Part shown: piece after piece, positions 1 through 64,000 of the stretch
Layout of the letters: every line of letters begins with the position of its first letter
Position numbering within the stretch: the first letter of the stretch is position 1
Origin: Phycicoccus sp. HDW14
GTDB lineage: Bacteria > Actinomycetota > Actinomycetes > Actinomycetales > Dermatophilaceae
Direction: 5' to 3'
DNA length: 64,000 nucleotides
Assembly (NCBI RefSeq): GCF_011383005.1
Contig: NZ_CP049935.1
Location: 2,046,001-2,110,000 of the forward strand
The notes under the pieces: model-generated
Databases searched by the model: none
Seen by the model: the letters and a program-made list of their open reading frames with translations, nothing else
Told to the model about the DNA's origin: nothing
Program-made: the position numbers and the translations under genes

Positions 1-263
1 TCATCAGCCACATCACCATCCACCCCGGCACCCCAGGAGCGCGGACCATCGACCCGGCCCGGGTGGGCATCACCTGGCGCGTCTAGGCGCAGCGGGCGGG
101 GAGCGGCCGCGCTGCCGCGCTTGCGCCCCTCCCCTCCCGCTTCCGCCGACAACGTAGCCACCTGACGCAGCACAACGGGATCGGACACGAACACCGGCAC
201 TCCCGAGGCCTCACACGTGGCAGCCACCCACGCGACCAGGGCCTCCCGTTCTAGCCGCGCCAC
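1..263 (-). CDS. Small ORF overlapping the 3' end of rep, open at the window edge
   Basis: A GTG at 263 overlaps the last codons of rep and opens a frame beginning MARLEREALVAWV, with an amphipathic helix and then GVPVFVSDPVVLRQVATL. The first ~55 residues look like a real protein (helix, short hydrophobic strand, DPxVxxxV helix). After that the composition becomes Arg/Pro/Gly-rich and resembles antisense sequence of the recombinase tail. No stop codon is seen before the edge, so the true end is unknown or the frame is broken. The overlap with rep suggests coupled translation. I recall short REALVAWV...GVPV...DP proteins beside actinobacterial Rep genes, but no function can be given. Confidence 0.42.
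   Translation of the reverse strand, partial: MARLEREALVAWVAATCEASGVPVFVSDPVVLRQVATLSAEAGGEGRKRGSAAAPRPLRLDAPGDAHPGRVDGPRSWGAGVDGDVAD
3..86 (+). CDS. C-terminal fragment of a possible large serine recombinase (runs off the left edge)
   Basis: The frame opening at base 3 encodes 27 residues ending ...DPARVGITWRV before a TAG at 84-86. A tail of the form G-x-x-G ... (F/I)DPxRVxIxWR is one I associate with C-termini of actinobacterial large serine recombinases, and such an enzyme would explain integration into a conserved P-loop codon. The catalytic serine domain would be off the window, so the assignment rests on the tail only. The opposite-strand small ORF overlaps this stretch, and at most one of the two is likely to be coding here. 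Confidence 0.4.
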   Translation: MSHITIHPGTPGARTIDPARVGITWRV

Positions 264-1054
264 TGGACCCACACCGCCGGAGGCCCCTGCCAGTCCACGG
301 CCTCATCCGAGGACCAGAACACATCCGGCGGGCCCCCCATCGCCCCCGCTGCCGCCTCTAGGACCTCATCCCGCGACGCACCTTGCAGCAGCACCTTTCG
401 CGGCGTGTACCCCTGCGCAACGTCGAAGCGATGCAGCCCCCTGGGTCGCCTCACCCCGGCCGCGTCGTCATCGAAGGACTTGCCCACGTACTTCGACAGG
501 TACCCGGCCGCCTTGCGCGACTGCGCGAACGAACCCGACCCCACCGGCAGGTCACCCAGCAGTTTGATGTGGACGAACCCGTGCCCCCACGCCCGGTCGA
601 TCTTGCCCCGCGCGATGAAGTCCCCCACCGCGAAGTGCAGGTGCAGGCCGTGCCCGGACTTGTGCCACTCCGGCACCCACACGTACGGGAACGGCTTGCC
701 ACCGGTCTCAGCGCGCAGCCTGCGGAAGAACACCCCCACGTCTGCCCGAGCCTGCCGAGGGTCGTGCACCCCAGACCCCGCATAGGTGAGGGTCCCCAGC
801 CGATTCAGCCCGTTTGCAGCGCAGTAGCGCCGCATCCGCGAGCGAGCACGCCGACCAGCCTCCTCTCGAGACCGCTCAGGGTCCGCAGCCGGACCACACC
901 GCACACCCGGCGGACGCGGTCGAGATGACACGAAGCCACCCCCCGCCTCCCCCGCAGCAGCACACAGGGACAACTGCCACCCCTTGAAGATCGGTGGCTC
1001 ACGCAGCACTGACGACGACACGACGAAACGCTCCACAGGACGAAGGCGAAGCAC
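251..1054 (-). CDS. rep: Rolling-circle replication initiator (HUH-endonuclease Rep)
   Basis: A 267-residue protein with the three ordered motifs of rolling-circle initiators: motif I LGTLTY (about 86-91), the metal-binding HUH motif HLHF with His138 and His140, and motif III YLSKYVGK with candidate catalytic tyrosines Tyr185 and Tyr189. Such enzymes nick the double-strand origin and remain covalently bound to the 5' end through the tyrosine. They serve plasmid and ICE replication, and related folds act in conjugative relaxases. The start is uncertain: the first ~70 residues before the Arg-rich stretch may not be translated. A small ORF overlaps the end, and an inverted repeat 300 bases upstream could be its origin. 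Confidence is high for the HUH Rep class; the host element is not identified. Confidence 0.75.
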   Translation of the reverse strand: MLRLRPVERFVVSSSVLREPPIFKGWQLSLCAAAGEAGGGFVSSRPRPPGVRCGPAADPERSREEAGRRARSRMRRYCAANGLNRLGTLTYAGSGVHDPRQARADVGVFFRRLRAETGGKPFPYVWVPEWHKSGHGLHLHFAVGDFIARGKIDRAWGHGFVHIKLLGDLPVGSGSFAQSRKAAGYLSKYVGKSFDDDAAGVRRPRGLHRFDVAQGYTPRKVLLQGASRDEVLEAAAGAMGGPPDVFWSSDEAVDWQGPPAVWVQWRG

Positions 1055-1358
1055 CCGGACATGCGAAAGACCGGGAGCCCTTGGCTCGACCGGTCTCGTG
1101 TCGTCATCAGGGCGACCTCAGACCCCTGCGGATGGGCCTGCTGCCGTAATCCCGTCACCCTGCAAGTCGGTTTTGGACGTCTACACCTGCGTCCGGCTGT
1201 GACTGCTTTGCACCCCGTGGCCAGGGAGTTCTCCGTAGTAGTTAGTTCGCCCCGGTCAGAGGCGCCGCCCCCAAATCACAGCACGCGAACTACCCGCGTG
1301 TCACCTCAGCCGTTCGGCTCACCTTCTCGGCCGCCGACCCGCCGCGCCAGTCTCTGAC

Positions 1359-1419
1359 GGCTCCCCCGCCCGTCAAGGGTCCGCTACGCCGCTGCGCGCC
1401 CTTGACCGGCTCCCCCGCC
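1359..1419. repeat. Inverted/direct repeat cluster upstream of rep, candidate replication origin
   Basis: Inverted arms GTCAAGGG (1372-1379) and CCCTTGAC (1399-1406) enclose a 19-base loop. A 12-base direct repeat GGCTCCCCCGCC occurs at 1359-1370 and 1408-1419, flanking the inverted pair. Rolling-circle double-strand origins are typically hairpin-forming repeats close to rep, so this is the best origin candidate. The rest of the rep-nuclease gap (1055-1502) shows no convincing gene on either strand. Confidence 0.42.
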
Positions 1420-1502
1420 GCTCAACGACAGCCGCTATGGGTCGCCAGCCTCCCTGTGGTCACGATGACGAGTTGTGTTGCTAGTTCAAGTCAAGACCGT
1501 CG

Positions 1503-2579
1503 TCACCGGCGCTGCCTCCATGCCAAGAGCGCCCGCTCTCGCCCTGCTGCGAGAAGTCGTCTCGTGAGTGAGGCAGCCTCCCTTCCGTCGACCGGCTCGT
1601 GCACGACAGGGATTGACACCGAGCGCGGCTCTAGATGCGGCTCAATAGAGCCGAACATATTCGCGCCAATGTCTTTCACGTAACCCCTTCCGGTGGACAG
1701 TTCCTCCGGGTGTCGCAGGCATCGCGCGGCGAACTCGTCGGCAAATGGGCCAAGCTGCTCGTCAAGATAGGTAGTCAAGTAGTCCACGTGTACGAAGTCA
1801 ATCGCGGCAGAGCGCCCCTGGTCCCGGGAACTGGCCCCGGTGGCTGGCTCGTGGCGCATTAGTCGCTGCCACTCAACACGTTTCAGTACGGTCTGGCCGG
1901 ACTCATCCAGGTCGGCTCGAAGCATAGGGGCATCGATGACGGCAAGCGGGACTGCAAGGCTGGCCCGAAAGTAGTAAGCGCTGGACGGCGGACGCATCGC
2001 CTTACGGTAGTGATCCAGCGCGCTGAGGATTGGCATCACGGTGGACTGGTAGGCCTCACTCCCCGACATCACGAGGTCCTTGCCCTTCCGTGTGCACCTG
2101 CTCAGGGTAATCGCGCACTCGGCATCCACCACAAAATCCATCTCTGGCAGGCCGAGTACCTGAAAAGGTGTGAAAAGGAACTTTGATCGTGTACCGCCGC
2201 TGGACGTAGAAACGTACTCATGAGCCAGACCGACAATCTCCGGAAACGAGTCCCAAGTCTTCCCGGAAGTGCCAAAGAAAACGTACGGCATATCCGATTT
2301 CTTGCACTCGATAATCAGTGACAAGTCCGGCCGCACCCTTAGGTTGTCGCCGTGCGATGCTTTAGCCAGGTACTTAGTGGCGACGAGATCAATCGATCGC
2401 ATTTCTGCGCTGAACCTGTCTGCGTAGCCCCATTCGGCTTGAGTGTCGTAATCCCCGCTCAAGAGCGCTTCGACCCTCAACTGAAGCGGGTAACCAGACT
2501 GTCGCACTGCTGCGTGAACATCCTCCAACTTCACCCCCGCGCCCAGGTCGTCACTGGACGGCGCTTCAGATTTACTCAC
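1503..2579 (-). CDS. PD-(D/E)XK nuclease-like protein carried by the mobile element
   Basis: From a GTG at 2579 this frame encodes about 358 residues. The N-terminal third carries a restriction-endonuclease-like signature: Glu37 in a helix, RSIDLVA with Asp64, then DLSLIIECKK with Glu91-x-Lys93. This is the E...D...ExK order of the PD-(D/E)XK superfamily. The C-terminal two thirds are unfamiliar. A GGGAG about eight bases upstream supports the start. The gene lies 67 bases inside the element and in frame with the truncated tadA, so an unbroken 587-residue fusion could also be read. Lower G+C than the flanks indicates transfer. A defence or anti-phage role is inference from fold and location. 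The identity of any partner, and the domain beyond ~120 residues, is unknown. Confidence 0.55.
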   Translation of the reverse strand: MSKSEAPSSDDLGAGVKLEDVHAAVRQSGYPLQLRVEALLSGDYDTQAEWGYADRFSAEMRSIDLVATKYLAKASHGDNLRVRPDLSLIIECKKSDMPYVFFGTSGKTWDSFPEIVGLAHEYVSTSSGGTRSKFLFTPFQVLGLPEMDFVVDAECAITLSRCTRKGKDLVMSGSEAYQSTVMPILSALDHYRKAMRPPSSAYYFRASLAVPLAVIDAPMLRADLDESGQTVLKRVEWQRLMRHEPATGASSRDQGRSAAIDFVHVDYLTTYLDEQLGPFADEFAARCLRHPEELSTGRGYVKDIGANMFGSIEPHLEPRSVSIPVVHEPVDGREAASLTRRLLAAGRERALLAWRQRR

Positions 2580-2639
2580 GCCCGCACACTCCCACAAGCG
2601 CGCGCATTCGTGTGGACCGCGAGGGGCGTACTGAGAGTT

Positions 2640-2665
2640 TGTCGGGTTGCCGGCCTGGGTGCCAC
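2640..2665. other. Element/chromosome junction (att site) in the Walker A codons of tadA
   Basis: On the minus strand the host frame reads GGT GGC ACC CAG GCC GGC and then AAC, where AAG/AAA (Lys) of GGxxxGK is expected. The host sequence therefore ends within codon 2648-2646. The shared crossover core must lie in or beside GGCACCCAGGCCGGCAA (about 2647-2663). The second junction is outside the window, so the core and any target duplication cannot be measured here. Confidence 0.65.
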
Positions 2666-3266
2666 CGGCGACGAGGATGTTCAGCCCGGCGGCGACCGAG
2701 GCCTCGAGGAAGCGCGCGGCCTGTGGCGTGAGCGTGCCGAGCCGCACGAGGTCGTCCATCGAGTCGGCCTTGACGACGAACTTGCGGATGTTGACGAACC
2801 AGTGCTCGCGGGTGATGTCGGGGATGACGACGTGCAGCCGGCTGCCGTCGGGGAGCACGGCATCGACGAACGGCGAGCTGAGGTCGACGCGGCGGCCGGA
2901 GGACTTGAGCATCCGCTCGACGAGGTCGCGCACCTGCTCGTGCTCGAGCAGCGTGGTCGTCAGCTCGGCGATGCCGTCGCGGGCCACGAAGACCCGGGAC
3001 GGCTCGTTGACCCAGATCTCCTCGACGTGCGGGTCGTCGAAGTACTGCTGCAGCGGGCCGTAGCCGACGACGCTGTCCCACACCGCTTTCGACGCGACAT
3101 CGAGGTCGGCGAGCACCGGCATGCCGCCGTGCATCGAGCGCTCGTCGTAGTCGCTGACGGCCTCGCGGACCAGCCGCCTCACAGCTCCCTCGTCGCGCAC
3201 GGGGTCGAGCCCGGAGCGTCGGATGAGCTCGCGGACCTCTCCCTCGAGCGTGCGGACGGCGTCCAC
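2646..3266 (-). pseudogene. TadA/CpaF-type secretion ATPase, N-terminal part interrupted by the mobile element
   Basis: From GTG 3266, preceded by a strong AAAGGGGG Shine-Dalgarno, the frame encodes the N-terminal domain and the start of the motor domain of a CpaF-family ATPase. Recognisable parts are GYGPLQQYFDDPHVEEIWVN, VDAVLPDGSRLHVVIP, the IRKF stretch and GLNILVAGGTQAG. At residue ~206 the Walker A lysine is replaced by element sequence, so catalytic Walker B, Asp/His boxes and the C-terminus are missing. The protein must be non-functional as an ATPase unless the element excises. It is a different subfamily from the intact TadA at 44.4-45.8 kb, and partner TadB/TadC genes may lie left of the window. 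It is divergent from the EssC-like gene, with a 147-base gap. Confidence 0.82.
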
Positions 3267-3413
3267 GCGCGACCCCCTTTCCGGTGGGCCGCCCCTGCGC
3301 GGCCCGGTGTCCCGGGACAAGACAACAGCACCGGACGCTCTCCGCGCACGCCGAATGGTGCCCCTGTGGATAACTCGACGGGAGTGACGGACGCGCCGCC
3401 TACGGTCGCCCTC

Positions 3414-6400
3414 ATGCAGATCCGCCTGACGCTCCACGCCCCGAGGCGCCGCCCGCGCCCCGAGGAGCTCGTGGTGCGCTGGCACCGGCCCGAGCCGGTG
3501 GCGGTGCTGCGCACGCGGCTCGCCGACCACCTCGGTGAGCCCGTTGGCGCGCTGGCCGTCGACGGGCGGGTGCTGCCCGACGGCCTGCTCGTCGGGGAGC
3601 CACCGCTGCTCGACGGGGTCTCGGTGGCGGTCCTCCCGGACCCCGGGGCCGGTCGGCCGGGCGGCGCAGGGGCGCGCCCGGCCACCGTCCTCGAGGTCGT
3701 GTCCGTCGGCGGCCCCGACTCCGGCCGCGGGCTGCCCCTCGCGGCGCCGGGGCTCGTCGTCGGTCGCTCCCCCACCTCCGGGCTGCGGCTCGACGACCCG
3801 TCGCTGAGCCGCGCCCACTGCCGCCTCGACGTGGGCACCGACGGCGTGCGCGTCGTCGACCTCGGCTCGACGAACGGCGTCGAGGTCGACGGCGCCCGCG
3901 TCGTGGGCAGCGCCCCGGTCGACACCACGTCGCGGATGGTCATCGGCGCGACCACGCTGCAGCTGCGTCGGGCCGGTCCACCCGGTGCTCCCGTGCGCCA
4001 TCCCGGCGACGGCACCGCCGTCGTCGCCCCGGTGCCGACGGCTCCGCCCGCCGTACCGACGGCCGAGCTCCTCGCCCCGCGCGCCCCCGAGCCACCGGTC
4101 CGCGGACGGGTGCCGTGGGTCGCGGTCCTGGCCCCGGTCCCCGTCGTCGCCGTGCTCGCCGTCTTCCTCGGTCCGCAGGTGCTGGCCTTCGCGGTGCTCG
4201 GGCCGGTCGTCCTCCTCGCCACCGGCCTCGGCGACCGCGTGGGGTCACGGCGCCGCCACCGGCGGGCTCTGGCCGCGCACGCCGAGCGGGTCGCCGAGCA
4301 CGAGCTCGGGGTCGCCACCGCCCTCGCGGCCGAGTCCCGGCTGCGCCACCTGCGCCACCCCGACCCGCACGAGGTCGTCCGCCGGGCCGCGGGGCGCACC
4401 TCTGGCCTCTGGGCCATGAACGGCGACCGGTCGGTGCGGCTCGGGCTGGGCGAGGTCTCCGCGTCGTGCCGTGTCGTCGACGACACCGGCCGCGCCGACC
4501 GACGCACGCTGGATGCGGTCCCGGTCGTCGTCGACCTCGCCGAAGCGCGCGGGCTGGGCGTGGTCGGACCCGAGGACGACGCGCGTCGCCTGCTCGCCGC
4601 GCTGCTCGGCCAGCTCGTCGTGCGCTGCCCGCCGTCCGACCTCGGTGTCGAGGTCCTCGGCGGCGGACCGGTCTGGGCCTGGGCCGGCCTCCTCCCCCAC
4701 CGAGGACCGCCCGACGCGCGCCGCGGGGTCGTGCTCGTCGTGCCGGACGCCACGGCCCCCGGCGTGGCCGCGCGGGTGGCCGAGGTGCACGCCGCCGGCG
4801 GGGTGGTCCTGGCCGTGGCCGGCTCGGCCGACGTGCTGCCCGACGCGTGCACCGTGCAGGTCGAGGTCGGCGGGGGCGGGCGATCGAAAGTCACCACGGG
4901 CGGAGTGACGCGCGACCTGGTGGCCGACGGTGTGGGCCCGGCGTGGTGCGAACGGCTCGGCCGCGCCCTCGCACCGGTCCGCGAACAGGGCTCCGCCACC
5001 ACCGCCCTCCCGCGGGCGCTCACCCTCGGCGAGGCAGCCGGCGACGACGCCCTGACCCCGTCCGGGCTGCTCGGCCGGTGGTCGGTCTCTGTCGGACGTC
5101 CCACCGCCGTCGTCGGCACCACCGCGGACGGCCCGTTCCGGCTCGACCTCGCCGCCGACGGACCCCACGTGCTCGTCGGGGGACGACGGGGTCCGGCAAG
5201 TCCGAGTTCCTCCGCACCCTCGTCACCGCCCTGGCCCTCGACTCGTCCCCGGAGGACCTCACCCTCCTGCTCGTCGACTTCAAGGGTGGCGCGGCCTTCG
5301 GTCCGTGTGCCGACCTGCCGCACGTCGTCGGGCTGGTGACCGACCTCGACGAGCACCTCGTGCGCAGAGTCCTCACGTCACTGGAGGCCGAGCTGAGGCG
5401 ACGGGAAGGAGTCCTCGCCAGGGCCGGCTGCGCGGACCTGGACGAGCACCGGCACCGGCTCGACCCGGCCGACCGGATGCCGCGCCTCGTCGTCGTCGTC
5501 GACGAGCTGCGGGCCCTCGTCGACGAGCACCCCGACGCCGTGAGCGCCCTGGTCCGGCTGGCGGCGCAGGGCCGCAGCCTCGGCATCCACCTCGTCCTCG
5601 CGACCCAGCGACCCGCAGGCACGGTGACCGCCGAGGTGCAGGCCAACGTCAACCTCCGGGTGGCCTTCCGGGTCCGGGACCGCGCCGACTCCGTCCACGT
5701 CGTCGAGGACGACTCGGCGGCCTCGCTGCCCGCCGACGTGCCGGGGCGTGGGGTCGCCCGCGGCGGCGACGGCACGTCGACCACCTTCCAGGCCGCCCTC
5801 GTCGCCCCGCCCGTGCCGTCCGGACCGTCGCTCGTCGTGCTCCCCGCGGGCACGGAGCCCGGTCCGGGTACGGGGACCGGTCCGGGCACGGGGGCCGGTC
5901 CGGGCACCGCCACCGCCGACCGGGCCGCCGAGCTGGCCGCTGTCGTCGAGGTCGTCCGGAGCGCGCACGACGCCACCGGGGCCGCACCGCCGCGTCGTCC
6001 CTGGGTCCCACCCCTGCCGACCACCCTGCCGTCGGGGGACGCGCCTCCGGGCACGCTCGCCCTCGTCGACGAGCCCGACCGCCAGCGTCACGTGCCGTGG
6101 ACCTGGGACCCCACCGTCCCCCTGTGGCGTGTCGTCGGTCGCCCGCGTTCCGGTCGCACCACCGCCCTGCGCGCCCTCGTGGCCGCCGCGGCCTCGCTCC
6201 TGCCGCCCGAGCGCCTGCACGTCCACGTCCTCGGTCCCGACCTCGAGCCGTGGCCGTTCCCCCACGTGGGCACCGTCGCCCGGCTCGGCGATGCCGCGGC
6301 GGTGCACGCGCTGCTCGACCACCTCTCGGCGCCCCCGGGGCCCGGGGTTCCTCTGCGCCTCCTCCTCGTCGACGGGTGGGACCAGCTGACCGATGCCGAC

Positions 6401-7536
6401 GATGCCCGCTCGTTCGCCCCCGCCTCCGAACGCCTGCTGCGGCTCGCGCGCGACGGCGCACGCACCGGCGTGGTGTGCGCGGTCTCGGGTGGTCGCGACC
6501 TGCTCCGCCCGAGGTGGTCCGGGCTGGGTGGGGAGGTCGTGCTCCTCGGGACCAGCGACCCCCTCGACCTCGCCCTGCTCGGCATCGGGTCCGGTGGCCT
6601 GACCGGTCCGGTGGGCCCGGGGCGCGGCCTGCGCGCGCTCGACGGGCGGGAGGTGCAGGTGCTCGACCCGTCGTCGGCAGCGGTCCCGCCACGCCGCGCG
6701 CTCGCCGCGGGCGCGCCGGCGCCGTGGACCTTCCAGCCCCTGCCGACGCGGGTGGGGCGACACGAGGTCGAGGCGCTGCCCGGTGGGGGGTGGCCCCTCG
6801 GGGTCACGGCGCCCGGCGGTGACTGCTGGGCGTGGCGCCCCGCCGAGCACGGCCGACGGCTGCTCGTCGCCGGGCCGCCACGGTCCGGTCGCAGCACGGC
6901 GCTGCGCACCCTCGCGGCTGCGGCGGTCGCCGACGGGCGCCGGGTGGTCCTCGTGCGACCCGGTGGCGGCCCAAGGGAGCCCAGGCGTATCGAGGTCCCC
7001 ACGGAGCCCGAGACGCCCCCCTTCGGGGTACCCGGGCTCGAGGTGCTCGGGCCCGACGAGGTCGACCGCCTTGTCGCCCTGCGGACCGACCACCCCGACC
7101 TCGTCGTGCTCGTCGACGACGCCAACCGGCTCGACGACACCGCCTGCCGTCCGGTGCTCGACGAGATCGCCGACCTCGTCGACCGCGACGGCGGGGCCAT
7201 CGCCGTCGCGACGTCGGCCACCGGCCTCGGCACGCGCTTCCGGGGGCTCGACGTGTCGGTCGCGCGGCACCGCACCGGTCTCCTGCTGCGGCCCGGACCG
7301 GACGACCCGGCCGCACTCGGCCTCCCTCGCGCCGCCGCCGTCTCGTCGGGCGCGCACGACCCGCCGGGGCGGGGGCTGCTGGTCGTCGACCGGGAGGTGG
7401 TGGCGCTCCAGGTCCTCCTCGACACCCGGACCGACGCACCGAGGGGCGCGCCGGTCGCACCGGACGAGCCGGAGGGGCGGTGGACCCAGAGGTCACTCGG
7501 GGTCGTCGAACTCCACGTCGGGAACCCGCGCGATGA
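3414..7536 (+). CDS. EssC/EccC-like FHA-FtsK/SpoIIIE secretion ATPase (reading frame broken)
   Basis: About 1374 residues after repairing one or two frame breaks. Order: N-terminal region of ~75 residues; FHA domain around 100-190 (VGRSP...LSRAHC...DLGSTNG); two hydrophobic segments near 235-275; then three FtsK/SpoIIIE ATPase modules. The first has Walker A TTGSGKSE and Walker B PRLVVVVDELRALV, with an ATQRP motif. The second (GRPRSGRTTAL) and third (GPPRSGRSTAL) have Arg instead of the Walker lysine. This is the layout of EssC, the membrane motor of type VII-like secretion. The first break is in the five-G run 5178-5182, exactly at Walker A. A second probable missing G in 7474-7477 would end the gene at 7536. 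No other T7SS core gene is adjacent; WXG-like proteins lie at 17.8-18.7 kb. A weak TACGGT seven bases before the ATG suggests a leaderless transcript. Confidence 0.8.
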
Positions 7537-7903
7537 GCGCGGCACCCAGGGTCAGCAGGGCGAGGACGATCACGAGCCAGCCGAGCCCCGTCCGGTCGGC
7601 CTGGAGCAGGCTGATGCCGACCGGCACGAGGAGCAGGTCCCACACGATGGTCGGCGTGCGCGGCCAGCGCCGCTCGCCGAGCCAGCCGCGGGCCAGGAGC
7701 GCCAGACCCACACCCCCGAGGGCGATGACCACGGCCGACATGACGACCCGGCCGGTGTCGCTGCCCTCCCCCACGACCAGCTCGTACACGTAGAACACGG
7801 CGAAGCCGAGGAGCGCGAGCGACTGGAGCCCGCAGAGCACCGCTGCGAGGCGGCGCGGGCCGGCCGACGGGGCGCTGTCGAAAGGCGGGAGCGGAGGCAC
7901 CAT
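7493..7903 (-). CDS. Four-helix membrane protein of unknown function
   Basis: A 136-residue protein with four hydrophobic segments (about 18-45, 52-76, 84-103, 106-127), a Pro-rich N-terminus and an acidic C-terminal tail ending EFDDPE. No catalytic motif is visible, and I do not recognise the family beyond the common class of small actinobacterial integral membrane proteins. It converges with the EssC-like gene and probably overlaps its end by about 44 bases. About 290 bases separate its start from whiB1 and should hold both promoters. Confidence 0.7.
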   Translation of the reverse strand: MVPPLPPFDSAPSAGPRRLAAVLCGLQSLALLGFAVFYVYELVVGEGSDTGRVVMSAVVIALGGVGLALLARGWLGERRWPRTPTIVWDLLLVPVGISLLQADRTGLGWLVIVLALLTLGAALIARVPDVEFDDPE

Positions 7904-8194
7904 CGGAGCCTAGGCGAGCGATACGATCACGCGTCGCGTCGACCTACCCCACCCTCGGGAACACGTGACCCCTGTCCACCCGTTGAGCCCGACGTGACCA
8001 CCGACACCCGGAACGGCTGGGGGTATCCCCTAGCCGCGATTGGGTAGGTCACGGTAGAGTAACGCCACGGACGTCTGTGCTTAACACGTCTGTCACAGGG
8101 GTGCAACGGTGCGCCCACGCACCGCCAGACCCCACCCCCTGTCGACCGGTGCCCCACGATCTTCCGACGTACCCCACACCAAGGAGCTCCATCC

Positions 8195-8443
8195 ATGGAC
8201 TGGCGCGACCGCGCTGCCTGCCTCGACGAGGACCCCGAGCTGTTCTTCCCGATCGGGAACACCGGCCCGGCGATCGCTCAGATCGAGGAGGCCAAGGCCG
8301 TCTGCCGTCGGTGCGAGGTGCTCGACACCTGCCTGAAGTGGGCCATCGAGTCCGGCCAGGACGCCGGCGTCTGGGGCGGCATGTCCGAGGACGAGCGCCG
8401 CGCCCTCAAGCGCCGCAACGCCCGCGCCCGTCGCGCCGGCTGA
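8195..8443 (+). CDS. whiB1: WhiB1-type iron-sulfur transcription factor
   Basis: 82 residues with the exact WhiB1 pattern: Cys9, Cys37, Cys40 and Cys46 ligate a [4Fe-4S] cluster, followed by the GVWGGMSEDERR turn and a basic tail (KRRNARARR) for DNA contact. In mycobacteria WhiB1 is an essential NO-responsive regulator that binds the primary sigma factor. AAGGAG lies eight bases before the ATG. The neighbouring convergent gene is pdtaS, as in M. tuberculosis (Rv3219/Rv3220c), which supports orthology. A TAGAGT at 8055-8060 could be the -10 element, but no good -35 is seen, so I do not list a promoter. Confidence 0.95.
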   Translation: MDWRDRAACLDEDPELFFPIGNTGPAIAQIEEAKAVCRRCEVLDTCLKWAIESGQDAGVWGGMSEDERRALKRRNARARRAG

Positions 8444-8446
8444 ACG

Positions 8447-8463
8447 GGCGGCGCCGCGCCGCC
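8447..8463 (+). terminator. Short G+C hairpin after whiB1
   Basis: GGCGGCG (8447-8453), loop CCG, CGCCGCC (8457-8463) forms a perfect 7-bp stem beginning three bases after the whiB1 stop. There is no T tract, as is usual for actinobacterial terminators. The 136-base gap to the convergent pdtaS also repeats the last 12 bases of whiB1 (8432-8443 and 8481-8492). Confidence 0.4.
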
Positions 8464-8579
8464 ACGACATCGGCGCCCGCCGCGCCGGCTGACCCACCAC
8501 ACCGCCCAGCAGCACCGCACCTGCGGCGCCCCCGGCTCCGGCCGAGCGGGCGCCGCTCTCGTGCGCGCGGACACCCGCC

Positions 8580-10061
8580 TCAGCGCGGCCCGACCGGCCG
8601 CAGCGTCGCGACGAACTCCACCCGCGTGCCCGACGGCACGTTGTTCTCCCACCGGATCCGCCCCCGCAGGTCCTGCACGAACGACGTGACGATCCGCGTG
8701 CCCAGCCCCGCCATGCCGGGCCGGAACCCCGCGGGCAGCCCGGCGCCGTCGTCGGTCACCGTCACCGTCAGCTCGTCCCCCGCCTCGTGCGGCCGCCGGT
8801 CGACGGCGACGACCACCGAGCCGTCGCGGTCGGCCAGCCCGTGCTCGACGGCGTTCTGCACGAGCTCGGAGATGATCATCGCCAGCGCCGTCGCGTCCTC
8901 GGCCCGCACCCGCCCGAACGAGCCCTCGAACCGCGAGTCGACGTGGTGCTCCTGCGTCGCGACCTCGACGACCGCCCGCAGCCCGCGCAGCGCGATCTCG
9001 TCGAAGCTGACCGTCTCGTCGAACCCGGTGCTCAGCGTCTCGTGCACGAGGGCGATGGTCGCCACCCGGCGCACCGCCTCCTCGAGCGCGGCCTTCGCGT
9101 GCTCCTCCGGCGCTCGCCGAGACTGCAGCCGCAGCAGAGCCGCCACCGTCTGGAGGTTGTTCTTCACCCGGTGGTGGATCTCGCGGATCGTCGCGTCCTT
9201 GGTCAGCAGCTCCTGCTCGCGCCGGCGCAGCTCGGAGACGTCGCGCAGCAGGATCATCGCCCCGGTGCGCACCCCCGCGATGGTCAGCGGGATGGCGCGC
9301 ATCGTCACCGTCGCGTTGGCCGTCTCGACCTCGGTGCGCCACGACGCCCGCCCCATGACGACCACGGCCAGCGACTCGTCGACCGCCCGCCCGGCCTCGG
9401 CGACGAGGTCGGCGACCACCTTGGCGAGCGTCTCCCCCACGACGTCGCCGACGTGGCCGAGCCGGTGCACGGCCGAGACCGCGTTCGGGCTGGCGTAGCG
9501 CACCACCCCGTCGGGGTCGAGGTGGATGACCCCGTCGCCCACCCGCGGCGCCCCGCGGCGGGTGCCCGTCGGCGAGGACGGCGAGGGGAACTCGCCCGTC
9601 GCGACCATCCTCAGGATCGAGTCGGCGAGGTCGCGGTAGGTCAGCTCGAGACGGCTCGGGGTGCGCCCACCGGTGAGGTTCGTGTGCCGCGTCAGCACCG
9701 CGAGGACCCGGTCGCCGCAGACCACGGGCACGGCGTCCTCGCGGATCGACATGTCCTCGCGCACCCTCGGCACCGGCGCGGCGACCATCCGCCGCTGCTT
9801 CGCCGCGTTGTCGAGCATGGCGGCGCGCGAACGGCTCGACGAGCGTCCGACGATGTCGTCGTAGAAGACCATCGGCCCGGTGTTGGGCCGCACGTGCGCC
9901 ACCGCCCGCCAGCCGTCCGGCCCGCCGCGCACCCAGAGCACGAGGTCGGCGAAGGACAGGTCGGCGACCTGCTGCCAGTCGCCGACGAGCAGGTGCAGCC
10001 ACTCGGACTGGGCCGGCTCGAGGTCGGTCGTCGTCCGCAGCATCTCGGCCAGCGTGCTCAC
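8580..10061 (-). CDS. pdtaS: PdtaS-type sensor histidine kinase
   Basis: 493 residues: an N-terminal GAF-like region (about 1-150), a PAS domain (about 175-280), then a HisKA_2 dimerisation helix with phospho-acceptor IREIHHRVKNNLQT (His at about 292) and a HATPase domain with ELVQNAVEHG (N box), VTDDGAGL (G1) and GLGTRIV. It is soluble, with no membrane segment. In mycobacteria PdtaS phosphorylates PdtaR, an ANTAR antiterminator; no pdtaR is in this window. Its position next to whiB1 is the conserved actinobacterial arrangement. The reading frame is intact, and the ATG at 10061 gives the usual MSTLAE start. Confidence 0.92.
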   Translation of the reverse strand: MSTLAEMLRTTTDLEPAQSEWLHLLVGDWQQVADLSFADLVLWVRGGPDGWRAVAHVRPNTGPMVFYDDIVGRSSSRSRAAMLDNAAKQRRMVAAPVPRVREDMSIREDAVPVVCGDRVLAVLTRHTNLTGGRTPSRLELTYRDLADSILRMVATGEFPSPSSPTGTRRGAPRVGDGVIHLDPDGVVRYASPNAVSAVHRLGHVGDVVGETLAKVVADLVAEAGRAVDESLAVVVMGRASWRTEVETANATVTMRAIPLTIAGVRTGAMILLRDVSELRRREQELLTKDATIREIHHRVKNNLQTVAALLRLQSRRAPEEHAKAALEEAVRRVATIALVHETLSTGFDETVSFDEIALRGLRAVVEVATQEHHVDSRFEGSFGRVRAEDATALAMIISELVQNAVEHGLADRDGSVVVAVDRRPHEAGDELTVTVTDDGAGLPAGFRPGMAGLGTRIVTSFVQDLRGRIRWENNVPSGTRVEFVATLRPVGPR

Positions 10062-10087
10062 GCCGCCGAGCCTAGGTCACCGGCCGG

Positions 10088-13000
10088 TCAGCTCGACGCG
10101 CCCACCCGGATGACGGAGCGCAGCGTGCGCAGGGCCACCGAGAGGGCCGCGATGTTCGGGGCGTCGAGCCGCTTGATGCCCGCCAGCGCCGCGTGCGCCC
10201 GCTCGACCGACTCCTCGTTCGCCGCGTGCCACGCCTTGTACTGGGCCGCGGGGTCGTCGGCGGCCACGCCGGCCGCACCGCTCGTCTCGATGACCGAGCG
10301 GGTCAGCGCCTCGAGCACCGCGTAGAGGTCGTCGCGCAGGGCCCCGCGGGCCAGGGCGTCCCAGCGGTCCTCGCGCGGCAGCCGGGTGACCTTCGAGAGC
10401 ATCGTGTCGATGCCGAAGCGCTCCGAGGCCAGGTAGTACAGCGGCGCGACGTCGGTGGGCTCGCGCCCGCTGTCGGTCGCGATGTCGACGATGTCGAGCA
10501 GCGAGAACTGGTCGAGCAGCGAGGCCGCGTGCAGCGCGAGCTCCTCGGGCACACCGGCCTTCGCGAGCTCGCCGGCCCGGCGGTCGAGGCGCTTGCGCTC
10601 CTCGCCGCGCAGCAGGTCGGGCACGGTCGGGGCGAGCGCGTGCACGACCCCGGCGAACCGCTCGATCTCGGCACCGATGTCGAGCTGCGAGGGCCGGGCG
10701 GTGAGGAACCACCGCACCGCACGGTCGAGCAACCGCCGGAACTCGAGGTAGAGCGCGGTCTGGGCCGCCGTGGGCACGACGTTGTCGAGCTCCTCGACCC
10801 GGCGCACGTAGTCGGCGAGCCCGAAGACCTCGCGGCAGACCACGAACGCTCGGGTGACCTGCTCGGGCGTCGCGCCCGCCTCCTCCTGGGACCGGTAGGC
10901 GAAGGTGATGCCGCCGCGGTTGACCATCGAGTTGACGACCGCGTTCGTGACGATCTCGCGGCGCAGCGGGTGCTCCTCGAGCTCGCCCGCGTACCGCTCG
11001 CGGATCGGGGGCGGGAAGTACTCGGCGAGCGTCGTGGCGAACCACGGGTCATCGGGGATCGAGCTGGCGAGGATGTCCTCCTTGAGCGCGAGCTTCGCGT
11101 AGGCCACGAGCACGGAGAACTCGGGGCTCTTGAGGCCGAGCCCCTCGTGCGCCCGCTTCTCGAGCTCGGGGTCGGTGGGGAGGAACTCGAGCGCCCGGTC
11201 GAGCAGGCCGCGGTCCTCGAGCCAGTGCATGAACCGCTCGTGGACGGTGACCATCGCGTGCTCCTGGGCCCGCGCGTTGCCGAGCAGCACGTTCTGCTCG
11301 TAGTTGTCGCGCAGCACGTGCTCGGCGACGTCGTCGGTCATCGAGGCGAGCAGCTCGTTGCGCTCCTCGATGCTCAGCGCACCGTCGCGCACGACCTCGC
11401 CGAGGAGGATCTTGATGTTGACCTCGTGGTCGGAGGTGTCGACGCCGGCCGAGTTGTCGATGGCGTCGGTGTTGACGCGGACGCCGTGGAAGGCGGCCTC
11501 GATGCGACCCAGCTGCGAGAGACCGAGGTTGCCGCCCTCGCCGACGACCTTGACCCGCAGCTCCTTGCCGTCGACGCGGATGCCGTCGTTGGCCCGGTCG
11601 CCGATCGAGAGGTGGTCCTCGGTGGATGCCTTGACGTAGGTGCCGATGCCGCCGTTCCACAGCAGGTCGACGGGCGCGAGCAGGATCGCGTGGATCAGCT
11701 CGGCGGGCGTCATCGTCCGGACGGCCTTGTCGAGACCGAGCGCCTCACGCATCTGCTCGGTGACGGCGATGGACTTCAACGTGCGCGGGAAGACACCGCC
11801 GCCCTCGGAGACCAGCGACCGGTCGTAGTCGTCCCACGACGAGCGCGGTAGGTCGAAGAGCCGCCGGCGCTCGGCGAACGACTGTGCCGCAACGGGGTTC
11901 GGGTCGATGAAGACGTGCCGGTGGTCGAAGGCGGCCACCAGGCGGATGTGCTCGGAGAGGAGCATCCCGTTGCCGAAGACGTCGCCGCTCATGTCGCCGA
12001 CGCCGACGACCGTGAACTCCTCGGACTGGGTGTCGACGCCCATCTCGCGGAAGTGCCGCTTGACCGACTCCCACGCGCCGCGGGCCGTGATGCCCATCGC
12101 CTTGTGGTCGTAGCCGGCCGAGCCACCGGAGGCGAACGCGTCGTCGAGCCAGAAGCCGTACGACTGCGCGACGCCGTTGGCGATGTCGGAGAAGGTCGCG
12201 GTGCCCTTGTCGGCGGCGACGACGAGGTACGGGTCGTCGCCGTCGTGGCGCACGAGGTGCTCGGGCGGCACGATCGCGCCGGACACCCGGTTGTCGGTGA
12301 GGTCGAGCAGCCCGGAGATGAACATCCGGTAGGCCGCCTTGCCCTCCTCCATCCAGGCCTCGCGGTCGACGGCGGGGTCGGGCAGCTGCTTGGCGTAGAA
12401 GCCGCCCTTGGAGCCGGTGGGCACGATGACGGCGTTCTTGACCATCTGCGCCTTGACCAGGCCCAGCACCTCGGTGCGGAAGTCCTCGCGCCGGTCGCTC
12501 CAGCGCAGGCCGCCGCGGGCGACCGGGCCGAAGCGCAGGTGCACGCCCTCGACCTTCGGGCTGTAGACGAAGATCTCGAACTGCGGTCGGGGAGCGGGCA
12601 GGTCGGGCACGGCGCGCGGGTCGAGCTTGAGCGAGACGTATGCGTGGTGCTCGGCGCCGTCGCGCGCCGGCTGGTAGAAGTTCGTCCGCAGCCCGGCCCG
12701 GACCACCCCGAGGAAGGCCCGGATGATGCGGTCGTGGTCGAGGCTCGACACCTCGTCGAGGGCGTCGAGGACGCGCTGGGCGGCCTCCTCCTCGGCGGCG
12801 GTCCGGGCCTCGCGGCCGGCCGCGTCGTCGGTGAAGGCCTCGGGGTCGAAACGGGTCTCCCAGACGTCGACGAGGTCGCGCGCGATCGCCGGGTGCGCGA
12901 CGAGGGCGTCCTCGAGGTAGTCCTGGGAGTAGGTGGCCCGGGTCTGGCGCAGGTACTTGGCCACGGTGCGCAGGACGACGACCTGGCGCCACGTGAGGTG

Positions 13001-15000
13001 CGCCCCGAGGACGAGCTTGTTGAAACCGTCGGACTCGGCCCGGCCGTCCCACACGGCGGCGACGGCCCCTCGAACAGATCGCGCAGCCGCTCGTGCGGGC
13101 AGGCGTCCCAGATGGCGCTGTCGGTGACCCGCAGCCCGAAGTCGTAGACGTGCAGGTCCTCGCCGTCGGCCCGCTCGACGGCGAACGGCTGCTCGTCGAC
13201 GACCTCGACGCCCATGTGGGTGAAGATCGGCAGGATGTCGGTGAGCGACAACGAGTCGACTCGGAAGAGCTTGAAGCGGCGGATGTCGTCGGGGGCGTCG
13301 AGCGGCCGGTAGAGGGCGACGCTCGTGCCCTGGTCGGGTCCGAGGCGGTCGAGGTGGCTGATGTCGGCGACGCCCTGGACGACGCCGAACGACTCCTCGT
13401 ACGCGGTGGGGAACGCGCGGCCGAAGCGGTCCATCAGCCGGTCGCCGGTCTCCTCGCCGTGGGCGGCGTCGAGGGCGTCGCCGAGGCGGTCCGACCACGT
13501 GCGGCTGGTCTCGACGAGGCGCTGCTCGAGGGCGTCGCGCTCGGAGCGGTCGAGGGTGCGGACGTGCTCGCCCTTGGCCACGCGCACGACGAACTGCAGT
13601 CGGGCGAGGGCGGACTCGCTGACCCGGGCCGCGAACTCGACCTCCTCGCCGCCGAAGGCCTCCTTGAGGATGTCGGCCATCCGGGTGCGCACCGCGGTGT
13701 TGTAGCGGTCGCGCGGGAGGAAGACGAGGCACGAGGCGTAGCGGCCGAAGTCGTCCTCGCGGATGAAGAGCTTGGTGCGCCGCCGCTCCTGGAGCTGGGT
13801 GATGGCCAGCGCGGTCTCGTAGAGCTGGTCGACGCCGGCCTGGAAGAGCTCGTCGCGCGGGTAGGCCTCGAGCACGCCGAGGAGGTCCTTGCCGGTGTGG
13901 CTGTCGGGGGCGAGCCCCGAACGCTCGAGGACGGCCTCGACCTTCTCGGCCACGAGGGGCACGCGGGTGACCGACTCGGTGTAGGCCGTCGAGGCGTAGA
14001 GCCCGAGGAAGCGCCGCTCCCCCACGACCGTGCCGGAGGCGTCGTAGGCCTTGACCCCGACGTAGTCGAGGTGGGCCACCCGGTGCACGGTGGACTTCGA
14101 GTTGGCCTTCGTGAGGACGAGCAGGTCGTCGGCGTGGGCGATGGCCGAGGCCTCGTCGGTGAGCACCTCCGGCTCGGCGCCCAGCGGCGGGTCGGCCCGC
14201 AGCAGGCCCAGGCCCGTGCCGGTGACCGGCGAGATGACCTCGCCCTCGGGCGTCCGGTCGAGCGTGTACTCGCGGTAGCCGAGGAAGGTGAAGTGGTTGT
14301 CGGCCATCCACCGCAGGAAGCGCGTGGTCAGCGCGACCTCCTCGGGCTGGGCCTGCGGGGGCGCGTTGCCCTCGAGCTCGGCGGCCAGCACGAGGCAGCG
14401 GCTGCGCATCTTCGGCCAGTCCTCGACCGACTGCCGCACGTCCTCGAGCACGGCGCGGATGGTGCGCTCGAGGGCGGCGCGCTGCTCCTCGTCGCCCTCG
14501 CGGTCGATGGACAGGAGCATCCACGACTCGGCGAGCTCGCCGACGGCACCGCTGCGGAAGGACTTCGTGATGTCCCGGTTCTCGACCGACTGCAGCTCGC
14601 CCACGGCGTCGCGGACGACGACGAGCTGCGGGTGGATGATCAGGTGGATGTCGATGCCGGCCTGGACCAGCGCTCCGGTGACGGAGTCGACGAGGAAGGG
14701 CATGTCGTCGGTGACGACCTGGATGATCGTGCGCGGGTTGGACCACCCGTCGGACTCGGTCGAGGGGTTGTAGACCCGGACGTTGGCGGTGCCCGGAGGG
14801 CGGGTGCGGGCCAGCACGAGGTGGCTGTGGGCGACGCCGGCGAAGGTCTCGGGGTCGCGCGAGGTCAGCTCGTCGAGCGGGGTGTAGCGGTAGTACCGCT
14901 CGACGAACTCCCGTCCCCACCCGTCCGGCGCGAGGTCCTCGTACGCTGCCGCGATCGGGGCGAGGATCTGCTCGCGGGAGGTGGCCGGGGCGGTCGACAT
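10088..15000 (-). CDS. gdh: NAD-dependent glutamate dehydrogenase, large (~180 kDa) type (reading frame broken)
   Basis: About 1637 residues after repair, matching the usual ~1600 of the bacterial NAD-GDH family. It converts glutamate to 2-oxoglutarate and ammonium for catabolism. An N-terminal regulatory half (ACT-like and linker regions) precedes the catalytic domain, recognised by GGLRWSDRREDFRTEV, PTGSKGGFYAKQLP and GDMSGDVFGNGML...HRHVFIDPNP. The helical C-terminal domain follows. The ATG at 15000 has GAAGGAG 11 bases upstream. The frame changes at the CCCC run 13067-13070 (EGP to EGAVAAVWDGRAESDGF). One missing base restores it, so it is very probably a sequencing error. The start is preceded by a strong hairpin ending the upstream operon, so gdh is likely transcribed on its own. 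Confidence 0.92.
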
Positions 15001-15128
15001 GTGCGGTCGCACTCCTTCGTCGGGGGTCGCCGCGGTGGCGGCGGGCCACGCCCTCGTGGCCTCGCCCGAGCCTATCCACCCGGACCCGTCTGGGGGCCGA
15101 CGGGGACCCGGCCGGGTGTCTCGCCCAC

Positions 15129-15162
15129 GGGACGGTCCGCCCGGTTCCGGGCGGACCGTCCC
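15129..15162 (-). terminator. Strong intrinsic terminator between the decarboxylase and gdh
   Basis: Perfect 16-bp inverted repeat GGGACGGTCCGCCCGG (15129-15144) and CCGGGCGGACCGTCCC (15147-15162) with a two-base loop. It begins 29 bases after the decarboxylase stop on the minus strand and lies upstream of gdh, so it should end the decarboxylase/M20 transcript. Confidence 0.78.
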
Positions 15163-15190
15163 CTCAGCCCGCGGACGTCAGCCCGTGACG

Positions 15191-16611
15191 TCAGCCCGCG
15201 ACGACGTCGAGGGTGGCCAGCGTGGGGTCGGCGGCGTAGGCGATGCGGCTGCCGGCGGCGCGGGCCGCCTCGAGGGCGTCGAACGCGACCCGGGTGACGA
15301 CCTCGCCGGGGGCCAGCACCGGGATGCCGGGCGGGTAGGGCGCGACGAGCTCGGCACTGACCCGCCCGACGGCGTCGGCCGCGGCCACCCGCTCGCGGTC
15401 GGCGAAGAACGCGTCGCGCGGGGAGAGCGCCGCCACCGGGTCGACGGCCCACACCCCGGAGGTCAGGACCGGACGGGGGACCCCCGGTGCCGGGCCAGCG
15501 ACGCCTCGAGGGCCGCGGCGAGGGCGTCGAGCCCCTCGGCGTTGTCGGCCATCGTCACCATCGCGACGAGGGTGTCGCGGTCGGCCATCTCGACGGGCAT
15601 CCCCGCGGCGACGAGGTCGGCCTCGACGCGGCTGCCGTCCGCGCCGGTGCCGGGCAGCACGAGCACGAGGCGGGTGGGGTCGACGCCCGGGCCGTCGAGG
15701 ACGAGCAACCCCTCGGTGCGGGACAGCCGCGCCCGCACCGCGGCCACCGCGGCGGCGACATCGCCGAGCAGGGCCGCGCCGTCGCGCTCGAGGAGGGCCC
15801 GGGCGGCGTCGGTGCTCGCGAGGATCGCGCCCGCCGGGCTGGTCGTGGCCGTCGCCTCGACCGCGGCGTCGAGGCGGGCGGGGTCGATGCGCCCCGAGCG
15901 GGCGAGCACGAGGGCGGCCTGCGACACCGCCGGCAGGCCCTTGTGCGCACTCGTCACGAGGGCGTCGGCGCCCGCGGCGAGCGCGTGCGGCGGCAGGTCG
16001 GGGTGCCAGCCGAGGTGGGCGCCCCACGCGGCGTCGACGACCAGGGGGACGTCGTGGGCGTGGGCCACGTCGGCCAGGCCGGCGACGTCGCCGACGGTGC
16101 CGACGTAGGACGGGTCGCCGACGAGGACGGCGACGGCGTCCGGGGCGCCGGCCAGCGCGGCGGCGACGTCGTCCGGATGGACACCGGTCGGCAGGCCGTG
16201 CGCGGGGTCGACCCGGGGCCGGACCCACACGGGCTCGAGGCCGGCGAGGACGAGCCCGAGCAGCATCGAGCGGTGCAGGGTTCGCGAGACGACGACCCGC
16301 TGGCCGGGCCGCCCGACGGCCAGCGCGAGGGCCTGGTTGCCGTGCGTGGAGCCGCCGACCGAGAACCGGCAGAGGTCGACGCCCCAGGCACGGGCCGCGC
16401 GGGCCTCGGCGTCGGCGAGCACGCCGCGCGAGAGCTGCATGGTGTCGAGGCCGGCGTAGAGCGGGACGTCGCCGGCGACGACGTCGCCGACCAGGTCGAG
16501 CCGCCGCTTGTGGCCGGGGATGGTGAACGGGGTCGGGTCCTGCTCCTGGAAGCGCAGCCAGGCATCGAGCAGCGGTGCGTCGGAACGCAACCCGCGCGGG
16601 TCAGTCGGCAC
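15191..16611 (-). CDS. Orn/Lys/Arg decarboxylase family PLP enzyme (reading frame broken)
   Basis: About 473 residues after repair. It is an aspartate-aminotransferase-fold PLP enzyme: IPGHKRR near the start, SVGGSTHGN (cofactor phosphate pocket), VDAAWGAH (Asp to the pyridine nitrogen) and TSAHKGLPA with the Schiff-base lysine. The C-terminal domain PYPPGIPVLAPGE is typical of the short (non-wing) decarboxylases such as Bacillus SpeA/YaaO. Substrate (Arg, Lys or Orn) cannot be read from sequence. The frame break lies in the G5/C5 runs 15475-15485, and one added base gives a continuous protein. The GTG start overlaps the end of the M20 peptidase gene by 11 bases, so the two are co-transcribed. 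A perfect hairpin follows. Confidence 0.82.
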
Positions 16612-17773
16612 GGTGCGCCACCCAGCCCTCGACGGCCCCGACGACGGCCTCGGTGAAGGCCAGGAGCTGGGCGAGGTCGAGCCACTCGTCCGCAGCGTGC
16701 AGCCCGCCGCCGCCCGGCCCGCAGACCACCGTCGGCACGCCGGCCGCCTGCCACAGCGGCGCCTCCATCCAGTACGGGGCGTCGAGGGGGTCCGGCGGGG
16801 AGGCGTCGCCGAGGGCCGCGTCGAGGGCGTCGGCCAGCGCGGTGGCGGCGCCGGTGCCGTCGAGCCGCCACGGCTCGCGGGCGACCACCAGCCGGGCCCG
16901 GGCGTCGACGGTGGGGTCGGCCTCCCGCATCCGGGCCAGGAGCGCCTCGACCTCGGCGAGCGCGGCGCCGGAGTCCTCGCCCGGCACGGTGCGCCGCTCG
17001 ACGACGGCGTGCGCGTGCTGCGCCAGGACGAACGGCGACTCCCCCGCCCGGGCGACGGTGACCATCAGCGACCCGCCGGACGTCGCGAGCTCGTCGCCGC
17101 GCGCCTCGACCGCGGCGAGCAGCCGCCCGAGGTGGGCGACCGCGTTGACGCCCTCGGCGGGCTGCGACGAGTGCGCGGCCCGCCCGGCCAGGTCGACCTC
17201 GACCACTGCGTACCCGCGCAGCGAGGTGGTGCGGGACAGGCCGGTCGGCTCGGCGAGGAGCGCGACGTCCGGGTGGATGCCGAGGGCCGGCAGGGCGGCG
17301 AGCACCGTCTCGGTGCCGAGGCTCGCGTCCTCCTCGTCGGCGACGAGGGCGAGCACCACCCGCCCCGGGGTCCCGCGCCGGACCAGCTCCTCCGCGGCCA
17401 CGACGAGTCCGGCGACCCCGCCCTTCATGTCGGCGGCGCCGCGCCCGGTCATCCGGTCGCCGTCGGTGTGCGGGGTGAACGGGTCGTCCATCCCGGCGAC
17501 GCCGACGGTGTCGACGTGGCCGGTGAGGACGACCGTGGGGCCGGGGACGCCCTCCGGGCCGACGGACACGAGGCTCGGGCGGTCGAGGTGACCGGGCGGG
17601 GTGTGCACGGAGGTCTCGAACCCGGAGGCCACGAGCCGCGCGCGCAGGTGCTCGACGACCGCCGCCTCCCCGGCCGCGCCGGGAACAAGCCCGGGGTTCA
17701 CCGAGTCGACGGCGACGAGGGCGGCCGCGAGGCGGACGGCCTCCGCGGCGAGGTCGGGTGCTCCGTCGGTCAC
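16601..17773 (-). CDS. M20 family metallopeptidase (ArgE/DapE-like deacylase)
   Basis: 390 residues with the M20 zinc ligands: TGHVDTV (His, Asp), GRGAADMKGG (bridging Asp), VADEED (catalytic Glu-Glu pair) and a C-terminal GGGLHAADEW (His). The dimerisation domain includes GRAAHSSQP. Members remove acyl groups from amino acids (acetylornithine, succinyl-diaminopimelate) or act as carboxypeptidases; the exact substrate is not evident. It is the first gene of a two-gene unit with the overlapping PLP decarboxylase, which hints at a role in basic amino-acid or polyamine metabolism (inference). It is divergent from the small helical proteins, with a gap of only 68 bases. Confidence 0.85.
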   Translation of the reverse strand: MTDGAPDLAAEAVRLAAALVAVDSVNPGLVPGAAGEAAVVEHLRARLVASGFETSVHTPPGHLDRPSLVSVGPEGVPGPTVVLTGHVDTVGVAGMDDPFTPHTDGDRMTGRGAADMKGGVAGLVVAAEELVRRGTPGRVVLALVADEEDASLGTETVLAALPALGIHPDVALLAEPTGLSRTTSLRGYAVVEVDLAGRAAHSSQPAEGVNAVAHLGRLLAAVEARGDELATSGGSLMVTVARAGESPFVLAQHAHAVVERRTVPGEDSGAALAEVEALLARMREADPTVDARARLVVAREPWRLDGTGAATALADALDAALGDASPPDPLDAPYWMEAPLWQAAGVPTVVCGPGGGGLHAADEWLDLAQLLAFTEAVVGAVEGWVAHRAD

Positions 17774-17841
17774 GGCGCCGACGCTAGCGGGCCTGTGGGC
17801 AACCCGGCAGGGCGACGCGGCATCCGGGCTACGGTGGCCGG

Positions 17842-18144
17842 GTGCCCACCGGCCCCGACCCGCTCCGCGCCCGCGCCGCCGCGAGCCGGCTCGATGCGCT
17901 GCGCGACACGCTCGCCGAGGCCGAGGACGACGTCCTCGCCAGCCTCGTCGTCACCGGCGAGCCCCGGCCCCAGCGGGTGCTCGACGACTGGCTCGACCAG
18001 GTCGCCGACACCCTGCGGGCCCTCGGCGAGGCCGCCGACGAGGTCGCCGTCACCCTCGCCCCGCACGCCGCCCCCGGGCCCGTGCCTCCCGGTGCCGCGA
18101 CACCCCTCACCCGCCCGTCCGCACCGCACGGGGTCGAGCGGTGA
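17842..18144 (+). CDS. Small helical protein, first of a WXG-like pair
   Basis: 100 residues, predicted mostly helical from heptad-like spacing: RAAASRLDALRDTLAEAEDDVL, a short turn with GEPRPQ, then a second long helix VLDDWLDQVADTLRALGEAADEV and a disordered Pro-rich tail. The size and helix-turn-helix shape with a central Trp resemble ESX/WXG100-type proteins, but no canonical WXG is present. GTG 17842 starts the gene. Its stop overlaps the GTG of the next gene (GTGA), so the two are translated together and may heterodimerise (inference). Confidence 0.6.
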   Translation: MPTGPDPLRARAAASRLDALRDTLAEAEDDVLASLVVTGEPRPQRVLDDWLDQVADTLRALGEAADEVAVTLAPHAAPGPVPPGAATPLTRPSAPHGVER

Positions 18145-18662
18145 GCACCGTCCCTGGCGACCCCGGCTCGCTGTCGGCGTGCGCAGCCACCACTGCGTCG
18201 GTCGGGCGGCGGCTCGGTGTCCTCGCCGAGGCGCTCGGCCCCGAGGTCGAGGCGCTCGGCGAGGGCTGGCCGGGCCGCGCGTCGGTCACCACCCGACGAC
18301 GGGGTGCGGCGCTCGCCGGTGCCGGCACCTCCACCGCCGACGAGCTGACCCGGGTCGCGGGCGTCCTCCAGGACCAGGCCAGCGACCTCGCCGACCTCCT
18401 CGCCCGGGCCCGGACCGTCGAGGAACGCGCGACTGCGGGCGGGCTCGAGATGCGCGACGAGCGGGTCGTCCCCGCCTACGGGGTGCGGGGCGAGGCCGAC
18501 GCCGCCGCCCAGCGGGCCCAGGACGAGCTGGCCGCCCGGCTGCAGGCCGAGCTCGACCTCGTCCTGGCCCAGCACCGGCGCCGCCGCGACTTCGTCCTCG
18601 GGGTGCTTCGCGAGTCGACCGAGCGGCTGGCCGCGCTCTCCCACGGCCTGCGCCACGGGTGA
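18141..18662 (+). CDS. WXG100-superfamily-like helical protein, second of the pair
   Basis: 173 residues. Helix 1 (about 10-38), then EGWPGRA with Trp43-Pro-Gly45 at the expected turn of a WXG100 protein, then a second helix (ADELTRVAGVLQDQASDLADLL). A C-terminal coiled-coil extension (ADAAAQRAQDELAARLQAELDLVLAQHRRRR) follows. WXG proteins are substrates or structural parts of type VII secretion, and an EssC-like motor gene lies 10 kb away. The family call rests on the motif and helix layout only. The gene is overlapped by the preceding partner. No signal peptide is visible, as expected of such substrates. Confidence 0.58.
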   Translation: MSTVPGDPGSLSACAATTASVGRRLGVLAEALGPEVEALGEGWPGRASVTTRRRGAALAGAGTSTADELTRVAGVLQDQASDLADLLARARTVEERATAGGLEMRDERVVPAYGVRGEADAAAQRAQDELAARLQAELDLVLAQHRRRRDFVLGVLRESTERLAALSHGLRHG

Positions 18663-18705
18663 GAGGATCGCCCGGACCCCCACCCGTGCGGAGAGGACCA
18701 CCCGA

Positions 18706-19200
18706 GTGCGACTGACGAGGCGAGAGCAGCTGCCGGCCACCCCCGAGGAGGTCTACGCGGTGCTCACCGACCCGGCCTTCCAGGAGGCCAAGTGCGAAGC
18801 GACGACCGACGGCGGCGCGTACGAGGCGCGGGTCACGGCGACGGCCACCGGGCACCGCGTGCACACCTCGCGCGAGCTGCCCGCCGACGGCCTCCCCGAC
18901 GTCGCCCGCTCGTTCGTCGGGTCGACCCTCACGGTCGTCGAGGACTACGAGTGGGGCGCAGCGGCCGCGGACGGCAGCCGGGCGGCGGTCGTCGACCTGC
19001 ACGTCAAGGGCGCCCCGCTGACCCTCAAGGGCGTGCTGCGCCTCGAGGCCGTCGGCGCGGGGTCGGCCGAGGTCCTCGACGCCGAGCTCAAGGCCAACAT
19101 CCCCTTCGTCGGCGGCAAGATCGAGAAGGCCGCCGCCGAGCCCATCAACGCCGCGGTCGGCATCGAGGTCGAGCTGCTGCGCGAGCGCCTCGGGGGCTGA
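18706..19200 (+). CDS. DUF2505 (SRPBCC-fold) protein
   Basis: 164 residues beginning with LTRREQLPATPEEVYAVLTDPAFQEAKC, the DUF2505 signature of actinobacteria. The alternating strand pattern ends with a long amphipathic helix (KIEKAAAEPINAAVGIEVELLRE), as in the START/SRPBCC helix-grip fold that holds hydrophobic ligands. The family has no established reaction. GGAGAGGACCACCCGA upstream of the GTG provides a plausible ribosome site. It ends six bases before the convergent pruA stop. Confidence 0.82.
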   Translation: MRLTRREQLPATPEEVYAVLTDPAFQEAKCEATTDGGAYEARVTATATGHRVHTSRELPADGLPDVARSFVGSTLTVVEDYEWGAAAADGSRAAVVDLHVKGAPLTLKGVLRLEAVGAGSAEVLDAELKANIPFVGGKIEKAAAEPINAAVGIEVELLRERLGG

Positions 19201-19206
19201 CGGGCC

Positions 19207-19213
<7 letters not shown>
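19194..19213. terminator. Inverted repeat containing both convergent stop codons
   Basis: GGGCTGA (19194-19200) and TCAGCCC (19207-19213) form a 7-bp palindrome with a 6-base loop. The TGA of the DUF2505 gene and the TGA of pruA are the inner bases of the two arms. It could be a weak bidirectional terminator, though the stem is short. Confidence 0.33.
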
Positions 19214-20835
<1,622 letters not shown>

Positions 20836-20932
20836 GGGGTGGGGCACCTCGCTCGGGTCACGACGACGGATGACCACCCACTCTCGCGTCCGGTGCTCCC
20901 CCGACGCAACTCGCGCAGGTCGGCGCCCGGGC

Positions 20933-21354
20933 TCAGGTGGCGAGCAGCGCGCGCACGGCCTCGAGCTCGGTGACGTCGTACCAGAGCAGGTCGGCGGTGC
21001 CGGTGCCACCGGGCTCCTCGTCGACGTGGAAGGACACGACCCGGCTGCGCGCCACCGGTGACCCGACCTCGACCCGCGACGGCACGTCGGCCCGCTCGGG
21101 CACCGCCACGACGGCGGCGTCGACGTCGGCCGAGGCGACGACCCGGCGCGCGCCCGCGGCCCGGCTGGTGGCCTCCTCCGTGGCGGCGACCCAGGCGTCG
21201 TGCTCGAGCTCCTCCTCGTCGGTGGTCAGGCCGGGCCGACCGAGCGCCGGTGTGACGCCGTGCGCCGCGAGGGGGCGGGGCCGAGCTCTCGCCCGGTCGC
21301 CAGGGCCTCGAGGTCGTCGGCCGTCAGCGGGAGGTAGACGCGGGTCAGCGGCAT
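20933..21354 (-). CDS. DUF6912-like actinobacterial protein (reading frame broken)
   Basis: About 140 residues after repair, starting MPLTRVYLPLTADDLEAL, then an EEELEHDAWVAATEEATS helix, a RRVVASADVDAAVV strand-helix, and an ending with VVSFHVDEEPGGTG...LLWYDVTELEAV. This resembles the conserved actinobacterial family now called DUF6912 (recalled; function unknown). The frame changes in the five-G run 21271-21275, and one extra base joins both halves. It is upstream of pruA on the same strand with a 97-base gap, so co-transcription is possible but not shown. Confidence 0.66.
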
Positions 21355-21385
21355 CGGCTCGTCCTTCGGTGGTTCCGTCGGTGGA

Positions 21386-22830
21386 TCACGGGCGACGGCC
21401 GCGTGGGCGCGGGGCGTCGAGGAGCTCTTGCAGCGCGTCGACGACACCGCGGCCGAGGACGTCGGCGTCGGGCATGGCGTCGCGGTCGGCGTAGAGGCCG
21501 TAGTAGACGCCGCCGTCGTAGGAGGTGAGGCCGATGGACAGCGCCTGGCCGGCGCCGAGCGGGGTCACCGGGTAGGTCGAGACCATCTGGGCGCCGTCGG
21601 CGAACAGCGGTGTCTGGGGCCCGGGTACGTTGGTGATGACGACGTTGTGCAGCCGGCGCGAGACCATCCCGCCGAGCCTCGCCCCGAGGGCGTGCAGGGT
21701 CGGCGGGGCGAACCCCCGACGCCGGCCAGCGCCTCGGCGGACACCGCGCGACGGCCGCCGCCCTCGGTCTGCTGGCGCATCGAGAAGGCGATCTGGTGCA
21801 GGCGCATCGACGGCTTCGGTTCTCCGACAGGCAGGTCCACGAAGCACGCGGTGACCTCGGCGCCGGGCGGCGCGTCCTCGCCGACGTCGGCCGAGCGGAC
21901 CGACACCGGCACGAGGGCCCGCACGGTGGTGCCGGGGTACACCGGCTCGCCGCGCATGAGCAGCCACGAGCGGAAGGCCCCGGCGATGGTGGCCAGCACG
22001 ACGTCGTTGATCGTCACCTCGTCGGCGAACGAACCCTGCCCGAGGCGCGAGCGCACGGCGCGGTAGTCGTCGAGGTCGGTGCCGACCATCACGTAGCGGC
22101 GGGCCCGGCCGACCGAGGCGTTGAGCGGGCTCTCGGGGGCCGGCCGCGCCGACATCCGGGCCAGCGTGGAGATCACGTCACCGGCGACCGAGGCGACCTT
22201 CGAGGCGGTGCGGGCGACGTCGTCGACCCCGGAGCGCACGGTGTCGACGAGCTGGCTCGGGGTGCGCACGACGTCGGCGAGCGCCCCGACGAGCAGCTCG
22301 GCCGACGTGGGCTCGGGCTTGGGGCGCCACGTGGCGAGCACGCCGTCGGCGCCGCCGGGGTTGCCGTCGACGAGCACCCCACCGATGTCGACGCCGTGCA
22401 CGCCGTCGACGAGGCTGTGGTGGCTCTTGGTGATGATCGCGAAGCGGTCCTCGGCCAGGCCCTCGACGAGGTAGAGCTCCCAGAGCGGTCGCGATCGGTC
22501 GAGGGGACGCGGCTGGATGCGGGCGACGAGCTCCTCGAGCTGCTCGTCGGACCCCGGGCGCGGGAGGGCGCTGCGCCGCACGTGGTAGCCGATGTCGAAG
22601 GACTGGTCGTCGACCCACACGGGGTTGCCGAGGCCGCCGGGGACTGTCTTGATCCGCTGCCGGTAGCGCGGGACGTGGGCGATGCGCTCGCTGATGAGGT
22701 CGACGAGCCGGGTGTAGTCGAAGCCACCGGAGGGGACGTCGAAGACCATGACCGAGCCGACGTGCATCGGCGTCGTCGCGTCCTCGAGGCGGAGGAAGGA
22801 CGAGTCGAGGGCGCTCAGCCGGTCGGTCAC
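21386..22830 (-). CDS. Wax ester synthase / diacylglycerol acyltransferase (WS/DGAT) family (reading frame broken)
   Basis: About 481 residues after repair. Opens with MTDRLSALDSSFLRLEDATTPMHVG, the classic WS/DGAT start. The acyl-CoA-dependent acyltransferase active site is KSHHSLVDGVHG (HHxxxDG), with catalytic His at about 137. A late ITNVPGPQTPLFADG motif is also characteristic. Such enzymes make triacylglycerol or wax esters at the inner membrane face. The frame breaks at the five-C run 21713-21717, giving a premature end in the raw sequence; one extra base restores the C-terminal motifs. It lies directly downstream of the CpaE-like gene (12-base gap), so the two may share a transcript despite unrelated functions. 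Confidence 0.88.
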
Positions 22831-22842
22831 GGGTCCATCGTG

Positions 22843-24128
22843 TCAGACCCGCACCCGCCTCCGACGGCCCTGCCGGTCGGCGCCCGAGGTGTCGGGGCAG
22901 CGCTCGTCGAGCACGGAGGCGACGGCGCCCAGGGCGGCGACGAGCGGCGAGCGCGGACGGACCTCGGTGAGGGCCCGACCGGTGAGCACGGCCTCGTCGC
23001 AGTCGTCCGGCGCCCAGGGCAGCATCCGGACCTCCTCGAGCCCGGCGAACCGGCCGAGGACCTCGCGGATGGTCCGCTCGGGGCGGGGGCCGGCCGCCGA
23101 GGCGCGGACCTTGTTGACGAGCACGAGCGGACGCGGGCAGGGCAGCACGGCGACGTCCTGCACCCCGCGGACCAGCCGCTGGAGGCCGACCGGGTCGGCG
23201 GCCCCGACGACGACGAGCCGGTCGGCGGCCTCGAGCGCGGTGAGGGTGGCGGCGTTGCGCCGGGGGGCGACGGTGTCGTAGCTCAGCTCCTCGTCGTCCT
23301 CGAGGGCGAATCCGGTGTCGACGACGACGTGGTCGACGACGCCGCGGGCCAGCCGGAGCACGTCCTCGACGGCGGCGGCACGCAGCTCGGGCCAGCGGTC
23401 GGCCCGCGGGAGCCCGGTGAGGACGCGCAGGCCGGGCAGCGCCTCGGGGGCGAGCCGGGCCAGGCCGGGGACGTCGAGGGTGCCCTGCTCGGAGGCCCGG
23501 GCGGCCGCGGCGACGCCCGGCGCCTCGTCGACCATGCCGAGCAGCTGGGCCACCGAGGCGCCCCAGGTGTCGAGGTCGACGAGCAGGGTGCGGATGCCGG
23601 AGCCGGCCAGCCGGGCGGCGAGCGTGACGGCCACCGTCGAGCGGCCGGGGGCGCCGGTGGGTCCCCAGACGACGGTGACCGGGGTCGGGACGCGGGGGTC
23701 GGGGTGCGGGAGGGGTCGTCGGGCAGGTCGTCGAGCGCGGCGGCCGGCCCGCCCGTCCCGCTCGGGCGCGAGGTCGTGGCGTCGGCGAGCGCGGACAGGG
23801 CCGCGGCGACGACGTCGGAGGGGTCGCCGGGGTGGAGCACCGTCGCGACGCCCAGCTGGCGCAGGCGGCGCTCACCGTCCTCGTCGTCCCCGGACGCCAG
23901 GCCCGCGACCCGCACCCCGTGCCCGGCGAGGTGGCGCAGGGCGTCGCGGTCGAGGCCGCGCAGGTCCGGGGACACGACGGCCACCCGGGCGACGCCGGCC
24001 GCGCCGGTGGACAGCAGCTCGGCGAGGTCGGCGCAGCGGCGGACCAGCTCGATACCGGGCGCGGCGCCGAGCACCTCGACGAAGCCCGCCTCGTGCCGGT
24101 GTGTGAGCGCCGTGAGGACGGTCGTCAC
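22843..24128 (-). CDS. CpaE/Ssd-like P-loop ATPase with a deviant Walker A (reading frame broken)
   Basis: About 428 residues after repair: an N-terminal receiver-like domain (about 1-120) and a MinD/CpaE-type P-loop domain with VVWGPTGAPGRSTVAVTLA, LLVDLDTWGAS, DHVVVDTGF and LVLVNKV. In MinD/CpaE proteins the P-loop is KGGxGKT; here both lysines are absent (GAPGRST), so hydrolysis may be altered. Related actinobacterial proteins (Ssd, Rv3660c type) accompany Tad ATPases and influence septation or pilus placement. The start overlaps the preceding SAF gene (ATGA), so both form one unit. It is distinct from the canonical CpaE in the Tad operon at 45.8 kb. The break is at the five-G run 23694-23698. 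Confidence 0.75.
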
Positions 24129-24784
24129 GAGCCGCCCCCCGGCACCGGGACGAGGGTGATGCGGGCGCCGACGTCGACGTCGGCGACGAGGCCCCGCACG
24201 TCGTCGCGCGGCACCATGACGCGCACCGCCCGGGTCTGCTCGGCGCCCGCGAGTACGGAGTCCTCCTCGGCGACCGCGACGACGGCGACCCGCTCGAGCA
24301 CCCGCTCGGGACCGGCGAGCTTGACCACCCCGACCGTGGAGCCCTCGACGGGCCGGTTGACGTAGACGTCGACGAGCGTGCCGCGGCGCAGCGAGGCGGC
24401 CGACGTGGCGTCGACCTGGAGGGCGACCTGCTGGACCCCCACGGCGGCCGCGGTGCCGACGCTCGAGCGCGGCACGAGCTCGCCGGGGCGCAGGTCGCGC
24501 AGGGCGTAGGAGTCGGCGGGCAGCGGGCCGTCGGCGGACAGGTAGGCGGCCGTGCCGTCACCGAGCTGCACCCGCACCACGGTGAGGTCGTCGGCGGTGA
24601 GCGGCTGCCCCGGCGCGACGGCCCCGGCCGCGGCGTACACCGGCACGCGGCGGTCGGCGCGGGCCACGACCAGGGCACCGAGCACCGTCGAGACGACGAC
24701 GAGCAGCACGCCGACGAGCAGGCGCGAGTCGCGCCACGACGGGGCCCGCAGCCGGGAGGCGGTGGGGGTCGGGAGGTCGCTCAT
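24125..24784 (-). CDS. SAF-domain, CpaB-like membrane-anchored protein
   Basis: 219 residues: a short cytoplasmic tail, one membrane helix (about 22-43, LLVGVLLVVVSTVLGALVVA), then an SAF domain (VAPGQPLTADDLTVVRVQL...LRPGELVPRSSV) and a CpaB-type C-terminal region (VDVYVNRPVEGSTVGVVKL). CpaB/RcpC proteins act at the outer face in Tad pilus assembly. Here it forms a two-gene unit with the CpaE-like ATPase (4-base overlap) and has no pilin beside it. Its Tad partner could be the system whose tadA is interrupted at 2.6 kb, but they are 21 kb apart, so this is inference. Confidence 0.74.
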   Translation of the reverse strand: MSDLPTPTASRLRAPSWRDSRLLVGVLLVVVSTVLGALVVARADRRVPVYAAAGAVAPGQPLTADDLTVVRVQLGDGTAAYLSADGPLPADSYALRDLRPGELVPRSSVGTAAAVGVQQVALQVDATSAASLRRGTLVDVYVNRPVEGSTVGVVKLAGPERVLERVAVVAVAEEDSVLAGAEQTRAVRVMVPRDDVRGLVADVDVGARITLVPVPGGGS

Positions 24785-24885
24785 GGCCGCGATCCTGCCC
24801 GACCGCGACGGCCCGTGCCCGCCGAACCCGTGAGCCTGTGGACGACGCCTGCCGGGGCCGGTGCGGTCGGTGGCACACTGTCCGC

Positions 24886-25128
24886 GTGCCGCGACGCTTC
24901 ATCCCGCTGACCGAGGTCTCCGAGATCCTCGACGTCTCCGCCGCGCAGGCCTACGCGCTCGTGCGCAGCGGCGACCTGCCGGCCATCAAGGTCGGCGGGC
25001 GGGGCCAGTGGCGCGTCGAGACCAGTGAGCTCGAGAGCTACATCCAGCGGATGTACGCCGAGACCCGCGAGCTCGTGACGACACGCACCGAGGGCGACAC
25101 CGACGCGCCCGAGCCGACCGACGGCTGA
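24886..25128 (+). CDS. Small helix-turn-helix DNA-binding protein (excisionase/BldC type)
   Basis: 80 residues from GTG 24886 (VPRRFIPLTEVSEIL). The winged helix-turn-helix of the HTH_17 class is clear: ILDVSAAQAYALVRSGDLPAIKVGGRGQWRVETSELE, then a helix YIQRMYAETREL and an acidic tail. Such proteins include BldC-like developmental regulators and phage excisionases; here conserved chromosomal neighbours argue for a regulator. It is divergent from the SAF/CpaE-like pair and may regulate it. No Shine-Dalgarno is obvious, so a leaderless or weakly led start is possible. The upstream 48 bases are also open, so the start is moderately sure. Confidence 0.8.
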   Translation: MPRRFIPLTEVSEILDVSAAQAYALVRSGDLPAIKVGGRGQWRVETSELESYIQRMYAETRELVTTRTEGDTDAPEPTDG

Positions 25129-25173
25129 CGCCTGCCCCGTGGGGGCGCGGCCCGGTCCGTCGCGGGCCACCGC

Positions 25174-25715
25174 TCAGCGGCCGGACCCCACGGTGCGCAC
25201 GGCCGCGAACGGGACGGTGAGCAGCCGGCGGACGTTCTCGCGCCGGCGCGGCTCGCCCTCGGGGTGCTCGGCGAGCACGAGGTGGTCGGCACCGACGACG
25301 TCGATGGTGCCGACGAGCGGCGCCCCGAGGACACCTCGAGCGTCACGGTGGCGCGGTCGCGGGCCAGGGCGCGCAGCGCGTGACCGAGGCCGAAGCGGCG
25401 GGCGGTGCGGGCCGGGTCGGCGTGCGGCGGCAGCCCCTCGACGGTGACGAGGGCGCCCCGGGGGACGAGCAGCTCGCGCGGCGGGTCGGCGACGAGCAGC
25501 CAGCCGTCGCCGACGTCGGCCAGGACGCCGGAGACCACCCGGCCGCCCTCGACGAGCAGCGACACCGGTGAGCCCACGGTCGCGGCCAGCCGGCCGGTGA
25601 GGTCGACCAGCGCCCGCTCGCGACGGGTCCGCTCGGCGACCTCGCTGTCGAGCTCGCGACGCTCCTCGGCCGCGAGCTGCCCCTCGAGGTCCGCGAACAG
25701 CCCCTCCCACCTCAT
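25174..25715 (-). CDS. Conserved actinobacterial protein, often labelled Fis-family (reading frame broken)
   Basis: About 180 residues after repair. Begins MRWEGLFADLEGQLAAEERRELDSEVAERTRRERA, a charged coiled coil, followed by a small beta-rich domain (GSPVSLLVEGGRVVSGVLADVG.GWLLVADP) and a C-terminal strand region ending RRLLTVPFAAVRTVGSGR. I recognise the family as one annotated in actinobacteria as a Fis-family regulator, but I see no Fis-type helix-turn-helix, so function is open. The break lies in the CCCC run 25323-25326, and one base restores the frame. It is convergent with the HTH gene, 45 bases apart. Confidence 0.68.
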
Positions 25716-25740
25716 GGGAGCACAGGCTACGCACCACCCC

Positions 25741-25769
25741 TTGCCGGTGTCGGACCGACCGTCTATCGT
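25741..25769 (+). promoter_or_regulatory. Promoter of the LysM gene, apparently leaderless
   Basis: TTGCCG (25741-25746), a 17-base spacer and TATCGT (25764-25769) fit the group 1 sigma consensus. The ATG of the LysM gene is at 25777, seven bases after the -10 box, so transcription should start at or within a base of the start codon. No Shine-Dalgarno is present, which agrees with a leaderless mRNA. Confidence 0.55.
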
Positions 25770-25776
25770 CCAGATC

Positions 25777-26573
25777 ATGCAAACGATGGCAAACAGCACC
25801 AAACGCGCTCCAATGCATCTCCTCGGTGGCTTCCTCACCGTCCTGGTGCTCGCGGTGTGCGCCACGGTGCTCGCCCGGGTGGCGGCCACGACGCTCGACG
25901 CCTCCCTGCGCGGGGCCCCGGTGGAGTCCCCGAGGCGCTGCTCGCCCTGCTCGCCGCCCTCGGCCTGCTCGGGCTGGCCTGGCTCGCCCTCGGGGTGGTC
26001 CTCGAGGGGCTGGCCCGGGTGCCCGGCACGGTCGGTGCGGCGGCCGCGCGGGCCTCGGCCGCCCTGTCCCCCGTCGTCGTGCGCCGGGTGGCCGCCGTCG
26101 TCCTCGGGGTGGGGGTCGGGGCGAGCGGGCTCGGGGCCGGGACGGCGGTCGCCGGGCCGGCCCGGGTCGTCGGCACCGCCGTGGCCGGGGCGGTGGCCTT
26201 CGAGGCGGCGCCCGCGACGGGTGCGTCCGGCGGCCCGGCCGGGTCGGCCGACGCCCCGCTCCCCGACCCGGGCTGGAGCCCGGCGCCCGACCCCGGCTGG
26301 ACCCCCAGCGCCCCCACCGTCCGCCGCCAGCCCGACGTCTCCGTCGTCAGCGGCCGCGGCGCTGCGCCGGCCGTCGACGACGAGGTCGTCGTCCACCGCG
26401 GCGACTCGTTGTGGTCCATCGCGGCCCGTCACCTGGGGCCGGGGGCCACCGACGCCGAGGTCGCCCGGGCCTGGCCGCACTGGTACGCCGAGAACCACGA
26501 CGTCGTCGGCCCCGACCCCGACCGCCTGCTCCCCGGTCAGGTGCTGCGGGTGCCCACGGTGGTCGGCTCGTGA
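25777..26573 (+). CDS. Membrane protein with a C-terminal LysM domain (reading frame broken)
   Basis: About 265 residues after repair. Two to three hydrophobic segments (about 15-35, 50-75, 90-130) are followed by a Pro-rich linker and a LysM domain (DEVVVHRGDSLWSIAARHL...LLPGQVLRVP) that should bind peptidoglycan outside the cell. The frame changes at CCCC 25928-25931, and one extra C gives EALLALLAALGLLGLAW. GTGA overlap with the Rv3235-type gene shows co-translation. This pair sits next to secA, as LysM/Rv3235 genes often do in actinobacteria (recalled). The ATG at 25777 is chosen because it fits the leaderless promoter; ATGs at 25786 and 25813 are alternatives. Confidence 0.74.
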
Positions 26574-27109
26574 GCGGCGCCCCGCTGCACGTGGCTCCGG
26601 CGGTGCGCGCCCTGCCGCCCGCGCTGCCCCTCCACGAGGCGGTGCGTCGCGCGCGGGCGGCCGACCCCGGCGCCCGACGGGTGCCCGGCTACGTCCAGGA
26701 CGCCCTCGCCGTCGACTTCTCCTGCGCCTCCGACGAGCAGGTCTTCGGGCCGCAGCGCACCCCCCGCACCGACCTGCCCGACCCCGCCGAGTGGGCGGCC
26801 CGGATGGCCCAGGCCCTCCTCGAGGTGATGACCGGCGCCCGGCCGGCGCCGCAGGTGGTGCGCTGGACCACCCCCGAGGTCTACGCGGTCGTCGCCCGGC
26901 GGGGTGCCCTCGTGGCGCGGCGGGCGGCCCAGGGGCGCTCGGCCCGGCGGCACCGGCTCAGCGTCCGCCGGGTCCGGGTCTGCGAACCGGTCGACGGGGT
27001 CGCCGAGGCCGCCGTCGTCGTCCAGGACGGGCCGCGGGTGCGCGCCGTCGCGCTGCGACTCGTCGGTCAGGACGGCAAGTGGCGGGTCGCTGCCCTCCAG
27101 GTGGGCTGA
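26570..27109 (+). CDS. Rv3235-type conserved protein
   Basis: 179 residues from GTG 26570, which overlaps the LysM stop. An N-terminal Pro/Ala/Arg-rich region leads into a compact domain with PAEWAARMAQALLEVMTGARPAPQV, a basic stretch RRAAQGRSARRHRLSV and final strands RVRVCEPVDGVAEAAVVVQ...KWRVAALQVG. The shape and position (two genes from secA) match M. tuberculosis Rv3235, a protein of unknown function. A SecA-related role is suggested only by proximity. It converges with secA; the stops are seven bases apart and I see no strong hairpin between them. Confidence 0.72.
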   Translation: MSGAPLHVAPAVRALPPALPLHEAVRRARAADPGARRVPGYVQDALAVDFSCASDEQVFGPQRTPRTDLPDPAEWAARMAQALLEVMTGARPAPQVVRWTTPEVYAVVARRGALVARRAAQGRSARRHRLSVRRVRVCEPVDGVAEAAVVVQDGPRVRAVALRLVGQDGKWRVAALQVG

Positions 27110-27116
27110 GCCTGCG

Positions 27117-29987
<2,871 letters not shown>

Positions 29988-30191
29988 GAGTGGGACTCCC
30001 TTGAGGCAGAAAACGGTGCGAGGCAGGACGCGACGCGGGGCAGAGCAGAGCGGCGGTGTGGCGCCGCCGGACCCACCTAGGGTAGTCGAGCCCCCCGGGC
30101 CCGGGCCGCGCGGTGGGGCGTGCCGAAGGTCCAACGGGTCGAAGGCCGTGGCGAGTTCCCCCCGGTGCGCCCGCGGTGGTTGGCTGTCGTC

Positions 30192-31331
30192 ATGACCGAG
30201 GCGACCTTCCCCGCGGGCGTGCCGGTGCTCACCGACGGCCACGTCCGGCTGCGCGCGCACCGCCCGGACGACCTCGAGCGCATCGTCGAGCAGAGCGCCG
30301 ACCCCGAGTCGATGCGCTGGACGCTCGTGCCCCGGCCCTACGGCGAGGAGCAGGGCCGCGAGTTCCTCGCCCTCATCGAGGCGGCCTGGAACGAGCCCGA
30401 CGGCCACCGGTACTGGGCGATCACCGACGCCGAGGACCCCGACGGCCGCTACGCCGGCACCATCGACCTGCGACCGTCCGCGGCCGCCGGCGTCGCGGAG
30501 GTCGGGTTCGGCCTGCACCCCGACGCCCGGGGCCGGGGGCTGATGGCCGGGGCGCTGCGGCTCCTCGCCCAGCACTGGTTCGAGCAGGGCGGCTCCCGGC
30601 TGCACTGGCGGGCGGTGCGCGGCAACTTCGCCTCGTGGCGCGTCGCGTGGGCGTGCGGCTTCACCCACCACGGCACCCTCCCCGGCTCGCACCCCGACCC
30701 GCAGGGCGGCCCGGCCGTCGACACGTGGATGGCCAGCCTCGGCGCCGACGACGTCCTGGAGGCCCGCACCCCCTGGCCCGAACCGCTCGTCCTGCGCACC
30801 GAGGAGGCCGGCGGTCTCGTGCTGCGCCCCTGGCTCGACGAGGACGTCGACGCCCTCGAGCCCCGCGACCAGCCGGCGCACCACATGCCGGCCCGCGGCA
30901 TCCTCGAGCCCGACACCTTTCCCGAGTGGCTGCTCACCCGCCGCGAGAAGATGGCCCTCGGCACGACGCTCAGCTGGTGCGTCGCCGACGCCGCCACCGG
31001 GCGGGCGCTCGGCGAGGCGCTGGTCTTCGTCACCGAGGGCACCCTCGACGACGACACCGCCGAGCTCGGCTACCAGGTGCTCCCGAGCGGCCGGCGGCGC
31101 GGCGTCGCGACGGCGGCCGCCCGCCTCGTCGCCGGGCACGCGCTGGCCCCCCGGGCCGACGGCGGGCTCGGGCTGCGGCGCCTCGTGGCCCAGACCGCCG
31201 AGGACAACGCCGGCAGCAACAAGGTGCTCGACTCCCTCGGCTTCGACATCTGGGGGCGCGAGACCGAGGCCGACGTGCTGCCCGGTGGACGCCCCGTCGC
31301 GTCGCTGCACTGGGAGCTGCTCAGTCGCTGA
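30192..31331 (+). CDS. Tandem GNAT-fold acetyltransferase
   Basis: 379 residues with two GNAT domains of the RimJ/RimL kind. Domain 1 (about 15-175) has [16 protein letters not shown] and the acetyl-CoA loop [18 protein letters not shown]. Domain 2 (about 205-375) has [11 protein letters not shown] and [17 protein letters not shown], then ...[15 protein letters not shown]. Each has the (R/Q)xxGx(G/A) pyrophosphate loop, so both may bind acetyl-CoA. The acceptor is unknown; RimJ/RimL relatives acetylate ribosomal proteins or small amines. The ATG at 30192 is chosen as the first start after a region with no coding character. It overlaps the convergent YcaQ-like gene by 11 bases. Confidence 0.85.
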
Positions 31332-32520
31332 CGCCGCCCGGCAGGTCGAGCCAGCCGGCCATGAGTCCCAGCTCCTCGTCGAGCTCGCGGGCGTCCTCCA
31401 CCCCGCCGCGCCCCGGCTCCCACGTGCACCGGCGCCCGCGCAGCACGCCGGCCGCGCGGTCGCTCTTGAGGTCGACCCGGGCCACGAGCTCGTCGCCGAG
31501 CAGGAACGGCAGCACGTAGTAGCCGTGCACGCGCAGCTCCTCGGGCACGTAGATCTCGAGCCGGAAGTCGAACCCGAAGATCGCCCGGGTGCGGTCGCGC
31601 TGCCAGACGAGCGAGTCGAAGGGTGAGAGCAGCGCGCGGGCCCGCACCCGGCGCGGCCGGCGGGCGTCGCGGTGCAGGTAGACCGGGCGGTGCCAGCCCT
31701 CGATGCTCGCCGGCAGCAGCGTGCCGTCGGCGACGAGCGATGCCACGGCCGGGCGCGCCTGCTCGGGCCTGAGCCGGAAGTAGTCGCGCAGGCACTGCTC
31801 GCTGCCGACACCGTGCGCACGGGCCGAGATCTCGATGAGCCGGCGGAAGGCCTCCTCGTCGCCCGGCCGGGCGGCGGGGTCGAGCGCCTCGGCGCGCAGG
31901 GCCGGCGGCAGCACGCGCGCGGGGTGGGCGTAGCGCCGCTCGAACTGGGTCGTGCGGCCGGCGCTCGAGAGCTCGCCCGACCAGAACAGGTGCTCGAGGG
32001 CGTTCTTCACGAGCGACCAGTTCCAGCCCCAGTGCTCGCGCTCGCGCGGCAGGTCGTGGGCCAGGGCGGCCTCGACCTCCCGGCTGGTCATCGGGCCGCC
32101 GGCGCCCACCTCGGCGAGCACCATCGCGACGAGGTCGGGGTGGTCGCGGGCCACCCGTTGCATCCCGCCCCAGGCGTCGGAGCGGGCCCGGCGCATCCGG
32201 AAGTCCAGCAGCGGCCAGGTCGTGGGCGGGACGAGGGAGGCCTCGTGCGCCCAGTACTCGACGACCCGGCGGGGTGCGCGGTCGCGGGCGCGGTCGAGCA
32301 GGGCGCGGTCGTACGGCCCGAGCCGGGAGAAGAACGGCAGGTACTGGCTGCGGACGACGACGTTGACGCTGTCGATCTGGACGATGCCGACGGCGTCGAG
32401 CACCCGCTGGAGGTCACGCGTGCCCGGTACGGGCGGCCGCGGCCGCGCGAAGCCCTGGGCGGCCAGGGCGATGCGCCGGGCCGCGGGGCGGGTCAGCCGG
32501 ACCGGTGCCGGCTCAGCCAT
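31321..32520 (-). CDS. YcaQ/AlkZ-type winged-helix DNA glycosylase
   Basis: 399 residues of the HTH_42 family. The N-terminal winged helices lead to the catalytic loop [11 protein letters not shown] with Gln48-Ile49-Asp50. YcaQ-type enzymes use a QxD pair and Streptomyces AZL a QxQ pair to excise N-alkylated bases and unhook interstrand crosslinks. [13 protein letters not shown] segment, [25 protein letters not shown] and [12 protein letters not shown] are family hallmarks. It probably repairs DNA crosslinks or alkylation in the cytoplasm. The start overlaps the end of the upstream regulator gene by eight bases, so the two are co-transcribed, which is unusual for a repair gene. Confidence 0.85.
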
Positions 32521-33217
32521 CCGGCGGCACGAGCCGCTGCTGGTGGGCGTAGACCGCCGCCTCGACCCGCGAGTGCAGGTGCAGCTTCTCGAGGATGCTC
32601 CGGACGTGGTTCTTCACGGTGTTCTCAGCGATGCCGAGGCTCTCGGCGATCTCGCGGTTGACCATGCCGCGGGCCACGAGCCGCAGCACCTCGACCTCGC
32701 GGTCGGTGAGGTGGGACTCGGTGGGGGCGCCGGGCGCGACGTCCTGGCTGAGCCGGGAGAACTCCTGGAGCAGGGTGGCGGCCATGCCCGGCGGGATGAT
32801 CGCCTGCCCGTCGTGCACCCGCCGGATGGCGTCGGCGACCTCCTCGCCCGGCAGGTCCTTGAGGAGGTAGCCGCTGGCGCCGGCCTTGATGGCCTGGAAC
32901 AGGTCGCTCTCGTCGTCGCTCATCGTCAGCATGAGGATGCGCGCGCCCGGGTCGGCGGCGTGCAGGAGGCCGGCCGCCTCGATGCCGCCGACGACGGGCA
33001 TGCGCACGTCCATGAGGACGACGTCGGGACGCAGCCGGGCGCAGACCTCGACGGCCTCGGCGCCGTTGCTCGCCTGGCCCACGACCTTGGCCGCGCCGTC
33101 GAGCTCGACGACGACGGCCATCCCCTGGCGGTAGAGCGCGTGGTCGTCGGCGATGACGACGCGGATGACCCCGGGCGGGGCGTCTCCGTCGTGATCGCCG
33201 CTCACGGTCTCCTCCAC
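32513..33217 (-). CDS. NarL/LuxR-family response regulator
   Basis: 234 residues: a receiver domain with acidic pocket Asp24-Asp25, phospho-acceptor Asp70 in VVLMDVRMP, switch Thr in LTMSDDE and Lys in LLKDLPG; then a LuxR helix-turn-helix (LTDREVEVLRLVARG...NREIAESLGIAENTVKNHVRSILEKL). No partner kinase is adjacent, so it is an orphan in this window. GTG 33217 is the start, because the receiver needs the residues right after it (VIRVVIADDH). It overlaps the YcaQ-like gene by eight bases and lies 58 bases downstream of hpf on the same strand, so a longer transcript is possible. Confidence 0.9.
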   Translation of the reverse strand: MEETVSGDHDGDAPPGVIRVVIADDHALYRQGMAVVVELDGAAKVVGQASNGAEAVEVCARLRPDVVLMDVRMPVVGGIEAAGLLHAADPGARILMLTMSDDESDLFQAIKAGASGYLLKDLPGEEVADAIRRVHDGQAIIPPGMAATLLQEFSRLSQDVAPGAPTESHLTDREVEVLRLVARGMVNREIAESLGIAENTVKNHVRSILEKLHLHSRVEAAVYAHQQRLVPPDG

Positions 33218-33275
33218 GGGGTCATCGTGTCAGGTCGGGGGCCGCGAACCCAGCGCCCACGCCCGGCATGGTGCG

Positions 33276-33920
33276 TCAGGACGCCGCGACCCGGACCTCG
33301 TCCTCGCCGGCGTCGGCGAGCGACCCGTCGAGGTCGAGGTGGAGCACGCCGTAGGACCAGCCACGGCGGCGGTAGACGACGCTCGCGCGGTCGGTCTCGA
33401 CGTCGTGGAAGAGGTAGAAGTCGTGCCCGACGGCCTCCATCTCGCGCAGCGCGTCGGCGAGGGTCATCGGCTCGGAGCGGTGCACCTTCTCGCGGACCTC
33501 GATGGGCGAGTCGCCGAACGGCCGGCCGTCGGCCCCACCGTCGTCGTCCTCGACCTCGTCGGGCGCCTCGATGCGCGCGGTCGCGGCGGCGACGGACTCG
33601 GGGGTCCGGCGCCCGCGGTGGACCTGGTGCCGGTCACCCTGGCGCCTCAGCCGTTCCATGAGCTTGTCGACAACGACATCGAGGGCGGCGTACTTGTCAT
33701 CCGCGCACGCCTCGGCCCGGACGACGGGCCCCTTGGCGTAGCAGGTGACCTCGACCCGGTCGCAGGCCTTGGCCTGGCGGCGGTTGGGTTCGTGACTGAC
33801 CTTGACCTCGACGCGTCGGGTCCGGGGGGCGAGCTGGGTGATCTTCGCCAGCTTCTCCTCGATGTGGTCCCGGAAACGGTCGGAGACGGTCAGGTGCCGT
33901 CCGGTGACGACGATGTCCAC
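33276..33920 (-). CDS. hpf: Long-form ribosome hibernation promoting factor
   Basis: 214 residues from GTG 33920 (GAGGAGG seven bases upstream). An N-terminal S30AE/YfiA domain (MDIVVTGRHLTVSDRFRDHIEEKLAKI...KLMERLRRQGDR), an acidic linker and a C-terminal dimerisation domain (TLADALREMEAVGHDFYLFHDVETDRASVVYRRRGWSYGVL) make this the long form that pairs 70S ribosomes into 100S dimers in stationary phase. Order lpqB-comF-hpf-secA agrees with M. tuberculosis (Rv3244c, Rv3242c, Rv3241c, Rv3240c). An upstream in-frame GTG at 34007 would add 29 unlike residues and is rejected. Confidence 0.94.
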   Translation of the reverse strand: MDIVVTGRHLTVSDRFRDHIEEKLAKITQLAPRTRRVEVKVSHEPNRRQAKACDRVEVTCYAKGPVVRAEACADDKYAALDVVVDKLMERLRRQGDRHQVHRGRRTPESVAAATARIEAPDEVEDDDGGADGRPFGDSPIEVREKVHRSEPMTLADALREMEAVGHDFYLFHDVETDRASVVYRRRGWSYGVLHLDLDGSLADAGEDEVRVAAS

Positions 33921-34009
33921 GTGGTCCTCCTCGTGCTCGGTGGTGTTCGGGCTCAGCACTGGTCCGGCGTGGGAAGCACCACCTCCCGAGGAATCGGGTC
34001 CATGCACAG

Positions 34010-34038
34010 ACGCTAGCCCCCGGACCCACCGCCCACAA
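34010..34038 (-). promoter_or_regulatory. Putative promoter of hpf
   Basis: Read on the minus strand, TTGTGG (34038-34033), a 17-base spacer and TAGCGT (34015-34010) match the vegetative consensus reasonably. The start would be near 34003, giving an ~80-base leader before GTG 33920. This supports hpf being transcribed apart from comF. Confidence 0.48.
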
Positions 34039-34071
34039 CAGCAACGGACGGACGTGGACGGGTCGTGTCGG

Positions 34072-34815
34072 TCACGCCCGGGTCCCGCCGCCGGACGCGC
34101 CCGTCGTGCCCCGCGGGGTCGCCGCCACCGTGGCCGCGGCGACGTACGACGCCCCGGCGGCGCGCAGTGCCCGAGCCGCCTCGGCCAGCGTGGCCCCGGT
34201 GGTGACGACGTCGTCGACGACCACGCACACCGACCCCTCGACGGCGGGCCGGGCGGCCTCAGGCACCCGCAGCGCGCCGGCGAGGTTCGCCGCCCGTCCG
34301 GCCCGCCCGAGCCGGGACTGGTCGGCCACCCGGCGGGCGTGCCGCAGGCCCGCCGACCGGACGACGCCGGGGTCGTCGAGCCGGGCGACCGCCGCGGCGG
34401 CCAGGCGGCCGACCGGGTCGTCGCCGCGGCGCCGGGCCGCCGAGCGGGTCTCGGGCACCGGGACGACGAGCACGAGGCGGCCGCAGCGCCGGGCCTGCCG
34501 CAGCACGGGGTCCTCGGTGAGGGCGCGGGTCAGTGCGACGACGAGGAGGTCGACGAGCTCGGGGTGCAGGTCGCGCCGGCCGCCGTCCTTGTGCGCCGAG
34601 ACCGCCCGGCGCACCGGCCCCTCGAGCACGGTGGCGGTCCAGCAGGGCGGCGCGGAGGGCACCGGGCGGCCCTCCGGGGGCGGCCGACGGGCCAGCGCCC
34701 GGCACCCGGTGCACCACGGCGCGCCCGGAGCCCCGCACCCCGCGCACCGGGTGGGCAGGACCAGGCCGGCCGCGGCCCGCAGGCTGCCGCTCCATCGCTG
34801 CCCGGTCCCACCCAC
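34072..34815 (-). CDS. comF: ComF-family phosphoribosyltransferase-like protein
   Basis: 247 residues: an N-terminal zinc ribbon (CAGCGAPGAPWCTGC) followed by a PRTase-fold domain whose PRPP loop is VCVVVDDVVTTGAT. Conserved VPVP and the QSRLGRAGRAANLAGAL helix match ComF/GntX. In competent bacteria ComF acts in DNA uptake; in actinobacteria its role is not established. It sits between lpqB and hpf as in M. tuberculosis Rv3242c. The GTG at 34815 is chosen as the most upstream start giving the whole zinc ribbon. A gap of 116 bases separates it from lpqB. Confidence 0.86.
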   Translation of the reverse strand: MGGTGQRWSGSLRAAAGLVLPTRCAGCGAPGAPWCTGCRALARRPPPEGRPVPSAPPCWTATVLEGPVRRAVSAHKDGGRRDLHPELVDLLVVALTRALTEDPVLRQARRCGRLVLVVPVPETRSAARRRGDDPVGRLAAAAVARLDDPGVVRSAGLRHARRVADQSRLGRAGRAANLAGALRVPEAARPAVEGSVCVVVDDVVTTGATLAEAARALRAAGASYVAAATVAATPRGTTGASGGGTRA

Positions 34816-34931
34816 GACCCCGAGCCTGTCCCGGTGGCGACGGGTCCGCGAGGACCGCGCCCCGGCCTGTGGACGACGACCGCGTCGGGCCCGCCTGTGG
34901 ACGACCGGGCGGACGCGACGGCGAAGAGGCG

Positions 34932-36694
34932 TCAGCCGGCTGCCGTGGCCAGGTCGTCGGCCGGGCCGCTGTCGACCCAGCGCACCCCCGAGCGCGACAG
35001 CAGCCGGCCCTTGTCGGTGAGCACGTAGAGGCCGCGCTCTCCCCCGTCGCGGCCACGGTGCGGGCGCCCGGGGCGGCGGTCAGCGTGGACACCGACCCGT
35101 CGACCGACAGCACGAGCGGGCGCGCGCCCGACCCGCGCGTCGCCGCGATCGTCGCGATCTGCTGCTCGTCGAGCCAGGCGAGCCCCCGGGCCGCCGTGAA
35201 CGGGACGCCGAGGTGCAGCGGCGCGGCGAGCCGCTCGGGACGCTGGCCGCTGCCGCGGACGACGCCGGCGAGGTCGACGACCGGCGCGCTGCCGTCGGCC
35301 CGCACCGAGAGGACCGCGATCCGGTCACCGTCGGCCGCGACCCGGGCCTCGAGCACCCGCCGGCCGGCGAGCCAGTCGGCGCGCACCACCGAGGCCGTCG
35401 CCCCTGCGGTGGCGGGGTCGGCGCGGGTGTCGACGACGAACAGGCGTTGCGCCTGCTGGCCGACCGCGCCGACCCACAGGAAGCCGCGGCGGTCGTACGC
35501 CGGGGCGCCGACGTCGACCCCGAGCCCCGGGACCTCGTAGCGGGTGCTCCCCCGCCAGCGCGAGAGGCCGTCGCCGGACGGGGTCACGGCCGCGAGCTCC
35601 GCGCCGTCGGCCGAGAGCGCGAGGTGCGTGTCGTCGGCCGGGACCGCGGGGTAGCCGCCGGGCGGGGTCGCCGGCCGGTCCTGCTGCCGGGTGCCGGCCG
35701 TCGGGTCGAAGACGTCGACCCGGGTGCCGCGGCGCACCACCGGCTTGGTGGTCGTCGTCGACGGGGCGGCCGCCGGGAAGCCGACCCGGCTCAGCGAGTC
35801 GACGGGCCCGTCGACCCCGTCGAGGTCGACGGCCACCCCGTCGACGGCGAGCGAGACGGCGCTGACCGACGGGTCCTGGGTGAGGGTCGTGAGGAACTGC
35901 GCCCAGAGGTTCTGCCGGGCCACCTCACCCGGGGCCATCCGGCTCGCGACGAGGTTGACCGACGCGACGCCGTCGGTGTCGACCGACACGGCGTCACCGA
36001 GCAGCCGGGCGCCGTTGGGCACGGCGGTGGTGCCCGCACCGACGAGGTGCTCGGGCACGGCGTCGAGCTGGGCCCGGGCCAGCCGGGTGGCCAGCCGGTC
36101 GAGGGGGAACCAGCGCAGGTCGGGCAGCGTGGCCCTCCGGCTCGTCGAGATGTAGTGCACGGCGAACGGCTGGACGAGCCGCGGGACGTCGCTCTGGGCG
36201 ATCCACCGCCCGAACCCGTCGGGCAGCTCGGCGATGCGCCACTCCCCGCCGACCGAGGTGAGCGAGACCGTCGCCGTCACGGTGGCCCCCGGTGCCGCCG
36301 CGCGCAGCCGTCCGCGGCTGTCGACCGTGCCCGCGGCCTTGGCGGTGACCCGCACGGTGGCGGGGTCCACGAGCGTGGTCGCCGGCGGCTCGTCGTCGGC
36401 GAGCAGGACGATCGTCTCGTCGGGGTCCCACCGCTCGCTGGCCTGCGCGGTGAGGAACTTGCGGGCGTTGTCGTACACCCCGCCGCTCGCCGCCCCCGCC
36501 TGGAGGAAGCCCCGGACGATGCCGTCCTGGCCGGCCCCGGGACGCGGCCCCGCCGGCAGGAAGCCGAGGTCGGGGGCCTTGCCGGACCCGACCTCGAGGC
36601 CGGGCTCGACCTCCCCCGTGCCGGTGAGGCCGCCGCACCCGGCGAGCAGCGCGGCGGCGACGGCGGCCGCGAGCACCCGCAGCCGGACGCTCAC
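34932..36694 (-). CDS. lpqB: Lipoprotein LpqB, partner of MtrAB (reading frame broken)
   Basis: About 587 residues after repair. A signal peptide with lipobox LLAGCGG (Cys ~20) anchors it on the outer face. A GerMN domain follows (FLTAQASERWDPDETIVLL...) and then the LpqB beta-propeller (THLALSADGAELAAV...). LpqB binds the extracellular part of MtrB and tunes MtrA phosphorylation and cell-wall homeostasis. Its GTG overlaps the mtrB stop (GTGA), so mtrA-mtrB-lpqB form one operon. The frame breaks at the five-C run 35041-35045. One extra base restores the C-terminus YVLTDKGRLLSRSGVRWVDSG and a stop at 34932. The raw read-through into comF is an artefact. Confidence 0.92.
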
Positions 36695-38352
36695 GAGTCG
36701 TCCGCGGGGCTGAGCGGCAGCGGCGAGGCGTGGAGGCTCTCACCCGCGTGGCGCGGCAGGGTCAGCCGGAAGCGCGAGCCCTCCCCCGGCTCGCCCCAGG
36801 CCTGCAGCCACCCGTTGTGCAGCCGGGCGTCCTCGAGCGAGATCGACAGCCCCAACCCGGTGCCACCGGTGGTGCGGGCCCGGGCGGGGTCGGCGCGCCA
36901 GAACCGGGTGAAGACGTTGGCCGCCTCGCCGGGGCGCAGGCCGACGCCGTGGTCCTCGACGACGACGCCGACGGCGTCCGCACCGACCGCGACGTGGACG
37001 TCGACCGGCCCGCCGTCGCCGTGCTCGACGGCGTTGACGACGAGGTTGCGCAGGATCCGCTCGACCCGGCGCTCGTCGATCTCGGCCTCGGCGGGCGTCT
37101 CGGGGGCGTGCACGGTGATGACGCTGCCCCGCCGGTCGGCGAGCGGGCGGGCCGCCGCGACGACCTTGGCGACGGTGCCGCGCAGGTCGACCGGCTCGAG
37201 GTCGAGGGCCGCGGCGCCGGCGTCGAACCGGCTGATCTCGAGGAGGTCGGCGAGCAGCGCCTCGAAGCGGTCGAGCTCGCCGGCGAGCAGCTCGGCGGAG
37301 CGGGCCACCGGCGGCTGGAAGTCGAGGCGCGAGTCGTGGATGACGTCGACGGCCATCCGGATCGTCGTCAGCGGGGTGCGCAGCTCGTGGGAGACGTCGG
37401 AGACGAAGCGCTGCTGCACCGCCGAGAGCCCCTCGAGCTGGCGGATCTGGCTCTGCAGGCTGTCGGCCATGTTGTTGAACGACGTCGCGAGCACGGCGAG
37501 GTCGTCCTCGCCGCGGGCGGGCATCCGCTCGTTGAGCCGGCCGGCCGAGAGCCGCTGGGCGACCTCGCCGGCGCGCCGCACCGGGGTGACGACCTGCCGC
37601 GTGACGACGTAGGCCACCGCTCCGACGAGGAGGGTGAGGATGACCCCGGCGATGAGGAAGGCGTTGCCGATGAGGTCCATCGTCGCGACCTCCTGCTCCA
37701 TCGGGTAGATGAAGTAGAGGGCGTACGGTCCGGCGTCGTTCGACAGCTCGACGACGCTGCCGACGATGACCGACGGGACCTCGCGGGTGCCGATGCGCAC
37801 CTCGGTGAGCTGCGACTGCTGGCGGCCGGGGCTGGCGGCGACCCGGTCGCGCAGCTCCTCGGAGACCGCGTCGATGCCGACCGAGCTGACGCTCGACAGG
37901 GTCCCGATCGCGATGTCGCTGTCGTTGGCGGCCGAGCGGGCCATGACGACGTAGCGGCTGGGGTCCGGCCCCGGTGCGCTGAGGAACTTCGTCATGATCT
38001 CGCCGGCGGCGCGGGTGAGCTCCTCGCTCGAGGTGGCCCGAGAGGCGTCCCACTGGTTCTGGGCCTGCGCGGTGAGCGAGAGCGCCTCGTACTGCGCGCT
38101 CTGGACCCGGCTGCGCTCGAGGCCCCCCGCGATCTGGGCGTGCAGCACGGAGCCGAGCACCGTGACGACGACGAGGCCGAGGAGCATCGTCGTCGCGACC
38201 ACCCGCAGCCGCAGCGACTGGCGCCAGCGGCGGCGGACCCCGGCGAGGCCGGTGCGCGCGGCCGAGCCGAGCGTCGTGAGGGAGGAGCGCAGCCGGGCCG
38301 CACGCCCCGCGTGCGCCACCGGCCCCGCGCCGACCTCGGCGGACCCGGACAT
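36691..38352 (-). CDS. mtrB: Sensor histidine kinase MtrB
   Basis: 553 residues from ATG 38352. Membrane helix 1 (about 50-70), an extracellular domain of ~170 residues, helix 2 (about 245-268), a HAMP domain (RQVVTPVRRAGEVAQRLSAG), the HisKA box FVSDVSHELRTPLTTIRM with the phosphorylated His, and a HATPase with NLVVNAVEHG, VEDHGVGL and TGGTGLGLSIS. With MtrA it controls cell division and peptidoglycan genes (mycobacterial literature). Two bases separate it from the mtrA stop, and lpqB overlaps its end. The frame is intact. Confidence 0.95.
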   Translation of the reverse strand: MSGSAEVGAGPVAHAGRAARLRSSLTTLGSAARTGLAGVRRRWRQSLRLRVVATTMLLGLVVVTVLGSVLHAQIAGGLERSRVQSAQYEALSLTAQAQNQWDASRATSSEELTRAAGEIMTKFLSAPGPDPSRYVVMARSAANDSDIAIGTLSSVSSVGIDAVSEELRDRVAASPGRQQSQLTEVRIGTREVPSVIVGSVVELSNDAGPYALYFIYPMEQEVATMDLIGNAFLIAGVILTLLVGAVAYVVTRQVVTPVRRAGEVAQRLSAGRLNERMPARGEDDLAVLATSFNNMADSLQSQIRQLEGLSAVQQRFVSDVSHELRTPLTTIRMAVDVIHDSRLDFQPPVARSAELLAGELDRFEALLADLLEISRFDAGAAALDLEPVDLRGTVAKVVAAARPLADRRGSVITVHAPETPAEAEIDERRVERILRNLVVNAVEHGDGGPVDVHVAVGADAVGVVVEDHGVGLRPGEAANVFTRFWRADPARARTTGGTGLGLSISLEDARLHNGWLQAWGEPGEGSRFRLTLPRHAGESLHASPLPLSPADDS

Positions 38353-38354
38353 CG

Positions 38355-39032
38355 TCAGGCCTTGCCGGCCTTGTACCCCACGCCCCGCACGGTGACGACG
38401 ATCTCGGGGTGCTCCGGGTCGTGCTCGATCTTGCTGCGGAGCCGCTGCACGTGGACGTTGACCAGCCGGGTGTCGCCGGCGTGCCGGTAGCCCCACACCT
38501 GCTCGAGGAGCACCTCGCGGGTGAAGACCTGCCACGGCTTGCGGGCGAGCGCGACGAGCAGGTCGAACTCGAGCGGGGTGAGGCTGAGCGGTGCGCCGTC
38601 GCGGACGACGGAGTGGCCGGCGACGTCGATGGCGAGGTCACCGATCGTGAGCCGCTCGGGCGCGGGGTCGTCGCCGCGGCGCAGGCGGGCCCGGACCCGG
38701 GCGATGAGCTCCTGGGGCTTGAAGGGCTTGACGACGTAGTCGTCGGCCCCGGACTCGAGGCCGACGACGACGTCGACGGTGTCGGTCTTGGCGGTGAGCA
38801 TGACGATGGGGACCCCGGACTCGGACCGGATCTGGCGGCAGACCTCGAGGCCGTCGGTGCCCGGCAGCATCACGTCGAGCAGGACGAGGTCGGGACGGTA
38901 GCGCCGGAACGCCTCGAGCGCCGCGCCGCCGTCGGCGACGTGCTCGGTCTCGATCCCCTCACCCCGCAGCACGATGCCGAGCATCTCGGCCAGTGCCAGG
39001 TCGTCGTCGACGACGAGCACGCGACCCTTCAC
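38355..39032 (-). CDS. mtrA: Response regulator MtrA (OmpR family)
   Basis: 225 residues from GTG 39032. Receiver domain with Asp9-Asp10, phosphorylated Asp53 (LVLLDVMLPG), Thr in MLTAKTD and Lys in VVKPFKP; then a winged-helix domain with SLTPLEFDLLVALARKPWQVFTREVLLEQVWGY and ...VNVHVQRLRSKIE. It binds chromosomal MtrA boxes near oriC and at cell-wall hydrolase promoters in mycobacteria. First gene of mtrA-mtrB-lpqB. The 109 bases to the divergent kinase gene must hold its promoter. In M. tuberculosis the next genes upstream are tmk and sahH; here the Tad and glycan block intervenes. Confidence 0.96.
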   Translation of the reverse strand: MKGRVLVVDDDLALAEMLGIVLRGEGIETEHVADGGAALEAFRRYRPDLVLLDVMLPGTDGLEVCRQIRSESGVPIVMLTAKTDTVDVVVGLESGADDYVVKPFKPQELIARVRARLRRGDDPAPERLTIGDLAIDVAGHSVVRDGAPLSLTPLEFDLLVALARKPWQVFTREVLLEQVWGYRHAGDTRLVNVHVQRLRSKIEHDPEHPEIVVTVRGVGYKAGKA

Positions 39033-39141
39033 CCTGTCCCGTCCTTCCCCGAGCGCTGACAGCGGCCCCATCATCACACAAACGGCCCTCGTGACCCACG
39101 AAACGCAGGAGTCCGGGGCGTCCCGGCCGTACCCTGTGGGC

Positions 39142-40740
39142 GTGCTCCACACCCTCGGCCTCTCGCGCCTCGACGCGTCGGCCACCATCCGGCTGGCCTT
39201 CGTGGTCCTCAGCGTCTCCCTCGCCGTGGGCTCGCACAACCTGCTGGTCGCCCTGCCGTGGCTCGTGGCCGTCGTCGTCCTCGACCTCGTGGTCGGCGCG
39301 CTCGACCGGATGCCGATCTCCCGGCAGGGCCTGCTCGACACCGTCGTGCTCACCCTGCTCTGCCTCTGCGCGGGCGCTGCCGGGGCGGGCTACGCCCTCG
39401 TCGACGTCGCCGCGGCCCTGCTCATCCTCGTGCCGAGCTACCACGCGGGCACCCGCTTCGGCCGGATCGGCTACCTGCTCACCGGGGTCGTCGGGAGCCT
39501 GGTCTACCTCCTCACCAAGTCGAACACCGGGGCCGACGACGCCGGGCTCCAGGTGGGGCTCGTCGCCTGGCTCGCCGCCGCCCTCGTCCTCGGGGCGCTC
39601 GGGGCGTGGAACCAGCGGCTGGCCTCCGAGGAGGGCCACGAGCTGTCCGACCCGGCCGCGCGCGAGGCGATCCAGCTCATCCAGCGCCTGCACGACCTCT
39701 CCGAGGAGATGGCCACCGGCCTCGACGCCCCCGCCGGCGCGACCCTCGCCCTCGACCTGCTCGCCGCCGAGGTCCCCTCCGCGCGCAGCGCCGTGCTCGT
39801 GGCGTCCGACTCCGAGCACCTCGTACCCGTCGCGCTGCGCGGCTCGACCCGCGCGCCGTGGCACCTCGCCGAGGCGGTGTCGGACCTGCTGGCGCAGAAC
39901 TCGGCCAGCTGGCGCCCCACCGAGGTCCCGTTCAGCGACGAGATGGGCCGACGCAGCGCCCTCGTCGTCCCCTTCGCCTACGGCACCGGCCCGACCACCG
40001 TCGTCGTCGTCGAGCGCGGCATCGACCACCCGTTCACCGAGGCCGAGCGCAGCGCCGTCTCCGACGTCACCCGGCGCCTGGCCCCGACCGTCCAGGCCGG
40101 CCTGCTGTTCGGCAACCTGCGGCAGTACGCCAGCCTCGAGGAGCGCAACCGCATCGCCCGCGACATCCACGACGGCATCGCCCAGGAGCTGGCCGCCCTC
40201 GGCTACGGGGTCGACGCGCTGCGGATGCAGGCCGGTCCGCCCGGTCAGGGCATGCGCGACCAGCTCGACGCCCTGCGCGAGCAGCTGAGCGAGGCGATGG
40301 CCGACCTGCGGCTGCACATCACCGACCTGCGCGTCGCCGAGCGGCCGGGCACCGGGCTCGGGGCCGTGCTCGGCGCCGCCGTGCAGAGCTTCGGCTCGAT
40401 GACCGGCGTGCGCACGACGATCACCGTCAGCGAGGGACGGCGCCGCCTCGACCCCCGGGTCGAGATGTTCGTGCACCGCCTCGTCATGGACGTGCTGGCC
40501 GACGCGCAGGCGTCCGGGGCCCGCAACGCCTGGGTCAGCCTGGCCACCTCGGTGGTCGGTCCGGCCGTCGTCGACGTGTCGCACGACGGCGACCCGCGGC
40601 GGGCCCGGCGCTCCTACCGGAACACGACGCTGGACGAACTCGACGGGACACTCGTGGTGCGCAACGAGCCTAATGGGCGCACCACCGTTAACCTGACCGT
40701 CGAGGAGCCGTCCACCGCGGGTGCGCTCCGGGCCACCTAA
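39142..40740 (+). CDS. NarL-type sensor kinase with a degenerate ATP-binding domain
   Basis: 532 residues: an N-terminal membrane unit with five to six helices (about 10-160), a GAF-like domain (about 190-325), a HisKA_3 box EERNRIARDIHDGIAQELAALGYG with the acceptor His, and a C-terminal HATPase-like region. In that region the usual ...NxxxHA N-box reads VLADAQASGA, and no DxGxG loop is present (VVDVSHDGDPRR), so ATP binding is doubtful. It may be a pseudokinase, a phosphatase or use another kinase. GTG 39142 follows a TACCCT by six bases, suggesting a leaderless start. The regulator gene follows after 17 bases; the Tad operon is convergent beyond a terminator. Confidence 0.82.
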   Translation: MLHTLGLSRLDASATIRLAFVVLSVSLAVGSHNLLVALPWLVAVVVLDLVVGALDRMPISRQGLLDTVVLTLLCLCAGAAGAGYALVDVAAALLILVPSYHAGTRFGRIGYLLTGVVGSLVYLLTKSNTGADDAGLQVGLVAWLAAALVLGALGAWNQRLASEEGHELSDPAAREAIQLIQRLHDLSEEMATGLDAPAGATLALDLLAAEVPSARSAVLVASDSEHLVPVALRGSTRAPWHLAEAVSDLLAQNSASWRPTEVPFSDEMGRRSALVVPFAYGTGPTTVVVVERGIDHPFTEAERSAVSDVTRRLAPTVQAGLLFGNLRQYASLEERNRIARDIHDGIAQELAALGYGVDALRMQAGPPGQGMRDQLDALREQLSEAMADLRLHITDLRVAERPGTGLGAVLGAAVQSFGSMTGVRTTITVSEGRRRLDPRVEMFVHRLVMDVLADAQASGARNAWVSLATSVVGPAVVDVSHDGDPRRARRSYRNTTLDELDGTLVVRNEPNGRTTVNLTVEEPSTAGALRAT

Positions 40741-40757
40741 CGCCGAGGAGAAGAGCC

Positions 40758-41413
40758 GTGACGATCAGCGTGGTGCTCGTGGACGACCACGCGGTGGTCC
40801 GCGAGGCCGTTGCCGGGATGCTCGGCGCCCAGCCCGAGATCAGCGTGGTCGGCCAGGCCGGGTCGCTGGCCGAGGGCCGGGCCCTGTTCGACCGGCTGCT
40901 GCGCACCCCGCCCCCGGCAAGGTCGTGGCCGTCATCGACGTGACGATGCCCGACGGCAGCGGGCTGGCGCTCGTGCGGGCCGTGCGCGAGCGCTCCAAGG
41001 ACATCGGGCTCGTCGTCCTGACGATGCTCAGCGACGACTCGACCCTCCTCGAGGCCCTCGACGCGGGGGCCTCGGCGCTCGTGCGCAAGAGCGCGCCCGC
41101 CGACCAGGTGCTCTCGGCGGTGCGCCGCGCGGCCGACTTCCCGCTCGAGTTCTCCGCCAGCGGCCTCGCCGAGGCGATGCGCCGCCAGCACGAGACGCCG
41201 CAGACGACGCTGACCAGCCGCGAGACCGAGGTGCTCAAGCTGCTCGTCGAGGGCGCGTCGGTGGCCCAGGTCGGCCGCCAGCTCTTCATGAGCCCGTCGA
41301 CCGTCAAGACCCACATCGGCAAGATCTACGAGAAGCTCGGCGCCCACAACCGGGCGAGCGCGGTCATCGCCGCCGTCCGGCTCGGCCTCGTCGCCGACGT
41401 CGACCGCACCTAG
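40758..41413 (+). CDS. LuxR-family response regulator of the Tad-adjacent pair (reading frame broken)
   Basis: About 218 residues after repair: receiver start ISVVLVDDHAVVREAV, phospho-acceptor in VVAVIDVTMPDGSG, LTMLSDD, and a LuxR domain LTSRETEVLKLLVEGASVAQVGRQLFMSPSTVKTHIGKIYEKLGAHNR. The break is at the five-C run 40911-40915; one extra C joins the two halves within the receiver. GGAGAAGAGCC precedes GTG 40758. It forms a two-gene unit with the sensor. Tad regulation is a natural guess from position but is not shown. A strong bidirectional terminator follows. Confidence 0.85.
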
Positions 41414-41434
41414 GACGCGCCGCCGGCGGACGAA

Positions 41435-41470
41435 CCGACGAAACCGGTGCCAGGGCACCGGTTTCGTCGG
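41435..41470. terminator. Bidirectional intrinsic terminator between the regulator and tadC
   Basis: A perfect 16-bp inverted repeat, CCGACGAAACCGGTGC (41435-41450) and GCACCGGTTTCGTCGG (41455-41470), with loop CAGG. It lies between the stops of the convergent regulator (41413) and tadC (41493). The A/T triplets inside both arms place GAAA and TTTC symmetrically, so it can serve both strands. Confidence 0.88.
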
Positions 41471-41492
41471 GTGGGAGCGCGGGCGCTCCGGG

Positions 41493-42404
41493 TCACATGT
41501 TCGAGAAGGCGTCCATGATCTGCAGGGCGCCGGGCCCGATGATGACGATGAACAGAGCCGGGAAGATGCACAGCAGCAGCGGGAAGAGGATCTTGACGGT
41601 CACCTTCTGCGCCTGCTCCTCCGCACGCTGACGGCGCACGACGCGCATCTCCTTGGTCTGCTCGCGCAGGACACCGGCGATGGGCAGGCCGAGGCGGTCG
41701 GCCTGGACGAGCGTCGAGACGAAGTTCTTCAGCTCGGGCGCGGTCGTGCGCTCGCCGAGCGAGGAGAAGGCCTCGCCGCGGGACTTGCCGATCTGCATCT
41801 CGGACAGCACGCGGGCGAACTCGCCGGCGATCGGACCGGTGACCGTGCGGGCCACCTGGAGGATGGCCGCGTCGAAGCCCTGCCCGGCCTCGACGCACAC
41901 GGTGAGCATGTCGAGCGCGTCGGCCAGGCCCTTGCGCATCTCGTTCTGCCGCTTGAGGCCGGCGTTGTAGACGAGCAGGTCGGGCAGGAAGAAGCCCGCC
42001 GCGCCCGCGACCATCGCGATGAGCAGCGCCTTGAGCTCGAAGCCCATGAGGACGAGCACGAGCACGAAGCCGACGATGAGGCCGAGGCCCTTGGCGCCCA
42101 TGACCCGCTCGACGGTCCACGCCTGCGGGTTACCGGCGCGGTCGAGGTTGCGGGCGATGCGGCCGCCGGTGCCGGCCGGGGAGATCCGGGCCGAGAAGCC
42201 ACGCAGCTTCTCGAGCATCGGGGCGAGCAGGCGCTCCTGGACCCCGAGCTCGTTGCGGGCGACCTCGCGCACGGTGGGCTTGTGGTCGAGCAGCTCGAGC
42301 GAGCGGGCGACGCCGGTCGAGCTGTTGGCTCCCATCCCGACGGCGAGGACGAGGAGGACGAGCGCGACGCCGATGAAGACGACGGCAGCGAGCAGGAGGA
42401 TCAC
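41493..42404 (-). CDS. tadC: Tad pilus inner-membrane protein TadC
   Basis: 303 residues of the type II secretion F (GspF-like) family: an N-terminal membrane helix (about 3-23), a basic cytoplasmic part, two central helices (about 108-150), the conserved domain [25 protein letters not shown]...[12 protein letters not shown] and a C-terminal hairpin [20 protein letters not shown]. With TadB it forms the platform on which TadA works. Last gene of the Tad operon, one base after TadB's stop; a perfect terminator follows. The frame is intact. Confidence 0.92.
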
Positions 42405-42405
42405 G

Positions 42406-44418
42406 TCACACCTCGATCTTGACGATCTTGCGCATCCAGAGGATGCCGAGCCCGATGGCGACGATGCCGCCGCCGAGCATGAACAGGCCGAGCGTGCGCG
42501 TCCACAGCATGCTCACGTAGTCGTGGTTGGCCCACATGCTGTAGAAGAAGATGCCGATCGGGAGGCCGACGAGCGCGTAGGCCGAGAGGCGACCCTCCGC
42601 GGAGAGCGCCTTGACCTGGCGGCGGAGCATCTCGCGCTCGCGCAGCGTCGCGGCGGTGGTCCGCAGCGTCTCGGCGAGGTTGCCGCCGACCTCGCGCTGG
42701 ATGCGGATGGCCATCGTCGTCCAGCGCATGTTGTGGCTGTCCATCCGCAGGGCCATCTTGTCGAGCGCGTCGCTGACGTCGGCGCCGATGCGGGCCTCGG
42801 CCAGCGCGCGGCTGAACTCCTTGGCGGCCGGCTCGGGGGCGTCCTTGGCCACCGAGTCCAGCGCCTGGAGGAGGCTGAAGCCCGAGGCGAGCGAGGTCGC
42901 GACGAGCATCATGACGTCCGGGAGCACCGACTCGAACTTGCGCGAGCGACGCTTGGCGAGGAAGCGGAGCACGAACGGCGGGGCGATGGCGCCGACGACG
43001 AGCCCGAGCACTCCCCCGATGATCGGGTGCGAGCCGAGAAGCAGGATGCCGCCGGCGATGCCGATGACGACGGCGACGAGGCGCATGACGAGCCACTCCC
43101 CCGCGCGCCAGGGCAGGTCGGCGCGCACGAGCAGCTCCATCGTGCGGGTCGTGGAGTCGCGACCCTCCATCAGCTGCTCACCCATGCTGACGATCGACTC
43201 GCTGATGGCCGAGGCGTTGGCCGCCTGCCGCTGCGGCGTGCGGGCCTTGCCGAGGCCGTAGTCGTCGATGGCCGAGATGCGCTCGCTGCGCTTGCTGCGG
43301 AAGGTCGGGCCGGCGAAGGCGACCGCGAGGACGAAGATGCCGATGAAGACGACGGCGACGGCCGGCACGAGCAGGGCCGGCGACACGGCGGTCAGCGAGG
43401 CGAGCGCGGCCGGCGTCTCGTCGAGGTCGGGGACGACGAGCGGGCCGTCGTCCGCGGGAACGACGACGGGAGCGGTGTCGCCGAGGTTCAGCGGGGACGT
43501 GTTGTGGAAGGACTGGCCCGACGCGGTGCCGTCGACCTTGAGGGTCTGCTCGCCACCGACGTCCCCGGGGCGGGTGATCGTGAGGCGCACCTGGGAGTTC
43601 AGGGCGATGGCCGCGGCCGAGAACGCCGACGAGACGGCGGCCCGGTCGGCGGCGTTGGCCACCGACCCTCCACCGGCGGAGGCGAACTGGCGCAGCACGG
43701 CGGTGTTGGCCTCGCCCGAGTTGAACGAGACGACCTCGGCCCGGACCTTGGCCTTCGTCAGCGCGCTGAGCGCCGCCTGCCGCTGGTTCTCGGAGCGGGC
43801 GTCGCCGCCCTCCATCGACGCCACGGTGTCGCCACCGTCGCTCAGGAGGATGATGCTGCGCTCGCCCTTCGTGCCGAGGCCGCGCACCGCGTCCTGGACG
43901 CCCTTGTACAGCGAGGTCTCCCCGCCGGAGCGCAGGGAGTTGACGGCCCGCGAGACCTTGGCGCGGTCGGTCGTCGGGGAGACGTCGATGCCGCTGGTCG
44001 AGGCGAACGAGACGACACCGACCTTGACGTCGGACGGCGCCTCGGAGAGGAACTTGGCGACACCGGCGCGGACCGTGGCCATGCCCGAGGCACCCATCGA
44101 GCCGCTCGTGTCGATGACGAGCATCGTCGCGCGCGGCTGCTTCGAGGGCTCGGAGACCTTGACGGGCACCAGCCGCGAGCCGAACGTCGCGGTGACGCTC
44201 TTCCAGTCGACCTTGACGGCGCTGCGCGGGCGCAGCACGAGGGTGGCGGTGACGGTGTCCTTGGCGACGCGCACGTCGCTGAGGGTCGACGGGATCCCGT
44301 CGTCGGCCAGCGCCGCGGGGGCACCGAGCACCGGCACCACGATGGCCGCCAGGGTGGCCAGCGCCACCGGCGCGGCGGACAGCCGCCGGCCCAGGGAGCG
44401 GACGGGGTGGGCCCTCAC
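42406..44418 (-). CDS. tadB: VWA-TadB fusion: secreted von Willebrand A domain joined to the Tad platform protein
   Basis: 670 residues. A signal peptide ([22 protein letters not shown]) precedes a VWA domain (about 95-270) with intact MIDAS DTSGSMG, a Thr loop (SGGETSL) and LLSDGGD, then a beta-rich region, a membrane helix (about 345-370) and a TadB/GspF domain in the C-terminal half ([23 protein letters not shown]...[11 protein letters not shown]; final helices to 667). TadB proteins are usually ~300 residues and lack VWA. The fusion puts a metal-dependent adhesion or scaffold domain outside the membrane, linked to the pilus motor platform. GTG 44418 overlaps the tadA stop (GTGA). A similar VWA-TadB gene is known in some Micrococcales (recalled, not verified). 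Confidence 0.88.
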
Positions 44419-45815
44419 GCCAGCCTCGCCCCGGGGACGAAGAGCTGCGGGGAGACCTCGACCCCGAGGTCCTGGAGGTCGGTGAGGAACTTCGGCCGCA
44501 GCCCGGTCGAGACGAGCGTCCCGCGGAAGCGGCCGTTCTCGTCGCGCCCGGCGGACCAGTCGAAGGTGAAGATGTCCTGGAGCGTGACGACGTCGCCCTC
44601 CATGCCGACCACCTCGGTGATCGCGACGATGCGCCGCGAGCCGTCCTTGAGGCGGGCCTGCTGGACGATGAGGTCGACCGCGCCGGCCACCTGCTCGCGG
44701 ATGGCCCGCACCGGCAGCTCGACGCCGGCCATGAGGACCATCGTCTCGAGACGGGAGAGCGAGTCGCGCGGGGTGTTGGCGTGGACGGTCGTGATGGAGC
44801 CGTCGTGGCCGGTGTTCATCGCCTGGAGCATGTCGAGCGCGGCGCCGTCACGGACCTCACCGACGACGATGCGGTCGGGCCGCATGCGGAGGCTGTTCTT
44901 CACGAGGTCGCGGATGGCGATCGAGCCCTTGCCCTCGATGTTCGCCGGGCGCGACTCGAGCCGCAGGACGTGGTCCTGGTGCAGCTGGAGCTCGGCGGCG
45001 TCCTCGATGGTGACGATGCGCTCGTCCTCGGGGATGAAGCCGGAGATGACGTTGAGCGTCGTCGTCTTCCCCGAGCCCGTACCGCCGGAGATGATGACGT
45101 TGCGCCGGCCGATGACGCAGGCCCGCAGGAAGTCGCGGACGCTGGCCGTGATCGTCCCGAAGGCGATGAGGTCGGCGTCGGTGTAGGGGTCCTGGGAGAA
45201 CTTGCGGATGGTGAGCATCGCGCCGTCGAGGGCGATCGGGTTGATCACCGCGTTGACGCGCGAGCCGTCGGGGAGGCGGGCGTCGACGAGCGGGCTGGCC
45301 TCGTCGACGCGGCGGCCGACGCGGCCGACGATCTTGTCGATGACCCGGCGCAGGTGGGCCTCGTTCGAGAAGTGGGTCTCGACCCGGTAGAGCTTGCCGG
45401 AGCGCTCGACGTAGATCATGTCGGCGCCGTTGACCATGATCTCGGAGATGTCCGGGTCGCGCAGCAGCGGCTCGAGCGGGCCGTGCCCGAGGATCTCGTC
45501 CGACACCTCCTGCGCGATGCGGGTGCGGTCCGCGTGGCTGAGCGGCGTCTGCTCGGCGTCGATCGTCTCCTGCAGCGTCGTGCGCACCTGCTGGGCCAGC
45601 TCGGCCTCGGCGAGGTGCGGGTCGTACAGGCGCGGCCCGAGGCTGTCGATGAGGGCCTGGTGCACGCGCCCCTTGACCTCCGCGAACGGGTCGACGACCC
45701 GGCGGCGGGCCACGTGGCCGGGGCGGGCCGTCGCGACCTGGGCCGTGGTGTCGGTCTGGGAGGTGGCGGCCGCCTGGGCACGGCGGACGCTGTCGAGACG
45801 GTCGGCGAGGCTCAT
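44415..45815 (-). CDS. tadA: Tad pilus secretion ATPase TadA/CpaF, intact
   Basis: 466 residues: N-terminal helices, [37 protein letters not shown], Walker [14 protein letters not shown], Asp box ([13 protein letters not shown]), Walker [12 protein letters not shown] and His box [13 protein letters not shown]. It powers Flp pilus polymerisation as a hexamer under TadB/TadC. It overlaps TadZ and TadB by four bases each. It is only distantly similar to the interrupted paralogue at 2.6-3.3 kb (different N-terminal region and ILVAGGTQAG P-loop), so the chromosome carried two Tad-type ATPases. Confidence 0.95.
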
Positions 45816-46990
45816 CGACGGCTCCTGAAGAGGCCCTTGCGCGCGGCGGCGTCGGCGTGGTCGGGCTCCTCGCCGCTGCGCTGGGTGCGGATGTGGTTGT
45901 CGACGAGGTCCTTGATGGCGACGGTGACCGGCGCCTTGGGGTCGTCGAGGACGATCGGTACGCCGCGGTTGACGGACGCGGGGACGGTCAGCGAGTTCGG
46001 GATGTTGACGGCGATGCCGGTCTTGATGGCGGACTCGACGTCCTCCGGGCGCAGCCCGACCTTCGTGTCGGCCTTGTTGAGCACGATGATCCGGGCGTCC
46101 TTGGGGCTGCCGATCATGTCGAGGGTGTCGAGCGCGACGCGCAGGTTCTTCACCGCGGGGATGTCGAGCGTCGCGATGAGCACGAGGGCGTCCGAGACGT
46201 CGATCGAGGCCAGCACGTGCTCGGTGAACGACGGCGGGGTGTCGATGAGGACGTAGTCGTAGTGGCGCCGGGCGATCTTGATGACCTCGGCGACGGTGGG
46301 CACGGGGATGCGGTCGGCGTCGCCCGGGTCGTTCGGCGCGCAGAGCACGTCGAGGCCGCTCGGCTCGTGCCGGGTGACGAGGCTGCGCAGGGCCTCCTCG
46401 TCGAGGTTCCCCGACATCGAGACCGCGTCGAAGATCGACTGGTGCGGCACGAGCTGGAGGCTGATGGCGACGTCGCCGAAGGACAGGTCGAGGTCGACGA
46501 GCAGGGTGCGGTGCCCCTCGCTCGCCAGGGCCACGGCCGCGTTCGTCGAGAGCGTCGTCTTGCCGACCCCGCCCTTGGCCGAGAACACGGTGATGACCTT
46601 GCCCTCGCGGGAGGTCCCGCCGCCGGCGTGGCCGATGAGGCGGGAGGTCAGCTCGCGGCTGCGGCGCAGCGCGTCGGCGATGGCCGTGTGGTCGTCGGCG
46701 CCGACGACCTCGCGGACACCGGCCCGCAGCGCCTGCGAGAGCGTCGCGACGTCGATCCGGCTGCGCAGGAGGATGACCCCGAGCTCGGGCCGGTCCAGGC
46801 GGGCCGCCTCGGAGAGCTGGCAGGCCTCCTCGACGGGCACGTCCGCGCCGATGACGACCTGCTCGACCTGCGGGTTGTCGTGCAGGGCCCGAGCCACCAT
46901 GCCCGAGGAGTCGAGGGCGGTGGTGTCGGGACCGAGGGCGAAGCGGTACCGCTCCAGGGCGGTGGGGTCCGGGTCCCAGAGGATGTTCAC
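45812..46990 (-). CDS. tadZ: Tad pilus localisation ATPase TadZ/CpaE
   Basis: 392 residues: an N-terminal atypical receiver domain (about 1-120, MNILWDPDPTALERY...; lacks an obvious phospho-acceptor) and a MinD/ParA-type domain with VFSAKGGVGKTTLSTN, VDLDLSFGDVAIS, YVLIDTPPSFTEHVL and IIVLNKAD. TadZ marks the pole or cell site at which the pilus assembles. It keeps the canonical KGGVGKT loop, unlike the CpaE-like paralogue at 22.8-24.1 kb. The ATG at 46990 overlaps the cpaB stop by four bases, so it is part of the same operon. Confidence 0.92.
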   Translation of the reverse strand: MNILWDPDPTALERYRFALGPDTTALDSSGMVARALHDNPQVEQVVIGADVPVEEACQLSEAARLDRPELGVILLRSRIDVATLSQALRAGVREVVGADDHTAIADALRRSRELTSRLIGHAGGGTSREGKVITVFSAKGGVGKTTLSTNAAVALASEGHRTLLVDLDLSFGDVAISLQLVPHQSIFDAVSMSGNLDEEALRSLVTRHEPSGLDVLCAPNDPGDADRIPVPTVAEVIKIARRHYDYVLIDTPPSFTEHVLASIDVSDALVLIATLDIPAVKNLRVALDTLDMIGSPKDARIIVLNKADTKVGLRPEDVESAIKTGIAVNIPNSLTVPASVNRGVPIVLDDPKAPVTVAIKDLVDNHIRTQRSGEEPDHADAAARKGLFRSRR

Positions 46991-47769
46991 CGGACCTTGT
47001 CCTTCAACATCGTCAGGTCGCTCACGGCGAGGTTCGGGTCGATCTTCAGCTCGGAGCCGCGCAGGCCGGCGTAGAGCGTGTAGTTGTTGATGCCGTGGAC
47101 GAGGCGGGCCGCCTGCTCGGGCGTCACCTCGAGGGTCACGAGGAAGCTCGCCGTCTGCTGGGCGGGGTCGCCGCCCTCGCCCGTCGTCTGGACCGGCGTC
47201 AGCGAGGCATCGCCCATCGCGATGACCTTGACGTTGTCGAGGAGGATCGAGGTGCCGGACCCGACGTCGGTCTTCTCGGTGCTGCCGCCGGTCTTCTTCT
47301 CGAGCTTGGCCAGCTCGTAGGTCATGAAGATCGTGAGCATCGAGCCGGGCCGCACGAAGTTGCCGACCCGGGCGGGGTCCTGCAGCTGCACGGAGACGGC
47401 GAGCTTGCCGGCGCCCACCTGCAGCGCCTTCTCACCGAGCGGGGTGTCGCCGAACCCGGACGCCAGCACGTACTGGCCGGGGGCGATGTCGGTGAGGGCG
47501 ACCAGGTCGCTGTTGTTCTCGTCGACCGTCTCGAGCGCGCCGGCGGGCTTGGCCCGGGCCGCGACATCGGTCTGGGTCAGCTGTCCGAGGCGCACCGCGT
47601 CCTTGAGCGTCGTGCCGGCGGCCACCACGGAGGTGGACACGTAGACCTTGGAGGGGCTGGCCGCGGCGACCGCCCGGGCGTCGGCGCCGCGGGCGTAGAC
47701 GAGGACGAGGACCGCGCCGACGAGGGCGATGACCGCAGCCGCGAGGATGGCGAGGATACGACGACCCAT
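46987..47769 (-). CDS. cpaB: Flp pilus assembly protein CpaB/RcpC
   Basis: 260 residues: a membrane anchor (about 4-25, ILAILAAAVIALVGAVLVLVY), an SAF domain (VYVSTSVVAAGTTLKDAVRLGQL...ALTDIAPGQYVLAS) and a CpaB C-terminal domain (AVSVQLQDPARVGNFVRPGSMLTIFMTYE...LVTLEVTPEQAARLVHG). It acts outside the membrane in pilus assembly. ATG 47769 is followed upstream by 167 bases before the first pilin stop; no gene is seen in that gap, and its A+T-poor sequence shows no convincing promoter, so read-through from the pilin genes is likely. Confidence 0.9.
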   Translation of the reverse strand: MGRRILAILAAAVIALVGAVLVLVYARGADARAVAAASPSKVYVSTSVVAAGTTLKDAVRLGQLTQTDVAARAKPAGALETVDENNSDLVALTDIAPGQYVLASGFGDTPLGEKALQVGAGKLAVSVQLQDPARVGNFVRPGSMLTIFMTYELAKLEKKTGGSTEKTDVGSGTSILLDNVKVIAMGDASLTPVQTTGEGGDPAQQTASFLVTLEVTPEQAARLVHGINNYTLYAGLRGSELKIDPNLAVSDLTMLKDKVR

Positions 47770-47935
47770 GGAAACCTTGTCCTAACAGAGGTGGGGGTGC
47801 TGGGCGGCGCGACCCGGTCGCGCGGAGGTCTGGGTTGGCCTCGGGTCGCGTGCGTGCGACCCGGAGACCGGGGCCCGCGCCGCGCCGAGGTGGTGGCGGG
47901 TGCGGAGAAGGGTGGGGCGCCGTCGGGCCGTGAGG

Positions 47936-48136
47936 TCAGATGCTCGTCGCGGCGTCGCGGAAGAAGGTGGAGAGGTTGCGGCCGAGGATGAAGACGGACG
48001 CGATGATCACGAGGGCGATGAGCGCCATCATGAGGGCGTACTCGACGGCGGTGGCGCCGTGTTCGCGGTGGGCCTGGAGGGCGCGCTCGACGTCGTGTCG
48101 GACGCGGAGCGAGGTCCGGGTCAGGAGGGAGGTCAT
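47936..48136 (-). CDS. flp: Flp-family type IVb pilin (second)
   Basis: 66 residues from ATG 48136: a basic leader with EHGATAVEYALMM, prepilin cleavage after the Gly, mature Glu5-Tyr6, and a hydrophobic helix ALIALVIIASVFILG. AGGTGA lies eight bases before this ATG, making it better than the GTG at 48148. Cleaved by a TadV-type peptidase (none in the window) and assembled into Flp pili. The leader is longer than in the other pilin, which may mark a minor pilin. Confidence 0.88.
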   Translation of the reverse strand: MTSLLTRTSLRVRHDVERALQAHREHGATAVEYALMMALIALVIIASVFILGRNLSTFFRDAATSI

Positions 48137-48233
48137 CAGGGGTGTCACCTGTCCTTCGGAAGTGGTTCGGGGCGCCGGCCCTGTCGGTGACCCGACGGTG
48201 ACCGACGCCCCGACTCGTTGGCGATCCGGTGGA

Positions 48234-48413
48234 TCAGATGCTGTTCGACACCGTGTTGAACATGGTGCTGAGGCGGGTGCCGAGCAGGGCGACGGCGACG
48301 ATGATGACGACCGCGATGAGCGCGACCATCAGGCCGTACTCCACGGCGGTGGCGCCCTTCTCGGAGCGGATGTCGGCGAGCTTGGCCTGGAACTTGACGA
48401 GAGCCTTGGTCAT
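48234..48413 (-). CDS. flp: Flp-family type IVb pilin (first, probable major pilin)
   Basis: 59 residues from ATG 48413, with AAAAGGAAAC upstream: MTKALVKFQAKLADIRSEKG then ATAVEYGLM and the helix VALIAVVIIVAVALLG, ending NTVSNSI. Gly20|Ala21 is the class III cleavage site, giving mature Glu5 and Tyr6. It is the first gene of the Tad operon (97-base gap to the second pilin), so it probably yields the most mRNA and the major subunit. The 214 bases to the divergent glycan gene should hold the operon promoter; no clear boxes were found. Confidence 0.9.
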   Translation of the reverse strand: MTKALVKFQAKLADIRSEKGATAVEYGLMVALIAVVIIVAVALLGTRLSTMFNTVSNSI

Positions 48414-48627
48414 GGCGGGTGTTTCCTTTTCGGTCTGGAGGGGTGCTGTCGAGCAAGCACAACGCTGTCAGGTCCGACGCTCCGCCGACATACGCCGATG
48501 GGTCCGTGCTGGGCCGCCCGTACGGCGCACCGGGGTCAACCGTTCGGCCGATCGGTCCGGAGGGGGGCCGGGGGCCGGTTCTGCCATGCTCGACACCTCC
48601 CCCGACCCCTCCCGACGGAAGCCGGCG

Positions 48628-50064
48628 ATGACCACGAGCACGACCAGCGAGACTGATGCGGAGCGCGAAAAGCGTTCTGCCACAGGTGCTGTCTGGATCG
48701 CGTGGGGCGTCTGCGTGGTGCTCGTCGCCGAGCTGGTGCGCCTGCGTGGCCGGCCCGACGTCGACCTGTGGCTGCACCTGCGGATCGGCGCCGAGCTGCG
48801 GTCCGGCACGTGGTTCGGGGTGCTGCCGGACCCGCTGGCCCTGCTGGCCGACCGCGTGTACGTCCCCACCCAGTGGCTCGCCGAACGCGGGCTCTCGGTC
48901 GTCGAGGAGGTCGCCGGGGTCACCGGTGTGCACCTCGTGCGGGCCCTGCTGCTGCTCGCCCTGGCCGGCCTGCTGCACGCCACCGCGCGGCTCTGGGCCG
49001 GCCCGCTGGGGGCGGTCGTCATCGCGACCGCCGCGCTGCTCGCCACCTCGGCCGCCTGGGGCGAGCGCCCGCAGCTGGCCGGGGTCGTGCTCGCCGCACT
49101 GACCCTGCTGCTCTGGTGCCGCACGCTCGCCGACGGCCGGGCCCGGTGGCTGCTCGTGCCGGTGGCGTGGCTGTGGGCGATGGTCCACGGGTCGTGGCCC
49201 CTCGGCGTCGCGTTCGGGGCGCTCGTGCTCGTCGGCCTGGCCCTCGAGCGTCCCCGTCGGCCGGTGCGGTGGGGCCTGCTCGGGCTCGTGCTCGCCGGCT
49301 GCGCCCTCGTCCCGGCCCTGACGCCCCTCGGTCCCGGGCTGCTCCTGCAGCCGTTCGCCGTGGGGGTCGCCGCCCGCAGCACGGTGGCCGAGTGGCGCGC
49401 CCCCTCGCCCGGCAACCCGCTGCTCGTCCTCGTCGTGGTCCTCGCCCTGCTCGTGCTCGTCCGGCTGGTGCGGGCGCGGCGGGTCGACGTCGCCACGCTC
49501 CTCCTCGTCGCGGCCGGGGTCGGGCTGGCGGCGACGTCGGTGCGCACCATCGCCCTCGGGGCGCTGCTGCTGGCGCCGGCGCTGGCCCGCTCGTCCCGGA
49601 CGGTGTCGTCCGGGGGGTCGGTCGGGGCGGCGGGGGCGGCGGAGCCGGTCCGTCGCGAGTGGCTGCCGGCCCTCGTCGCCGCGGTGGCCCTGCTCCTCGT
49701 GCCGGGGGTCGTGCTCGGCGGGGACGAGGACGGTCCGCTGCCCGCCGCCGTCGACGCGGCCGTCGACCGGCTGCCGGACGGCACCCCCACGGTCGTCGAC
49801 GCCTACGCCTCCGGCTGGGTGCTGTGGGCGCACCCCCGGGTCCGGGTGCTGCGCGACCTGCGGGCCGAGGTCTACTCACCCGGCCGGGCGGCGGAGTACG
49901 AGGTCCTCGAGCGGGCGCGCCCCGGCTGGCCGTCGGTGGCCGATGCCCACGGCGTGCGGGCCGTCGTCGTCCGGGTGGGCGAACCGCTCGACCGCGCCCT
50001 CGGGTCGGCGGGCGGCTGGACCCGCACCGCCGGCGACGCGACCTGGTCGCTCTGGACCCGCTGA
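48628..50064 (+). CDS. GT-C-like polytopic membrane protein, paralogue 1
   Basis: 478 residues with about ten hydrophobic helices and a ~120-residue C-terminal extracytoplasmic domain. The first outside loop contains RPDVDLWLHLRIGAEL and PTQWLAERG; Asp/His/Trp in that loop is where GT-C glycosyltransferases carry their catalytic Asp. The C-terminal domain has DAYASGWVLWAHPRVRVLRDLRAEVYSP. It is one of four related proteins in this block (the others start at 51477, 53736 and 55982). Enzyme activity is inferred from topology only. ATG 48628 is preferred (GGAAG six bases upstream); an in-frame ATG at 48586 is possible. The frame is intact, unlike its relatives. Confidence 0.7.
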   Translation: MTTSTTSETDAEREKRSATGAVWIAWGVCVVLVAELVRLRGRPDVDLWLHLRIGAELRSGTWFGVLPDPLALLADRVYVPTQWLAERGLSVVEEVAGVTGVHLVRALLLLALAGLLHATARLWAGPLGAVVIATAALLATSAAWGERPQLAGVVLAALTLLLWCRTLADGRARWLLVPVAWLWAMVHGSWPLGVAFGALVLVGLALERPRRPVRWGLLGLVLAGCALVPALTPLGPGLLLQPFAVGVAARSTVAEWRAPSPGNPLLVLVVVLALLVLVRLVRARRVDVATLLLVAAGVGLAATSVRTIALGALLLAPALARSSRTVSSGGSVGAAGAAEPVRREWLPALVAAVALLLVPGVVLGGDEDGPLPAAVDAAVDRLPDGTPTVVDAYASGWVLWAHPRVRVLRDLRAEVYSPGRAAEYEVLERARPGWPSVADAHGVRAVVVRVGEPLDRALGSAGGWTRTAGDATWSLWTR

Positions 50065-50068
50065 GCGG

Positions 50069-51477
50069 CTAGGACGAGGTGCGCTCGAGGACGGCGACGT
50101 CGTCGACCTCGCGGACCAGGCGCCAACCGCCACCGTCGACGAGGGGTCGCGCGTCGTCGGCGGCGAGCACGACGACGTCGACGTCGGCCGCCTCGGGCAC
50201 CGTGCCGTCGTGCAGGAAGTCGAGGAAGTCGGCCTGGACCTCGCGGGGAAGGCGTCGACCGGGTTCGCGGCCCACACCCGCACCCCGTCGCGGGCCAGGG
50301 TCTCGGCGAGCGGCTCGACCGCGAGCACCGGGCGTCCCTGCGCGACCTCCCGGACGATGGGCACCAGCCGCTCCCCCGGTGCACCCACGGAGGTCCCGCG
50401 GCCGGCGAGCACCACGCCGGCACCGACCCCGACGACCACCACCGTGACGAGTGGCGCCGCGAGCCGCCGGCCGAGCGAGGGCCTCCGCTCGGGCACCACC
50501 TCGGACCCGCCCTCGGTCTCGGGCTCGGTCTCGGGCTCGGGCTGCCGGCGGGCGCGCATCGCCGCCCCGGCGAGGAAGAGGAGCAGCCAGACACCGTTGC
50601 GGGCCGCCGAGGCCGTGCCGACCGCGAGCCCGGCGACGGCGACCCACTCCCACAGGGCCGGCCGGCCGCGCAGCGCGAGGAGCAGCAGGACCGCGGCCGC
50701 GACGAGCATCGCGACGTCGAGCGGGTGCCCGAGGCTCGGCCGGGCCCAGAGGTCGGTGTGCCGCGCGGCGGCCTCGTTGCGCAGCGCGGAGAGGTAGTAG
50801 GCCGGCGTCCCGGTGCCGGCCGAGGTGAGCACGAGGGTCAGGGCCGCCCCCACGCCGACCCCCACCCGGCGCGGCCACGGACCGCCTCCCGGTGAGAGGA
50901 CGAGGAAGACCCCGAGGACGGCGAGCCCGACGAGCACCGCACCGTGCAGGTTGCCCCAGAGCAGGACGAGCGGCACGAGCCACCAGACGCCCCGGTCGGG
51001 GTGCTCGTGCTGGCGGCGCATCACCGCGACGGCGAGCACGAACGGCACGAGCGACAGCGACGGCAGCCGGGTCACGGCGAAGCCGGCCGACGCGCCGACG
51101 ACGAGGAGCGAGACGACGAGGGCGCCACGCAGCTCACCGCCCCCGGCGCGGCGCCCGTCGGCGAGCACCACGAGGAGGGTGACCCCGACGAGGACGAGCT
51201 GGAGCGCGGCCAGAGCCGGTGTGCCGAGCCCGTCGACGAGGGAGAGCAGGAGCTCGGCGAGGACGATCGGGTTGTGCCAGCCGGCCTGCGGCGCGGTGGC
51301 GAACGGCACCCCGTCGGGGACCGACCCGGTGGCGCGCACCGAGTCGCCGAGCGCGACCACCCAGAGCAGGTCGGCCCCGAGCACCACGAACCACGCGAGG
51401 CCGAGCACCCAGGCACCGGCGACGACCGTCGCGAGCGGCAGGGCCCCTCTGCGGGCGGGTGCGGGGGTCCGCGACAT
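50069..51477 (-). CDS. GT-C-like polytopic membrane protein, paralogue 2 (reading frame broken)
   Basis: About 469 residues after repair, with about ten hydrophobic helices, an acidic Glu-Pro repeat (PEPETEPETE) in a cytoplasmic loop, and a C-terminal soluble domain (VRVWAANPVDAFPREVQADFLDFLH) like paralogue 1. The first loop GADLLWVVALGDSVRATG...QAGWHNPIVLAE resembles the family loop but lacks the DPD motif. The break is at the GGGG run 50245-50248. It is convergent with paralogue 1, four bases apart. No function is known; it is probably in surface-glycan or lipid-linked sugar handling, by context. Confidence 0.64.
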
Positions 51478-51534
51478 GACGGGAATCCTCGAGCTGCCGG
51501 GGTCGGAACGGCTGCTCGACCATAATCGACGACC

Positions 51535-53739
51535 ATGGCCCCCCGACCGCGACACGACCTCGACGCACGCCCGAGACGGCGTGGCTCGCGGCGACGGTGC
51601 TCGTCGCGTTCGCCGTCGGCGCCTGGTCGCTGCGGCTCTGGGAGTGGAACCCGCAGAACCCCATCGCCCTCGGCTGGGACCACACCCAGATCTCGATGCA
51701 GCTCAAGGACATCCACGACCACGGCTGGTACTGGTCGAACCCCGACCTCGGGTTCCCGTTCGGGCAGAACGGCTCCCTCTTCCCCGAGCTCAACGTCGTG
51801 CACATGCTCGTGATCAAGGCCCTCGACCTCGTGCTGCCCGGCACCTTCGCCGCGGGCAGCGTCTACTTCGTCCTGTCCTTCCCACTCACCGGCGCCACCG
51901 GCTACCTGCTCGCCCGCAGCCAGCACCTCTCGCGGCCGGCCGGCTTGGTCGTCGGGGTGCTGTTCGCGAACGCCCCCGGGCACGCCGAGCGCTTCGGTCA
52001 CCTCTACCTCGCGCAGTACTGGGTGGTGCCGGTCGCGATGTGGCTCGTGCTCGAGGTGGCCCGCGGGCGTGCCCTGCTGACCCCCGCCGGCACCGGCACG
52101 CCCCGGTGGCGCGGGGGCCGCACGCTCGTCACCGTCGCGGCGGTCCTCGTCGTCGGGCTGAGCGGGGTCTACTACGTCGCGTTCACCCTCGTGCTGCTGC
52201 TCGTGGCCGCCGTGGCCCGCCGGGTCGTCGGCTCGCCCGTCGACCTGTTCCGGGGCCTCGCGGTGATGGCCGGCATCGTCGTCGGCATCGCCCTCCCGCT
52301 GGCCGCCTCCCGCCTCGGCGCGCACGGCGTCCTCGTCACCGGCCGGGTCCCGGCGCAGCGCAACCCCGCCGAGTCCGAGCTGTTCGCCGGCAAGCTGATG
52401 GACCTCGTCCTGCCCTGGCCCGGCCACCGCGTCCCGGGCCTGGAGTACCTGACCTTCGCCTACCGCACCGCGACCCGCGCGACCGTCGAGACCTCGGCCC
52501 TCGGGGTCGTCGGCACGGCCGGGATGGTCGGCCTCGCGCTCATCGGCCTCTTCGCCCTGCTCGCCGGGCGGCGGGCGAGTGCCGAGCACTCCCGGTGGTC
52601 CGGGCTGATGCTCGTCGCGTTCCTCTTCTACACGGTCGGCGGGCTCGGGTCGTTCGTCGCGGTGTTCGCGACCCCGCAGGTGCGCACGTGGTCGCGGATG
52701 TCGCTGTTCGTCCTCGTCCTCGCGCTGCTGGCGGTGGGCTCGTGGCTGACCCGCCTGCAGCGCCGGCGCGGGGTGCTCACCGCCGGGCTCGTCGCCGGTC
52801 TGCTCGTCGTCGTCGGCAGCCTCGACCAGACCAACCCGGCCCTGGCCGCCGACCACCGGGCGATCGACCGCGAGATGGCCGGGCTGCGGGCCTACACCTC
52901 GTCCCTGGAGCAGACCCTGGGGCCGGCTGCGGGTCTTCCAGATCCCCGTGCTGCCCTACCCCGAGACGCTCGGGCCGGAGCGGATGGAGGGCTACGACCA
53001 GCTCAAGCCCTACCTCGCCTCGCACGACCTGAGGTTCAGCGTCGCCGCCATGCGCGGCACCGCGGCGAGCACCTGGCAGTCGGCGGTCGACACCCGTGAC
53101 CTCGACGCGCTCGCCGCCGACCTGCGCTCGGCCGGGTTCTGCGCCCTCGAGGTCGACACCGAGGGCTTCTCGGCCGCGCAGGACCCCTCCGGCCGGCTCA
53201 CCGCCGCGTGGGGCAACCCCGTGGCCCGCACCCCCGACGGCACGTTCGTCGCCTGGGACCTGCGCAGGGCCGGCGCCGCGGGCGAGGGCGACGCCGCCCG
53301 GCGCGCGCAGCTCCTCGAGCCGGTGCTCGTGTCGGTCGGCGGCTTCGAGCCCGAGGAGGTCGACGGCGAGCTCGGCCAGTACCTCGGTCCGCTCGGCGGC
53401 CTCTCGGTCGCGAACCCCGGTGCACCCGTCCGGGTCTCGATGGCGATGGAGGTGCGCGCGGTCGGCACCTCGAGCCGCGAGCTGACCGTCAGCGACGGCG
53501 ACACGGTGCTGGCGCGGGTCACGGCCTCCCCGGACGTGCCGACCCGCCTGTCCCTCAGCGTCGACGCCCGCCGCGGCGTCACCGACCTCGTGGTCCGGGT
53601 GTCCGGGCCCACCGAGAAGGAGTCCTCCGGCGACCGCGTCACCACGGCCTTCCTCACCGGCCTCACGGTCACCGCGGAGGGCGACCGGCGGGCGGTGTCA
53701 CTGCTCGACCAGGTCGCGACGGGCTGGGTCCTCCCGTGA
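51535..53739 (+). CDS. YfhO/GT-C-like membrane protein with a large C-terminal outer domain (two frame breaks)
   Basis: About 735 residues after repair: roughly ten membrane helices (35-480), then a ~250-residue soluble domain. The first loop is WNPQNPIALGWDHTQISMQ, with GFPFGQNGSLFPELNVVHM, similar to the YfhO group thought to glycosylate lipoteichoic acid or flip sugars (inference). The N-terminal break at CCC 51570-51572 is a single missing base. The second near GGGG 52919-52922 needs two missing bases or one extra, so it is less certain. Its GTGA stop overlaps the next gene, giving a two-gene unit. The start is ATG 51535, because it alone gives a cytoplasmic leader. Confidence 0.68.
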
Positions 53740-55248
53740 CCCCGGCGCCGGCCCGGCGCGGATGGCTCCTGCCGTGGCTGGCCCTGGCCGCCCTGGCCGT
53801 CGTGCGGGCCGGTGTCGTCGACGAGCGCGACCCCTACTGGCAGGTGCGCGCCGGCCTCGAGAACCTGCGCGGGGCGCCGCTCTCGCGCCCCGACTCCTGG
53901 AGCTGGGCGCCCGTCGACCGGCTCTTCACCCAGACCTCGCCGGCCTGGAACGACGCGCTCGCGACGGGCTGGCACGCCGCGGGCTTCGCCGGCTTCTTCG
54001 GGTCTCCCTCGCCTCGATGCTGCTCTTCACCACGCTCGTCCTGGCGACCGCACGCCGGCTCGGGGCGCGTCCGCTCCCGGCCCTCGGCGGCGTCCTCGCC
54101 GTCCTGCTCCTCGCCCTGCCGATGGTCTCGCCGCGCGCCACCCTCGTGGCCCAGTCGCTCTTCCTCGCGGCGGTGCTCGGTGCCGACCGGGTGCGCGGGC
54201 CGGCCGCCCGCCTGCCGGTCCTCGCCCTCGGGGCCGGCGGGCTGCTCGGCGGCTTCGCGGTCGCTTCCGCCGGCAGCTGGGTCCACCTCTCCTGGCTGCT
54301 GCTGGCGCCGGCCCTGTGGCTCGCCGTCGTCGTCCTCTGCCTCGCGACGCCGTCCCTCGGCCGGGTCCGCGGGGTGGTCGTCGTGGTGGCCACGGGTCTC
54401 GGGCTGGGGGCGGGCGTGCTCGCCGGCCCGTACGGCACGCAGGTCTGGGCGGTCACGCGCACGGTGCAGGACGCCGCCGACGGCGTCATCCTCGAGTGGA
54501 TGTCCCCGGCGGCCCCGGGGCTGGCGCTGCGGTGGCTGCCCACGGCGGCGGTCGCCCTCGTCCTGGCCGTCGTCGGCGTCGTGCGCACCCTCCGCCGGTG
54601 GCCGGACCGGGCCCGCGACCCCCGGGTCGGGCTCGCGGCCGCCCTGCTGGTGCTCGCGGCCCCGGCGGCGGCGGGTGGCCTGCTCGGGGTGCGGTTCGTC
54701 GGCCTGGCCCTGCTGACCCTCGCCCCGCTCGCGGCGGTCGGGGCCACCCGCCTCGCGTCGCGCGCCGGGGCCCGGGCTCGTGCGGTCGAGCCGACCGGGG
54801 CCTTCCGCAGCCCGGTGGTGCGGCGGTGGTCGGTCGGCGCCCCCTGGCGGGTCGTCGGGTGGCTCACGCTGGTGCTGCTCGGCCCGCTCGTCCTGCTCGC
54901 CGGTGCCCGGCTCGGGCGGCCGGCCGAGGCGGCCGTCGTCGACGCCCTCCCCCGCGGCTGCCGGCTGGTGTCCGACCCGGCGTCGGCGGGGCCGATCCTG
55001 CTGCTGCGCCCCGACGTCCGCGTGTGGATCGACACGCGCGCCGACTACTGGGGGCCGAGCGCAACCGGGAGGCCCTCGACGTCCTGTCCGGCTCCGCCAC
55101 CGACGTGCCGGCGGTGGCGGGTGCCACCTGCGCCGTGCTGTCGGCCGCCGACGTACCGACCGGGCGGCTCGCGGCGGCCCTCGACGCGGACCCGGCGTGG
55201 CGAGCCGCCGGCTCGGTGCCGGGGCTCGGGGTGTGGGTGCGGCGCTGA
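53736..55248 (+). CDS. GT-C-like polytopic membrane protein, paralogue 3 (two frame breaks)
   Basis: About 504 residues after repair, about ten membrane helices. The first loop is VDERDPYWQVRAGLENLRG followed by WSWAPVDRLFTQTSPAWNDAL, and the C-terminal domain has VSDPASAGPILLLRPDVRVWIDTRADYWG. These match the loop and C-terminal positions of paralogues 1 and 4. Breaks lie at GGG 54000-54002 and the five-G run 55050-55054; each is healed by one base. GTG 53736 overlaps the stop of the YfhO-like gene. No family with a proven function is recognised. Confidence 0.68.
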
Positions 55249-55255
55249 CCCTCGC

Positions 55256-55705
55256 TCAGGCGGCGGGGCGCTGCCGGAAGGTCACCCGGAGGTGGCCGAG
55301 GAAGGAGAGGCTGACCACCAGCACGAGGACGAGCAGCTGGGCGACGAAGGGCCGCAGCCCGAACGCCTCGACGCACAGCGGCACGCCGACGAGGCTCGTG
55401 GCCGCGCCCGTCCACCAGATGCCGAGGAACGTGGCGACCTGCCGCCCGAGCGGACCGTCGGCCCGGAAGACCAGGCCCCGGTAGGCCGGGAAGGCGAAGG
55501 CGATGGCGCTCAGCTGGGCCGCGACGAGCCCGACGAGGTAGTGCGCCCCGAGGGCCAGCGCGCCGCCGAGCACCGACAGGTAGACGACCTGGGTCACGCC
55601 GCCGACGACGCCGTAGCGCACGACGACGGGCAGCGACGCCCACGTGCGCCGGAGCCGCCCGAGGTCGGGAGCGACCGGCGCGGGGGCCAGGGTCGGCTGG
55701 GCCAT
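55256..55705 (-). CDS. gtrA: GtrA-family membrane protein
   Basis: 149 residues with four helices (about 28-50, 52-75, 88-110, 118-140) and the GtrA signature RYGVVGGVTQVVYLSVLGG and LSFLGHLRVTFRQRP at the C-terminus. GtrA proteins are thought to flip or help translocate undecaprenyl-linked glucose or other sugars. It converges with paralogue 3 (seven-base gap). Start ATG 55705; 276 bases separate it from the next plus-strand gene and hold no recognised gene. A GtrB-like glycosyltransferase lies 5.4 kb away. Confidence 0.85.
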   Translation of the reverse strand: MAQPTLAPAPVAPDLGRLRRTWASLPVVVRYGVVGGVTQVVYLSVLGGALALGAHYLVGLVAAQLSAIAFAFPAYRGLVFRADGPLGRQVATFLGIWWTGAATSLVGVPLCVEAFGLRPFVAQLLVLVLVVSLSFLGHLRVTFRQRPAA

Positions 55706-55981
55706 CGGACTCCTTCGGGCGTCGGGCGGTGTGGGACGGACGCCGGCCACGCTAGGGCCGCCCCGGCTCCGGCGCCCAGAGGCCGGGCCCGCATTGGGGC
55801 CGTTCGGCCGACGGCCCGGGACGAACGGGGTACCGGGCGGGCACCGGCCCGCGTCACGGGCGGCCGCCGCAGGGGCGAAAGACCCGAACGGACGATGCGA
55901 CCCGCATCCGCCCCGGCCGCCCCGGCCGCTATCTTCGCTGCGGCGGGACCGGCACCGGCTGCCGACGGCGAGGAGTGTGAC

Positions 55982-57411
55982 GTGGACGAGCGGACGGCGG
56001 TCCTCGACGCCGAGCCCGAGGACCGCACGGACCGCCCCTGGCGCATCCCGCTGGCCGGCCGGCTGACCCCCGTCGTCCTGCTCGTCGTCGTCGCCGCGGT
56101 CCAGACCCTCCACCGGGTCGACGACCCCGACACGTGGTGGCACCTGCGCACGGGCGCCGAGCTGCGCCGGTCCCTCGACCTCGTCGGGCCCGACCCCTGG
56201 AGTCCGTTCACGACGCACGAGTGGATCCGCCACCAGTGGCTGGGCGACCTGCTGATGGCCGGCGTCCACGACGTCGCGGGGCTGGCGGGCGTCGCCTGGC
56301 TGGTCACCGCGTTCGCCGTGACCACCGTCGTCGCCGCCTACTCCGTCGCCCGGCGCCGCGCCTCCGTCCTCGTGTCGGCGGGGGTCGCCGTCGTCGCGCT
56401 CGTCGGGGCCTCGATGACGCTCTCGGCCCGTCCGCAGTCGATCTCGTTGCCGCTCACCGTGATCGCTGCAGGCGTGTGGCTGTCGACAGCGCACGACCAC
56501 CGCCCCCGGTGGTGGCTCGCCCCGCTCACCTGGGCGTGGGCCTGCTGCCACGGCTTCTGGTTCCTCGTCCCCGCGCTCGGCGCGGTCGTCGTCGTGGGCC
56601 TCGTCCTCGAGCGCGCCCCGGCCCGGGCCGTCGTCCGGTCGTCGGCGCTGGCCGCGGCGACCCTCGTCGTGGCCGCCCTCACCCCGGTCGGTCCGCGACT
56701 GCTCACGGCGCCGTTCGAGGTCAGCACGATCACCGGCTTCATCGAGGAGTGGCTGCCGCCGTCGCCCGGCGCCCCCGCGTTCGTGGCCGGCTGCGCGATG
56801 GCCGTCGTGCTCGTCGTGCTCTGGTCGCTCGGGGACCCCCCGCACTGGGCCGAGGTGGGCGTCCTCGTCGTCGCGGCCTACCTCCTGGTCGCCCACGGCC
56901 GCACGGTCTCCCTGGCGGCCGTGCTCCTCGTCCCCCTGCTGGCGGCCGCCGTGCAGCGCCGGGTGCCGCTCGAGCGCGAGCGCACCGGGCGGACCGAGGT
57001 GCTCGCCGTGTCCGTCGCCGCCGTTCTCGGCCTCGGGCTCACGGCCCTCGTCGCGCCGGCGCAGGCGAGCACGCCCGTCGGCTTCCCGACGGCGCTCTCG
57101 CCGAGGCTGTCCGCGCTGCCGGCCGGCACGGTCGTCTGCAACGACTACGACGCCGGCGGCTGGCTCTGGTGGTCCCACCCGGACCTCGTCCCGGTCATCG
57201 ACGGTCGCACCGAGCTCTACACGCCGGAGGACCTGCGGGCCTACACGCGGTTCGTCGCCGGCGGTCCCGGGACCGAGGCCGAGGTGCAGCGCCGGGGGTG
57301 CGCGGCGGCCCTGGTGCGCGACGGCTCCCCGCCGCCGACACGCTCGTGCGCTCCGGGTGGGACGTCGACGCGCAGGGTGGCGGCTGGCAGCTGGTGCTCC
57401 CGGCCCGCTGA
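55982..57411 (+). CDS. GT-C-like polytopic membrane protein, paralogue 4 (reading frame broken)
   Basis: About 476 residues after repair, ten or so helices. The clearest member of the set: first loop HRVDDPDTWWHLRTGAELRR then FTTHEWIRHQWLGDL, and a C-terminal domain CNDYDAGGWLWWSHPDLVPVIDGRTELYTP. The Asp-Pro-Asp with adjacent His is a plausible GT-C acidic centre. GTG 55982 has GAGGAG six bases upstream and is preferred to the upstream ATG. The break is at CCCC 57327-57330. It converges with the next gene, nine bases apart. Activity is inferred. Confidence 0.72.
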
Positions 57412-57420
57412 CCGCGGGCC

Positions 57421-59207
57421 TCAGCCGCACCCGAGGGCGGCAGCGACCCCCGGTCCGGGACGGAGCACGAGCAGCTCCGTCCGCGCACTCCTCGCGAACC
57501 CGGGGTACCGGTGCGCGACCTCGTACTCCCCCACCGCGCGCGACCAGTCGGTGGCCCAGGCGTCGGCGAGCGGCGGTGTGCCGGAGGCCGGCACGATGAC
57601 CCACGCCCGCGCCCGCTCCTGGCACGACACCTTCGAGAGGGCCAGCCGGGCCGACTCCACACCGCCCGACCACGCCGTGTAGAGGTGCGCGCGCCCCAGC
57701 GGCGGCCCGCCCAGGACGAGGGCGGCCGCGGGCTCGGTGCCGCTGAGGTCGACGACCGGGGTGCGCTCGTCGAGGCCGCCCCGGAGTGCCACCTCGTGCA
57801 GCGGCCCGAGCGCCGCCGCTGCCGCCGGTGCCACGTCGAGGGTCCCCCGAGGACGCGGACGGGCTCGGTGGCGCGGCCGGGCTGCGCGCCGAGCGGACCG
57901 TCCCACCACAGGGCGGCCACCATGACGACGACGCACGAGGTGGCCGCGACGAGGAGACCGGCCGCGACCGACGGAGACCGCCGGGCAGCCGACGAGGCCT
58001 CGGCCGCCGTGGGGCGGTCGGTGCAGCGGACGACGTGCAGGGCGGCGAGGAGCACCCAGGCGACGCTCGTCTGTCCGGCCGTGGTCAGCAGGGCCCGGTT
58101 GGACCCCACGGCGTACAGGTACGGGACGAGGGCGAGCAGGACGAGCACGGGCAGGACCGTGCGGCGCCGGTCGGGCTCCCATCCCCACAGCGCCGTCAGG
58201 GCCAGGCCGAGGAGCACCACACCGAGGCCCAGCGCGCGGTAGCCGTTGGTGGCCTGGGACAGCAGCTGGACGGCCAGCCACGCCGTCGCGATGCCGACCA
58301 CCGTGAGCACCGGGGCGACGAGCACGTCGACCCGCGCCACGTCGTCGTCGGCGTGCCGGCGGCCGAGCAGCCACGCGCCGAGCACCACGAGCAGCGGGAC
58401 CGCGAGGAGCAGGCTCCCGACGTCGACCGGGCCCAGGCCGAGCAGCTGGGCAAGGCTGGGGTAGGCCCCGATCCGGTCGACGACGTCGAACCCGCCGACG
58501 AGGTAGCGGACGGCCTCGGCGGGGGTCATCCGCGCGAGCACGAGGACCACCGCCAGCCCGGCGAGCAGACCGAGCACGGCGGCCCCGAGGGCGCGCAGCG
58601 GAGGACGCGCCCAGACCGCGAGGACGATGACGGCCAGCGCGAGGGCCACCGCGGACGTCGGCTTCGCGACGAACGTGACGCAGGCGCCGACGCCGACGAG
58701 CACCCCTCCCCCGACCGGACGCCCCCGCTGCAGGCGGGCCACGCCCCACGCGGCGAGCAGCAGGCCGACGAGGGCGAGCGAGCGGTAGCTGAGGACCCGC
58801 ACCTCGAGGAGGAAGACGACCTGCGCCGACGCGGCCGCGGCCGTCGCGCCGACGGCGAGCGGGAGGCGTCGAGGGTGGCGGACGACGAGCGCGGCGGCCT
58901 CGACGAAGCACCCGGCGGCCACCGCACCGACGAGGAGGTCGCCCACGAGCCGGAAGAGCCCGATGTCGTTGCCGCACAGGGCCAGCAGCGGGTGGACCAG
59001 GAACGGGAAGAGGTAGACCTCGCCGGCCGGCACCGACGCCTCGGGAAAGCGCACGAGGCGCAGCACGTAGCTCTCGTCGATGGGGTCCAGCCCGCGCCAC
59101 GCGGAGCCGAGGAGCAGCACGAGGACCGCCGCGGACACGACCGCGACGAGGACGAGCGGGAGGGTGGCCGCCGACCCGCGACGGTCCGGCCCGGCCGGCT
59201 CAGCCAC
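57421..59207 (-). CDS. GT-C-like polytopic membrane protein of the aminosugar unit (reading frame broken)
   Basis: About 595 residues after repair: about twelve helices with first loop RGLDPIDESYVLRLVRFPEAS, followed by a C-terminal soluble tail (VSCQERARAWVIVPASGTPPLAD...). This layout is that of GT-C glycosyltransferases using polyprenyl-phosphate sugars; Asp-x-x-Asp/Glu in loop 1 is the usual catalytic site. GTG 59207 overlaps the acetyltransferase stop by eight bases, so it is the last gene of a four-gene operon. The break is at the five-C run 57844-57848. Confidence 0.73.
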
Positions 59208-59967
59208 GGCGCAGGTGCACCGTGGTCCAGGCGGACACCGGCCTCAGCCCGAGGGTGCACCACACGCGCTGGACGGCGGTGTTCGAGGCCTGCGTCGAGA
59301 TGACGACCCGCTGGGCCCCGTCCGCACCGGCACGGGCGAGGACGCCTGCGAGCAGCGCCCGGTACACCCCCCGGCCCCGGTGGTCGGGGTGGGTGCCGGC
59401 GAGCAGCACCTCGACGCCGCGGCCGCCGTCGACGCGCGCGGTCGTGGCGACCGCGGCCGGGACCCCGTCGACGAGCTGGAGGAGGACGTCCTCCGGGTGC
59501 TCGCGCGCGGTGCGGCCGGCCCACTCCACGTAGCCCGCGAGCACGAGGTCGGGCGGGAAGTCGGGGGACGCGAGGTAGTGCGTCGGGTAGTCGGCGAAGG
59601 TCGCGGCGACGAGCTCCTCCACGGCCGGCGCCAGCGCGGGGGCGTCGGCCAGCGACACCGGCCCCGGCTCCCCTCCGGAAGGAACGTCAGCGACCTCCCC
59701 CGCCCAGTAGACGAGGGTGTCGGCGGGCAGGACCTGCAGGCCGCGGCGCACCAGCTCGCCGGCGAGCCCGACCCGGTCGGCGGGCCAGCGGGCGACGGTC
59801 ACCGCGGGCGCGAGCCGCTCGAGGTCGTCGACGACGTGTTGCGCGGCCTGGGCGTCGGTCGTGTCGCGCCCCACGGTCAGCCGGGCCACGGGGAACCCGA
59901 AGCGTCGGGTGTCGAGCTCGCTCGCGCTCGTGCGGATCCCGGTGCCCTCGAGGTCGTCCCAGCTCAT
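59200..59967 (-). CDS. GNAT acetyltransferase, WecD-like by context
   Basis: 255 residues. The C-terminal GNAT domain has AGTHPDHRGRGVYRALLAGVL (acetyl-CoA loop) and VVISTQASNTAVQRVWCTLGLRPVSAWTTVHLR. The N-terminal half RTSASELDTRRFGFPVARLTV resembles the WecD/RffC N-domain (ExLDTxxFG). In enterobacteria WecD acetylates dTDP-fucosamine made by WecE; here the WecE-like gene lies directly upstream with a four-base overlap. So acetylation of a dTDP-4-amino-4,6-dideoxysugar is the most likely reaction (inference from motif plus context). Start ATG 59967. Confidence 0.78.
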   Translation of the reverse strand: MSWDDLEGTGIRTSASELDTRRFGFPVARLTVGRDTTDAQAAQHVVDDLERLAPAVTVARWPADRVGLAGELVRRGLQVLPADTLVYWAGEVADVPSGGEPGPVSLADAPALAPAVEELVAATFADYPTHYLASPDFPPDLVLAGYVEWAGRTAREHPEDVLLQLVDGVPAAVATTARVDGGRGVEVLLAGTHPDHRGRGVYRALLAGVLARAGADGAQRVVISTQASNTAVQRVWCTLGLRPVSAWTTVHLRRG

Positions 59968-61145
59968 GCCACGGGACGATAGGCGGTCACTGCCGAGACC
60001 ACCCGGTCGACCTCCGGCGTGGTGAGGCCGGCGTGCAGCGGGAGCCGCACGAGGCGTGCGGCCACGTCCGCGGTGACGGTGCAGGGCCGGGGCGTGCGCC
60101 CGAGCCTGCGCCCACCCGGTGAGGAGTCCAGCGGCTGGTAGTGGAAGACCGCCGAGACCTCCTGCGTGCCGAGGTGGTGGATGATGCCGGCCTGGTCGGC
60201 CGCGGAGGGCATCAGCAGGTAGTAGAGGTGGGCCGGGTGCTCGGCACCGTCCGGCACGACCATCTGCTGCACCCCGTGGGCGGCGGCCCACGGCGCCAGC
60301 TCGGCGGCGTAGCGGTCCCAGACCCGGTGGCGCCGCGCCTGGATCTCGTCGAAGGCCTCGAGCTGGGCGACGAGGACGGCCGCCTGCAGCTCGCTCGGGA
60401 GGTAGGAGGACCCCTGGTCCTGCCACGTGTACTTGTCGACCTCGCCGCGCAGGAAGCGGGAGCGGTCGGTTCCCTTCTCCCGCACCACCTCTGCCCGCGC
60501 GCGCAGGGCTGGGTCGTTGACGACCAGCGCCCCGCCCTCGCCGCTCGTGACGTTCTTGGTGTCGTGGAAGCTCTGCGTCGCGAAGGTGCCGAAGGACCCG
60601 AGGGGGCGGCCCCGCCACGCACCACCGAGGCCGTGGGCGTTGTCCTCGACGAGGGCCAGGCCGCGCGCGTCGCAGAGGGCCCGGAGCCGCTCGACGTCGG
60701 CGGCGACCCCGCCGTAGTGCACGACGAAGACGGCCCGGGTCCGCTCGGTCAGCGCGTCGGCGACCGCGTCGACGTCGAGGTTGAGGGTGTCCGGGCGGAC
60801 GTCGACGAACACCGGGGTGGCCCCGCGGATGGCGATGGCCGTCGCGGTGGAGGTGAACGTGAAGCTCGGGCAGACGACCTCGTCGCCCGGTCCGAGGTCG
60901 AGGAGCACCGCGGCCAGCTCGAGCGCGTGGGTGCAGGAGGGCGTGAGGTGCACCGACCCACCGCCGAGCCGCTCGCGCAGCAGGGCCTCGGCCGTCCGGG
61001 TGTGGACGCCGTCGCCGTGCCACATCGGCGAGGCGAGGACCTGCGCGAGCAGCTCCTGCTCGCGGCCGGTGCGATAGGGAGCGGTGAACCGGACGGGGGC
61101 GACGACCCGCGTGGCAGCCGGGGCGCGCCGGGTGCGGACGGTCAC
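59964..61145 (-). CDS. wecE: WecE/RffA-type dTDP-4-amino-4,6-dideoxygalactose transaminase
   Basis: 393 residues of the DegT/DnrJ/EryC1/StrS family. FVVHYGGVAADV, VEDNAHGLGGAW and the PLP lysine in SFHDTKNVTSGEGGAL are visible (Lys in HDTKN as in WecE). It transfers an amino group from glutamate to dTDP-4-keto-6-deoxyglucose. GTG 61145 overlaps the glycosyltransferase stop by four bases, and the WecD-like gene follows with a four-base overlap. No rmlAB-type genes for the dTDP-sugar precursor are in this window. A product entering a surface polysaccharide is inferred from neighbours. Confidence 0.9.
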   Translation of the reverse strand: MTVRTRRAPAATRVVAPVRFTAPYRTGREQELLAQVLASPMWHGDGVHTRTAEALLRERLGGGSVHLTPSCTHALELAAVLLDLGPGDEVVCPSFTFTSTATAIAIRGATPVFVDVRPDTLNLDVDAVADALTERTRAVFVVHYGGVAADVERLRALCDARGLALVEDNAHGLGGAWRGRPLGSFGTFATQSFHDTKNVTSGEGGALVVNDPALRARAEVVREKGTDRSRFLRGEVDKYTWQDQGSSYLPSELQAAVLVAQLEAFDEIQARRHRVWDRYAAELAPWAAAHGVQQMVVPDGAEHPAHLYYLLMPSAADQAGIIHHLGTQEVSAVFHYQPLDSSPGGRRLGRTPRPCTVTADVAARLVRLPLHAGLTTPEVDRVVSAVTAYRPVA

Positions 61146-62191
61146 GACCGGTCCCCCAGCGCGGCGGCGCCGGTCGCGGCGGGTACCTCGAGGAGGCCAC
61201 CGGTGCGCAGCGGCTCGGGCCGCACGACGTACGCGGGTCGCTGCATCGAGCGGACGTGCAGGCGGCCCAGGTACTCCCCGACGATGCCGAGCGAGAGCAT
61301 CAGCGCGCCGGAGAGGATGCCGAGCATCGCGACGACCGTCGTGAAGCCGGCGACCTGGATCCGGCCGGTCCAGTACATCCCGAGGACGGCGACGAGGGCG
61401 ACGACCCCGAGCACCGACACCGCGAGGCCGAGCATCGTCACGAGGCGCAGGGGCAGGACGCTGTAGCCCGTCGCCATGTTCGCCGCGTGCTTGAGCAGGC
61501 CGCGGACGGTGTAGTTCGAGGTGCCGACGCTCCGGTGGTCCATGAGCACGGGGACGCGCTCGACCGAGGTCGTCGCCCACGACAGGACGACGTCGAGCGA
61601 GACGAACGGGTCGGTGACGTGGCTGAAGGCCTCGCGCAGGTCGGTGCGGAAGGCCCGGAAGGCGCTGACGTCACGTGCGTTCGGGACACCGGCGATGGCC
61701 AGGGCGGACTTGACGAGCCGCGAGGCGAACGAGCGGGCGGCGCCGTGCTCCTCGTCGACGGCGACCCCGTAGACGAGGTCGACGCGCGGGTCGGCGAGCG
61801 GGGCCAGGAGCGTCGCGACCTGGTCGGGGCGGTGCTGCAGGTCGTCGTCCATCGTGACCGTGACGGCGTACCGCGCGCGGGCCACACCGGCGAGGAGGGC
61901 GTTGTGCTGGCCGTAGTTGCGCCGCAGCTCGACGACCCGGACGAGGTGGGCGGCGTGCTCCGCGGCCACCGCACGGGCCGCGCCGGCGGTGTCGTCGGGC
62001 GAGCCGTCGACGACGAGGACGACCTCGTGGTGCGGGGTGAGCCCGGCGAGGACGGGGAGGAGGCCGCGGACGAGGTCGGCGACCGTGCCCTCGGAGCGGT
62101 AGCAGGGGACGACGACCGAGACGCCGCCCGGCCACGCGGCGCCGGACTGCGCGTCCGGGGACGTGCGGGAGGAGGGGTGCGTGTCCGACAC
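61142..62191 (-). CDS. GtrB/ArnC-like polyprenyl-phosphate glycosyltransferase (GT2)
   Basis: 349 residues: a GT-A domain with VVVPCYRSEGTV, LVVDGSPDDT and the nucleotide-metal DxD-like MDDDLQHRPDQ, then two C-terminal membrane helices (about 245-268, 280-305) and VGEYLGRLHVRSMQRP. It should load a sugar onto undecaprenyl phosphate on the cytoplasmic face; GtrA-like flipping and GT-C transfer would follow. First gene of the four-gene operon GT2-wecE-wecD-GT-C. The 195 bases upstream carry the ahcY terminator and presumably its promoter. Start ATG 62191, with GCAGGAGG upstream. Confidence 0.87.
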   Translation of the reverse strand: MSDTHPSSRTSPDAQSGAAWPGGVSVVVPCYRSEGTVADLVRGLLPVLAGLTPHHEVVLVVDGSPDDTAGAARAVAAEHAAHLVRVVELRRNYGQHNALLAGVARARYAVTVTMDDDLQHRPDQVATLLAPLADPRVDLVYGVAVDEEHGAARSFASRLVKSALAIAGVPNARDVSAFRAFRTDLREAFSHVTDPFVSLDVVLSWATTSVERVPVLMDHRSVGTSNYTVRGLLKHAANMATGYSVLPLRLVTMLGLAVSVLGVVALVAVLGMYWTGRIQVAGFTTVVAMLGILSGALMLSLGIVGEYLGRLHVRSMQRPAYVVRPEPLRTGGLLEVPAATGAAALGDRS

Positions 62192-62312
62192 CGTGAGCCT
62201 CCTGCAGAACCGTCCGACTGTGACGGGTCGACGCTAGGAGCGCGGGATCGCAGGGGGCGAGGGGACGCCGGGACAACTGGACGTTCGGCCGACCCGACTC
62301 GGGGCGGACGAC

Positions 62313-62349
62313 CGAGGGCGCCGCCGGGGAGTCCCCGACGGCGCCCTCG
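62313..62349 (-). terminator. Intrinsic terminator of ahcY
   Basis: CGAGGGCGCCGCCGGGG (62313-62329), loop AGT, CCCCGACGGCGCCCTCG (62333-62349): 16 of 17 positions pair. It starts 38 bases after the ahcY stop on the minus strand. It separates ahcY from the glycan operon. Confidence 0.8.
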
Positions 62350-62386
62350 TGGCCGCGAACCGAGCGCTGGGCTCGGGGCGCTGGGC

Positions 62387-63906
<1,520 letters not shown>

Positions 63907-64000
63907 TCATCACCCAGGCCGGTAGTGCGTCGTTCAGGGTACCGCAACGGCCCCCGTGCCCCGCAAAGCCGCGACAGGGGTTCGACGGGCGGCTAGCCTG

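Follow-up and report, generated by a model that had tools for sequence, protein, structure and literature searches.

Here, we show that a small integrative element of Phycicoccus sp. HDW14 has inserted site-specifically into the Walker A lysine codon of a tadA/cpaF gene, that it belongs to an integrase-plus-Rep family with a variable cargo slot, and that elements of this family have used tadA repeatedly. Within the host family, tadA is a hotspot, a recurrent target hit at several positions by distantly related recombinases. The window, that is, the whole stretch of 64,000 nucleotides analysed, corresponds to positions 2046001-2110000 of the host genome (G000, a single contig of 4,071,256 bp); positions refer to the window unless given as genome positions. 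Taking the evidence as a whole, the element in the tadA lysine codon and the hits on tadA and comEC probably block curing of the host by transformation.

On the minus strand, the tadA/cpaF frame runs from a GTG start at position 3266 to position 2649 (206 codons, ending ...NILVAGGTQAG) and is then replaced by foreign sequence. A search of the whole host genome for T2SSE domains located the 3' half on the same strand, 3.9-3.98 kb away and left of the window, at genome positions 2044061-2044669 (PF00437 positions 154-274 at 2044265-2044672). Each half exceeds the PF00437 cut-off on its own, and the best NCBIfam match of both is TIGR03819 (TadA-family ATPase; E=1.9e-30 for the 5' half), below the whole-protein cut-off, as expected for halves. 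When rejoined, the flanks aligned with the intact tadA of the congener G158 in one gap-free block of 1259 nt across the junction (identity over the whole alignment, 1275/1400), and residues 1-407 of the rejoined query (409 aa) share 98% identity with the G158 TadA protein. Core to core, the insert is 3979 bp long. Among twelve genomes of the genus, G000 included, tadA is uninterrupted in nine and broken in three (G000, G161, and G163), at a different place in each. A first-pass annotation of the window had proposed a mobile element located exactly in the Walker A codons of this gene, and the split gene, the integrase at the junction, and the gap-free empty site in G158 confirm it. Leftward extension of the sequence, which that annotation had advised, placed the other junction, the recombinase, and the tadA 3' half left of the window; the 3' half is thus present on that side, and relatives carry empty sites, not the same fused gene.

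The element spans genome positions 2044670-2048648 (1..2648 in the window), with its right junction left of the window, and carries a single cargo gene besides a large serine integrase and an HUH Rep. The integrase gene (463 aa, plus strand, genome positions 2044695-2046086, its 3' end at 1..86) begins beside the right junction and combines Resolvase, Recombinase, and zinc ribbon domains in one gene (PF00239, PF07508, and PF13408, all above the cut-offs). With its two hybrid junctions, their short common core, and a precise empty site in relatives, the insert is, judged by sequence, a large serine recombinase integrative element. The HUH-type replication initiator (Rep) is encoded at 251..1054 on the minus strand and matched PF23343 (REP_ORF2-G2P, E=5.1e-15) and PHROG 3419, a rolling-circle initiator (1.4e-19); its residues TLT, HxH, and AxYxxKYVxK are invariant in eight of eight aligned Reps. 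Upstream of rep, a stem-loop (GTCAAGGG...CCCTTGAC, 1372..1406, minus strand) is a candidate replication origin or regulatory site. Of the 24 loci searched, 6 contain it with no more than 4 mismatches (L007, L009, L010, L016, L046, and L055); the other 18 have no match within 10 mismatches, and the best match in 24 shuffled regions had 13. The cargo ORF (358 aa, 1506..2579, minus strand) has a GTG start preceded by GGGAG (by eye) and, like rep, lies on the tadA strand, so that tadA transcription could feed the cargo. This protein had no match in Pfam, PHROGs, NCBIfam, PADLOC, PDB sequences, or viral contigs, and an AlphaFold prediction without an alignment was uninformative (mean pLDDT 32). Its residues PDLSLIIECKKS resemble a PD-(D/E)XK motif, and the protein may be a nuclease of that type.

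Judged by Rep, a phage or plasmid origin of the element was not supported: tblastn against phage and plasmid collections gave no match at E<=1e-5, and neither the single sequence nor an alignment matched viral contigs. The integrase was compared with phages, and its full-length matches were 31-35% identical and shorter ones at most 42% (20 of 36 records listed); among the matches listed, the full-length identities are too low for assignment to a phage integrase family. For a filamentous (inovirus) prophage, no morphogenesis ATPase or coat gene was recognised among the ORFs, small coat genes being outside the search. The HUH Rep could serve in mobilisation by a helper, as in an integrative and mobilizable element.

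In the region of G000 that covers the whole element and both junctions (L007), one end has the letters ...GGTGGCACCCAGGCCGGC-AA-CCCGACAAACTC and the opposite end ...GACAAGTCGGC-AA-GACGACGCTCCTC. Comparison of the flanks with the empty site of G158 and with the ends of three related elements (L009, L012, and L016) points to AA (2647..2648, minus strand) as the crossover dinucleotide. It forms bases 1 and 2 of the Walker A lysine codon and is common to both element ends, and the element starts at the base directly after it. We take AA as the shared dinucleotide because the bases flanking it differ between the two junctions in L012 and L016 (by eye). The lysine codon, assigned to the element in the first-pass annotation, is therefore element sequence at its third base on the 5' side, where the interrupted frame reads Asn (AAC), but not at bases 1 and 2. 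On the element side, the dinucleotide is the centre of an inverted repeat, GTCGGC-AA-CCCGAC (by eye). The host 5' frame stays open into the cargo ORF in G000; translated by eye, the 5' junctions of L009, L012, and L016 reach a stop within about 30 codons, and the lack of an open frame at these three junctions rules out a fused functional tadA-cargo gene.

An assembly artefact at tadA is very unlikely, because the same type of junction occurs in independent genomes. Judged from apparent frame changes elsewhere, the G000 assembly contains errors; such changes were seen at the tadB start, near window position 5180 (by eye), and perhaps in the 3' piece of comEC. The one near position 5180 affects an ORF of FHA/FtsK-type appearance (by eye), where the frame changes in a G-run beside its own Walker A motif, perhaps through a sequencing error.

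The split tadA shows no decay, either because the insertion is recent or because the gene is renewed by excision or recombination: the G000 branch carries 0 non-synonymous and 12 synonymous changes and the G158 branch 1 and 14, with 63 differing codons unplaced. Such preservation would also suit a regulated switch, in which the element would be excised under certain conditions and leave tadA restored, comparable to the regulated gene integrity of skin/sigK and hlb prophages. The flanks would rejoin without loss of a base, and most of the 3' pieces among those listed for broken genomes lack an internal stop. However, a young insertion would be equally free of decay, and inspection by eye of the six tadA elements mapped in full revealed no recognisable directionality factor; we regard a switch as quite improbable.

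The rejoined TadA protein was searched in 184 genomes of the host family, with ten candidates scored per genome and counts made by hand. Among the matches listed, 137 genomes had one full-length tadA (two of them with a stop inside the match), 30 a broken one, and 17 none, giving 167 with tadA whole or in pieces; the 17 yielded paralogue-level matches or nothing (G118 alone was inspected closely). Again among the matches listed, 16 of the 167 had tadA split on one contig, with pieces 3.9-74 kb apart (G000, G004, G007, G075, G080, G099, G100, G111, G123, G139, G147, G161, G163, G172, G175, and G177). Within this group, the calls for G007, G111, and G123 are weak, their 5' pieces being only 41-55% identical, as is that for G175, whose pieces overlap. 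The other 14 broken genes comprise one frame change (G119) and 13 that end at contig ends or lack a part. The cuts fall at about seven positions, near residues 80-90, 109, 141, 164, 206, 233, and 295. A serine integrase lies beside the cut in G000, G177, G147 (both cuts), G100, G099, G139, G163, G172, G175, G007, and G111, and a tyrosine recombinase lies inside the insert in G161, G075, and G004; the assignment does not extend to G080, G123, and G064 or, G058 excepted, to the contig-end cases. A tblastn search with stop-to-stop integrase frames against the other cut loci returned mostly antisense-tadA artefacts.

The Walker A codons are used by three integrases (G000, G100, and G099) that are mutually 29-35% identical and cut in slightly different registers. 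For the cut at residue 233, identities among the integrases of G139, G147, and G058 lie at 54-85%; for that at residue 295, G163 and G175 have integrases sharing 67% identity, and the G172 integrase reaches only 26-28% with them. The tadA cuts thus reflect both shared descent and convergence. One tadA of the family contains two elements (L009; G147:C11:594901-674695): the Walker A codon is occupied by an int-rep element of 4.6 kb, and about 27 codons further lies a 74-kb insert with its own serine integrase. In Modestobacter altitudinis (L105, L106, and L016), tadA is interrupted twice, near residue 90 and at 206; the third piece of the gene ends at 234, no remainder having been found, and the int-rep integrase there contains frame changes.

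Relatives of the integrase were found at nine loci in GTDB contigs and, at E<=1e-80, in 8 of 186 family, 11 of 396 order, and 10 of 394 class genomes (own genome counted; the sets overlap). Thirty loci were examined, own included (L007-L016 and L041-L060; a further match, G696:C76, was left out), and in 24 of them a Rep lies beside the integrase. The remainder are L053, L056, L059, and L060, where no Rep was detected, together with L015, which ends at a contig end, and L042, which holds the first integrase half only. With the distant integrases L053, L059, and L060 set aside, the targets of 27 loci (own included) were the tadA P-loop site in 9, an HNH motif in 10, and sites elsewhere in 8. The tadA 3' half abuts the start of the integrase in 9 of the 27, in several actinobacterial families. 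At the HNH-motif loci (L042-L046, L049, L051, L052, L055, and L057), seven are clear in frame and three (L044, L045, and L051) were judged by eye in another frame; their attB right arms resemble the tadA one, and a DUF222 gene on the other flank was confirmed in both loci tested (L049 and L052). The target of L008 (by coordinates the same locus as G159) is a near-palindrome of the tadA left arm, GGCACCGAGGCCGG-CAA-ACCGGCCTGGGTGCC. In G074 and G121, the 5' half of tadA runs into what resembles (by eye) the left end of an int-rep element; the 11-13 kb taken contained neither int nor rep, and these may be remnants or rearranged copies. The expectation that a conserved P-loop would offer such an integrase a target in many hosts holds in so far as the site is reused in several actinobacterial families, but the HNH-motif (10/27) and other loci (8/27) rule out specificity of the integrase family for the P-loop alone.

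An integrase tree of 27 rows, with three outgroup rows kept and L015, L016, and L042 dropped as short, required at least 5 changes of the tadA label (65 of 500 shuffles were as low; shuffle mean, 6.3). The HNH label was clustered (1 of 500 shuffles as low). Moreover, L048 and L049 have near-identical integrases at different target sites. From these label changes and this pair, it follows that integrase targets change easily and that the tadA site was reached several times; target choice is loose, since DUF222/HNH and other sites are used and the tadA label is unclustered relative to the shuffles.

Alternatively, tadA may be no more than a neutral safe haven, a landing place selected for its conserved P-loop DNA and its dispensability, with loss of DNA uptake as a side effect. 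The HNH-motif and other sites of the same integrase family and the L048/L049 pair both favour this. A paralogous Tad/CpaF ATPase gene served as control (44418..45815, minus strand), which is uninterrupted and has its own P-loop. Among the matches listed, 82 of 84 were near full length at E<=1e-150, 66 of them at >=68% and 16 at 56-62% identity, and 2 were partial, from the fragmented genomes G181 and G016. No split on one contig occurred among these 84 (matches listed, down to E of about 7e-69, eight candidates scored per genome). Same-contig splits thus number 16/167 in tadA versus 0/84 in this single control gene (Fisher p=0.0017, ignoring relatedness), and breaks of any kind 30/167 versus 2/84 (Fisher p=0.0002, likewise ignoring relatedness). 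Among the matches listed, tadA is the more widespread gene in the family, occurring in 167 of 184 genomes against 84 for the control paralogue (16 of these at only 56-62% identity), which would make tadA the better target for spread alone. Against a neutral haven, the paralogue, whose P-loop is conserved too, has no same-contig split among the matches listed, serine integrases only 27-39% identical to that of G000 as well as tyrosine recombinases hit about seven tadA positions, and comEC is hit in the same genome. We consider neutral settlement in tadA rather unlikely.

The comEC gene of G000 is split into residues 3-272 and 293-799, 44 kb apart (G000:C1:849860-896144; L119 and L120). With a serine integrase next to the 3' piece and an internal Amidase_2 gene, the insert may be a prophage. 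The comEC domain is uninterrupted in 11 of 11 congeners. Across the family, PF03772 was matched in 179 of 184 genomes; in 12 of these, of which G000 was the one inspected, the domain match is weak or falls into parts (best E above 1e-40; G000, G062, G067, G068, G095, G102, G111, G114, G126, G135, G146, and G166).

The cargo differed in each of the six tadA elements mapped in full: a family-less protein in L007; SIR2 in L009 (PF13289, 9.9e-22; ThsA in PADLOC, 5.7e-28); a DEDD exonuclease with a family-less ORF in L012; NACHT in L016 (1.4e-13); an FkbM methyltransferase with a STAND/AAA ATPase in L041 (2.7e-11 for the ATPase); and LPO_1073 in L054. At the other loci, cargo was taken as the ORFs next to Rep, the element end being undefined, and three libraries received slightly different sets; the scan covered the loci other than L008, L010, L011, L014, L044, L055, L056, and L058. 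It yielded CAP12/Pycsar TIR in L052 (1.7e-21), a PIN-like domain in L051 (1.1e-65), a weak OloA match in L049 (4.2e-6), a sub-threshold STAND match in L013, and LPO_1073 in L048 and L057. The cargo of L043, L045, L046, and L050 had no Pfam match, and that of L047 had sub-threshold matches only. The cargo slot is thus variable, with predicted defence-like genes in several loci and proteins of no assigned family in many, and because of this variety (SIR2, NACHT, STAND, TIR, and many family-less proteins) the elements look like small carriers of partly defence-like genes. Proteins of the LPO_1073/Vpar_1526 family recur at different target sites (L048, L054, and L057) and are a candidate defence family. 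Some phages use pili as receptors, and loss of the Tad pilus could protect host and element alike from pilus-specific phages; the sometimes defence-like cargo would accord with an element that lives by protecting its host. Escape from such phages leaves the split comEC in the same genome unexplained, and we hold it to be highly improbable as the main cause.

The type of insertion described here has parallels in elements that disrupt comYC, comK, comFA, comM, and comEC (PMC4774983, PMC11472951), which likewise are site-specific and break uptake or recombination genes. Croucher 2016 (PMC4774983) argues that elements break competence genes to avoid removal by transformation, and cites divergent integrases converging on comFA at two sites. 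Recurrent targeting by different integrases was also found here (16/167 splits among the matches listed, with serine and tyrosine recombinases). In Acinetobacter baumannii, comM is inactivated in 22% of strains, partly by loci with defence systems (Mazzamurro 2024, PMC11472951), a cargo comparable to that of our elements. Unlike those cases, the host here is an actinobacterium, the gene encodes a Tad pilus ATPase, and the crossover lies in the catalytic lysine codon; neither 'tad' nor 'actinobacteria' occurs in the main text of Croucher 2016 (PMC4774983). By analogy, the tadA pattern can be regarded as the same in form as known competence-gene disruption, in another gene and phylum. The integrase belongs to the same enzyme class as the large serine recombinases with conserved coding-sequence attB sites of Durrant 2022 (PMC10083194), whose text reports enrichment in competence genes; 'tada', 'ATPase', and 'T2SSE' do not occur in that text, and its supplement may list tadA. 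Since this enrichment covers serine integrases in general, selection specific to tadA is unproven.

AICEs of the pSAM2 type also combine an integrase with a replication initiator; serine recombinases are found in a minority of them, in some cases with a protein-coding gene as the insertion site (PMC3218068). Unlike an AICE, the 4-kb element has no recognised FtsK/SpoIIIE-type transfer gene, its main ORFs being int, rep, and cargo, and no RepSA, RepAM, or Prim-Pol; its Rep matches PF23343, and RepSA only at E=0.068, below the cut-off. The serine integrase type of the phiRv1 prophage uses REP13E12, and DUF222/HNH targets recur in the relatives described here; to our knowledge, the tadA site is not a phiRv1 target. 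Among the titles and abstract openings of the best-ranked literature matches, none concerned tadA/cpaF as an integration site; supplements and most subscription papers were beyond reach of this search, and priority is not established by it.

The reading we favour, that these insertions block curing by transformation, would proceed as follows. The element would integrate by recombination of attP with attB, the crossover falling on the AA that opens the Walker A lysine codon. Broken off ahead of its catalytic lysine, the ATPase should be non-functional, and tadA function would be lost. If DNA uptake in Actinobacteria depends on the tad genes and comEC, uptake would be lost as well, and an element residing in an uptake gene would keep element-free DNA, taken up by transformation, from displacing it in its host. 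In Micrococcus luteus, a different host, deletion of comEC or of any tad gene except tadB abolishes transformation, and both tad clusters are required (PMC4322843). If the control paralogue serves uptake, that it is not hit runs contrary to a simple sabotage model, because both M. luteus clusters are required. We know of no natural transformation in Phycicoccus sp. HDW14.

It is tempting to extend this reading, although tentatively, to a conflict over transformation at the Tad pilus motor gene in Actinobacteria. Several kinds of serine and tyrosine recombinase elements may have settled independently on conserved codons of this gene, at least three mutually distant serine integrases on Walker A alone. 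Among them, a class of 4-6 kb with a serine integrase, an HUH Rep, and an interchangeable, partly defence-like cargo, of which we found no description, could lock out transformational curing while selling immunity to its host. New anti-phage proteins could be sought in the cargo slot of these very small integrating carriers, whose integrases come with a defined site. If the conflict is real, lineages in which mobile elements have put an end to DNA uptake would be recognisable by broken tadA and comEC genes. Intact copies would then indicate transformable species, in a phylum in which transformation has been little studied.
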